Shown in pieces: positions 1-39,130 of a stretch of DNA of 39,130 nt. The number at the start of each line of letters is the position of its first letter. The stretch's first letter is position 1. The DNA is taken from contig JAJFGL010000025.1 in assembly GCA_021776135.1 (NCBI GenBank), positions 1-39,130 of the forward strand, in the 5' to 3' direction. The DNA is from Kiloniellaceae bacterium. Its GTDB lineage: Bacteria > Pseudomonadota > Alphaproteobacteria > Kiloniellales > J153. The position numbers and the translations under genes were made by a program. The notes below the pieces were generated by a model. That model made no database searches, was not told the DNA's origin, and saw only the letters and a list, made by a program, of their open reading frames with translations.

Positions 1-138
1 GTCGAGCGTTTCTTCAACAAACTCAAACATTTCCGCGCTGTCGCCACACGCTATGACAAGCGCGACGACAACTATCTCGCCTCCGTTAAACTTGCTTCAC
101 TGCGAATATGGCTTCGATTTAATGAGTCGGTGACCTAG
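1..138 (+). CDS. IS5-family transposase, C-terminal end (cut by window edge)
   Basis: Frame 1 is open from the first base to a TAG at 136-138 and encodes 45 residues. They include VERFFNKLKHFR, RYDKRDDNY and LASLRIWLRF, the typical tail of IS5-group DDE transposases, where the E of VERFF is the last residue of the DDE triad. The rest of the gene lies outside the window. Its stop codon is part of the CTAG that begins the 34-bp inverted repeat at 135-168, so the gene ends exactly where the foldback element starts. Family assignment rests on recognising the tail; the subgroup cannot be told from this fragment. Confidence 0.8.
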   Translation, partial: VERFFNKLKHFRAVATRYDKRDDNYLASVKLASLRIWLRFNESVT

Positions 139-402
139 AGCGTTTTCCGACCATACGGACCCATTCGACCGGTATTTCGCGTCTGCTGGCCAGGCGCGGC
201 CCGCGCCGCGGTCTCAATGACCGCAAGCGGGCCGCAACGACGTCCAGCGGGCGCGAAATACCGGCCTCCGGTGGGCCATATCCGTCCATCGGCGTCGCTC
301 CGCCGCTTGCCCGATGCCCCGCATCGCGCGGCGCGCCGCAGCTTAACCGAGTGAACGGATATGGCCCATCGAATGGGTCCGTATGGTCGGAAAACGCTCT
401 AG
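135..402. repeat. 268-bp three-armed foldback (inverted-repeat) element
   Basis: The outer arms 135-168 and 369-402 are perfect 34-bp inverted repeats that both end in CTAG. Directly inside lie two further palindromic arms. Arm A pairs 169-181 with 252-264 (13 bp perfect) and contains nested pairs 196-204/227-235 and 208-213/219-224. Arm B pairs 272-285 with 355-368 (14 bp perfect) and contains 312-317/321-326. The arms abut without gaps at 168/169 and 368/369, so a single strand could fold into a three-way junction. There is no convincing ORF inside. It may be a MITE-like element mobilised by an IS5-type transposase, for which CTAG or YTAR would be a usual target site (inference). The stop codons of both flanking genes lie in its terminal CTAG. 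Confidence 0.85.
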
Positions 403-917
403 CCGAGTTCCCGTGGCCGCAGGAAGTGGGTCAGGCGGCCCTGGCCGGGATCGATATCAAGCCAGGACGCGGTCTCGAAGATCAGAACGGCGAGCCCGGC
501 GGTGGGAAAGCCGCCCGCCAGGCCCCTGAGTGCGCCGGGGTCGGAATCCGCTCCGCTGAGCGCCCCCGCTAACCATTCCAGGCCTGGGTTATGACCGACC
601 AACAACACCGTGCCGGCCGCGTAATCGGCCCGGCGCACGCTGTCCAACAACACCCCGGGCGCGGCCAAGTACAGGGCGCGGCCGATTTCCACCCGCGGCG
701 CGACCGATAGCTCGGGCGCGGCCAAATCCCAGGTTTGGCGCGCCCGCCTGGCTTTGGAACACAAGACCAGATCGGGGTTTAGCCCCAGACCCGCCATGGC
801 TCGGCCCATGCGCGCCGCGTCTTCGGTCCCGCGCGGGGTCAGGGCGCGCTCGAAATCGCCCAGGCCAGGGCCGGCCTGGCCCGCCTTGGCGTGCCGTAAC
901 AGGACAAGGGTCTTCAT
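399..917 (-). CDS. sixA: SixA-type phosphohistidine phosphatase (histidine phosphatase family)
   Basis: Encodes 172 aa beginning MKTLVLLRHAKAG. The RHAK motif is the RHG-type nucleophile motif (catalytic His) of the histidine phosphatase superfamily, and a second conserved His appears in LLVGHNPGLE. Length and the LRHAKA start fit the short SixA branch, which in E. coli dephosphorylates a phosphohistidine domain; the substrate here is unknown. I chose the ATG at 917 because GGGAGG sits 6 nt upstream; an in-frame GTG at 929 precedes this Shine-Dalgarno site. The stop codon TAG is supplied by the CTAG end of the foldback element. The gene is divergent from ppk1, 126 bp away. Confidence 0.85.
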   Translation of the reverse strand: MKTLVLLRHAKAGQAGPGLGDFERALTPRGTEDAARMGRAMAGLGLNPDLVLCSKARRARQTWDLAAPELSVAPRVEIGRALYLAAPGVLLDSVRRADYAAGTVLLVGHNPGLEWLAGALSGADSDPGALRGLAGGFPTAGLAVLIFETASWLDIDPGQGRLTHFLRPRELG

Positions 918-1043
918 GGCGCCTCCCACGAGAGTTTGCCCCCGGACTTCGCGGGCGCTAATTTCGTAACGATATCGCTATAGTACCAGGGTACCCATAA
1001 CCGCGCGACCGTGGGGCGGGGTTTAGCGAAGGAGAGACCGGGC

Positions 1044-3233
1044 ATGGCCGAAGCGGCCGGGCGTATAAGTAAAAATGACAAGGGCGACGCGGCCGGCGCC
1101 GCTGGCGCGCCTGGGCCCTTCATGAGCCATGGCGATCCGGCGCGCCTGATAAACCGCGAACTGTCGTGGTTGAAGTTCAACCAGCGGGTCCTCAGCGAAG
1201 CCAGAAATCCCAATCACCCGATCCTGGAGCGGCTGCGCTTTCTGTCGATCTCCTTCGATAATCTCGACGAATTTTATATCGTCCGCATCGCCGGCCTGAA
1301 AGCGCAGGTCGGCGCCGGTATCAAGACCCCCAGCCCCGAAGGGCTGACGCCCGAGCGGCAGCTCGAAGAGATCGCCAAGAACGTGACCATCCTCATGACC
1401 CGCCAGCAAGACATCTGGCGCGGTCTGCGCCAGGAATTGCGCGCCAGCGGCATCGAGGTGCTGCACACGAAAGAGCTGACCGGCGACGAAAAGTCCTGGC
1501 TAACCGCCTACTTCAACGACCGGATATTTCCGGTTCTGACGCCGATCGCCATATCGCCGGCGCATCCTTTTCCGTTCATACCGAACGGCGGTTTTTCCAT
1601 GGCGCTGGAAATGACCGATCCGGATAACAACGAAAAATTCGTGGGGCTTATACCCCTGCCCTCCCAGGTCGAACGCTTTATCCGCCTGCCCGGCAAGGAT
1701 GCCCGTTTCATCCGCATGGAGCAGGTCGTCCGGCTTCATATCGATACCTTATTTCCCGGCATTGAAATAACCGGCATAGGATTTTTCCGGGTCTTGCGCG
1801 ACAGCGACCTCGAAATCGAGGAAGAGGCCGAAGACCTCGTGCGAGTGTTCGAATCGGCCTTGAAGCGCCGGCGCCGGGGCAGCGTAATTCGCTTGACCCT
1901 CGATTCCGACATGCCGGAACACTTGCGCGCTTTCGTACGCGAGGAGCTGGATGTCACGCCCGAGGATATTGTCGTGCTCGACGGCTTGCTCGGCCTGGCG
2001 GACACCAAGCAATTGATTGTCGGCGACCGGCCGGAACTGGTCTTTTCACCGTACAACGCCCGCTTTCCCGAACGCGTGCGCGATTTCGGCGGCGATTGCT
2101 TCGCGGCGATCCGGGCCAAGGACTTCGTCGTCCATCACCCCTACGAAAGTTTCGACGTGGTCGCGCAGTTCATCCGCCAAGCGGCGGGCGACCCGGCGGT
2201 GGTCGCGATCAAACAAACCCTCTACCGGACCGGCGAAAATTCCCCGGTGGTTCAAGCCCTGACCGAAGCGGCGGAGGCGGGCAAGTCGGTCACGGCGCTG
2301 ATCGAACTCAAGGCGCGCTTCGACGAGGAAAGCAATATCCGCTGGGCCCGCAACATGGAACGCGCCGGCGTTCATGTCCTTTACGGTTTCGTATCCTTAA
2401 AGACCCACGCCAAGGTCTCCCTGGTGGTGCGCCGGGAAGGCGATACCCTGCGCTCCTATGTGCATTTAGGCACCGGCAACTATCATGCAGTCACGGCCAA
2501 GATCTATACCGACCTGTCGTTTTTTACCTGCGCGCCCGACTACTGCCGCGACGCCGCGCGCCTGTTCAATTACATGACCGGTTACGCCAGGCCGAAACCG
2601 ATGGAAAAGATCGCGCTCGCGCCCCTGACTCTGCGCGCCAAGCTCTTGAGCCTGATCGAAGAGGAAGCGGGGCACGCCCAGGCCGGCAGGCCGGCGGCCA
2701 TCTGGGCGAAAATGAACTCCCTGGTCGATCCGGCGATCATCGACGCGCTCTATCGCGCCTCCCAGGCCGGGGTCGCGATCGTGCTGGTCGTGCGCGGAAT
2801 TTGTTGTTTGCGGCCTGGCTTAAAAGGCTTGTCGGAAAACATTCGCGTAAAAAGCATCGTCGGCCGGTTCTTGGAGCACAGCCGCATCGCCTGTTTCGGA
2901 GCGGGCCGGGGCCTGCCCGCGCCGGAGGCCAAGGTGTTCATCTCCTCGGCGGATTGGATGCCGCGCAACCTGGACCGGCGGGTCGAAGTTCTGCTACCCA
3001 TTGAGAATCCAACCGTGCATCAGCAGATTCTCGATCAAATCATGGTCGCCAATTTAAACGACGAGGCGCAAAGCTGGATCTTGGATTCCGATGGCGAATA
3101 CACCCACGAACCGGCGGGCAAGAACGCCTTCAGCGCGCACTCTTTCTTTATGACCAATCCCAGCATGTCCGGGCGGGGCAGCGCCTTGAAGAAATCGAAG
3201 AAAATTCCGCGTTTGGTTCCTAAAAAGCATTGA
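1044..3233 (+). CDS. ppk1: Polyphosphate kinase 1
   Basis: Encodes 729 aa, the usual length for Ppk1, which reversibly transfers the gamma phosphate of ATP to polyphosphate. The N-terminal region contains [15 protein letters not shown], the family's opening motif. The two active-site histidines are visible: His455 in [10 protein letters not shown] (counterpart of the E. coli autophosphorylated His435) and His612 in [10 protein letters not shown] (counterpart of His592). The ATG at 1044 is preceded by AAGGAGAG at 1029-1036, so it is preferred over an in-frame GTG at 1011. The exopolyphosphatase gene ppx follows 7 bp later, the classical ppk-ppx arrangement. The 3' end is Lys/Arg-rich ([14 protein letters not shown]). 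Confidence 0.96.
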
Positions 3234-3240
3234 TCATCAA

Positions 3241-4755
3241 ATGACACCGGACCCGGCCGAGTTTTCCTCCACCCCCCCGGCGCGCCCCGGCGCTGTGGCC
3301 GTGATCGACATCGGGTCCAATTCGATCCGTCTCGTGGTCTACAAATCCCAAGGCCTCGGCGCGGAGGAGTTGTTCAACGAAAAGGTTCTTTGCGGTCTGG
3401 GGCGCGGACTAGCCAAGACCGGCAAGCTTCATCCTGCCGGCGCCGCGCTGGCGCGCGTTAACCTGGTCCGCTTCACCCGCCTGGCCAAGGCCATGGGGGT
3501 CGCGCGGATCGATTTACTGGCGACCGCCGCCTTGCGCGATGCCAAGGACGGGCCCGCTTTCAAAGCGGAACTGGAAGCCTTGAGTGGCCACCCCGTCCAG
3601 GTGCTCAGCGGCGAGGAGGAGGGCCGTCTTTCCGCGCTTGGCGTGGCTGCGGGGTTTCCCGGCGCCCAGGGCGTCATGGGCGACCTGGGCGGCGGCAGTC
3701 TGGAGCTGGTGGAAATGACCGGGGGGCGGCCGGGGCGCGGCGTCACCCTGCCTCTGGGCTGCCTGAAGCTGATGGATAGCTGCGCCGGGAACGAAACCGC
3801 GACCGCGAGTCAGGTCGATCGCTGCCTTGAGGCGGTCGACTGGCTGGATCAGGTGCGCGGGACCGGCGATTTCTTCGCCGTCGGCGGTTCCTGGCGCAAC
3901 CTGGCGCGGGTCAACATGGCGCAATGCGGCTACCCCCTGCAGGTGGTTCAGGACTATGCCATGGACCCCCAGGAAGTCGACGAACTCGCAACGATCATCG
4001 GCCATCAAAGCAAGTCTTCGTTCGCGCGCATAGACGGCGTGACCAAGGCGCGCCTGGAGATTTTACCGACCGCCGCCATCGTCCTAAGCCGGGTCATGAA
4101 CGCCCTGGCCAGCGAGGCGGTGCGCTTTTCGGCCTTCGGTCTGCGCGAGGGACATATCTTCGACCTTCTGCCCCCCGAGGAACAGGCGCTCGATCCGCTT
4201 CTGACGACCTGCGCCGAGTTCGCCTGGCGCGATTCGCGTTTCGATCACATCGGCGATCCCCTGGTGGCCTGGACCGATCCCTTATTTCCCAAACAAAAAC
4301 CCGGCGCCCGGCGTTTGCGCCGGGCCTCCTGCCTGCTTTCCGATCTGGCATGGCGCGAATACCCCGCCTACCGCGCCAACGACGCCTTGTTCAGGATCTT
4401 GTATTTCCCCTTCGTCGGCTTGAGCCATGCGGGCCGGGTGTTCCTGGGCCTGGCGGCGCACGCCCGCCACGGCGGCCGGCCGGACAGCGAGGTTCTGAGC
4501 CCGTATCGAAGCCTGCTCCCGGCCCAGGACGCCCGCGACGCCCGTGTCCTGGGCCTGGCCCAACGCCTCGCCTATCAGCTTTCGGGCGCGACCCGGGAGG
4601 TTCTGGCTCAATGTTCCCTGGGCTACGATAAAAAACGCAAGCTGCATTTGTTTCTGCCCGCGGACGGCACCATTCCCGCCGGCGACACGGTCATGCGCCG
4701 CCTGGCCGCTCTGGCCGAGGCGCTGGAGGCCAAGGATTTCGTTATCGGCGGCTAA
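3241..4755 (+). CDS. ppx: Exopolyphosphatase (Ppx/GppA family)
   Basis: Encodes 504 aa, about the length of E. coli Ppx (513). The actin-like ATPase-fold signature DIGSNSIRLVVY is at residues 23-34 and GDLGGGSLEL at about 147-156. The second half is long enough for the HD-like C-terminal domain of full-length Ppx proteins. Ppx removes terminal phosphates from polyphosphate, and some family members also act on pppGpp. The gene starts 7 bp after the ppk1 stop with no strong ribosome binding site of its own, so translation is probably coupled to ppk1 (inference). A GppA-type role cannot be excluded. Confidence 0.93.
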   Translation: MTPDPAEFSSTPPARPGAVAVIDIGSNSIRLVVYKSQGLGAEELFNEKVLCGLGRGLAKTGKLHPAGAALARVNLVRFTRLAKAMGVARIDLLATAALRDAKDGPAFKAELEALSGHPVQVLSGEEEGRLSALGVAAGFPGAQGVMGDLGGGSLELVEMTGGRPGRGVTLPLGCLKLMDSCAGNETATASQVDRCLEAVDWLDQVRGTGDFFAVGGSWRNLARVNMAQCGYPLQVVQDYAMDPQEVDELATIIGHQSKSSFARIDGVTKARLEILPTAAIVLSRVMNALASEAVRFSAFGLREGHIFDLLPPEEQALDPLLTTCAEFAWRDSRFDHIGDPLVAWTDPLFPKQKPGARRLRRASCLLSDLAWREYPAYRANDALFRILYFPFVGLSHAGRVFLGLAAHARHGGRPDSEVLSPYRSLLPAQDARDARVLGLAQRLAYQLSGATREVLAQCSLGYDKKRKLHLFLPADGTIPAGDTVMRRLAALAEALEAKDFVIGG

Positions 4756-4766
4756 GACTAAAAATT

Positions 4767-5315
4767 TTAGAGCCGGGCGTTGGCTTCCTCGAAGCGGCGC
4801 AGGGCGTTCTGCGGGTCCAGGTCCTGCTCCTCGAGGGTCTCGGGATCCCATTCGCTGCGCCCCGGCGCGAAAAAATCGCCCCCATAAATGTGGATCGTGC
4901 CGGTCAAGCGCGGAATCGGATTGGTCACCGAATGGATGATGTCGCGCCCCAGGGGCGCGGCGTCCCCGGCCCGCAAGTCCTTGGCCCCCGCCGCCTCGAC
5001 CCGGCCCTGGCCGCCGCCGGGAACCCGGCGCCAAAAAATATTGTCCTCGCGCCCGGTATAAACGGCGATAACGGCCCAGATATTGTGGTTGTGGGGCGGA
5101 ATCGTCATGTAGGGCGCCCAGACAATGTTCAGAATTGTCAGCTTCGGCGTGTGATGGAGCTTTTGAATTACCGCCCGCTTGGGCGCGCCCAGCGCCTTCA
5201 TCACGGCGGCGGAATCGCCGACCGCCCGGCGCGCGATCTCGCGCACCGCCTTGGTGCCCGGATCCTCGGCCATGGCCGTCTGACAATCCTCGATTAAACG
5301 CCCGGCCTCGAACAT
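4767..5315 (-). CDS. Cupin-fold protein, cysteine-dioxygenase-like (putative metal-binding)
   Basis: Encodes 182 aa. Residues 73-80 read PPHNHNIW, a cupin motif 1 with His75 and His77 and a possible acidic ligand in GRED (Glu90). A second His (His128) in RDIIHSVTNP matches cupin motif 2. This is the pattern of the predicted metal-dependent double-stranded beta-helix proteins related to cysteine dioxygenase, which use three His around Fe(II). The substrate is unknown. The ATG at 5315 is preceded by GAGGAGGG and fits the family; the ORF stays open 30 codons further but without a better start. The gene is divergent from the channel gene at 5380 (64 bp between starts) and converges on ppx. Confidence 0.75.
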   Translation of the reverse strand: MFEAGRLIEDCQTAMAEDPGTKAVREIARRAVGDSAAVMKALGAPKRAVIQKLHHTPKLTILNIVWAPYMTIPPHNHNIWAVIAVYTGREDNIFWRRVPGGGQGRVEAAGAKDLRAGDAAPLGRDIIHSVTNPIPRLTGTIHIYGGDFFAPGRSEWDPETLEEQDLDPQNALRRFEEANARL

Positions 5316-5379
5316 GATGTCGCCCTCCTCTATGGGATCATGGTAAGCATGTCCCGAAATCGGGGAAAGGCCTGACGCA

Positions 5380-5829
5380 ATGCTGCAAGCTTGGCTCATC
5401 GCCATCGCGCTGGTGGTCGTGACGGTGGTGATACACTACGAATCCCTGCGGCTGCTCTCCGGCCACCTGGAGGCCCTGAAGCTTCCCGTGCGGGTGCGGG
5501 TGCGCATGATTCTGGTGCTGCTGGCTATCTTCGCGACCCATATCGCCGAGGTGCTGATCTTCGCCGCCGGTTTCATGTTCGCCTCCCATGTTCTGGGTCT
5601 GGGCACCTTGGTGGGCGATGTGGGGCCGGTGTTCCGGGACTTCGTTTACTTTTCGGTTTCCAGCTATACCTCGCTCGGGCTCGGCGACATTTTTCCGACC
5701 GGGGGCTTGCGCCTGCTCACCGGGATCGAGGCCCTGATCGGCCTTTTGATGATCACCTGGTCGGCCTCCTTCACCTTCCTCTACATGCAAAAATTCTGGC
5801 GCCTGGGCCGCGCGGACGGCGATGCCTAA
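5380..5829 (+). CDS. Two-TM potassium-channel-like membrane protein
   Basis: Encodes 149 aa with a hydrophobic segment at about 1-20, a second at about 43-68 and a third at about 113-136. Between the last two lies a pore-loop-like segment with the selectivity-filter signature TSLGLGD at 97-103, comparable to TxGYGD of K+ channels. There is no regulatory RCK domain, so it is a minimal channel of the Ion_trans_2 type. The ion selectivity is inferred from the filter only. The ATG at 5380 follows GGGGAAAGG at a suitable distance. Its 3' end overlaps the M23 peptidase gene on the opposite strand by 4 bp. Confidence 0.75.
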   Translation: MLQAWLIAIALVVVTVVIHYESLRLLSGHLEALKLPVRVRVRMILVLLAIFATHIAEVLIFAAGFMFASHVLGLGTLVGDVGPVFRDFVYFSVSSYTSLGLGDIFPTGGLRLLTGIEALIGLLMITWSASFTFLYMQKFWRLGRADGDA

Positions 5830-6914
5830 GGCAGGTCGATTTCGCGCGCCGCCTCGATAACCAGGTCTCCTTGCCGCATGACCCGGTAGTCGCCCCGGTA
5901 GGCGCCGGGCGGCCAAGTCACGCCGCGCCGCTTGCGGCCGGCGTAGCGCAGGGATTGCGCCTTGTTTTTTGGCAGCTTGCCCGACCACTCGGCCAGGGTC
6001 TGGCCGTCCGGGCCGGTCAGGCGGATTTCCTCCCGGTCCCCGGCTTGCAGACCGTAGGCTGCGGCCCAGAAGACCAGGGCCGGGGCAAGGCCCCCCGGCG
6101 CGGCCGGCTTTTTGAGTCCCAGGGTGCTGGATAAATCGACCGCCCCGGCGGCGAAGCCCGCGTCCAGAAGGCCGCCGGCGCGGTAAGCCAGGGCGGCTTG
6201 CGCCTCGGCCGTCCACAGCGGCGTCCCGCCCGACCCGCAGCCGCTTTCGGGCGCCCGGCCGGTGAAGGGATCGCGAACGAGATCGTTTTGGGTCACGCCG
6301 AAATGCAGATGCGGAAATTCGGTCTTGCCCGAAAGCCCGATGAGGCCGAGGCGGGCGCCGGTCTCCACCCACTGCCCCGGTTTGACCGCGATGCTGCCTT
6401 TTCGCATGTGGCTGTATTGGCTGCGCCAGCCGCCGCCGTGATCGAGGAGCACGCCGTTCCCGGCCTCGCGCCCGCGCACCGCTTCTTCCCCGCGCGCGCG
6501 GAAGGAGATATCGGGCTCACCGTCGCGCACCCGCACCACCACCCCCGGCGCCGCCGCCAGAACCGCGACCCCCGCCGCCATGGCCCGCAAGCTGGGCAGC
6601 CTGATATCGATCCCCCGGTGGCCGTTGTAGGTCAGCGTCCCGCAGGTCTGGTCCTTGGCCCCCGGCCCCGCTTCGTGATCGAGATAATTCTGAACCGTGC
6701 AAAGCGCGCCAATCCCGCAATCGACGGGCAGGGCGAAACGCGGCTCTTGCGCGGCCAGAGCCGCCGGCGCCGCTAGAACGGCGAGAAAAATCAGGCTCAG
6801 GCGCGGCGGCCCGATTTTAAGAGGCCTTGGCCTGGCTAGGGGAAACCGGCACCAGGCGCAGCTTGCGGCCCTCGACCGCCAGGGCCAGCTCGCCGCGTTT
6901 GAGGGCCAGGGCAT
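5826..6914 (-). CDS. Secreted M23-family (LytM-type) metallopeptidase; start unresolved
   Basis: The protein shows NGHRGIDIRLP and, later, HLHFGV, the HxxxD and HxH zinc-binding motifs of M23 peptidoglycan endopeptidases. LSLIFLAVLAAPAALAAQE looks like an export signal, so the enzyme should act in the periplasm. The start is a problem. The first in-frame ATG (6914) lies 98 bp inside rnd and would put an unnatural Trp/Arg/Ser-rich stretch in front of the signal peptide. No ATG, GTG or TTG occurs in frame between the rnd stop (6817-6819) and the hydrophobic core; only ATC at 6815 or CTG at 6800 are available. The true start is probably near 6800-6815, directly behind rnd. The C-terminal third has no domain that I recognise. 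Confidence 0.8.
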   Translation of the reverse strand: MPWPSNAASWPWRSRAASCAWCRFPLARPRPLKIGPPRLSLIFLAVLAAPAALAAQEPRFALPVDCGIGALCTVQNYLDHEAGPGAKDQTCGTLTYNGHRGIDIRLPSLRAMAAGVAVLAAAPGVVVRVRDGEPDISFRARGEEAVRGREAGNGVLLDHGGGWRSQYSHMRKGSIAVKPGQWVETGARLGLIGLSGKTEFPHLHFGVTQNDLVRDPFTGRAPESGCGSGGTPLWTAEAQAALAYRAGGLLDAGFAAGAVDLSSTLGLKKPAAPGGLAPALVFWAAAYGLQAGDREEIRLTGPDGQTLAEWSGKLPKNKAQSLRYAGRKRRGVTWPPGAYRGDYRVMRQGDLVIEAAREIDLP

Positions 6915-7989
6915 CCTGGCCGAAGATATCGAAGCGCCAGCCTTTCAGGGCCGGAACCTGCGCCTGGTCGTCGGCGGCGATGGCCTCCAGGTCGGCGGTG
7001 TTGGCGACCAGCTTTTGCGCGACCTCGTGGTCCTCGCACTTCATTTTCAACAGCACTTTCAAGAGCTCCATGATGGGCCCGACACCGGCCGGTCGTTCGG
7101 GGCGCGGCGGCACGCTCGGGCACTCGGCCGCCGGTACGGCTTGACCCTCGGCGACCGCCTTGAGGATTTCCTGGCCGATGCGCCCCTGGGCCAGTTCGCG
7201 CGACAGCCCGCGGGTGCGGGCCAGGTCCTCGGCCCCGGCCGGATGATGGGCCGCGATATCGAACAACTGCTCGTCGCGTATGACCCGGTTGCGCGGCACG
7301 TCGCGGCGCTGGGCTTCGCTCTCGCGCCAGGCGGCGAGGGCGCGCAGGATCGCCAGGTAGCGCGGCCCGGTGGAGCGGGTCTTGAGCCGCCGCCAAGCGG
7401 TTTCCGGCAGCAACTGGTAAGTCTTGGGCGCGGTCAGGACCGCCATTTCCTCGTCCAGCCACGCGCTTCGGCCGTTGACTTCCAGAAGCCGGTGCAACTT
7501 CTCGTACACTGGCCGCAGGTGGATGACGTCGGCGAGGGCATAATCGACCTGGCGCTGCTTCAAGGGCCGGCGCGACCAATCGGCGAAGCGCGACGACTTG
7601 TCGATCCTGGCCCCGTCGATCTTGCGCACCAGGGTGTCGTAGCCCACCGATTCCCCAAAGCCGCAGACCATGGCCGCCACCTGGGTATCGAAGATCGGCG
7701 CCGGCAAGGCGTCCATGAGCAGATAAAAGATTTCCATGTCCTGGCGGGCCGAATGAAAAACCTTCAGAACCTTCTCGTTTTTCATCATCTCGAACAGCGG
7801 CGTCAGATCCATCCCCGGCGCCAGGGGATCGATCCCGACCGCCTCGTCCGGGGTGCCGACCTGGACCAGGCACAGCTTCGGCCAGTAAGTCGAATCGCGC
7901 ATGAATTCGGTGTCCACGGCCAGGAACCCGGCCTCGGCCTGGCGGGCGCAAAACGCGGCCAGGGCATCGGTATCGACAATCAAGGTCAT
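6817..7989 (-). CDS. rnd: Ribonuclease D
   Basis: Encodes 390 aa, close to E. coli RNase D (375). The DEDDy exonuclease motifs are visible: VDTEF (Asp26, Glu28), HSARQDME (Asp84) and the ExoIII motif YALAD (Tyr150, Asp154). The remainder is long enough for the HRDC domains of the family. The enzyme trims the 3' ends of tRNA precursors and other structured RNAs. The start is the ATG at 7989 (MTLIVDTDALAAF). The stop codon is immediately followed by the probable start of the M23 peptidase gene, so the two are likely cotranscribed. Confidence 0.93.
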   Translation of the reverse strand: MTLIVDTDALAAFCARQAEAGFLAVDTEFMRDSTYWPKLCLVQVGTPDEAVGIDPLAPGMDLTPLFEMMKNEKVLKVFHSARQDMEIFYLLMDALPAPIFDTQVAAMVCGFGESVGYDTLVRKIDGARIDKSSRFADWSRRPLKQRQVDYALADVIHLRPVYEKLHRLLEVNGRSAWLDEEMAVLTAPKTYQLLPETAWRRLKTRSTGPRYLAILRALAAWRESEAQRRDVPRNRVIRDEQLFDIAAHHPAGAEDLARTRGLSRELAQGRIGQEILKAVAEGQAVPAAECPSVPPRPERPAGVGPIMELLKVLLKMKCEDHEVAQKLVANTADLEAIAADDQAQVPALKGWRFDIFGQDALALKRGELALAVEGRKLRLVPVSPSQAKAS

Positions 7990-8108
7990 GGCCGGGGGTA
8001 TACACGCAAAGCGGAGACCGCGAAAGCTGAGGGTTGGGCCCCAGTCGAGAAGGAGGGGTCGAAGCGCTTCACCGAGGAAATTTGAGCACCGCCGTCAAAA
8101 AATTTTTA

Positions 8109-8211
8109 GTCACCCCCGCGAAAGCGGGGTCCATGGAGGGATCGAGCTGATGCGCGACACCCGTATGCCGTGACGGCGGCGCCATGGATGCCCGCCTTCG
8201 CGGGCATGACG
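8109..8211. repeat. Pair of REP-like palindromes in inverted orientation
   Basis: The first unit, 8109-8135, contains CCCCCGCGAAAGCGGGG followed by TCCATGG. The second, 8182-8211, is an inverted version reading CCATGGATGCCCGCCTTCGCGGGCAT, split here as CCATGGATGCCCGCC plus TTCGCGGGCATGACG. Each unit is itself a stem-loop around CGCGAA or TTCGCG. This short GTCATGCCCGCGAA-type unit is a common dispersed repeat of proteobacterial genomes. It lies between the start of rnd and marR and could form one long hairpin. Confidence 0.75.
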
Positions 8212-8271
8212 AGCGGTGCTTTGGACGCTCATCCCTTCGCGTGATTCCCCTGAGTATCCTCGAAAGCCCTC

Positions 8272-8302
8272 TTGACAAACCGGCTATATAGGTGCATATA
8301 CA
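8272..8302 (+). promoter_or_regulatory. Predicted marR promoter (leaderless)
   Basis: A perfect TTGACA is at 8272-8277. A 17-bp spacer leads to CATATA at 8295-8300, or 19 bp to TATACA at 8297-8302. Transcription would begin at about 8307, which is the ATG of marR, so the mRNA may have no leader. Consistent with this, no Shine-Dalgarno sequence precedes the ATG. Confidence 0.55.
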
Positions 8303-8304
8303 CT
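8291..8304. promoter_or_regulatory. Putative MarR operator over the marR -10 region
   Basis: The 14-mer GGTGCATATACACT is an imperfect palindrome. It matches the perfect palindrome at 8765-8778 at 10 of 14 positions. Its location over the predicted -10 element would allow autorepression. Confidence 0.45.
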
Positions 8305-8306
8305 CT

Positions 8307-8747
8307 ATGACAAAGCCCACCCTCCTGGACCCGGCGTCCTGCACCTGCGCCAACTTGCGCATGGCCGCGCGCACGGTAACCCAGGCTTATGACGAGGCCC
8401 TGCGGCCCTACGGCCTAAAAACCACGCAGTTCACGCTTCTTGCCACCTTGAGCGAATGCGGCGACCTGCCGCTGACCAAGTTGGCGCAAGCCCTGGGGCT
8501 GGACCGCACGACCCTAACCCGCAACCTGAAGCCCTTGATCGCCAAGGCTTGGATCGCGGACTCGCGAGACGAAGATCATCGGGTGCGGCTGATTGGCCTG
8601 ACCCCCGCCGGGAAGCGGATGCTCGGCTTGGCGCTCCCGCTCTGGCGCGCGGCCCAATCCGGTTTGGCCGAAAATCTTGGAAGCAAGCGATGGTCCAGGC
8701 TTCTCGGCGATCTATCCAAAACCCGCGCCGCCGCCCAAGGCCGGTGA
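8307..8747 (+). CDS. MarR-family transcriptional regulator
   Basis: Encodes 146 aa. The winged helix-turn-helix core is LTKLAQALGLDRTTLTRNLKPL, shown here as LTKLAQALGLDRT plus TLTRNLKPL, followed by the wing SRDEDHRVRLIGLTPAG, which is characteristic of MarR proteins. An N-terminal CTCANLRMAARTV segment resembles MarR members with Cys near the N terminus, though redox sensing is not shown. Such regulators are usually dimeric repressors of adjacent genes. The ATG at 8307 was chosen over the GTG at 8292, which lies inside the predicted promoter. The membrane protein gene follows 51 bp downstream, with a perfect palindrome between them. Confidence 0.9.
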   Translation: MTKPTLLDPASCTCANLRMAARTVTQAYDEALRPYGLKTTQFTLLATLSECGDLPLTKLAQALGLDRTTLTRNLKPLIAKAWIADSRDEDHRVRLIGLTPAGKRMLGLALPLWRAAQSGLAENLGSKRWSRLLGDLSKTRAAAQGR

Positions 8748-8764
8748 CTTTTTTTGTTCATATA

Positions 8765-8778
8765 AGTGTAATTACACT
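8765..8778. promoter_or_regulatory. Perfect 14-bp palindrome, putative MarR operator
   Basis: AGTGTAATTACACT is its own reverse complement. It lies between marR and the membrane-protein gene, about 20 bp upstream of the latter's start. Size and AT-rich centre are typical of MarR-type operators, and a related 14-mer overlaps the marR promoter. Confidence 0.6.
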
Positions 8779-8798
8779 CATCAAAAGGAAACCATGAC

Positions 8799-9446
8799 AT
8801 GCACACCGACGACAACAAGATCGACTACGCTTGGACGTTTTGGGCCGGCTTGGCCGGGTTCTTGGCTTTGTGGTTCGGCGCCGCGACCGCCATCGGGACC
8901 GAGCGGCTTTTGATCAACGAGACGCAATCTTTCCTCGCGCCCATCGCTCTTTCCGCCGTCATCCCAATCATGGCCTTCGTACTGTTGTACGCGCTCTCGT
9001 CCCGGCTGCGGCGCTTGGTGTTGGCCTTGGATATACGGACCCTGACCATGCTCCATCACTGGCGGGTTGTCGGTTTTGCCTTTTTACCCTTGGCTTACTT
9101 CGACGTCTTGCCTGGGCTTTTCGCTTGGCCGGCGGGCTGGGGCGATGTCGCCATCGGCCTTGCGGCGCCCTTCGTCGTGGCCCGGATCGGCCGTGGCGTG
9201 GATATCGCCGCCTCGGTTGGATTGGTGAGGTACCACCTGCTCGGGCTTCTCGACTTTGTAGTCGCCATGTTGACGGCGGGCCTCGCGGCGGGGGCGTTTC
9301 CAAGTCTGATTCCCAATGGCGTCACCAGCGCGCCTATGGATATTTGGCCCCTCAACTTGTTCCCAAGCTTCATCGTGCCGGTTTTCGTCATCTTGCATTT
9401 GTGCGTGCTGTTTAAGGTGTGGCACCTTCGCCGCGCCGCCTCCTAA
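8799..9446 (+). CDS. Integral membrane protein of unknown function, MarR-linked
   Basis: Encodes 215 aa with about six hydrophobic segments (for example WTFWAGLAGFLALWFGAA, LAPIALSAVIPIMAFVLLY and LFPSFIVPVFVILHLCVL). I do not recognise the family. There is no transporter signature or catalytic motif. A possible ribosome binding site AAAAGGA is at 8782-8788, and the ATG at 8799 gives MHTDDNKIDYAW. The gene directly follows marR and a palindromic operator candidate, so its expression is probably MarR-controlled. A role in efflux or stress response would be speculation. Confidence 0.75.
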   Translation: MHTDDNKIDYAWTFWAGLAGFLALWFGAATAIGTERLLINETQSFLAPIALSAVIPIMAFVLLYALSSRLRRLVLALDIRTLTMLHHWRVVGFAFLPLAYFDVLPGLFAWPAGWGDVAIGLAAPFVVARIGRGVDIAASVGLVRYHLLGLLDFVVAMLTAGLAAGAFPSLIPNGVTSAPMDIWPLNLFPSFIVPVFVILHLCVLFKVWHLRRAAS

Positions 9447-9520
9447 GCGCCACGCCGCCTTGACAAATCCGGCGCTGCCGTGCCTTTTGCGCGCCAGTTA
9501 GAAACCCGAGGTTTTCTCCC

Positions 9521-11329
9521 GTGCCGAACCAGCAGACTGGCGTCCCGAACGCCCTTCACCCCTATCGCAGCCACACCTGCGGGGTCTTACGCGCGGGCGA
9601 CGCGGGCCAGGTCGTGCGCCTATCGGGCTGGATTCACCGTAAGCGCGATCACGGTCAGCTTTTGTTCGTGGACCTGCGCGACCGTTTCGGTCAAACCCAA
9701 TGCGTGATCGATATCTCCAGCCCCTTGTTCAAGACCTTGGAGGCGGCGCGGGTCGAAAGCGTCATCACGGTCACTGGGCCGGTGGTCAAGCGCACGGCGG
9801 AGACGATCAATCCCCAGGTCCCAACGGGCGAGATCGAGGTCGGGGTCGATGCGCTTGAGGTTCTCTCGACCGCCGAGGTTCTGCCCCTGCAAGTCAATTC
9901 GGATGAGGACGCGGGCGAGGATATTCGCCTGCGCTACCGTTATCTGGATCTCCGGCGCAAAAAGATGCAGGCCAAGATCCTGTTGCGCAGCCAGGTCATA
10001 ACCTCCATCCGCGCGCGCATGATCGCGCAGGGCTTCAACGAATTTCAAACCCCGATCCTGACCGCCAGCAGCCCGGAGGGCGCGCGCGACTACCTGGTGC
10101 CGAGCCGGATTCACCCCGGCAAGTTCTACGCCCTGCCGCAAGCACCGCAGATGTTCAAGCAGCTCCTCATGATCGCCGGCTTCGACAAGTATTTTCAGAT
10201 CGCGCCTTGTTTCCGCGACGAGGACAGCCGCGCCGACCGTTCGCCGGGGGAGTTTTATCAGCTCGACTTCGAGATGAGTTTCGTCACCCAGGACGATGTC
10301 TTCGCGGCCATCGAGCCGGTCATGGCCGGGGTTTTCAGCGAGTTCGCGCGCGGCCGGACGGTGACCCAAGCGCCCTTCCCGCGCATCCCCTATGCCGACG
10401 CCATGCTGAAATACGGCAGCGACAAGCCGGACCTGCGCAACCCCATCGAAATCCGCGACGTGAGCGAGGCCTTTCGCGGCTCCGGCTTTGGCATTTTCGC
10501 CAAGTCGATCGAGCGCGGCGCCGTGGTGCGGGCCATACCCGCCCCCGGCGCGGGATCCCGGCCGCGCAGCTTTTTCGACAAGATGAACGACTGGGCGCGG
10601 GCCGAAGGCGCGCCCGGCCTGGGCTACATCGTCTTCGCCGGGGGCGAAGCCAAGGGACCGATCGCCAAGAACCTGGATCCGGAGCGCATCGCGCTCATCA
10701 AAACGGCGGCGGGCCTGAGCGACGGCGACGCGGTGTTTTTCGCCTGCGACAAGGCAAGTGGCGCGGCCCGTCTGGCGGGCGCGGCGCGCAACAAACTGGG
10801 CCAGGATTTGGATGTCCTGGAACCGGATTGCTTCAAGTTCTGCTGGATCGTGGACTACCCCATGTTCGAGCGCGACGAACAGACCGGCAAAATCGAATTC
10901 AGCCACAATCCCTTTTCCATGCCCCAAGGCGGTCTGGAAGCCTTGGAAAAACAAGACCCCTTGGAGATCCTGGCCTTTCAGTACGACATCGTGTGCAACG
11001 GCATTGAGTTGTCCTCGGGCGCGATCCGCAATCACTTGCCGGAGGTCATGTACAAGGCTTTCGCCATCGCCGGTTATGAACGCGCGGAAGTCGAGGAACG
11101 CTTTAGCGGCCTGATCTCGGCGCTCAAGTTCGGCGCCCCGCCCCATGGCGGCTCGGCCCCGGGGATCGACCGGATCGTCATGATGCTGGCCGACGAGCCG
11201 AACATACGCGAAGTCGTGACCTTCCCCATGAACCAGAAGGCCGAGGACTTGATGATGCACGCCCCGGCCGATGTGCCGCGCGAGCGCCTGAAGGAACTCT
11301 GCCTCAAGCTCGACCTGCCGCCGGTTTAA
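9521..11329 (+). CDS. aspS: Aspartyl-tRNA synthetase
   Basis: Encodes 602 aa, typical of the bacterial type with an N-terminal OB-fold anticodon domain ([20 protein letters not shown]), a class II catalytic core and an inserted GAD domain. Motif 2 is visible as [19 protein letters not shown], and motif 3 as [14 protein letters not shown]. The enzyme charges tRNA-Asp. The start is GTG at 9521, with HPYRSHTCG, the usual beginning of the protein, about a dozen residues in; no ATG is available. It appears monocistronic. Whether it also charges tRNA-Asn cannot be told from this window. Confidence 0.96.
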
Positions 11330-11358
11330 TTATTACTGGCCAGCGCGGCGGGCGGCGG

Positions 11359-11373
11359 TTAACTTCAGGTTAA
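11359..11373. promoter_or_regulatory. Candidate CtrA binding site
   Basis: TTAA at 11359-11362 and TTAA at 11370-11373 are separated by exactly 7 bp, the TTAA-N7-TTAA consensus of the alphaproteobacterial cell-cycle regulator CtrA. It is also the core of a 7-bp perfect inverted repeat (GGTTAAC, loop TTCAG, GTTAACC). It lies about 75-90 bp upstream of the lipoprotein gene. Confidence 0.45.
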
Positions 11374-11448
11374 CCATGGGGGCTTAATCTTTCATTGCAT
11401 TGAGATTTTTGGACCGGCTTAGCCGGTTCGCGCGGGGGGAGTTATCGT

Positions 11449-11949
11449 ATTTTAAGTCCACGAAATCATCTTGTTCGCCTGGCCGCGGCCGCCGCGCTAT
11501 CGGTTTTCGTATCCGCCTGCGCCTTGCCGCCCATAATCACCGCTATCTCCCTGGGCGCGGATGTATTTAGTTTGGCGGGAACCGGTAAGACGGTCACGGA
11601 CAACGGCATCTCTTTCGTCTTGCAACAAGATTGCTCGATGCTGCGGGTTTTCGAGGGCAGCGTTTGCAAGGATTTCGCGCCCGGCGAAGACACGCCCGAA
11701 GGCGCTTTAGTCGCCTTGGACCCCATGAACGATCCGACTCTGAACCCCTCGGCCATCGATCCCATGACCGCGCCCTATAATCTGGCGTACCTCGGCGATG
11801 CCCTCGGACTGGCCGTCGCCAGCGGTCCCCAGGGCGAACCCGCCGCCCCGGTCCTGGCCTTCGCCGATGCCGGCGCGGCAACGCCGGCCGCCGGCGCCTT
11901 TACCGGCCACCAGGGCCTGACATACCTGACCGCCGATATTAACGGCTGA
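11449..11949 (+). CDS. Probable lipoprotein, start codon probably ATT
   Basis: The frame codes for LSPRNHLVRLAAAAALSVFVSACALPP (written as LSPRNHLVRLAAAAAL plus SVFVSACALPP), a clear lipoprotein signal with lipobox VSAC. The mature part carries GKTVTDNGISFVLQQDCSMLRVFEG, shown as GKTVTDNGISFV plus LQQDCSMLRVFEG. Similar short lipoproteins of unknown function occur in Rhodospirillales. No ATG, GTG or TTG lies before the signal peptide. The best start is ATT at 11449, 7-8 nt after GGGGGGAG. A TTG at 11524 would remove the signal peptide and is unlikely. A frameshift or sequencing error at the 5' end is the alternative. A candidate CtrA box lies upstream. Confidence 0.65.
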   Translation: MLSPRNHLVRLAAAAALSVFVSACALPPIITAISLGADVFSLAGTGKTVTDNGISFVLQQDCSMLRVFEGSVCKDFAPGEDTPEGALVALDPMNDPTLNPSAIDPMTAPYNLAYLGDALGLAVASGPQGEPAAPVLAFADAGAATPAAGAFTGHQGLTYLTADING

Positions 11950-12098
11950 AACCTGCCGTTCTTTTCCTTTGGCCTGGCCTAACAAAAGGCTTGAACGCCC
12001 CGCTTCCGGGTGGCGGCCGCGTTTGCCAAAACCCAGTTCGATAACCTAACATTGCCCTGGATGCGTTGTTTCGATGGGTGGCCTAGGGGGACCTAATC

Positions 12099-13121
12099 AT
12101 GCGTCGTCCGATCGAAGATGGTTTTTTCATGCCCGCCGAATGGGCAACCCACAAGCGCTGCTGGATGGCATGGCCGTGCCGCTTGGAACTATGGGGCGAG
12201 CATCTGGACGCGGCCCGCGAAGCCTACGCCGAGGTCGCCAGGACCATCGCCGAGTTCGAGCCGGTCACCATGATCGCCAACCCGGAAGACGTGGCCGAAG
12301 TCTCCCTGCGTTGCGGCGCGCACGTTGGCGCCCTGCCCCTGGCGCTGGACGATTCCTGGACCCGCGATATCGGACCAAGCTTCCTGCTGGACGGAAAAGG
12401 CGGCCTGGCGGGGGTCGATTGGCACTTCAACGCCTGGGGCGGCGACTATCCCGACTATCGGAAAGACGCTGATTTGGCTGGGGCCTTACTGAGCCATCTG
12501 GAGGTGGCCCGCTATGAGGCGCCCCTGATACTGGAAGGCGGGTCGATCCATGTGGATGGCGAGGGCACGCTTCTGACCAGCGAGCAATGCCTGCTCAATC
12601 CCAACCGCAATCCCAAGCTTAGCCCCAAGGAGATCGAATCCTGCCTGGGCGATTTCCTGAGCGCGCGCGGTATTATTTGGCTCGGCCAGGGCCTGGCCGG
12701 CGACGGGACCGACGGCCATGTGGACAACCTCGCCTGTTTCGTGAAACCGGGCGTGGTTTTGGCGCTGACCACCCAAGATAGCAAAGACGCCAACTTCGCG
12801 GCCCTGCAAGACAACTTGGCACGCCTGCACGCCGCCCGCGACGCCAAGGGCCGGGAACTCGAAGTGGTGGAGATCGAGCAGCCGGCGGCCGCTTACGACG
12901 GCAACGGCGAGCGCATGGCGCTTTCCTACGTCAATTTCTATATCGCCAACGGCGGCGTCGTCATGCCTTCCTTCGAAGACCCCAAGGACAGCGCCGCTTA
13001 CACCACGGTCTCGAAATGCTTCCCCGGCCGCGAAGTGCGGCAAGTGGCGGCCAACAGCATCGTGCGCGGCGGCGGCGGCATCCACTGCATCACCCAGCAG
13101 GAACCCGAGCCGGGCGGCTAA
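12099..13121 (+). CDS. aguA: Agmatine deiminase (peptidylarginine deiminase-like family)
   Basis: Encodes 340 aa. The N-terminal MPAEWATHKRCWMAWP, the DDSWTRDIGPSFL block, the LEGGSIHVDGEG block, GDGTDGHVDNLACF and the C-terminal GGGGIHCITQQEP are the hallmarks of this guanidine-modifying family; Cys330 is the catalytic nucleophile. The enzyme hydrolyses agmatine to N-carbamoylputrescine and ammonia, a step to putrescine. Start ATG at 12099 is preceded by TAGGGGGA. No N-carbamoylputrescine amidase is in the window. It converges with xthA (4-bp overlap of the 3' ends). Confidence 0.9.
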   Translation: MRRPIEDGFFMPAEWATHKRCWMAWPCRLELWGEHLDAAREAYAEVARTIAEFEPVTMIANPEDVAEVSLRCGAHVGALPLALDDSWTRDIGPSFLLDGKGGLAGVDWHFNAWGGDYPDYRKDADLAGALLSHLEVARYEAPLILEGGSIHVDGEGTLLTSEQCLLNPNRNPKLSPKEIESCLGDFLSARGIIWLGQGLAGDGTDGHVDNLACFVKPGVVLALTTQDSKDANFAALQDNLARLHAARDAKGRELEVVEIEQPAAAYDGNGERMALSYVNFYIANGGVVMPSFEDPKDSAAYTTVSKCFPGREVRQVAANSIVRGGGGIHCITQQEPEPGG

Positions 13122-13909
13122 GCCAGGTCCAGGATCACCGGTACGTGGTCGGAGGGCTTCTCCCAGGAGCGGGTGTCCTTGAACACCCGGCAGTCCGCGA
13201 TTTCCCCATCCAGGGCCGGGGTGACCAGGATGTGATCCAGGCGCCAACCGTAATTTTTCGCGAAGGCTTCACGGAACCGGTAACCCCACCAGGAATAGAG
13301 CGCCTGGTCCGGAGGCACGAAGCGGCGCGGCGCGTCGATCAAACCGGCGGCGGCGTGCAGGCGCAGCATACGCTCGCTCTCGCCCGGTGTGTGGCCGACG
13401 TTGCGCACCAGGCGCTTATGATTCCAAACGTCGGTTTCCAAGGGCGCGACATTGAGATCGCCGAGTAAAACCGCGCGCTTGCCGGTCAGGTGCTGTTTCG
13501 CCCAGGCCGCCATTTCGTCGAGAAACTGTATTTTGTGGGCGAACTTGTCGTTGGCTTCCGGGTCCGGTTTATCGCCGCCGGCGGGGACGTAGAAATTGTG
13601 GATCTCCAAGCCCCCGGCCAAGCGCACGCTGGCATGGCGGCAGTCGTCGCGACCGCAGAAATTCAAGGTTTCCTCGGCTTCGAAGGCTTGGCGCGAGAGG
13701 ATGGCGACGCCGTTGGTGCCCTTCTGGCCATGGCGCAAGACATGGGCGAAACCCATCTCCGCGATGGCTTCGTGGGGGAACTCCTCGTTGCGGACCTTGG
13801 TTTCCTGCAGGCAAACGATATCCGGCTGTTCGCTGGCGCGGAACCTGGCCAGGTGGTCCAGGCGCATACGCAGGGAATTCACGTTCCAGGTGGCGATGCG
13901 CAGGCTCAC
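13118..13909 (-). CDS. xthA: Exodeoxyribonuclease III
   Basis: Encodes 263 aa, similar to E. coli exonuclease III (268). Family motifs include RIATWNVNSLRMRL, IVCLQETKV (metal-binding Glu), LLGDLNVAPLETDVWN, WRLDHILVT and the final SDHVPVILDL with the catalytic His. It acts as a 3'-5' exonuclease and apurinic/apyrimidinic endonuclease in base excision repair. The GTG start at 13909 overlaps the stop of the upstream amidotransferase gene in a GTGA tetranucleotide, which points to translational coupling. The frame stays open far upstream, but that part overlaps the amidotransferase gene and has no family similarity. Confidence 0.93.
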   Translation of the reverse strand: MSLRIATWNVNSLRMRLDHLARFRASEQPDIVCLQETKVRNEEFPHEAIAEMGFAHVLRHGQKGTNGVAILSRQAFEAEETLNFCGRDDCRHASVRLAGGLEIHNFYVPAGGDKPDPEANDKFAHKIQFLDEMAAWAKQHLTGKRAVLLGDLNVAPLETDVWNHKRLVRNVGHTPGESERMLRLHAAAGLIDAPRRFVPPDQALYSWWGYRFREAFAKNYGWRLDHILVTPALDGEIADCRVFKDTRSWEKPSDHVPVILDLA

Positions 13910-14655
13910 GCGCGCCCGCTCCTGGCCCGGGCGGCGTCGCCGAAGGCTTTGAAAAGCTTCACGGAATAGGGGTCTTCCAAGACCTTGTATTCGGGATGCC
14001 ACTGGACCCCGAGGGCGAAACCGGCGGCGTTCTTGACGCTCACCGCCTCGGGGGTGCCGTCCGCCGCCACCGCCTCGATGTTCAGCCGTTCCGCGACCCG
14101 GTCCAGGGCCTGGTTGTGGAGGGAATTGACGGTGATTTCCGAAGCGCCGAAAAGCGCTTCGAAGGCGCCGCCGGGGGTCAGGCCGATTGCGTGCTGGGGT
14201 CCGTATTGGACATCGAGATCGGGGTCTTGGGGGCGCCGGTGGTCGTGCCGTCCGGGCAGTTCGTGGACCTCGGCATGGAGGGTGCCGCCCAGGGCGACAT
14301 TCAATTCCTGGAACCCCCGGCAAATGGCAAGCAGCGGCAGGCCGGCATCCAAGGCCATGTTTATAAGGGGTAAAGTCGTTTCGTCGCGGGCCTCGTCATA
14401 GGGCTCGGCCGCCGCGTGGGCGCTCGCTTCGTAGTGGCGAGGGTGCACGTTGGAGGGGCTGCCGGTCAGCATCAGCCCGTCCAGCATCGCGATCAGGCGG
14501 TCCGGTTCGCTCTTCGCCCCGAAGGCGGGAATAGCCAGGGGCATGCCGCCGGCGGCCTCGATAACGGCGCGCAGGTACTTGTCCTGCACGGCGTGAAAAG
14601 GCAGGCCGTCGAGGGTGCGGATACAGGCCGTGACGCCGATCAGAGGTTTGCTCAT
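13906..14655 (-). CDS. Gamma-glutamyl-gamma-aminobutyrate hydrolase-like protein (class I glutamine amidotransferase, peptidase C26)
   Basis: Encodes 249 aa. The class I amidotransferase triad is present: Cys112 in LLAICRGFQELN, His220 and Glu222 in GVQWHPEYK. MLTGSPSNVHP and the AICRGFQE context match the PuuD/C26 branch, which cleaves gamma-glutamyl amides; the E. coli member acts in putrescine degradation. The start is the ATG at 14655 (MSKPLIGVTA); the upstream extension of the frame reads unnaturally. It is coupled to xthA by a 4-bp overlap. The nearby agmatine deiminase suggests a polyamine link, but the exact substrate is not proved. Confidence 0.85.
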   Translation of the reverse strand: MSKPLIGVTACIRTLDGLPFHAVQDKYLRAVIEAAGGMPLAIPAFGAKSEPDRLIAMLDGLMLTGSPSNVHPRHYEASAHAAAEPYDEARDETTLPLINMALDAGLPLLAICRGFQELNVALGGTLHAEVHELPGRHDHRRPQDPDLDVQYGPQHAIGLTPGGAFEALFGASEITVNSLHNQALDRVAERLNIEAVAADGTPEAVSVKNAAGFALGVQWHPEYKVLEDPYSVKLFKAFGDAARARSGRA

Positions 14656-14702
14656 GGCCCGAAAGCTAAGGGCGGCGGCGACCCCGCGCAAGCGCCATGA
14701 GA

Positions 14703-14746
14703 TGTATTGGAAACGTATGTGTATCGTATGTGAATCGTATAATTCC
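14703..14746. promoter_or_regulatory. 11-bp phased direct repeats between divergent genes
   Basis: CGTATGTGTAT (14714-14724), CGTATGTGAAT (14725-14735) and CGTATAATTCC (14736-14746) are consecutive 11-bp units, and TGTATTGGAAA (14703-14713) may be a degenerate fourth. The spacing matches one helical turn, as in binding arrays of cooperative regulators. TATAAT at 14738-14743 could be a -10 element for the rightward gene at 14838, though no good -35 is seen. Confidence 0.4.
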
Positions 14747-14837
14747 CGCATAAGAATCTACTGGCGGCGGCGCGTGAATATACTATCTCTATGCTGTCCG
14801 CGCCCAGGGCGCGCAATTTCAACGGGCACTCGCGATC

Positions 14838-15635
14838 ATGGAGCTTGGCTTAGAGACTCTCCTGCCTTGGAAGGCGGCCGCGGTGGGGGTCTGGCTGGCC
14901 GTGTTTTTCATCGCCGAGCGACTGCGCCCGCGCGCCGTGGAGCCGCCCGCCGGCGCCCGGACCCGCCTGGGTCATAACGGCGGGCTGTGGCTGGCCAATC
15001 TGGGATTGTCGCCCTTGATCGTGGTGCCGGTCTCGGTGCTGGCGGTGGACTACCACCTGGTTTGGCGACCGGAATGGTGGTCGGGCCTGACGGGTCTGGC
15101 GATCGATCTGCTGCTGCTGGATTTCCTGATCTATTGGTGGCACCGGTTCAATCACGAGGTCGCGTTTTTGTGGCGCTTTCACGAAGTCCACCACCTGGAT
15201 CCCTTTCTCGACGCCACCAGCGCCATCCGCTTTCACTTCGGCGAGGTTATCCTCTCGGCCTTGGCCCGGGCCGGGATCATCGTGATCTTCGGAATTCCCT
15301 TGTCGTCGGTCTTGGTGTTCGAGACCGTGGTGTTGTTCGCCGCCATCTTCCACCACTCGAACCTGGCGCTTCCCGAGGGTTTGGAGCGCGCCATCGCGAA
15401 GCTGTTCATTACCCCGTCCATACATTGGGTTCATCACCACAAGGTGCGCCGGGACACGGATTCCAACTACGGCACTTTGTTTTCCTTCTGGGATCCCTTG
15501 TTCGGCAGCCGCAGCGCCACCGCGCGCTTCGCCGCCATGCCGATCGGGGTGGAGGGGCGCGAGGAACCGCCGCTGCTCAAACTTTTCGCGCGCCCGTTTA
15601 GAAGCGCGGCGGCAATCGCCCAAAAGGAAACCTGA
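14838..15635 (+). CDS. Fatty acid hydroxylase / sterol desaturase family membrane enzyme
   Basis: Encodes 265 aa with several transmembrane segments and the histidine-box pattern of the family: HRFNH, HEVHH and HWVHHH, together with LWRFHEVHHLDPFLDATSAIR (shown as LWRFHEVHH plus LDPFLDATSAIR). These His residues bind a di-iron centre that hydroxylates or desaturates lipid substrates using oxygen. The substrate (fatty acid, carotenoid, hopanoid or other) cannot be told. ATG at 14838 gives MELGLETLLPW. A small secreted protein gene begins at once after its stop (TGAATG), so the two probably form an operon. Confidence 0.85.
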   Translation: MELGLETLLPWKAAAVGVWLAVFFIAERLRPRAVEPPAGARTRLGHNGGLWLANLGLSPLIVVPVSVLAVDYHLVWRPEWWSGLTGLAIDLLLLDFLIYWWHRFNHEVAFLWRFHEVHHLDPFLDATSAIRFHFGEVILSALARAGIIVIFGIPLSSVLVFETVVLFAAIFHHSNLALPEGLERAIAKLFITPSIHWVHHHKVRRDTDSNYGTLFSFWDPLFGSRSATARFAAMPIGVEGREEPPLLKLFARPFRSAAAIAQKET

Positions 15636-15890
15636 ATGAAGATCCTGATTCTGCTGCTGGCCCTGCTCGGCGCCGCCGGCACCGCGACCGTGGTGCGCTA
15701 CGGCAGTCTCGACCCCTGCGCCTGGCTCGACCACGACAGCGCCGAGGCCAGCGGCCTGCCGCGCCTGATGGCCCAGGCCCAGGTCCGGGCCACGTTCCTG
15801 CTCGACGGCATTACCGACCCAACCCCCGGCGAATGCCTGACCGCCTGGTGGGACCTGAAAGCCAACGGCGCGGAGGCGGCAAAAGACTAG
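15636..15890 (+). CDS. Small secreted or membrane-anchored protein of unknown function
   Basis: Encodes 84 aa. MKILILLLALLGAAGTATVV is a signal peptide or membrane anchor. The remainder has two cysteines (LDPCAWL and GECLTAW) that could form a disulphide in the periplasm. It starts directly at the stop of the hydroxylase-family gene. I cannot name a family. The ORF has normal codon use for the region, and close coupling to a real gene makes it credible. Confidence 0.65.
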   Translation: MKILILLLALLGAAGTATVVRYGSLDPCAWLDHDSAEASGLPRLMAQAQVRATFLLDGITDPTPGECLTAWWDLKANGAEAAKD

Positions 15891-15944
15891 GGGCGCGGCG
15901 GCGGCGGAATATGGGCGCGGCAAGCGGCGCGTCTTCTGGCGCCA

Positions 15945-16014
15945 TGGGGCGGATCGCCTGAGCGCTGTGAGGGCTTCACTCACCGCCCCATTGCGCACCC
16001 GGCCCAAATGGGCC
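15945..16014. terminator. Structured intergenic region, possible factor-independent terminator
   Basis: TGGGGCGG at 15945-15952 pairs with CCGCCCCA at 15983-15990, with an inner GTGAG/CTCAC stem. A second hairpin GGCCCA-AA-TGGGCC is at 16001-16014. No run of T follows, so termination is only a suggestion. It lies 3' of the small secreted protein gene and just before the GC content falls. Confidence 0.3.
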
Positions 16015-16089
16015 AAAACCAGAACAGCCTCTACTTCTGAATGGTGGGAAGAAGGGGCTCAGGTCAAGAGGCGTCATTGTTGTGGTATA

Positions 16090-16100
16090 GATATGATATC
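16090..16100. promoter_or_regulatory. Short palindrome upstream of the ribbon-helix-helix gene
   Basis: GATAT-G-ATATC is an 11-bp palindrome around one central base, 33 bp before the start of the RHH gene. RHH dimers bind short inverted or direct repeats, so it could be an autoregulatory site. This is a weak prediction from position and symmetry. Confidence 0.25.
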
Positions 16101-16132
16101 CTCAGATTCGTGATCTACAAGGGGTTGCTAGC

Positions 16133-16333
16133 ATGGCCGCTAAAAAAAGTCTCATTCGGGTAACTATCAGCGTCGACAAGGACGATTATGCCGCAGTGGG
16201 CACTCTGGCGGAGCAAGCGAAAGTTTCTGCATCCTGGCCAATCAGCCAGGCAATTCGCGACTTTCTCGACAAGTACGGGGAGCACGGTCAGCCTGAGCTT
16301 GCCTTGCGGCTCGCGAACAAGCGCACGATGTGA
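16133..16333 (+). CDS. Ribbon-helix-helix (CopG/Arc-type) DNA-binding protein
   Basis: Encodes 66 aa. SLIRVTISVDKDDYAAVGTLA, shown as SLIRVTISVDKD plus DYAAVGTLA, matches the beta-strand and first helix of RHH proteins, and VSASWPISQAIRDFLDKYG matches the second helix. RHH proteins are small dimeric repressors that often control their own operons. It is the first gene of the restriction-modification island, 10 bp upstream of the methyltransferase gene. It may serve as the controller, a place more often held by helix-turn-helix C proteins, or be an antitoxin-like remnant; no toxin gene follows. GGGG at 16121 may act as ribosome binding site. Confidence 0.7.
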   Translation: MAAKKSLIRVTISVDKDDYAAVGTLAEQAKVSASWPISQAIRDFLDKYGEHGQPELALRLANKRTM

Positions 16334-16343
16334 GGGGGCGGGC

Positions 16344-18581
16344 TTGACCAAGACGGAACTTCAGAATCGACGGGTGGATGAGAAACGGCAGTGTTCGGCT
16401 CGTGTTGCGCCGTCTGCCCCGCGGCAAGAGAGTTCCGTGCTCAAAACCGGTATGGAGCAGGAAGCCTTGCGCTTGGACATTCCCCGGCGCGGACATGTTC
16501 TCTCGACCGCAGCCGAAACCTATGGCCGTCCCCTCCGTGATGCTGTCGCGGTTCTCTCCCGTTCACTCGCCAGAAAGCGCCGGTGCGCCGATCACCATCA
16601 GTCACTCTTCGGAATCGCGCGCTGGCAACCATTGCCAGACATGGTCCGCTCACCGGCTGAAATGGCGTCCTGGGCGATTGTGTCGATGTGGGCGTCTGCT
16701 ATAGCCAGCGAAGCTCTCCCCGCTACAGCTTCCTTGCAGGATGCCGAGTGTTGGTTCTTCGGCACTGACGCGCCGGGCCGATTGACGAGCCTGCCATCAG
16801 ACCAGGCCATCCACAGAGCTCAAACCCTTCTTGGCTCTGAGCCTGATCCTGCCGCCTACTTCCAACTGCTCCCCTATGTGCTCGACCCTCACGGACCGGG
16901 AAGCCGATTGAGTGTAAGACGCGATCCGGGCACCCACACAGCGCGGACCCGCAAGCGTGCCGAAGGCATTTTCTACACGCCGGCGGATGTCGCTGAATAC
17001 ATGGCCGCTGCCTGCCTGGATTCGATGGATGCCGACGATCCGCCTGCGGTATTTGATCCGGCATGCGGAACAGGCGTCTTCCTTCGAGCCGCGCTAAAGC
17101 TGCTTCGGCGACGCCATCTTGATAGGTGCGCATTCGAACTCGCATCGGAATTACTGTTCGGGGTGGATATCGACCCTTGGCCGCTCAATGCGGCTGCGTT
17201 CGTATTGCTTACAGACATATGGAAGGAAGGGCAGGGCGAGAGGTCAACACCCGCAGCGTTGTGGCGGCGGTTGCGTCTTAACTTCGCATGTATCGACACA
17301 TTACGGATTGATCCGGCAGAGGCCAAGAGCTGTTGTGCCAACCGCAGTGAATTTCCGCAAGCTGCGAATGCTGACGTGCACACTCTCTCCGGCGCAGACG
17401 AGGCCGCAGGGAGACGGGTGCCTCTACCGCTCCTATTCCCCTCTCTCAATCGTGGCCCCAGTATAATTATCGGCAATCCGCCCTATGCCAATATTGGCGA
17501 TCGCGATGATTTCTCGACGCTTGGCTATGCCTTCGAGACTTTAGCCGTCAAGCCTCAGTGGGGCGCGGAAATTTATTTGCCCTTTGTCGAGCAGATGATC
17601 CGGCTCGCAGCCCGTGACAGGAGCGCAGGCGCTATGGTGCTGCCCCTGTCCCTAGCCTGTAATGTAGGTCCGCAATTTGCCACGGCCCGCAAGCTGATCG
17701 GAGAGACACCGGGTGACTGGCGGTTCGCGTTTTTCGACAGGGAACCGCACGCCCTGTTTGGTGAGGACGTGAAGACACGTAACGCCATCATCGTTTGGTC
17801 GCGCACACAATCCGAAACGGAATCCGCTCTGGCAACGGGACCGATGCGAAAGTGGCGCGGCGAAAGCCGGTCCGCCATGTTCGGAAGTCTTCGGTTCACC
17901 GCGATCGACAGCGACATACGCACCGGCATTCCGAAGATCGATGGCGAATGTCAAGCAGTAGCGCTCAAAGTGCTGGGCGCGCGCAAGACGTGTCTTGATC
18001 TGGCTGTAAAGGATATCACGCGCCTCAACCTTGCTCGCGTACCAAATGTGGATAATCATACCGTTTTTGTCGGCCCAACCGCTTACAATTTTCTCAACGT
18101 CTTCCTGAAACCGCCTAGCGGCTTGTCAGCGAGCGGCCAAGTGCTTTCGGAGCATCCTCTCTATGCCATCTCATGCACATCACCCGAAGATGCGCTCGCT
18201 GTGTTCGCTGTCCTGACCAGCCACTTGGCCTACTGGTGGTGGCACACGCACGGTGACGGTTTCCACGTATCCAAGCGATTCATCTCCTCGCTGCCGTTCG
18301 GCCTTGAATTGCTGACAGGTGCTACGGCAGGAAAGCTCACTGCCAGCGGCGACGAGCTGTGGTCAAAGATGAGATTGAATCCCGTCATCAGCCTTAATCG
18401 CGGTCGGACTTCCCTCGCGTATACGCCTAACGGCCATGATGTCATCCGGCGCAAAGCAGATCAGGTGCTGGCCGATCTTGCTGGCATTGAGAGCGCTTTC
18501 GTTAACGAACTTCAGCAATTCACGACGCACACTGTAGCGGCCAAGCTACGCCAACCAGCAATCGCAGAAACTGTAAAATAG
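16344..18581 (+). CDS. N6-adenine-type DNA methyltransferase (Eco57I/type I-like, class I)
   Basis: Encodes 745 aa. The methyltransferase core runs in gamma-class order: GIFYTPADVAEYM (motif X, residues 208-220), FDPACGTGVFLRAA (motif I, SAM binding, 238-244 DPACGTG), GVDIDPWPLNAAA (motif II) and IIIGNPPYANIG (motif IV, NPPY at 378-381). A C-terminal part with FHVSKRFISSLPF resembles target-recognition regions of such enzymes. The N-terminal 200 residues are uncharacterised and show no obvious nuclease motif. The TTG at 16344 was chosen because GAGGGGG precedes it and the ORF upstream overlaps the RHH gene. Codon use is less GC-rich than the flanks. It presumably protects the host from the nuclease at 19679. 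Confidence 0.85.
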   Translation: MTKTELQNRRVDEKRQCSARVAPSAPRQESSVLKTGMEQEALRLDIPRRGHVLSTAAETYGRPLRDAVAVLSRSLARKRRCADHHQSLFGIARWQPLPDMVRSPAEMASWAIVSMWASAIASEALPATASLQDAECWFFGTDAPGRLTSLPSDQAIHRAQTLLGSEPDPAAYFQLLPYVLDPHGPGSRLSVRRDPGTHTARTRKRAEGIFYTPADVAEYMAAACLDSMDADDPPAVFDPACGTGVFLRAALKLLRRRHLDRCAFELASELLFGVDIDPWPLNAAAFVLLTDIWKEGQGERSTPAALWRRLRLNFACIDTLRIDPAEAKSCCANRSEFPQAANADVHTLSGADEAAGRRVPLPLLFPSLNRGPSIIIGNPPYANIGDRDDFSTLGYAFETLAVKPQWGAEIYLPFVEQMIRLAARDRSAGAMVLPLSLACNVGPQFATARKLIGETPGDWRFAFFDREPHALFGEDVKTRNAIIVWSRTQSETESALATGPMRKWRGESRSAMFGSLRFTAIDSDIRTGIPKIDGECQAVALKVLGARKTCLDLAVKDITRLNLARVPNVDNHTVFVGPTAYNFLNVFLKPPSGLSASGQVLSEHPLYAISCTSPEDALAVFAVLTSHLAYWWWHTHGDGFHVSKRFISSLPFGLELLTGATAGKLTASGDELWSKMRLNPVISLNRGRTSLAYTPNGHDVIRRKADQVLADLAGIESAFVNELQQFTTHTVAAKLRQPAIAETVK

Positions 18582-18589
18582 GGGGCGGC

Positions 18590-19519
18590 ATGAAGAAGAT
18601 TATTGATCCTGCCATCAAAGAAAAAAGTAAAGTTACTAAGGAAGAATGGCGGGAATACACCAAGACCGTCTGGACTATTGCAAACACGAGACGCGACGAT
18701 CACCCTGCCGTGTTCCCAGATGAAATACCTCATCGTCTGGCAAAGCTTTTTAGTTTCTATGGCGAAAGTGTACTCGACCCCTTTGCTGGATCAGGTACGA
18801 CAGCGCGCGCCGTAATTCCTTTAGGGCGACGCGCGATATGCGTCGACCAGAACGCCGGTTACGTTCGTAACATCAACAAGGAGTGCCGCAAGCTTCACAA
18901 TGGTCACGGGGAAAACTTTGAGTCTCTTCTCGCCGTCCACGGTGACAGCCGCGACATGAACTTCGTCGAGGATAATAGTGTTGGTTTAGTGGTCACGAGC
19001 CCGCCTTATTGGAACAAGGCCGACTATGGGAAATCCAAAAAGAATCTTGGGGACATCGAAAGTTATACAGAATTCCTTGAAGCTACGCGCCCGGTATTCC
19101 AAGAATGCTATCGTGCTCTGATGCCTGGTCGGAAAATCTGCATCGTGACAGCCAACGTCAATCAACACACCGACCACGGCCTGCTGACGTTCCCCCTGGC
19201 AACTGACTTCGCGGTGCTCTTGCGCAGCATCGGCTTTGTCATGATCAATGAAATCATCTGGTCGAAGGACGGCTCCGGCGGAAAATGGGGCTCCTACGGC
19301 GCACAGCGCCCTATTTTCGGAAGCTATCCTTACCCACCAAACTTCCTATTCAAAAACGTTCACGAATACGTCCTCATTTTCGCCAAGCCGGCACCCACCA
19401 AGACAAAGGGGCCGAAAGTGAAGCCATACGGCGATCTTGTGGCTGGTATCGAGCGCCTTGGCACCGGCAGCGGTCTTGATCCTGACGGTGAACCAACCGT
19501 TCCGCCTCTGCATTTGTAA
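18590..19519 (+). CDS. SPPYW-type DNA methyltransferase (probably N4-cytosine or N6-adenine)
   Basis: Encodes 309 aa. LDPFAGSGTTARA (motif I, 62-74) and VVTSPPYWNKADYG (motif IV, 134-147) are clear. SPPYW is the form usual in N4-cytosine enzymes of the beta class. In that class motif IV comes first and a WTI..RR..HPAVFPEELP segment leads into motif I at the C terminus. Here VWTIANTRRDDHPAVFPDEIP sits at the N terminus (28-47) before motif I, so the protein looks circularly permuted relative to beta enzymes. It starts 8 bp after the first methyltransferase gene with AGGGGGC before the ATG. Two methyltransferases fit a non-palindromic recognition site. Confidence 0.85.
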   Translation: MKKIIDPAIKEKSKVTKEEWREYTKTVWTIANTRRDDHPAVFPDEIPHRLAKLFSFYGESVLDPFAGSGTTARAVIPLGRRAICVDQNAGYVRNINKECRKLHNGHGENFESLLAVHGDSRDMNFVEDNSVGLVVTSPPYWNKADYGKSKKNLGDIESYTEFLEATRPVFQECYRALMPGRKICIVTANVNQHTDHGLLTFPLATDFAVLLRSIGFVMINEIIWSKDGSGGKWGSYGAQRPIFGSYPYPPNFLFKNVHEYVLIFAKPAPTKTKGPKVKPYGDLVAGIERLGTGSGLDPDGEPTVPPLHL

Positions 19520-19678
19520 ACAGTGCAAGGGGTGATCCGATGCAGATGGGCTACCTCATGCAGAACCCAACTTGTAGCAACGTAATTATATTCGACAGCT
19601 CTACTGGACCTTTCGCAGCTCACACTCAGACGTGGCGGAGGTGCTGCAATGTAAATTTGTGGGCAAGGAGGGGAATCT

Positions 19679-20818
19679 TTGTTTTATAATCAACCGCTAG
19701 CGGTCCGGTTCGGGACAGAACTGCTTCGTCATATCGACGAAACGGACCAGATCGATCCATTCTGGGATTCGCTTGACATCGCTGTGGCTTGGGTTCGTGC
19801 CTCGGGAATGGCGCACCTGACGGATCGCCTCGCGAACTTCTTGCACCATGGCGGCCAATTGTCGATCATTGTTGGGATCGACCTCCAGAACACCACACGC
19901 GAAGGGTTACAGGCGCTTCTCGATTTGGAGCAGCACGGCCACTGCGAAACGTATGTCTATCATAATGAGGCTGGCAGCATATTTCATCCAAAGCTGTACC
20001 TTTTTCGCAACGAAGAGGAAGCACGATTGATCGTCGGATCAAACAACATCACCGAGGCCGGCCTCTATGTGAATGTTGAAGCTGGCTTACAGGTCGATAC
20101 CGAAGTAGATGCGTCGGTCATAGTTCAGACGCTGGATGCGATCTCATCGTGGAAGGACACCACGAGCCGACTTGCTGTACGACTGGACCCTGAATTTTTG
20201 GATCACCTGATCCGCGAAGGCTACTTACCTGACGAATTGGCAGCTAGGGCAAAATTTCAGGGGGAAAGAACAAGGCGATCTACTTCCGGCAACCCTCCGC
20301 TTTTTGCGTCAAGAAGGTTTGCGGCGCCAGCACGCGCGCGCGCAGCTTCTCGCCTCGCCGTATCCCCAGCCGGTGACCAAGCTGGAACGACAACTGCGCG
20401 ACCTGAGACTGCACAGCTAGCGGCCTCGCCTGGAACAGTTCTACTAATGCGATTAAGAAAAGCGTCTGTAACAGACCGTCCAACGCAAACACAAATACCT
20501 TTCCGCGTCGTAGACGCCTTCTTTCAAAGTGCCCCGGAGGTTCTAAGTGCACACTCTGGCGACACACATGGAATTATCCATGCTTCTGCCAGAGGTAGTC
20601 GGAACACAATAAAACTCGAGATTCCAGAAATGAGGGGTTATGTACAGCCAATAGCCCGGTTCGAAAGGACGCCAGATGGTATAGTGTATGAGACCTATGA
20701 TGTCGGTTCACCGCAAGGAAATCAGATCATGGCTTCACTCGAAGAAGGAAGGCGTGACGGGACAACTCAAATGACGATTAGAGATGCCGAGAGGGCTACA
20801 TGGTGGCGCTTTATTTAA
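19679..20818 (+). CDS. Phospholipase-D-fold restriction endonuclease (BfiI/NgoFVII-like)
   Basis: Encodes 379 aa. One HKD motif is present: HPKLYLFR (His103, Lys105) followed by LIVGSNNITEAGL (Gly120-Ser121-Asn122). PLD-type nucleases with a single HKD motif, such as BfiI, form one active site per dimer and need no metal. An Ala/Arg/Pro-rich linker (about 200-250) leads to a C-terminal region with TQIPFRVVDAFFQ and TWWRFI, in the place of the B3-like DNA-binding domain of BfiI and NgoFVII. The start is TTG at 19679, placed 5 nt after AAGGAGGGG. Weak start plus a 159-bp gap behind the methyltransferases may delay its production. Function is inferred from fold and context. Confidence 0.75.
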   Translation: MFYNQPLAVRFGTELLRHIDETDQIDPFWDSLDIAVAWVRASGMAHLTDRLANFLHHGGQLSIIVGIDLQNTTREGLQALLDLEQHGHCETYVYHNEAGSIFHPKLYLFRNEEEARLIVGSNNITEAGLYVNVEAGLQVDTEVDASVIVQTLDAISSWKDTTSRLAVRLDPEFLDHLIREGYLPDELAARAKFQGERTRRSTSGNPPLFASRRFAAPARARAASRLAVSPAGDQAGTTTARPETAQLAASPGTVLLMRLRKASVTDRPTQTQIPFRVVDAFFQSAPEVLSAHSGDTHGIIHASARGSRNTIKLEIPEMRGYVQPIARFERTPDGIVYETYDVGSPQGNQIMASLEEGRRDGTTQMTIRDAERATWWRFI

Positions 20819-21156
20819 GACCTTTGGCCAGCGACAATCGATTGATTTAGTGTCGGCTCGCTACTTCGACAGCCATTCAGCGTAAGCCTGTTCATCGATC
20901 ATCGGCACCGTGCCGCTGAAATGGAGCTGCGAAATCAACCTGAACAGGAAGGCCGTTGCCGATGACCTGAGCCCCGCAAACTTCCCCGTTCAAGGAGGAG
21001 GGAGTTAGAAGAAGTACACAGCTACCGTTCCCTCCCCACGGAGAGGGAGAGCCGGGGTGGGGGTCTGCGATGTCGGGCACGGCTTCATGCGGGGGTGCGT
21101 GAACTTAAACCGGGCGCTAGTCGATCGGGGTCCGGGATGACGATTGGCGGCGGCCC
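20819..21156. other. 338-bp region at the right border of the island
   Basis: No complete gene was found. It contains a gene remnant on the minus strand (20861-20989) and, at about 21029-21062, a degenerate CCCTCCCC..GAGAGGGA hairpin resembling dispersed intergenic repeats. After that GC content returns to the level of the core genome. Confidence 0.55.
20861..20989 (-). pseudogene. Truncated gene end, unknown protein
   Basis: On the minus strand 42 codons are open up to TAG at 20861-20863. The peptide, for instance AFLFRLISQLHFSG followed by TVPMIDEQAYAEWLSK, reads like the C terminus of a real protein. A stop codon precedes it in frame and no start site is present, so it is probably debris. 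It lies just outside the restriction-modification genes and may mark an earlier insertion or deletion event. The family is not recognised. Confidence 0.4.
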
Positions 21157-21810
21157 CTAGGGCTCCTGCCCGCGCTGGGCGGGGTCGTAGATTTCCAGAT
21201 CGCCGTGGTCGAAGGCCTTGGCGTCGATGGCCATGCCGTAGCGGGGATCGACCAGGGAGACCTCGGTGCGCACCCCCTGGGCGTCGACCACCTGCCACTT
21301 GCGCAAGGACAGGGGCGCGTCCTCGAACACCAGGGTGATTTCGCCGATATCCGGATTGCCGGTATCGCGCAGGCTAACCCGCAGGGTGCCGCGTTCCTGG
21401 ATCACCTTTTCGACTTGCACGCCACCGGATAGCTTGACCTCCTCGCGCACCAGGAACCACAGGGGCGTCTCCGCCAGGGGCAGGAAACTGGCCTGCTTCA
21501 ATTCCCGGTCGTAGAACAACAGCGTCGCGTCATTGGCGATGAGCAAGACCGGCACCGGCGGATCGTAATCGAAGCGCAAGCGCCCAGGACGGTCGATCAA
21601 GACCTCCCCTTCGGCGTAAGACCCGTTGGAGGAAATCTGCACGAAACGCGCCCGCAAGGTCGAAATACCGTTCAGATAGCCAAGCGCGCGCGCGACATTG
21701 GCCTCATCGGCAGGCGTTAGCGCCGCCGCCCGCGAGGGAGCGGGGACGGCGGCCATGAGCCCGGCCAGAAGCAGGGCCGCCGGTAGATATCTAAGAAAGA
21801 ATCGCGCCAA
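21157..21810 (-). CDS. lolA: LolA-like outer-membrane lipoprotein carrier protein
   Basis: Encodes 217 aa. FLRYLPAALLLAGLMAAVPAPSRA is a signal peptide (shown as FLRYLPAALLLAG plus LMAAVPAPSRA). The mature part has LNGISTLRARFVQISSNGSYAEG, given here as LNGISTLRARF plus VQISSNGSYAEG, then RPGRLRFDYDPP, the LolA pattern. LolA shuttles lipoproteins through the periplasm from LolCDE to the outer membrane. No ATG is available; TTG at 21810 is the best start and is weakly supported. In many alphaproteobacteria lolA neighbours ftsK and xthA; here ftsK is missing from the neighbourhood and xthA is about 7 kb away with the island between. Confidence 0.82.
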   Translation of the reverse strand: MARFFLRYLPAALLLAGLMAAVPAPSRAAALTPADEANVARALGYLNGISTLRARFVQISSNGSYAEGEVLIDRPGRLRFDYDPPVPVLLIANDATLLFYDRELKQASFLPLAETPLWFLVREEVKLSGGVQVEKVIQERGTLRVSLRDTGNPDIGEITLVFEDAPLSLRKWQVVDAQGVRTEVSLVDPRYGMAIDAKAFDHGDLEIYDPAQRGQEP

Positions 21811-21900
21811 GAGAGAATACCGTGTGCGGATGGAGACTATAAGTAATACGGAGACGAGGGAATTTCCATCCCTTGGCGGCGCGCGCGCACCACAACGAGA

Positions 21901-21931
21901 AGAGCCGCGGCTGGGGGACCGCGGCTCTTTT
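21901..21931 (+). terminator. Strong factor-independent terminator without an obvious gene
   Basis: AGAGCCGCGG (21901-21910) pairs perfectly with CCGCGGCTCT (21919-21928) around an 8-nt loop and is followed by TTTT. It reads in the plus direction, but the only gene to its left (lolA) is on the minus strand, so it has no annotated client. A short plus-strand RNA starting within about 21790-21870 is possible; no clear promoter was found. Confidence 0.65.
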
Positions 21932-21999
21932 GGGGTATTAGGGTAGTATGGGTACTAATCCAGGGAAGGGTTAGGTATGTATATTAAGCCCCCAGTTTA

Positions 22000-22014
22000 T
22001 TAACAAAGTGTTAA
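22000..22014. promoter_or_regulatory. Candidate CtrA binding site
   Basis: TTAA (22000-22003), 7 bp, TTAA (22011-22014) matches the CtrA consensus exactly. It is 58 bp upstream of the PPOX-family gene and in the intergenic region also facing lolA. The surroundings are AT-rich compared with the genome. Confidence 0.4.
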
Positions 22015-22071
22015 CGCCGGGGCCGGTTTCCTTCATAATCGCCACCGCGCCCAGGAAAGAGCCCCCTATTC

Positions 22072-22683
22072 ATGTCAAAAATTACGAGCCTTGAGGAACT
22101 GGAGGCCATTTACGGGGAGCCGGCCGAGGCCGCCACGGTCAAGGTCGCGGATCGGATAACGCCCCCCTACGCGGCCCTGATCGCCGCTTCGCCCTTCGCC
22201 GCCCTGGCCAGCGCCGGGCCGGAGGGCCTGGATTGCACGCCGCGCGGCGATGGGCCGGGTTTCGTGCGGGTTCACGACGCGCGGACCCTGATGATTCCCG
22301 ACCGGCGCGGCAACAACCGGGTCGATACCCTGCGTAATATTCTGCGCGATCCGCGCGTCGCGCTGCTGTTCCTGATACCGGGGTCCGGGACCACCCTGCG
22401 GGTCAACGGCCAGGCCCATATCGAGGCCGGGCCCGATTTGCTGGCCTCCTTCGCGGTCGATGGGAAGGCGCCGCGCAGCGTCATCGCGATCGCGGTCGAG
22501 GAGGTCTATTTCCAGTGCGCCCGGGCGATTCTGCGCGCCGATCTTTGGAACCCGGAGAAACACCCGGACCCCAAGACCCTGCCCAGTCCCGGCCAAATCC
22601 TGGCCGCGCGAAGCCAAGACCGGGTCGGCGGCGGCGCCTACGATCGGGCATGGCAGGGCCGGGCAAGGAAAACCCTGTGGTAA
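22072..22683 (+). CDS. Pyridoxamine 5'-phosphate oxidase-family FMN-binding protein
   Basis: Encodes 203 aa. FAALASAGPEGLDCTPRGDGPGF, shown as FAALASAGPEGLD plus CTPRGDGPGF, with LMIPDRRGNNRVDTLRNILRDP (shown as LMIPDRRGNNRVD plus TLRNILRDP) and VALLFLIPGSGTTLRVNG, follows the split-barrel flavin fold of this superfamily, in the branch of about 200 residues often annotated as MSMEG_1061-type. It is not the vitamin B6 enzyme PdxH. The substrate is unknown. ATG at 22072 follows GGAAAGAG. It may lead an operon with the CoA-transferase gene 24 bp downstream. Confidence 0.8.
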   Translation: MSKITSLEELEAIYGEPAEAATVKVADRITPPYAALIAASPFAALASAGPEGLDCTPRGDGPGFVRVHDARTLMIPDRRGNNRVDTLRNILRDPRVALLFLIPGSGTTLRVNGQAHIEAGPDLLASFAVDGKAPRSVIAIAVEEVYFQCARAILRADLWNPEKHPDPKTLPSPGQILAARSQDRVGGGAYDRAWQGRARKTLW

Positions 22684-22707
22684 ACCCAAGCAGGACATAT
22701 CGCTAAC

Positions 22708-23910
22708 ATGCCGGGACCGCTCGACGGATTTAGAGTTATCGACCTCACCGCCATGGTGTCGGGGCCGCTGGCGACCATGATCCTGGCCGACCAGGGCGCG
22801 GACGTGATCAAGGTCGAGAATCCGCGCGGCGGCGACTATACCCGCGCGGTTTCCAACCGGCGCGGCGGCCTATCCGCCTCGTTCCTGAACAACAACCGCA
22901 ACAAGCGTTCCCTGGCCCTTAATTTGAAAGACCCGCGCGGCCGCGAGATTGTGCTGCGCCTGGCCGCCGGGGCCGACGTTTTCGTCCAGAATTTCCGCCC
23001 CGGCGTGGTCGAGCGCCTGGGGCTGGACGAAGCGGCGATCCGTAAGATCGCGCCCAGCATCGTCTACGTCTCGATCAGCGGCTTCGGCGACAGCGGTCCT
23101 TATGCGGGCAAGCCGGTCTACGACCCCCTGGTTCAGGCGCTTTCGGGCCTGACCAGCATACAGGGCGGCGCCGACGACCTGCGCCCGCGTCTGGTGCGCA
23201 CCATCCTGCCCGACAAGCTGACCGGCTTTGCCGCCGCCCAGGCGATCACGGCGGCCTTGTTGAGCCGCGCCCGGACCGGCGCCGGGCAGCACCTCCGCCT
23301 CTCCATGCTCGACGCGGTGGTGTCGTTTCTTTGGCACTCCGACATGGGCAGCCAAACCTTCGTCGGCGACGAGTTCCCCCAGGAGGAAGCGCAAAGTTTC
23401 ATCGACCTGATCTACGAAACCGCCGACGGGCACATCAGCGTCGCGGTTCAATCCGACAAGGAATGGCTGGGCCTGACCCAGGCCCTGGCGCGGCCCGAAT
23501 GGCTGCAGGACGCGCGCTTCAAAACCTCCGCCCTGCGCCACCGCAATATCGACGCGCGCCTGAACCTGACCCAGGAGGTTCTGCGCGCCGAAAGCACGGC
23601 CACCTGGCTGGCGCGTCTGGAGGCGGCGGACGTCCCTTGCGCGCCGGTCTTGCGCCGGGCCGAGGTGATCGACCACCCGCAAATACTGGCCAACGAGATC
23701 GTGACGGTGACCGACCACCCGCACGCCGGTAAGCTGCGCCAAGCCCGCCACGCGCCGCGTTTCTCGGACACCCCGGCGGAGCATCGCCGGGGCGCGCCGG
23801 TCTTGGGGCAACACACCGCCGCGATTCTTAGGCAAGCCGGGGTCACGGAGGATGAATTGCGCGCGCTCGCGGCCGATGCCGTGATCGGCTTGGGCGAGAG
23901 TTCCCCATGA
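22708..23910 (+). CDS. CaiB/BaiF (class III) CoA-transferase
   Basis: Encodes 400 aa, typical of the family. Recognisable parts are LDGFRVIDLTAMVSGPLATM, GADVIKVENPRGGD, FLNNNRNKRSLALNL, NFRPGVVERLGL and VYDPLVQALSGLTS with the conserved active-site Asp. Enzymes of the family move CoA between carboxylic acids in anaerobic or catabolic pathways; the acid used here is not deducible. The stop overlaps the start of the glutathione S-transferase gene in ATGA, indicating translational coupling. Confidence 0.9.
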   Translation: MPGPLDGFRVIDLTAMVSGPLATMILADQGADVIKVENPRGGDYTRAVSNRRGGLSASFLNNNRNKRSLALNLKDPRGREIVLRLAAGADVFVQNFRPGVVERLGLDEAAIRKIAPSIVYVSISGFGDSGPYAGKPVYDPLVQALSGLTSIQGGADDLRPRLVRTILPDKLTGFAAAQAITAALLSRARTGAGQHLRLSMLDAVVSFLWHSDMGSQTFVGDEFPQEEAQSFIDLIYETADGHISVAVQSDKEWLGLTQALARPEWLQDARFKTSALRHRNIDARLNLTQEVLRAESTATWLARLEAADVPCAPVLRRAEVIDHPQILANEIVTVTDHPHAGKLRQARHAPRFSDTPAEHRRGAPVLGQHTAAILRQAGVTEDELRALAADAVIGLGESSP

Positions 23911-24614
23911 TCGACTTTTATTACTGGCCGACCCCCAACGGCTGGAAGGTCTCCATCATGTTGGAGGAATGCGGCCTGGCCTACAAAACGATCATGCTCG
24001 ACATCGGCGCCGGCGATCAGTTCACGCCGGAGTTTCTGGCCATCGGCCCCAACAACCGCATGCCGGTCATCGTCGACCGCGATGTGGACGGCGATCCCGT
24101 GCCGGTGTTCGAATCCGGGGCGATTCTTTTCTACCTGGCGGAAAAGACCGGCAAGTTCATGCCCGCCGATGCGCTGGGGCGCAAGGAAGCCCTCGAATGG
24201 CTGTTCTGGCAGACCGGCAATCAAGGACCCATGGCCGGGCAGCTCAGCCATTTCGTCAATTACGCGCCGGGGGAGCAGCCCTACGCCCTGGAACGCTATG
24301 GCCACGAATACGAGCGTTGCCTGGGGGTTCTGGAACGGCGCCTGGAAGACCGTCCCTTCATCCTCGGCGCGGATTATAGCATCGCCGATATGATGAGCTG
24401 GCCCTGGGTTTTGATCGCCAAGCCCCTGGGCCAAGCGCTCGAGGCTTTCCCAAGGGTTTTCGCCTGGCGCCAGAGCGTCAAGGCGCGCCCCGCCGTGCAA
24501 AGAGGCGTCGATCTAGGCAAGGAACACCGCCGTGCCGCACCGCCAAGCGAGGCCGAGCGCAAGATCCTCTTCGGCCAGAACGCAGACACCGCCAAGGAGA
24601 TTAGCGGCGGCTAG
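23907..24614 (+). CDS. Glutathione S-transferase family protein (YghU/YfcG-like)
   Basis: Encodes 235 aa. An N-terminal thioredoxin-fold domain has YYWPTPNGWKVSIMLEECGL, with PNGWKV typical of the Nu-class YfcG/YghU proteins, then NNRMPVIVD (cis-Pro) and FESGAILFYLAEKTGKF. The all-helical C-terminal domain follows, with GADYSIADMMSWPWV. Nu-class members act as disulphide-bond reductases with glutathione. It overlaps the CoA-transferase gene by 4 bp. Its TAG stop lies inside a short copy of the foldback-element end (24611-24640), and part of its 3' end is repeated at 24988-25026. Confidence 0.88.
   Translation: MIDFYYWPTPNGWKVSIMLEECGLAYKTIMLDIGAGDQFTPEFLAIGPNNRMPVIVDRDVDGDPVPVFESGAILFYLAEKTGKFMPADALGRKEALEWLFWQTGNQGPMAGQLSHFVNYAPGEQPYALERYGHEYERCLGVLERRLEDRPFILGADYSIADMMSWPWVLIAKPLGQALEAFPRVFAWRQSVKARPAVQRGVDLGKEHRRAAPPSEAERKILFGQNADTAKEISGG
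24513..24556 (+). repeat. Source copy of a short direct duplication (GST 3' region)
   Basis: The 44-bp stretch beginning CTAGGCAAGGAACACCGCC recurs at 24988-25026 with a 5-nt deletion and a few substitutions. The first copy codes for GLGKEHR-type residues of the GST C terminus; the second lies after the NIPSNAP gene. Confidence 0.7.
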
Positions 24615-24640
24615 ATCATTTTCCGATCGTACGGACCCAT
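24611..24640. repeat. Partial copy of the foldback element arm
   Basis: CTAGATCATTTTCCGATCGT followed by ACGGACCCAT matches the outer arm of the element at 135-164 apart from a few positions (TTTTCCGA and TACGGACCCAT are identical). There is no inverted partner nearby. It starts with the same CTAG and again supplies the stop codon of the preceding gene. Confidence 0.65.
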
Positions 24641-24655
24641 AGGAAGGAGATTCTC

Positions 24656-24985
24656 ATGCTGCTCGACGTCCGCACCTACCGTTGTAAGCCCGGAACCATT
24701 GCCGCGCACCTTGCCCTCTATGAAAAGTACGGTAAGCCGCCCCAGTTCCGCTGCCTCGGCGAACCGCTTTGCTATCTCAAGTGCGAAACCGGCGATCCGA
24801 ACGAATACATGCACATCTGGGTCTATGAGAACGCCGGCGACCGCGAGGCGAAGCGCGCCGCCCTCTGGGCCGACGAGGAATGGTTGGCCTACACGCGCAA
24901 AAGCGCGGAACTGGGCGCCCTGGCGAGCCAGGCGAACAAACTGATGACGCCGGTCAAGTTCTGCCCCCTGGCCGCCAAGTCATAG
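24656..24985 (+). CDS. NIPSNAP family protein
   Basis: Encodes 109 aa. LLDVRTYRCKPGTIAAHLALYEKYG (shown as LLDVRTYRCKPG plus TIAAHLALYEKYG) and MHIWVYENAGDREAKRAALW fit the NIPSNAP ferredoxin-like (dimeric alpha/beta barrel) fold. The molecular function of bacterial NIPSNAP proteins is unclear; they are frequent beside catabolic CoA genes. AGGAAGGAG precedes the ATG at 24656. Its position after the CoA-transferase and GST genes suggests one transcription unit. Confidence 0.82.
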   Translation: MLLDVRTYRCKPGTIAAHLALYEKYGKPPQFRCLGEPLCYLKCETGDPNEYMHIWVYENAGDREAKRAALWADEEWLAYTRKSAELGALASQANKLMTPVKFCPLAAKS

Positions 24986-24987
24986 GC

Positions 24988-25026
24988 CTAGGCAAGGAAC
25001 ATCGCCGCACCGCCAAGCGTGGCCGA
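24988..25026 (+). repeat. Second copy of the GST 3'-end duplication
   Basis: This is a 39-bp copy of 24513-24556 with 5 nt missing. It lies directly at the switch from GC-rich to AT-rich sequence, in front of the zinc-ribbon membrane protein gene, and may mark the joint of an insertion. Confidence 0.65.
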
Positions 25027-25042
25027 AAATTGGGATGTGAAA

Positions 25043-25486
25043 ATGGCTTGTGATAGATGTGGTAATATTGCGTGTTCTACTTATTATTCCTGTACAATTT
25101 GTAACCCTGACAATCAAAAAAAAGTCCAATTTGCTGATCCGGCTGCTCATGAGGCAGGGAGACAGCTTGGTTCTGGTCTGGTGGAAGGATTGATTTGGCT
25201 TGCCGGAAACAAATACCTTTCTTTTCTATGGTTTTGGCTTGCTTGGATAATTACTGCGATGACCTTAGGCGATAGTTATGTATTTAGACCGACGGACGAC
25301 AATTATCCTGGATGGTTCATTGTTTTATCGGTGTTCGTCCCAATTGGTCTCGCAGTTATTTTTCGTAAAGCTATCATGAAATATGTGCCGATGTTACTGC
25401 TTACGATTGTTCACACAGGTTTCCTTATTGTGTTGGGCATCATTGTGCTTTTTCTTATTATGTTTATCTATCATGCATTTAGTTAG
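25043..25486 (+). CDS. Zinc-ribbon membrane protein of unknown function, AT-rich
   Basis: Encodes 147 aa from the ATG at 25043 (MACDRCGNIACS); a GTG at 25019 lies in the duplicated DNA and is less likely. The N terminus has CDRCG and CTIC separated by 13 residues, with a further Cys between, a plausible zinc site. About three or four hydrophobic segments follow (FLWFWLAWIITAMTLG, GWFIVLSVFVPIGLAVIF, MLLLTIVHTGFLIVLGIIVL). Base and codon use is strongly AT-rich compared with the neighbours, indicating recent acquisition. I recognise no family. Confidence 0.6.
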   Translation: MACDRCGNIACSTYYSCTICNPDNQKKVQFADPAAHEAGRQLGSGLVEGLIWLAGNKYLSFLWFWLAWIITAMTLGDSYVFRPTDDNYPGWFIVLSVFVPIGLAVIFRKAIMKYVPMLLLTIVHTGFLIVLGIIVLFLIMFIYHAFS

Positions 25487-25592
25487 AATAACTGTGAAGA
25501 ATTATGCCTTACTGATTTTGACCCTCGTTGGTGCTTTGGATGTACCGCAGTCGTCCGCTTTGGGTGGTCGACGTATTGACTATTCTCTTTAG
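25473..25592 (+). CDS. Small ORF with signal-like start, possibly a truncated gene
   Basis: Forty codons from the ATG at 25473 encode MHLVRITVKNYALLILTLVG and a short tail ending GGRRIDYSL. It overlaps the end of the zinc-ribbon gene by 14 bp. KNYALLILTLVGALDVPQSSA resembles a signal peptide, so this may be the beginning of an exported protein that has lost its body. It could also be chance. Confidence 0.25.
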   Translation: MHLVRITVKNYALLILTLVGALDVPQSSALGGRRIDYSL

Positions 25593-25637
25593 TTTAGGAA
25601 TAAAAAGCTATGACTGAACTAGTCACGTGCCTGAGGT

Positions 25638-25820
25638 ATGATCACGGTTAAGCAAAGAACGCTGCGGAGTTTTTATCTGTTGCCGCGCGGGCCCACGGCG
25701 TTTCAGGTGGAGGATGCCGGCACTCGCGTCGAATTCCAGTTGGACGGCACCAGCAAGGCGACCGCGATGCTCGTGTGGTTTGAGCCGGGATTACCCTATG
25801 AAATGCCGCGCGTGCCGTGA
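25638..25820 (+). pseudogene. Probable gene remnant (C-terminal fragment)
   Basis: An open frame of 60 codons encodes FYLLPRGPTAFQVEDAG, then EFQLDGTSKATAMLVWFEPG. The beta-strand-rich pattern resembles the C-terminal domain found after some serine hydrolases, but it lacks any N-terminal domain. It is GC-rich, unlike the preceding gene. I treat it as debris in the 25487-25920 region; no other gene is seen there. Confidence 0.35.
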
Positions 25821-25920
25821 GCACGGCATCTTTCGTACCCACCACATGTCGCGCCCGGTCTTAGGTTTCGGGCGGGCCGCCGTTTGAACACTTGGGCTGC
25901 TTGGCATCGTCCGGTTTTTT

Positions 25921-26529
25921 TTATGGCTGGAACAGGCCCCTGTGTTTCAGGATTCCATCGATGAAATCTTGTGGTGAACCGTACTTGCTATAGCAATTGT
26001 CAATATTGCCGATCCGGCTGCCGATGCTGATTTCCGGAAACCCGATTTTCGCCATATCGTGACGCATCGCGGCGGCAACCCTGCTGAACCCCGCGCGGTC
26101 GAAACCCTCTTCATCGCGCAGGCGCAGGATCGCGACACAATCGCTAATGCTTTCATTCATCAGGTGTTCGGGGCTGTTGCGCGGCGGATGCGGGCGGTCG
26201 ACATCGCCGGTTTGGTGATGGGCGCATTCATGCCGGTCGATAAAGCGCTGAAATTCCGGTGGCGCGGCGGCATAATTGGATCTGAAAATCACCGCTTGAC
26301 CGTTACGGTCCCTGATGGCCATACCGGCCGCCATGGCAGAGCGTTCTCCGTTCCGCTCAATGAAGCGAACCATTTCCCCTTTATTATTGGTACAAGGCGG
26401 TGGATTAACGACATCGTAGGTCGTGAGAGTTTGAGCATCCTGCCCTATGGCGGCGTTGGAAGCAGCCATGCTCAAAGCCAGACCCATAGCGGGAAGAATG
26501 ATGCTCAGCGCAGTGCCTTGCAGCGGCAT
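25921..26529 (-). CDS. Small secreted HExxH protein, putative zinc metallopeptidase
   Basis: Encodes 202 aa. LSIILPAMGLALSMAASNAA is a signal peptide. The mature part contains RFIDRHECAHHQTG, an HExxH motif (His100, Glu101, His104), and 22 residues after His104 NESISDC (Glu126 or Asp130), a candidate third zinc ligand as in gluzincin-like folds. Four cysteines may form disulphides. ATG at 26529 follows GGGAGGTG. I cannot assign a named family, and activity is inferred only from the motif. It lies between AT-rich debris and tldD, transcribed in the same direction as tldD with a 53-bp gap. Confidence 0.6.
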   Translation of the reverse strand: MPLQGTALSIILPAMGLALSMAASNAAIGQDAQTLTTYDVVNPPPCTNNKGEMVRFIERNGERSAMAAGMAIRDRNGQAVIFRSNYAAAPPEFQRFIDRHECAHHQTGDVDRPHPPRNSPEHLMNESISDCVAILRLRDEEGFDRAGFSRVAAAMRHDMAKIGFPEISIGSRIGNIDNCYSKYGSPQDFIDGILKHRGLFQP

Positions 26530-26582
26530 CTTTTGACACCTCCCTAGCTAGAAGATCTTCGATCGCGGCGGGCCGGACAAGC

Positions 26583-28016
26583 TCAAGCCGCCGTGCCGCC
26601 GACGGTTAGCTTGTCGACCCGCAGGCTCGGCTGGCCGACGCCCACGGGCACGCCCTGGCCTTCTTTGCCGCAGGTGCCGACGCCGTGGTCGAGCTTCATG
26701 TCGTTGCCGATCATGGACACCTGGGTCAGCACATCGGGGCCGCTGCCGATCAGGGTCGCGCCCTTGACCGCCGGGCCGATTTTGCCGTCCTCGATCAAGT
26801 ACGCCTCGGTGCAGGAGAACACGAACTTGCCTGAGGTGATATCGACCTGGCCGCCGCCGAAGTTGACCGCGTAGAGGCCTTGTCTGACCGAGGCCAGAAT
26901 TTCCCCCGGCTCCTGGTCACCGGCCATCATGATGGTGTTGGTCATGCGCGGCATGGGAATGTGGGCGTAGGATTCCCGGCGCCCGTTGCCGGTCGGCTTC
27001 ATGCCCATGAGGCGGGCGTTCTGGCGATCCTGCATGTAGCCGGTCAGAATACCGTCCTCAATCAGGGTCGTGCATTGGCTCGGCGTGCCCTCGTCGTCGA
27101 TGCTTAAGGAGCCGCGCCGGTCGGCAAGCGTGCCGTCGTCCACCACCGTGACCCCGCTGGACGCGATCTTCTGGCCCATGAGCCCCGCAAAGGCCGAGGT
27201 TTTCTTGCGGTTGAAATCGCCCTCCAGGCCGTGGCCGATGGCTTCGTGGAGCAAAATGCCGGGCCAGCCCGGCCCCAGCACCACGGCCATTTCCCCGGCC
27301 GGGGCGGGCACCGAGTCCAGGTTGACCAGGGCCTGGCGCAGGGCCTCGTCCACCGCCGTGCGCCAATAGGCCGGGTCGATCAGGGTGTCGTAGGCGATCC
27401 GCCCGCCGCCGCCGTAGCCGCCGGTTTCCTGACGCCCGTCCTGTTCCACGACGACGGAAACGTTGAGGCGCACCAGGGGCCGGATATCGGCGCCGCGTTC
27501 GCCGCCCGCGCGCAGGATCTGCACCGCCTGCCATTCCCCGGCCAGGGAGGCCGAGACCTGACGCACCCGCGAATCCAGGCCGCGCCCATAGGCGTCCATA
27601 TCCGCCAGCAACTTGACCTTGGTCTCGAAGGGCACCGCGCCCAGGGGATTGAGGTCCGTATAAAGGGCGCGGTTGGTGCCCGCCGGATCGCCGGCCATGG
27701 TGCCGCCGTGGCCGGCGAGGACCGTGCGCACGGTCTGGGCGGCGCGCCGAATCGCTTCCTCGGACAAGTCGCTGGCGTGGGCGTAACCGGCGGCCTCGCC
27801 CGCGATGCTCCGCAGGCCGAAGCCCTGGGCGGTATCGAAGCTGGCGCTTTTCAAGCGCCCGTCGTCGTAGCCCAGGCTCTCGGACTGGCAGTATTCCAGA
27901 TACAATTCGCCGTCGTCGGCGCCCTGCAGGGCGTCGTCCACCAAGCGCTGGGTCCGGCCCAGGTCGAGCCCGGCCTTGGTGAAAAACAGATCGTCGGTCG
28001 CGGCGATATGGGACAT
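26583..28016 (-). CDS. tldD: Metalloprotease TldD
   Basis: Encodes 477 aa, as in E. coli TldD (481). HEAIGHGLEGDFNRKKTS carries the HExxxH zinc motif of the family, and GGGQVDITSGKFVFSCTEAY (exactly the conserved block with Cys) follows near the C terminus. TldD with TldE forms a heterodimeric protease that degrades unfolded peptides and matures peptide antibiotics; tldE is not in the window. The ATG at 28016 is preceded by ACGGAG. It is divergent from the DUF3422 gene. Confidence 0.95.
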   Translation of the reverse strand: MSHIAATDDLFFTKAGLDLGRTQRLVDDALQGADDGELYLEYCQSESLGYDDGRLKSASFDTAQGFGLRSIAGEAAGYAHASDLSEEAIRRAAQTVRTVLAGHGGTMAGDPAGTNRALYTDLNPLGAVPFETKVKLLADMDAYGRGLDSRVRQVSASLAGEWQAVQILRAGGERGADIRPLVRLNVSVVVEQDGRQETGGYGGGGRIAYDTLIDPAYWRTAVDEALRQALVNLDSVPAPAGEMAVVLGPGWPGILLHEAIGHGLEGDFNRKKTSAFAGLMGQKIASSGVTVVDDGTLADRRGSLSIDDEGTPSQCTTLIEDGILTGYMQDRQNARLMGMKPTGNGRRESYAHIPMPRMTNTIMMAGDQEPGEILASVRQGLYAVNFGGGQVDITSGKFVFSCTEAYLIEDGKIGPAVKGATLIGSGPDVLTQVSMIGNDMKLDHGVGTCGKEGQGVPVGVGQPSLRVDKLTVGGTAA

Positions 28017-28134
28017 CCGGTGAACTCCGTCAGGCTTGAAAAGGCGTCGTTGCTTCTGTCATAGCTCATATAGGGCCACGCACGGGGACAAAAAAGCGTA
28101 AAGCCCCCCAAGGGGGGAAAGGGGAACCGAAGTC

Positions 28135-29472
28135 ATGCCAAGCGGTCTGCGCGATCATCCCTTACGCCATGAGTTGAGCGAGGAGCTGCACGCGCGGCCC
28201 TTCGCCAGACTGCGGGCGCCCTTGCGCGCCACCCACCTGGCCCTGCTTTCCGGCGAAGACGCGGCCGCGGCCGACCGCGCCCAGGTCGCGGCCCTGTGCG
28301 AAGAATTCGGCGCCCCGCCGCCGGCGGACACGGATACCCACCACATGGCCGATCTGGGCGCGTTTCAGCTTAAGTGGGAACGCCATACCGAATTTTCTTC
28401 CTACACCTTTTTCACCGGCCCGGATGACACGGGGGCGGCGGATACAAAGCCAAACGCCAAGGATGTCTTCGAAATCCAGGCCCTTGCCGGGGTGCCGCGC
28501 AAGTGGCTGCAAAGCCTCGCCGGAGAGTTGCTGGTCGGGGTCCATCTCAGCCTCACGCCCAATACCCAAAGCCTGCCCGACGCCGAGGGGGTCGCGCGGG
28601 CTTTCGGCACCGACAACCTGGCCGGCTGCATGGCCGCCGGCGAAGCGGCGGCGGTCTTCGTCGATTTCCGCATCCACGGCGACGGCTTCGGACGCATCCT
28701 TGTCTGCGACCGGCATCTTAAGCCGCGCCAGGCCGGGCGTTTGGTTCAACGCCTGTTCGAGATCGAAACTTACCGGGCGATCGCCCTGCTCGCCTTACCG
28801 GTGGCCCGGCGCTACGGCCGGGACTTGACCCTGGCCGGCGACAGCTTGAGCGAGATGACCGGGCGCATGGCGGCCATGGAGGGTTTGGAAGACGAGCGCC
28901 GCCTGCTGGCGGAGTTGACGGATCACTCGGCCAAGGTCGAGCGCATCGCCGCCGACGCGAGTTATCGTTTCGGCGCCGCGCGGGCCTACTACGCCCTGGT
29001 GCGGCGCCGGGTCGAGGAACTGCGCGAGGTCCGCTACGAGGGCCTGCAAACCATTCACGGTTTTTTAGAGCGCCGCCTGGCCCCGGCCATGCGGACCTGC
29101 GAGGCCACCGCCGAGCGCCTCGATACCCTGTCGGGGCGCTTGTCCCGCGCCGCCGACCTCCTGCGCACCCGGGTCGATGTCAAGCTGGAATCGCAGAATA
29201 GCGCCCTTATGCACGCCATGGACCGGCGCGCGCGCTTGCAACTGCGCCTGCAGCAAACCGTGGAGGGGCTTTCGGTCGTGGCCATCAGCTACTACCTGGT
29301 CGGCCTCGTATCCTACGCCCTGAAAGCGGGCAAGTCGGCCGGCCTGCCGATCAACCCGGAGCTTCTGACCGGCCTCTCGATTCCCTTCGTTACCGGGGTG
29401 CTGGCGCTTGGCGTTTGGCGCCTGCGGCGGGGGGTGAAACGCGAAGAAGACAACCTGGCGCGAAACCGGTAA
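28135..29472 (+). CDS. DUF3422 family protein (membrane-anchored)
   Basis: Encodes 445 aa. HPLRHELSEELHARPF, HLALLSGED, FQLKWERHTEFSSYTFF and DLGAF are the characteristic N-terminal motifs of DUF3422 (COG4949). Two hydrophobic segments close to the C terminus (LSVVAISYYLVGLVSYAL and LSIPFVTGVLALGVWRL) anchor it in the membrane. No function is known for the family. In its leader, CCCCCC-AA-GGGGGG at 28104-28117 forms a short hairpin next to the ribosome binding region. It precedes the cox operon on the same strand. Confidence 0.88.
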   Translation: MPSGLRDHPLRHELSEELHARPFARLRAPLRATHLALLSGEDAAAADRAQVAALCEEFGAPPPADTDTHHMADLGAFQLKWERHTEFSSYTFFTGPDDTGAADTKPNAKDVFEIQALAGVPRKWLQSLAGELLVGVHLSLTPNTQSLPDAEGVARAFGTDNLAGCMAAGEAAAVFVDFRIHGDGFGRILVCDRHLKPRQAGRLVQRLFEIETYRAIALLALPVARRYGRDLTLAGDSLSEMTGRMAAMEGLEDERRLLAELTDHSAKVERIAADASYRFGAARAYYALVRRRVEELREVRYEGLQTIHGFLERRLAPAMRTCEATAERLDTLSGRLSRAADLLRTRVDVKLESQNSALMHAMDRRARLQLRLQQTVEGLSVVAISYYLVGLVSYALKAGKSAGLPINPELLTGLSIPFVTGVLALGVWRLRRGVKREEDNLARNR

Positions 29473-29489
29473 CCGGCGCTATCACTTAC

Positions 29490-29518
29490 TTGTGAGCGTG
29501 CGGAACTGTTGCTATAGC
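29490..29518 (+). promoter_or_regulatory. Predicted promoter of the cytochrome oxidase operon
   Basis: TTGTGA (29490-29495), a 17-bp spacer and TATAGC (29513-29518) resemble a sigma-70 promoter with 4 of 6 matches in each box. A GCCCCCG-GAT-CGGGGGC hairpin (29529-29545) follows in the leader before coxB. Confidence 0.4.
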
Positions 29519-29594
29519 TTCGGCGCTGGCCCCCGGATCGGGGGCTTGGTGTGGAAATGCGCGCCGGGCGATTGCAAGACGGGGAACCACGAAC

Positions 29595-32058
<2,464 letters not shown>

Positions 32059-32078
32059 ACCGCCACCCTAGAGGGCCC

Positions 32079-33023
32079 GTGACCGATACCTCCCTGAGCC
32101 TGACCCCGGCCCAAGACAGCGCTTCCGCCTTCGCGCGCGGGGACGCGCGCGTCGGCGATTACATGGCGCTTCTGAAACCCCGGGTCATGTCCCTGGTGGT
32201 CTTCACCGGCTTCGCCGGCCTGTTCGTCGCGCCGGGAAGCCCGCATCCCCTGCTGGCGGCGGTCGCGGTGCTGTGCATCGCCATGGGCGCCGGGGGGGCG
32301 GGCGCCATCAACATGTGGTACGACCGCGATATCGACGCGATCATGGAACGCACCCGCCGGCGCCCGATTCCCAGCGGCCGGGTGGAACCGGCCGAGGCCC
32401 TGACCTTCGGCATTATCCTGTCGTTGTTTTCGGTCATGTTGATGGGTCTGGCGCTCAACTGGGCCGCGGCCGGGTTGTTGGCCCTCGCCAATGCTTTTTA
32501 CGTCTTCGTCTACACCCTCTGGCTGAAACGCCGCACGCCCTTCAACATCGTGATCGGCGGCGCCGCCGGGGCCTTTCCGCCCATGATCGGCTGGGCCGCG
32601 GTGACCGGGACGGTGGGGATCGAAGCCATCGCCCTCTTCGCCATCATCTTCATGTGGACGCCGCCCCATTTCTGGGCCCTGGCCCTGTACCGGGCCGGGG
32701 ACTACGCCGCCGCCGGGATACCCATGCTGCCGGTGACCGCCGGGCCCGCGGTTACCCGCCGGCAAATCGTGCTCTACAGTATCATTCTCGTGCCCTTGTC
32801 TCTGGCGCCCGTGGCTCTGGGCTTCGCCGGCTGGCTTTACGGCACGGTCGCCGGCCTCTTCGGTTTGGCCTTCCTGACCCTGGCGTTCCGGGTTTGGCGC
32901 GAGACGGGCACGCGCGCCGCGCGCCGCCTGTTCGGTTTCTCGATTCTTTATCTCTTCGTGCTATTCTCCGCCCTGATCGCGGAGCGGGTTCTGACCGGCT
33001 CCCCGGCCGGGATTTGGGGATGA
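32079..33023 (+). CDS. ctaB: Heme O synthase (protoheme IX farnesyltransferase)
   Basis: Encodes 314 aa. [19 protein letters not shown] carries the NxxxDxxxD prenyl-diphosphate motif of UbiA-type transferases, and [20 protein letters not shown] is the second conserved loop. About nine membrane segments. It makes haem O, the precursor of haem A for the oxidase. The start is GTG at 32079 with GAGGG before it. The stop overlaps the next small gene in ATGA. Confidence 0.95.
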
Positions 33024-33160
33024 CCGCCATGGCGAAACGCGCGCCGCGCAGCGAGCTGCACCGCAAGCAACGCATCAAGAACCTGGCGGTGGTCGCCGCC
33101 TTGCTGGGCATGGTCGTGCTGATCTACCTCATCACCATCGTGCGCATCGGCGGGGCCTGA
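33020..33160 (+). CDS. 46-residue single-TM protein of the cox operon
   Basis: Begins with ATG overlapping the ctaB stop (ATGA) and ends 3 bp before ctaG. The peptide has a basic N terminus ([18 protein letters not shown]) and one transmembrane helix ([20 protein letters not shown]). Comparable short proteins occur at this position in other alphaproteobacterial cox operons, sometimes called CoxF, and are thought to help oxidase assembly; that name is not certain here. Tight packing on both sides makes it a real gene. Confidence 0.75.
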
Positions 33161-33163
33161 TCC

Positions 33164-33751
33164 ATGGCGCAAGCCGCAAGCAGGAACGCGCGCACCGCCA
33201 CCGTACTGTCGGCGGTGGTTCTGGCCATGATCGGTTTGTCCTTCGCCTCGGTTCCCCTGTACCGCATATTTTGCCAGGTCACGGGATTTGGCGGCACCAC
33301 CCAGGTCGCGGAAGCCCTGCCCACCGCCACCGCGTCCCAGCGGGTCATGGAGGTCCGCTTCAACGCCGATGTCGATCCCAGTCTGCCGTGGCGTTTTCAG
33401 CCGCTGGAACGCGCCGTCTCGGTCAGGGTGGGGGAGCCGGGCCTGGTCTACTTCCGGGCCACGAACTTGAGCGAGCAGGCAATTACCGGCACCGCGACCT
33501 TCAATGTGACGCCCATGAAGACCGGGGAATACTTCACCAAGGTCGCGTGCTTTTGCTTCGAGGAGCAACGGCTTGAGCCGGGGCAAACGGTCGATATGGC
33601 GGTCAGCTTTTATATCGACCCGGAAATTCTCGACGACCGTAACGTGGAGGAGGTGAAGGCGATCACCTTGTCCTACACTTTTTTCCGCAAACAGGACGCG
33701 GAACCCGGCATTCAATTGACCCAGCGCAGCTTGGCAACAGACACGCGATAA
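33164..33751 (+). CDS. ctaG: Cytochrome c oxidase assembly protein CtaG/Cox11
   Basis: Encodes 195 aa. One N-terminal membrane helix (VLSAVVLAMIGLSFASVPLY) is followed by FCQVTGFGGTTQ (Cys37). The periplasmic immunoglobulin-like domain has the copper motif CFCF at 129-132 (VACFCFEEQ). Cox11 delivers copper to the CuB site of subunit I. ATG at 33164 directly follows the small membrane protein gene. Confidence 0.95.
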   Translation: MAQAASRNARTATVLSAVVLAMIGLSFASVPLYRIFCQVTGFGGTTQVAEALPTATASQRVMEVRFNADVDPSLPWRFQPLERAVSVRVGEPGLVYFRATNLSEQAITGTATFNVTPMKTGEYFTKVACFCFEEQRLEPGQTVDMAVSFYIDPEILDDRNVEEVKAITLSYTFFRKQDAEPGIQLTQRSLATDTR

Positions 33752-33762
33752 AGAGGGATCCC

Positions 33763-34563
33763 ATGAGCGAAGCACACGGCCACACCCAAAACCATCCCTA
33801 TCACCTGGTCGCGCCCAGCCCCTGGCCGCTGGTCGGCGCCATCGGCGCCGGCACGCTCGCCCTGGGCGGCGTGCTCTACATGCACGAGATGACCGGCTGG
33901 GTCGCGGTCGCCGGGGCCTTGCTGGTGCTCTTGACCATGTATCTGTGGTGGTGCGACGTGGTGCGCGAGGCGCAGGTCGAGGGCCATCACACGCCGGTCG
34001 TGCAAATCGGCCTGCGCTACGGCATGGCCTTGTTCATCGCCTCGGAGGTGATGTTTTTCTCGGCCTTTTTCTGGGCCTATTTCGGCGCCGCGCTGTTTCC
34101 CAAGGCAGCGACCGGGTTCCAGTGGCCGCCGGTGGGAATCGAAACCTTCGATCCCTTCGACGTGCCCCTGCTCAATACCGCGATCCTTTTGCTGTCCGGC
34201 GTGACCGTGACCTGGGCCCATCATGCCCTGCGCGCGGGCGACCGGCGCAATCTGGTGCGCGGGCTCGCCATCACCGTCGCCCTGGGCATCTTGTTCACGG
34301 GCTTTCAGGCCTATGAGTACAGCCACGCGGCCTTCAACTTCACCGACGGCATTTACCCCTCGACCTTTTTCATGGCCACCGGGTTCCATGGCTTCCACGT
34401 CATCATCGGGACCTTGTTCCTGATCGTGTGCCTGTTCCGGTCTATGCGCGGGCATTTTACCCCGGAACAGCATTTCGGTTTCGAGGCGGCGGCCTGGTAC
34501 TGGCATTTCGTCGATGTGGTCTGGCTGTTCCTGTTCTCTTCCGTGTACCTCTGGGGCTCGTAA
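33763..34563 (+). CDS. coxC: Cytochrome c oxidase subunit III
   Basis: Encodes 266 aa with seven membrane helices. HPYHLVAPSPWPLVGAIGAG at the N terminus, LRYGMALFIASEVMFFSAFFW, FQAYEYSHAAFNFTDGIYPS and GFHGFHVIIGTLFLIVCLFR (the last three split from longer conserved blocks) and WYWHFVDVVWLFLF at the end are diagnostic. It stabilises subunit I and the proton pathway. AAGAGGGA precedes the ATG at 33763. Confidence 0.96.
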   Translation: MSEAHGHTQNHPYHLVAPSPWPLVGAIGAGTLALGGVLYMHEMTGWVAVAGALLVLLTMYLWWCDVVREAQVEGHHTPVVQIGLRYGMALFIASEVMFFSAFFWAYFGAALFPKAATGFQWPPVGIETFDPFDVPLLNTAILLLSGVTVTWAHHALRAGDRRNLVRGLAITVALGILFTGFQAYEYSHAAFNFTDGIYPSTFFMATGFHGFHVIIGTLFLIVCLFRSMRGHFTPEQHFGFEAAAWYWHFVDVVWLFLFSSVYLWGS

Positions 34564-34601
34564 CCTCGCGTCATTCTGGCCCAACCGCGACGGCATCCTA
34601 A

Positions 34602-34976
34602 GTGTCCGCAGGCCCTAAGCTTTCGCCCTACGGCACCGGTCTGGCCTGCCGTTGCCCGCGCTGCGGCAAGGGGCGTCTTTTCGACGGCTTCTTGAGCGTC
34701 GCGAAACGCTGCGCCACCTGCGGTCTGGATCTTGAAAAAGCCAATAGCGGCGACGGCCCGGCGGTTTTCATCATCTTCATCCTGGGGGGCCTGGTGGTCC
34801 CCCTGGCCTTGCTGCTGGAAAGCCTGTTCGCGCCGCCCATGTGGCTGCACCTGACCCTCTGGCCGCCGGTCATCGTCGGCGGTGCGCTGTGGCTGCTGCG
34901 GCCCATGAAGGGGGTTATGATCGCCTTGCAATTCCACAACAAGGCGAGCGATTCCGGCACCGTCGATTACGACTAA
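34602..34976 (+). CDS. DUF983 family protein
   Basis: Encodes 124 aa. LACRCPRCGKGRLFDGFL and RCATCGLDLEKA form a zinc-ribbon-like pair (CxxC twice), followed by two membrane helices (VFIIFILGGLVVPLALLLE and LTLWPPVIVGGALWLL). DUF983 proteins commonly sit in alphaproteobacterial cox operons between subunit III and SURF1; their function is not established. Start GTG at 34602 is without a strong ribosome binding site. Confidence 0.88.
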   Translation: MSAGPKLSPYGTGLACRCPRCGKGRLFDGFLSVAKRCATCGLDLEKANSGDGPAVFIIFILGGLVVPLALLLESLFAPPMWLHLTLWPPVIVGGALWLLRPMKGVMIALQFHNKASDSGTVDYD

Positions 34977-34977
34977 G

Positions 34978-35709
34978 ATGCAGCGCCGCTTACGCCCTGG
35001 ATTCTGGCCGACCGCCATAACCCTCGCCGCCCTATCCATCCTGCTCGGCCTCGGCGCCTGGCAGCTTCTGCGCCTGGAGTGGAAGACCGCCCTGATCGCG
35101 GAGATACAAGCGCGCGGCGCCGCCGCGCCGCTTGCCCTGCCCGCCGAGATATCCGGCCCGGCCCTGGACTACACCCCGGTTCGCTTGCGGGGGGTGTTCC
35201 TGCACGGCAAGGAACGCCATGTCGCGGCGCGCACCCACAAGGGCAAGATCGGCCTGCACATCGTCACCCCCCTGCGCTTGGACGACGGGCGCACGGTCCT
35301 GGTCAATCGCGGCTGGGTGCCCCTGGCCAAGCAAGATCCGGCGGCGCGCCCGGCGGGCCAGCTTGACGGCGATGTCATGGTGGAGGGCTTGATCCGCAAG
35401 GGCGGCTGGGGCGGTTCGGCCCTGTTCCGGCCCGCGAACCAGCCGGAGGAAAATATCTGGCTGTGGATGGACCTGGCGGCCATGGCCGGGAGTGTGAGTC
35501 TGGAACGCGCGGAAACCCGCGTCTATGTGGCCGCCGGCCCGGCGCCCAATCCCGGCGGTTATCCCATCGGCGGGCAGACACGCCTGAAGTTCGCCAATAA
35601 CCACCTGCAATACGCCATCACCTGGTTCGCCCTGGCGGCGATCCTGCTGGCCATCTATATCCTGCACCTCTGCCGCCCGCCGAAGGACAAGCGCCATGAC
35701 AGCCTATGA
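34978..35709 (+). CDS. SURF1 family cytochrome oxidase assembly protein
   Basis: Encodes 243 aa. There is one membrane helix at each end (PTAITLAALSILLGLGAWQL and ITWFALAAILLAIYILHL) and a periplasmic middle, the SURF1 arrangement. GAWQLLRLEWK, VLVNRGWVPL and NNHLQYAITWF are family motifs. SURF1 helps to insert haem A into subunit I. It starts 1 bp after the DUF983 stop and overlaps the M32 carboxypeptidase gene by 14 bp. Confidence 0.92.
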   Translation: MQRRLRPGFWPTAITLAALSILLGLGAWQLLRLEWKTALIAEIQARGAAAPLALPAEISGPALDYTPVRLRGVFLHGKERHVAARTHKGKIGLHIVTPLRLDDGRTVLVNRGWVPLAKQDPAARPAGQLDGDVMVEGLIRKGGWGGSALFRPANQPEENIWLWMDLAAMAGSVSLERAETRVYVAAGPAPNPGGYPIGGQTRLKFANNHLQYAITWFALAAILLAIYILHLCRPPKDKRHDSL

Positions 35710-37186
35710 GACCCTGGAACAACGTTTCGCGCGCTTGAGTGCCCTGCGCGAGGCGGCGGGGATTTTGCATTGGGACATGTCGGCCATGATGCCGCCCGGC
35801 GGCGCCGGGGCGCGCAGCGAACAGCTCACGGCTCTCGATCTGACCTGCCATGAGCTCATGAGCGATCCGGCCCTAGCCGATCTCCTAGACGAGGCCGAAG
35901 GGGACGCGGACAGCCTCGACACCTGGCGACAGGCCAATCTGCGCGGGATGCGCCGGACCTGGCGCCACGAAACCGCCCTGGAGCCGCGCCTGGTCGAGGC
36001 CCTGGCCAAGGCCCAGCACGCCTGCGAGATGACCTGGCGCGAGGCCCGCCCGGCCAGCGACTTCGCCGCCGTCCTGCCGGGTTTCGCGGCGCTGCTCAAG
36101 CTGGTGCGCGAGGCCGCCGAGGCCAAGGCCGCCGCCTTGGGCTGCGCGCCCTACGAGGCCCTGCTGGACGAATACGAACCGGGCGGGTCGGCGGCCCGCA
36201 TCGACGAAATTTTCACCGATTTGGCCGCCTTCCTGCCCGGATTCCTGGGCCAAGTCCTGGAACGCCAGGCCGCCCAGCCGGCGCCGCGACTCCCCCCCGG
36301 TCCCTTCCCGGCGGCCAAGCAGGAGGCCCTGGCCCACAAGTTGATGCAAGGCGTGGGTTTCGACTTCGATCACGGACGTCTGGATACCAGCCTGCATCCC
36401 TTCTGCGGCGGGGTGCCCGATGATGTACGCATCACCACCCGCTACGACGAGGCCGATTTCACCGGCGCGCTCATGGGTGTGCTGCACGAAACCGGCCACG
36501 CCATGTACGAACGCGGCCTGCCGCCCGAGTGGCGCTTGCAGCCCGTGGGCGCCGCCGCCGGCATGGCCCTGCACGAAAGCCAATCCCTGCTGGTGGAGAT
36601 GCAGGCCTGCCGGGGCGCGGAATTTATCGGTTACATGGCGCCCCTGGCGCGCGCGGCTTTCGGCGGCCAGGGCCCGGCCTGGGAGGCGGATAACCTGCTG
36701 CGCCTCGCCACCAGGGCGGCGCCCAGTTTCATCCGCGTGGACGCCGACGAGGTGACCTACCCGGCCCACATCGTTCTGCGCACGCGCCTGGAAAAGGCCA
36801 TGATCGCGGGCGATCTCGACCCGAAAGATGTGCCCGGCGCCTGGAATGAGGCCATGGAAAGCCTGCTCGGCATACGCCCGCCGGACGATCGTTTAGGATG
36901 CTTGCAGGATATCCATTGGTACGACGGCGCCTTCGGGTATTTCCCGACCTACACCCTGGGGGCCATGGCCGCCGCGCAAGTCTTCGCCACCGCGCGCGCC
37001 GCCGTGCCGGACATCCCCGCCGCCCTAAGCCGCGGCGACTTCGCCCCCCTCATGGCCTGGCTGCGCGAGAAAGTCCATTCCCAGGGCGCGCTTCACACCA
37101 CCGGCGATTTGCTGAAACAGGCAACCGGCAAAGCCCTCGACCCAGAAATCTTCAAGGCCCATCTAACGGCGCGGTATTTGGGTTAG
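35696..37186 (+). CDS. M32 family carboxypeptidase Taq
   Basis: Encodes 496 aa, the usual length. HETGHAMYERGLP contains the HExxH zinc site, and GAAAGMALHESQSLLVEMQ supplies the third ligand Glu in the HESQS motif. ILHWDMSAMMPPGGAGARSEQ at the N terminus and RVDADEVTYPAHIVLR, shown here as RVDADEVTY plus PAHIVLR, are family features. It removes C-terminal amino acids from peptides, in the cytoplasm. The start overlaps the end of the SURF1 gene by 14 bp, so it may be translated from the cox transcript. Confidence 0.95.
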   Translation: MTAYETLEQRFARLSALREAAGILHWDMSAMMPPGGAGARSEQLTALDLTCHELMSDPALADLLDEAEGDADSLDTWRQANLRGMRRTWRHETALEPRLVEALAKAQHACEMTWREARPASDFAAVLPGFAALLKLVREAAEAKAAALGCAPYEALLDEYEPGGSAARIDEIFTDLAAFLPGFLGQVLERQAAQPAPRLPPGPFPAAKQEALAHKLMQGVGFDFDHGRLDTSLHPFCGGVPDDVRITTRYDEADFTGALMGVLHETGHAMYERGLPPEWRLQPVGAAAGMALHESQSLLVEMQACRGAEFIGYMAPLARAAFGGQGPAWEADNLLRLATRAAPSFIRVDADEVTYPAHIVLRTRLEKAMIAGDLDPKDVPGAWNEAMESLLGIRPPDDRLGCLQDIHWYDGAFGYFPTYTLGAMAAAQVFATARAAVPDIPAALSRGDFAPLMAWLREKVHSQGALHTTGDLLKQATGKALDPEIFKAHLTARYLG

Positions 37187-37866
37187 GGGGTAAACCCTAG
37201 GGCCAATCGATTCAGCTTCCGGATGATGTGTGGATGCCGCTGGCACACTTCATCCTGCTCGATCCGTGGCAATATCCGCGGGTCTTTGCGCACTGCATGG
37301 GTCAAGTGTTCTTGAGCATCGCCTTCGCCCAAAACCAAGGCGTACCAGCCTAAAATGAAGTCCGGCTCGGCCCAGGTTTCATCGCACTCGGAAGCGATTT
37401 GCGCGTATCGGATTGCCGCTTCGCGATCGCCCCTGCGGTATTTCGATAGCGAGAAACAGATGTATGTTTTTGCCGCTTCATTGTCGCCGGGCCGCTCGGT
37501 CTCCGCGTTCGCCCATTCGATCAAGTTGTCCAGCTTATCGTGCGCGCCGCACCTTTCGAGATTCTCCGCGGCGAGGCGCATAAGGTACCACCGGTAGATG
37601 TGGCCGTTTGGCATCGCGCCGTCGGGTGACAGATCCCAGCATTCCTTCATGGCCTCGATAGCCATAACTGCAGCTTCTTCGTGTTTCCCATGCTGGCTGA
37701 GGCGCGAGATCCTGCCTATCCGCCAGGATAGCGACTTGGCGAGGTGGCGCCGAATGAAGCCTAAACGTGCGAATGGTAGCAGTATGGGGACGAAAATCTT
37801 ACTCACCGCCATAACCCTGGCAGTTAGTTTTTCGACTTTCTCTAGGTCTCGTGCGGTCGCACCCAT
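37183..37866 (-). CDS. TPR-like hypothetical protein
   Basis: Encodes 227 aa rich in helices, with repeat-like units such as AVMAIEAMKECWDLSPDG, AAENLERCGAHDKLDNLIEW and REAAIRYAQIASECDETWAEP, which suggest tetratricopeptide-like folding. There is no signal peptide; a moderately hydrophobic stretch (VSKIFVPILLPFARLGF) lies near the N terminus. Function is unknown. Its codon use is less GC-biased than its neighbours, so it may be acquired. Its stop overlaps the M32 gene end by 4 bp on the opposite strand. Confidence 0.65.
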   Translation of the reverse strand: MGATARDLEKVEKLTARVMAVSKIFVPILLPFARLGFIRRHLAKSLSWRIGRISRLSQHGKHEEAAVMAIEAMKECWDLSPDGAMPNGHIYRWYLMRLAAENLERCGAHDKLDNLIEWANAETERPGDNEAAKTYICFSLSKYRRGDREAAIRYAQIASECDETWAEPDFILGWYALVLGEGDAQEHLTHAVRKDPRILPRIEQDEVCQRHPHIIRKLNRLALGFTP

Positions 37867-37912
37867 AGCGTGTCGGATATTAGTCGAAATAGCTTAACCG
37901 AATGCTTCCTCC

Positions 37913-38314
37913 TCAAACCCCCATGGCGCCGATGATCGTGCCTTGGATGAGCAGGGCGAGGAGCCAATAGCCGCCGTCGATGAGGGTCAGGTTCCAGCCC
38001 TTGCCCTGAAAGCGGTGGTTGACGGTCATGGAGGTCAAAACGAAACCCAGCCACAGGAACGCGGCCACGATGGGCGCGCCGGGCAGGTCGGCGCGGTCCA
38101 GGTGGCCGATGGCGCCGGCCAGGAGGAAGGCCATGATGAGTTGGCACAGGCCCGCGACCATATAGATGGACTTACTCAAGTTCATGTCCGCCGGGGTGAC
38201 GCCGGCGGCGGCCATCCACTGCACGCCGAGCGCCCGGTACCAGAACGCGCCGAAGGCGAAACTGGCGGCGGCAGCGATCAAAACAGCCAGGTAATTTATT
38301 CCCGCGAAAGCCAT
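37913..38314 (-). CDS. DUF1761 family membrane protein
   Basis: Encodes 133 aa with four membrane segments. NYLAVLIAAAASFAFGAFWY at the start and GGYWLLALLIQGTIIGAMG at the end match DUF1761. ATG at 38314 is preceded by GGGAGGAGAAG. The function of the family is unknown. Divergent from the YchJ-like gene (72 bp between starts). Confidence 0.85.
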   Translation of the reverse strand: MAFAGINYLAVLIAAAASFAFGAFWYRALGVQWMAAAGVTPADMNLSKSIYMVAGLCQLIMAFLLAGAIGHLDRADLPGAPIVAAFLWLGFVLTSMTVNHRFQGKGWNLTLIDGGYWLLALLIQGTIIGAMGV

Positions 38315-38386
38315 GGCTCTCTTCTCCTCCCAAGCCTATGAATGGTTTTAAGAATAGTACATGAACGCGGCAAAGGAGAATCGCCA

Positions 38387-38875
38387 ATGACATCCAGTCC
38401 ATGCCCTTGCGGTTCGGGCAGCGCCCTGGACGACTGCTGCGGTCCCTACATCGCCGGCGCCCCGGCGCCCACGGCGCAAGCCCTGATGCGCTCGCGCTAC
38501 AGCGCCTACGTTCTGGGTAAGTTCGGCTATCTGGCCGAAACCCTGGCGCCCGAGCTGCGCGGCGATTTCGATGTGGCCGAAGCCAAGGACGCCTTCGGAA
38601 ACACCCGTTGGGACGGCCTGGAGATACGGGCCGCGACCGGCGGCGGGCCCGATGACGAAACCGGCACGGTGGAATTCATCGCCCGCTACCGGGCGGGGGG
38701 CGAGCGCCGCCTGCATCACGAATTATCGAGTTTCCGGCGCGAGGGCGGGCGCTGGGTTTTCGATGGCGAGGTCATGAACCCCAAGGCCCCGCCGCGCCAG
38801 GCCGCCAAGGTCGGGCGCAACGCCCCCTGCCCTTGCGGGTCGGGCAAGAAATACAAGAAATGCTGCGGGGCTTAA
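38387..38875 (+). CDS. YchJ-like SEC-C motif protein
   Basis: Encodes 162 aa. There is a SEC-C zinc motif at each end: [18 protein letters not shown] and [16 protein letters not shown], as in SecA tails. Between them lies the NTF2-like YchJ domain with [23 protein letters not shown], shown as [13 protein letters not shown] plus [13 protein letters not shown] at 38387 follows AAAGGAGAA; an in-frame upstream start at 38342 would read through this site. The precise role is unknown. Confidence 0.9.
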
Positions 38876-39067
38876 CCCTACAGGGCCACCGCCTATCTTT
38901 GCTCCGCTGCCGAAGAATGGCCTGGATCGGCGTTGTGCGTGCTTCGGCAAGCTCAGCATGAAGATGTTTCTTTCCGCCACGCAATTTCCCCCTCATCCTG
39001 GAGACCTTTGCACGAAGGGATAGATAGTGATTCGATGATTTTGTTAGTTCATTGATTGGAGCGAAGC
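38876..39067. other. Intergenic region ending in the probable left end of an IS
   Basis: Contains CTTCGGCAAGCTCAGCATG at about 38940, a common dispersed repeat unit, and GGAGACCTTTGCACGAAGGG from 39000, which looks like an IS terminal repeat ahead of the transposase start. No gene is seen. Confidence 0.4.
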
Positions 39068-39130
39068 ATGACAGAGCGTCGAATTGGTCAGTTAGGCTGG
39101 TCTGATGGGGTTGTTATGAAGCGGGGTGCT
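39068..39130 (+). CDS. Probable transposase N terminus (cut by window edge)
   Basis: An ATG at 39068 with AGCGAAGC before it opens a frame to the window end: MTERRIGQLGWSDG then VVMKRGA. A short basic ERRIGQ start behind a GAGACCTTTGCA-type terminal repeat is typical of IS transposases, but 21 residues do not settle the family. Confidence 0.4.
   Translation, partial: MTERRIGQLGWSDGVVMKRGA

Follow-up and report, generated by a model that had tools for sequence, protein, structure and literature searches.

The window, i.e. the whole stretch of 39,130 nucleotides that was analysed (contig JAJFGL010000025.1 of the Kiloniellaceae bacterium assembly GCA_021776135.1), carries a compact set of four genes which very probably encodes a type IIS-like restriction-modification system of the BfiI design. 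Its most likely function would be a defence cutting unmarked foreign DNA. A preliminary description of this DNA had listed four ORFs running in one direction, for a ribbon-helix-helix (RHH) protein, two methyltransferases (MT1 with an NPPY motif, MT2 with SPPYW) and a PLD-type nuclease (R, with an HxK motif), all of which could be confirmed (Table 1). The type IIS-like design that it had suggested has since gained support from the BfiI-like nature of R, its B3 domain and the presence of two methyltransferases in all seven other loci that carry a close homologue of R.

Table 1. Coordinates of the features discussed, in window positions
Feature	Position	Strand	Basis
RHH + MT1 + MT2 + PLD gene set	16133-20818	+	four ORFs, same strand
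Likely acquired island, approximate limits	15874..21122	.	between 84-aa hypothetical gene and lolA
84-aa hypothetical gene, left flank of island	15636-15890
lolA, right flank of island	21157-21810
RHH (CopG-like) protein, 66 aa, putative operon regulator	16133..16333	+	PF01402 E 1.7e-5
MT1, adenine-type DNA methyltransferase, order X-I-IV, C-terminal target-recognition region	16344..18581	+	Eco57I + N6_Mtase profiles
MT2, N6_N4-type methyltransferase with SPPYW, motif order X-I-IV	18590..19519	+	PF01555 in two stretches
R, candidate restriction endonuclease with PLD and B3 parts; 379 aa from a TTG start	19679..20818	+	BfiI 2c1l best PDB match
HxK active-site motif (H103, K105); N123 and E134 complete the set	19985..19993	+	BfiI alignment
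C-terminal B3-like DNA-recognition domain, residues 250-379	20426..20815	+	predicted model
Remnant, 3' end of DUF6602 gene, island right edge; outside the system	20860..20961	-	75-77% DNA identity

The island and its first gene

The four genes have a G+C content of 0.52-0.60, whereas the nearest flanks are at about 0.62-0.67. In the three same-genus genomes searched, the flanking genes are adjacent, without the four island genes. The alignment with these genomes ends at 15871-15884 and restarts at 21123-21164, with 157, 406 and 19 bp between the alignment ends. This stretch of about 5.2 kb is therefore likely an acquired island, its arrival as such being strongly indicated. Since the middle part is missing from these three genomes and the MT1-MT2-PLD set recurs in seven other loci, the gene set appears to be more than a chance association. 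The ORF list contains no further large same-strand ORF within the island. The DUF6602 remnant at its right edge is an open stretch terminating in a stop, and its matches lie on five plasmid records (four annotated as DUF6602, one as hypothetical).

The RHH protein scores above the PF01402 cut-off. A relative is found upstream of MT1 in four of the eight loci, window included, with a model seeded by three of these four (the window, L002 and L015); going by this distribution, the RHH gene is the variable part of the cassette. Its product would probably repress or time the operon. No inverted repeat of at least 7 bases was found ahead of the gene, at 15985-16140. A type II system under C-protein control was rejected, the first small gene being an RHH_1 and not an HTH C protein; C proteins bind through a helix-turn-helix, according to the available part of PMC3874152. 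The RHH protein in the accessible text of PMC3346939 is a plasmid partition protein, irrelevant to this system.

The nuclease and the two methyltransferases

R matches PLDc_2 (E 4.6e-9); AAGGAGG lies shortly 5' of its TTG start, and the N-terminus MFYNQPL is identical in all eight loci. The preliminary description had likened this nuclease to BfiI, which was borne out by sequence (phmmer E 0.006; profile E 2.2e-4) as well as by fold, BfiI being the top Foldseek match (E 1.9e-7). VIA aligned 261 residues over positions 6-379 (Z 10.3, rmsd 12.7) and the Foldseek superposition gave a TM of 0.28-0.29 with an rmsd of 14.9; since the whole superposition is poor, the agreement is one of separate domains. 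H103, K105, N123 and E134 align with H105, K107, N125 and E136 of BfiI, its catalytic residues as named in the available part of PMC4081073. The H and K are kept in all eight loci, the N and E in seven, the exception having a disrupted frame. The predicted model is moderate (mean pLDDT 63), with values below 50 for residues 97-143, where the active site lies.

The C-terminal domain, which the preliminary description expected to fold as a DNA-binding domain, indeed models as a B3-like fold, with pLDDT values of 65-89 in 12 of the 13 ten-residue blocks from residue 251 on and 55 in the remaining one. In VIA comparisons of this predicted model, residues 250-379 match the B3 domain of UbaLAI (Z 8.8, rmsd 3.4, 114 aligned) and the N-terminal domain of LlaJI.R1 (Z 8.5, rmsd 3.0, 107 aligned), followed by plant B3 domains (Z 5.8-6.6). 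No meaningful PDB sequence match was found for this domain, which could be compared in six of the eight loci, contig ends cutting the other two. The catalytic residues and the predicted PLD plus B3 architecture, like the gene set and its constant order, are seen in the sequences or the model. Two further PLD proteins were rejected as counterparts of R, namely DISARM DrmC (18.9 bits, against a curated 133) and Dpd DpdK (15.2 bits, against a curated 100).

The MT1 ORF spans 16188-18581, with a likely start at 16344 (TTG) or 16452 (ATG), and carries N6_Mtase (E 4.2e-7) and Eco57I (E 2.9e-6) matches, with the NPPY motif at 17475-17486. No MT1 match was found in phages. MT1 could conceivably also be a PglX of the BREX kind or a type IIG enzyme that carries a nuclease of its own: DrdV was the sole Foldseek match at E 0.001 or better, with PglX next, one PADLOC type IIG model matched residues 423-710 of the 797-aa ORF (E 7.3e-11), and BpuSI reached Z 9.9 by VIA. 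However, VIA ranked first M.BseCI, a plain adenine methyltransferase (Z 13.5, 320 aligned, rmsd 12.3, model residues 178-686 numbered from 16452), and the part preceding the methyltransferase core, weakly modelled in places, had no match among the families listed (25 of 40 in one search) at the limits used.

MT2 is an N6_N4_Mtase (E 1.4e-38) with its SPPYW motif at 18998-19012. It is permuted relative to the Pfam model, residues 11-96 falling on profile positions 124-220, and its identity across the eight MT1-MT2-PLD loci is 58-92%. Going by SPPYW, its product could, with some uncertainty, be m4C, adenine being possible: the best NCBIfam models are adenine-specific, and the PDB list gives N4-cytosine entries first, then RsrI, CcrM and MboIIA. 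There are 53 phage records, all below 60% identity. After motif VIII (residues 226-259), 22 of 34 columns are invariant across nine rows, between phyla, and target recognition is expected in this region.

Recurrence of the cassette and alternative readings

Close PLD homologues occur in seven other loci, which come from Alphaproteobacteria and one Chloroflexi bin (two of the loci are contigs of one bin); all seven have MT1, MT2 and PLD in the same order and on the same strand. MT1 and MT2 are fused into one ORF in two of these loci, and a 4-bp overlap between them is found in four loci. The PLD gene lies directly 3' of MT2 in all seven, at 9-37 bp, against 159 bp in the window. The pairwise distances of MT1, MT2 and PLD are correlated with one another (r 0.831, 0.804 and 0.795, values reached by 0, 0 and 17 of 10,000 permutations), over eight rows of which two come from one bin; joint transfer would also yield such a correlation. 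The earlier proposal that the genes act together is strengthened, as regards the two unlike methyltransferases and the nuclease, by this constant presence of both methyltransferases and by their fusions.

A single-sequence search of the genome contigs gave no match, six loci came from a search with an alignment of three rows, and none was found in viral contigs. As to whether nuclease homologues would occur mostly without methyltransferases, a question raised in the preliminary description, no close one does, whereas the distant family is mixed. These distant relatives (16 plasmid, 18 genome and 1 phage matches, 35 in total) have about 30% identity, mostly across the PLD part; the phage match is partial. 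Among the 11 inspected with a crude motif scan, a methyltransferase-like ORF is present in the stretch fetched in seven (L003, L004, L005, L036, L038, L039 and L041) and absent from it in three (L037, L040 and L042), L043 being doubtful because its match covers mainly linker. The window's own genome has a weak second PLD match, which is excluded from these counts.

A CglI/NgoAVII-like mode of action, where a PLD-B3 protein recognises the site and a separate DEAD-family ATPase is needed for cutting, is very improbable. R.CglI and R.NgoAVII share this PLD plus B3 architecture and are unable to cut by themselves, according to the available text of PMC4267653, and such an ATPase could be encoded elsewhere in the genome. 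However, the island contains no DEAD-family ATPase gene, and no extra gene family is common to all loci as far as the flanks reach (DNA 3' of PLD is scarce or lacking in L016, L018 and L020). In addition, the same text describes one m5C methyltransferase, against two amino-methyltransferase profiles in the island (N6_Mtase/Eco57I and N6_N4_Mtase). That MT1 and MT2 work for a different effector or by themselves, with the PLD gene as a mere neighbour, also seems very unlikely: MT1 and MT2 homologues do occur without an annotated PLD gene within the 13.8 kb fetched from the Paenarthrobacter plasmid pB, but this is the one such case, against the constant position of the nuclease gene after MT2 and the joint divergence of the three proteins. 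The broken DUF6602 gene end and the disrupted PLD frame of the L020 relative could suggest an island in decay or without activity that persists by chance, which is extremely unlikely since in the window all four ORFs have the full length of their relatives, with the checked motifs kept, and the PLD gene has a good ribosome-binding site.

On the Paenarthrobacter plasmid, the neighbours of the MT1 (30%) and MT2 (63-65%) homologues are an AAA_5 ATPase and a protein of 161 aa. The idea that the latter, third gene of the locus encodes a free B3 domain is unsupported, because its profile comparison probability of 0.4% falls inside the range of 30 shuffles (0.0-1.1%). In L015 the B3 reader recurs in a second protein (43% over 136 aa), joined to a different N-terminal part; two effectors could there read one methyl-protected site. 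It is conceivable, if rather unlikely, that one MT1-MT2 pair of conserved specificity serves interchangeable effectors, PLD-B3 in Alphaproteobacteria and one Chloroflexi bin, an AAA ATPase and other partners on the Paenarthrobacter plasmid. The conserved residues 226-259 of MT2 would fit one shared recognition sequence.

Proposed mechanism and likeness to known systems

In the preferred BfiI-like reading, R would be a dimer with a single active site between its PLD domains and no need for metal, each B3 domain reading a short asymmetric sequence. It would cut unmodified DNA at a fixed distance, strand by strand, via a covalent phospho-histidine intermediate, as expected from BfiI. On one strand of the site MT1 would modify an adenine, and the base modified by MT2 would lie on the opposite strand (cytosine N4 by SPPYW, or possibly adenine); with each enzyme covering one strand, host DNA would be protected on both. 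We infer these methylated bases and the asymmetric site by analogy.

With this cassette, the few PLD restriction systems gain a coherent family, which is found whole in two phyla and as the methyltransferase pair in three. One would expect from it a single asymmetric site protected by two unlike methyltransferases, and a metal-independent nuclease, possibly of new specificity, obtainable from the family. The matching among B3 reader, methyltransferases and nuclease could be studied there, and the RHH-led members provide a test case for how restriction is controlled when no HTH C protein is involved.

No paper describing this system was present among the matches listed, going by titles and abstract starts, and the literature search found no named BfiI or BmrI components. 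BmrI is an isoschizomer of BfiI, of type IIS, with the site ACTGGG. UbaLAI and LlaJI.R1 resemble R in the predicted fold of its C-terminal 130 residues, but their B3 domains sit in other enzymes. The NgoFVII/AspCNI cluster is approached through the RE_NgoFVII profile, which covers the PLD part only and, at 23.3 bits, slightly misses its 23.8 cut-off. CglI and NgoAVII share the PLD plus B3 R-protein, but neither their m5C methyltransferase nor their required ATPase is seen in the island. For BfiI itself, the available text of PMC4267653 gives M1, M2 and R as the components and describes the two methylases as working on opposite strands. In the accessible parts of PMC4081073 and PMC4267653, it has the same M1 + M2 + R set, an HxK PLD nuclease with H, K, N and E, a C-terminal B3 domain and no ATPase. 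The island differs by the RHH gene in front, the sequence similarity of R is distant (E 0.006), and the methyltransferases correspond to M1 and M2 by published composition. The preliminary description could name no matching system; a named one does fit, because two methyltransferases and a PLD-B3 nuclease without ATPase are the published composition of BfiI. The type of system is thus already known, and the cassette is of modest interest as an added BfiI-like representative rather than a new type.

The cassette and its island

The preliminary description placed four genes in one direction at 16133-20818 of the window, and these four forward-strand reading frames are confirmed. They encode a ribbon-helix-helix (RHH) protein, two putative methyltransferases (MT1 and MT2) and a candidate PLD-B3 restriction endonuclease (PLD), which falls 0.5 bits short of the cut-off of the Pfam RE_NgoFVII profile. 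The NPPY and SPPYW motifs are found where they had been reported; the former favours m6A and the latter m4C.

Features of the island and of related loci (the first four genes lie together at 16133-20818 of the window)
Feature	Location	Strand	Length	Match or remark
RHH protein		+	66 aa	Pfam RHH_1
MT1		+	709-745 aa, depending on the start	Pfam N6_Mtase/Eco57I
MT2		+	309 aa	Pfam N6_N4_Mtase
PLD protein		+	379 aa	Pfam PLDc_2
Broken DUF6602 gene, end only	window 20860-20961	-		right island edge
GIY-YIG protein	L015 3643-4644	+		PADLOC PDC-S14
GIY-YIG protein	L017 7858-8817	+		PADLOC PDC-S14
Protein with B3-like C-terminal domain	L015 9234-10343	-	369 aa	adjoins PLD cassette
MT1 and MT2 homologues	L033 2490-9192			Paenarthrobacter ureafaciens plasmid pB
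Distant PLD protein and two methyltransferase genes	L003 7929-12150			Rhizobium anhuiense plasmid

The window is one entire contig (C18) within a 3.96 Mb genome, in which a second lolA-like copy, 74% identical, lies at G000:C28:67660-68241 (L057). Among the 21 genomes searched with lolA, three belong to the same genus (G744, G745 and G746); their alignment to the window ends at 15871-15884 and restarts at 21123-21164, with 157, 406 and 19 bp between the flanks, versus about 5.2 kb in the window. RHH, MT2 and PLD protein queries gave no match in the fetched stretches of these three genomes. The four genes are likely part of an acquired island. On an Agrobacterium plasmid, a DUF6602 gene adjoins CBASS genes; the DUF6602 remnant hints at an earlier defence gene at the island site. 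Outside the island, G+C falls again at 24501-26000, to 0.51 and 0.47 over two 1-kb intervals.

Predicted enzymes

BfiI is the best PDB match of the PLD protein, both by phmmer (E 0.006) and by profile (E 2.2e-4). The catalytic residues of BfiI, given as H105, K107, N125 and E136 in PMC4081073, align in the phmmer comparison with PLD H103, K105, N123 and E134, with no intervening gap. The AlphaFold2 model of PLD has a mean pLDDT of 63, its active-site stretch being poor and its C-terminal domain better. BfiI is again the top Foldseek match of this model (E 1.9e-7, TM 0.28-0.29, rmsd 14.9). The structure comparison tool VIA detects the PLD domain of SauUSI (Z 12.1) and BfiI over residues 6-379 (Z 10.3), the latter with an rmsd of 12.7, which indicates that the two domains are positioned differently. 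Residues 250-379 match the UbaLAI B3 domain (Z 8.8, rmsd 3.4, 114 aligned) and residues 252-379 the N-terminal domain of LlaJI.R1 (Z 8.5, rmsd 3.0, 107 aligned), both slightly above the Z of 8 below which a match may reflect a mere common arrangement; plant B3 domains rank after them (Z 5.8-6.6). At the level of the model, the C-terminal domain has a DNA-binding fold.

For the MT1 model (mean pLDDT 62.5), VIA ranks M.BseCI first (residues 178-686, Z 13.5, rmsd 12.3, 320 aligned), followed by PglX of BREX (Z 11.8) and CamA (Z 11.6), and Foldseek places DrdV first (E 2.1e-4) and PglX second. By fold, MT1 is thus predicted to be a methyltransferase of the adenine type; its N-terminal part may hold a nuclease, but the evidence gives no support for one. 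The best PDB match of MT2 is 2zie, a putative modification methylase (E 6.3e-40); next come N4-cytosine methyltransferases (E 4.3e-10), and after them, among others, the adenine enzymes RsrI, CcrM and MboIIA. The best-scoring NCBIfam models are adenine-specific, and MT2 may therefore target either cytosine or adenine. The Pfam match of MT2 falls into two pieces (residues 11-96 against profile positions 124-220), and SPPYW (137-141) comes only after motif I (DPFAGSGTT, from residue 63). The motif order of MT2 is permuted, X-I-IV.

Conservation and mobility of the gene set

A PLD scan with a three-row alignment gave six loci; counting the Salipiger plasmid, there are seven other than that of the window: Salipiger profundus, a Rhodobacteraceae bin, Sneathiella (found again as G342, L006, and counted once), Ruegeria atlantica, two contigs of a Hasllibacter bin and a Chloroflexi bin. 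MT1, MT2 and PLD co-occur in one order and strand in all seven. They are also the common sense-strand families in an all-against-all comparison of reading frames from the eight loci, shared frames that lie within these genes but are read differently being left aside; an extra downstream gene could escape this comparison in L016, L018 and L020, which hold little or no DNA past PLD. MT1 and MT2 form a single frame in Salipiger and Ruegeria (985 and 986 aa), overlap by 4 bp in four loci and by 65 bp in one, and are separated by 8 bp in the window; the MT2-to-PLD gap is 159 bp in the window versus 9-37 bp in the other loci. A complete B3 domain is visible in six of the eight loci; a contig end cuts PLD in L018 and L020, the frame of the latter being disrupted too. 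Pairwise distances of MT1, MT2 and PLD correlate (0.831, 0.804 and 0.795, values reached in 0, 0 and 17 of 10,000 permutations), a pattern that joint transfer would likewise produce.

An RHH gene precedes MT1 in half of the eight loci (window, L002, L015 and L017), L017 being the sole independent find of a model seeded from the other three. According to PMC3874152, RHH regulators head toxin-antitoxin operons and repress, whereas the C proteins of restriction systems are HTH proteins; by analogy, the RHH protein may act as an operon repressor.

The Salipiger cassette sits on a conjugative plasmid, that of Ruegeria is preceded by genes for a Tn3 transposase and a resolvase, and that of Sneathiella lies a few kb past an integrase fragment. 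A Tn3-transposase-like frame is common to L002 and L017, as are resolvase-like frames, whose cluster also takes in frames of L015 and L033. GIY-YIG proteins flank the cassette in L015 and L017. The B3-like C-terminal domain of PLD recurs (43% over 136 aa), attached to an N-terminal part, in the neighbouring protein of L015, which is without a Pfam match and is possibly a second effector sharing the B3 reader. The family is rare: among 385 genomes of the class, MT2 (E 1e-40) and the B3 domain (E 0.001) each match two, the window's genome and G342, which also hold the only full-length matches among the genomes with PLD hits (10 of 385; 12 of 398 in the phylum with PLD as profile).

Weighing a probable BfiI-like system

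The Paenarthrobacter locus L033 counts against a BfiI-like reading, as it carries homologues of MT1 (30%) and MT2 (63-65%) with no PLD gene annotated beside them. It also encodes an AAA_5 ATPase, a 161-aa protein and a 281-aa protein, the last with a putative nuclease-like ILELK stretch, read by eye, and no Pfam family at cut-off. A further objection would be nucleases occurring mostly without methyltransferases. Distant PLD relatives give a mixed answer: in the fetched stretches of 11 of the 35 matches, a methyltransferase-like frame accompanies seven, none accompanies three, and one case is doubtful. In L003, the gene of the distant PLD protein points towards two type II methyltransferase genes, which are of a different kind; together they may form a separate PLD restriction system.

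The proposed type IIS-like interpretation is supported by the gene set, the match of PLD to BfiI and the B3-like domain. The island most likely encodes a BfiI-like type IIS restriction-modification system, a further member of an already known kind. Such a member is unsurprising, since REBASE held more than 40 putative enzymes with HxK residues at the time of PMC4081073, as stated there. In PMC4267653, BfiI is listed with M1, M2 and R; its nuclease is of the PLD type, and each of the two methylases acts on a different strand. For CglI/NgoAVII the same paper gives a single m5C methylase and a PLD-B3 R-protein that depends on an ATPase. The gene set of the window fits the M1, M2 and R of BfiI, and does not fit CglI/NgoAVII with their single m5C methylase and ATPase.
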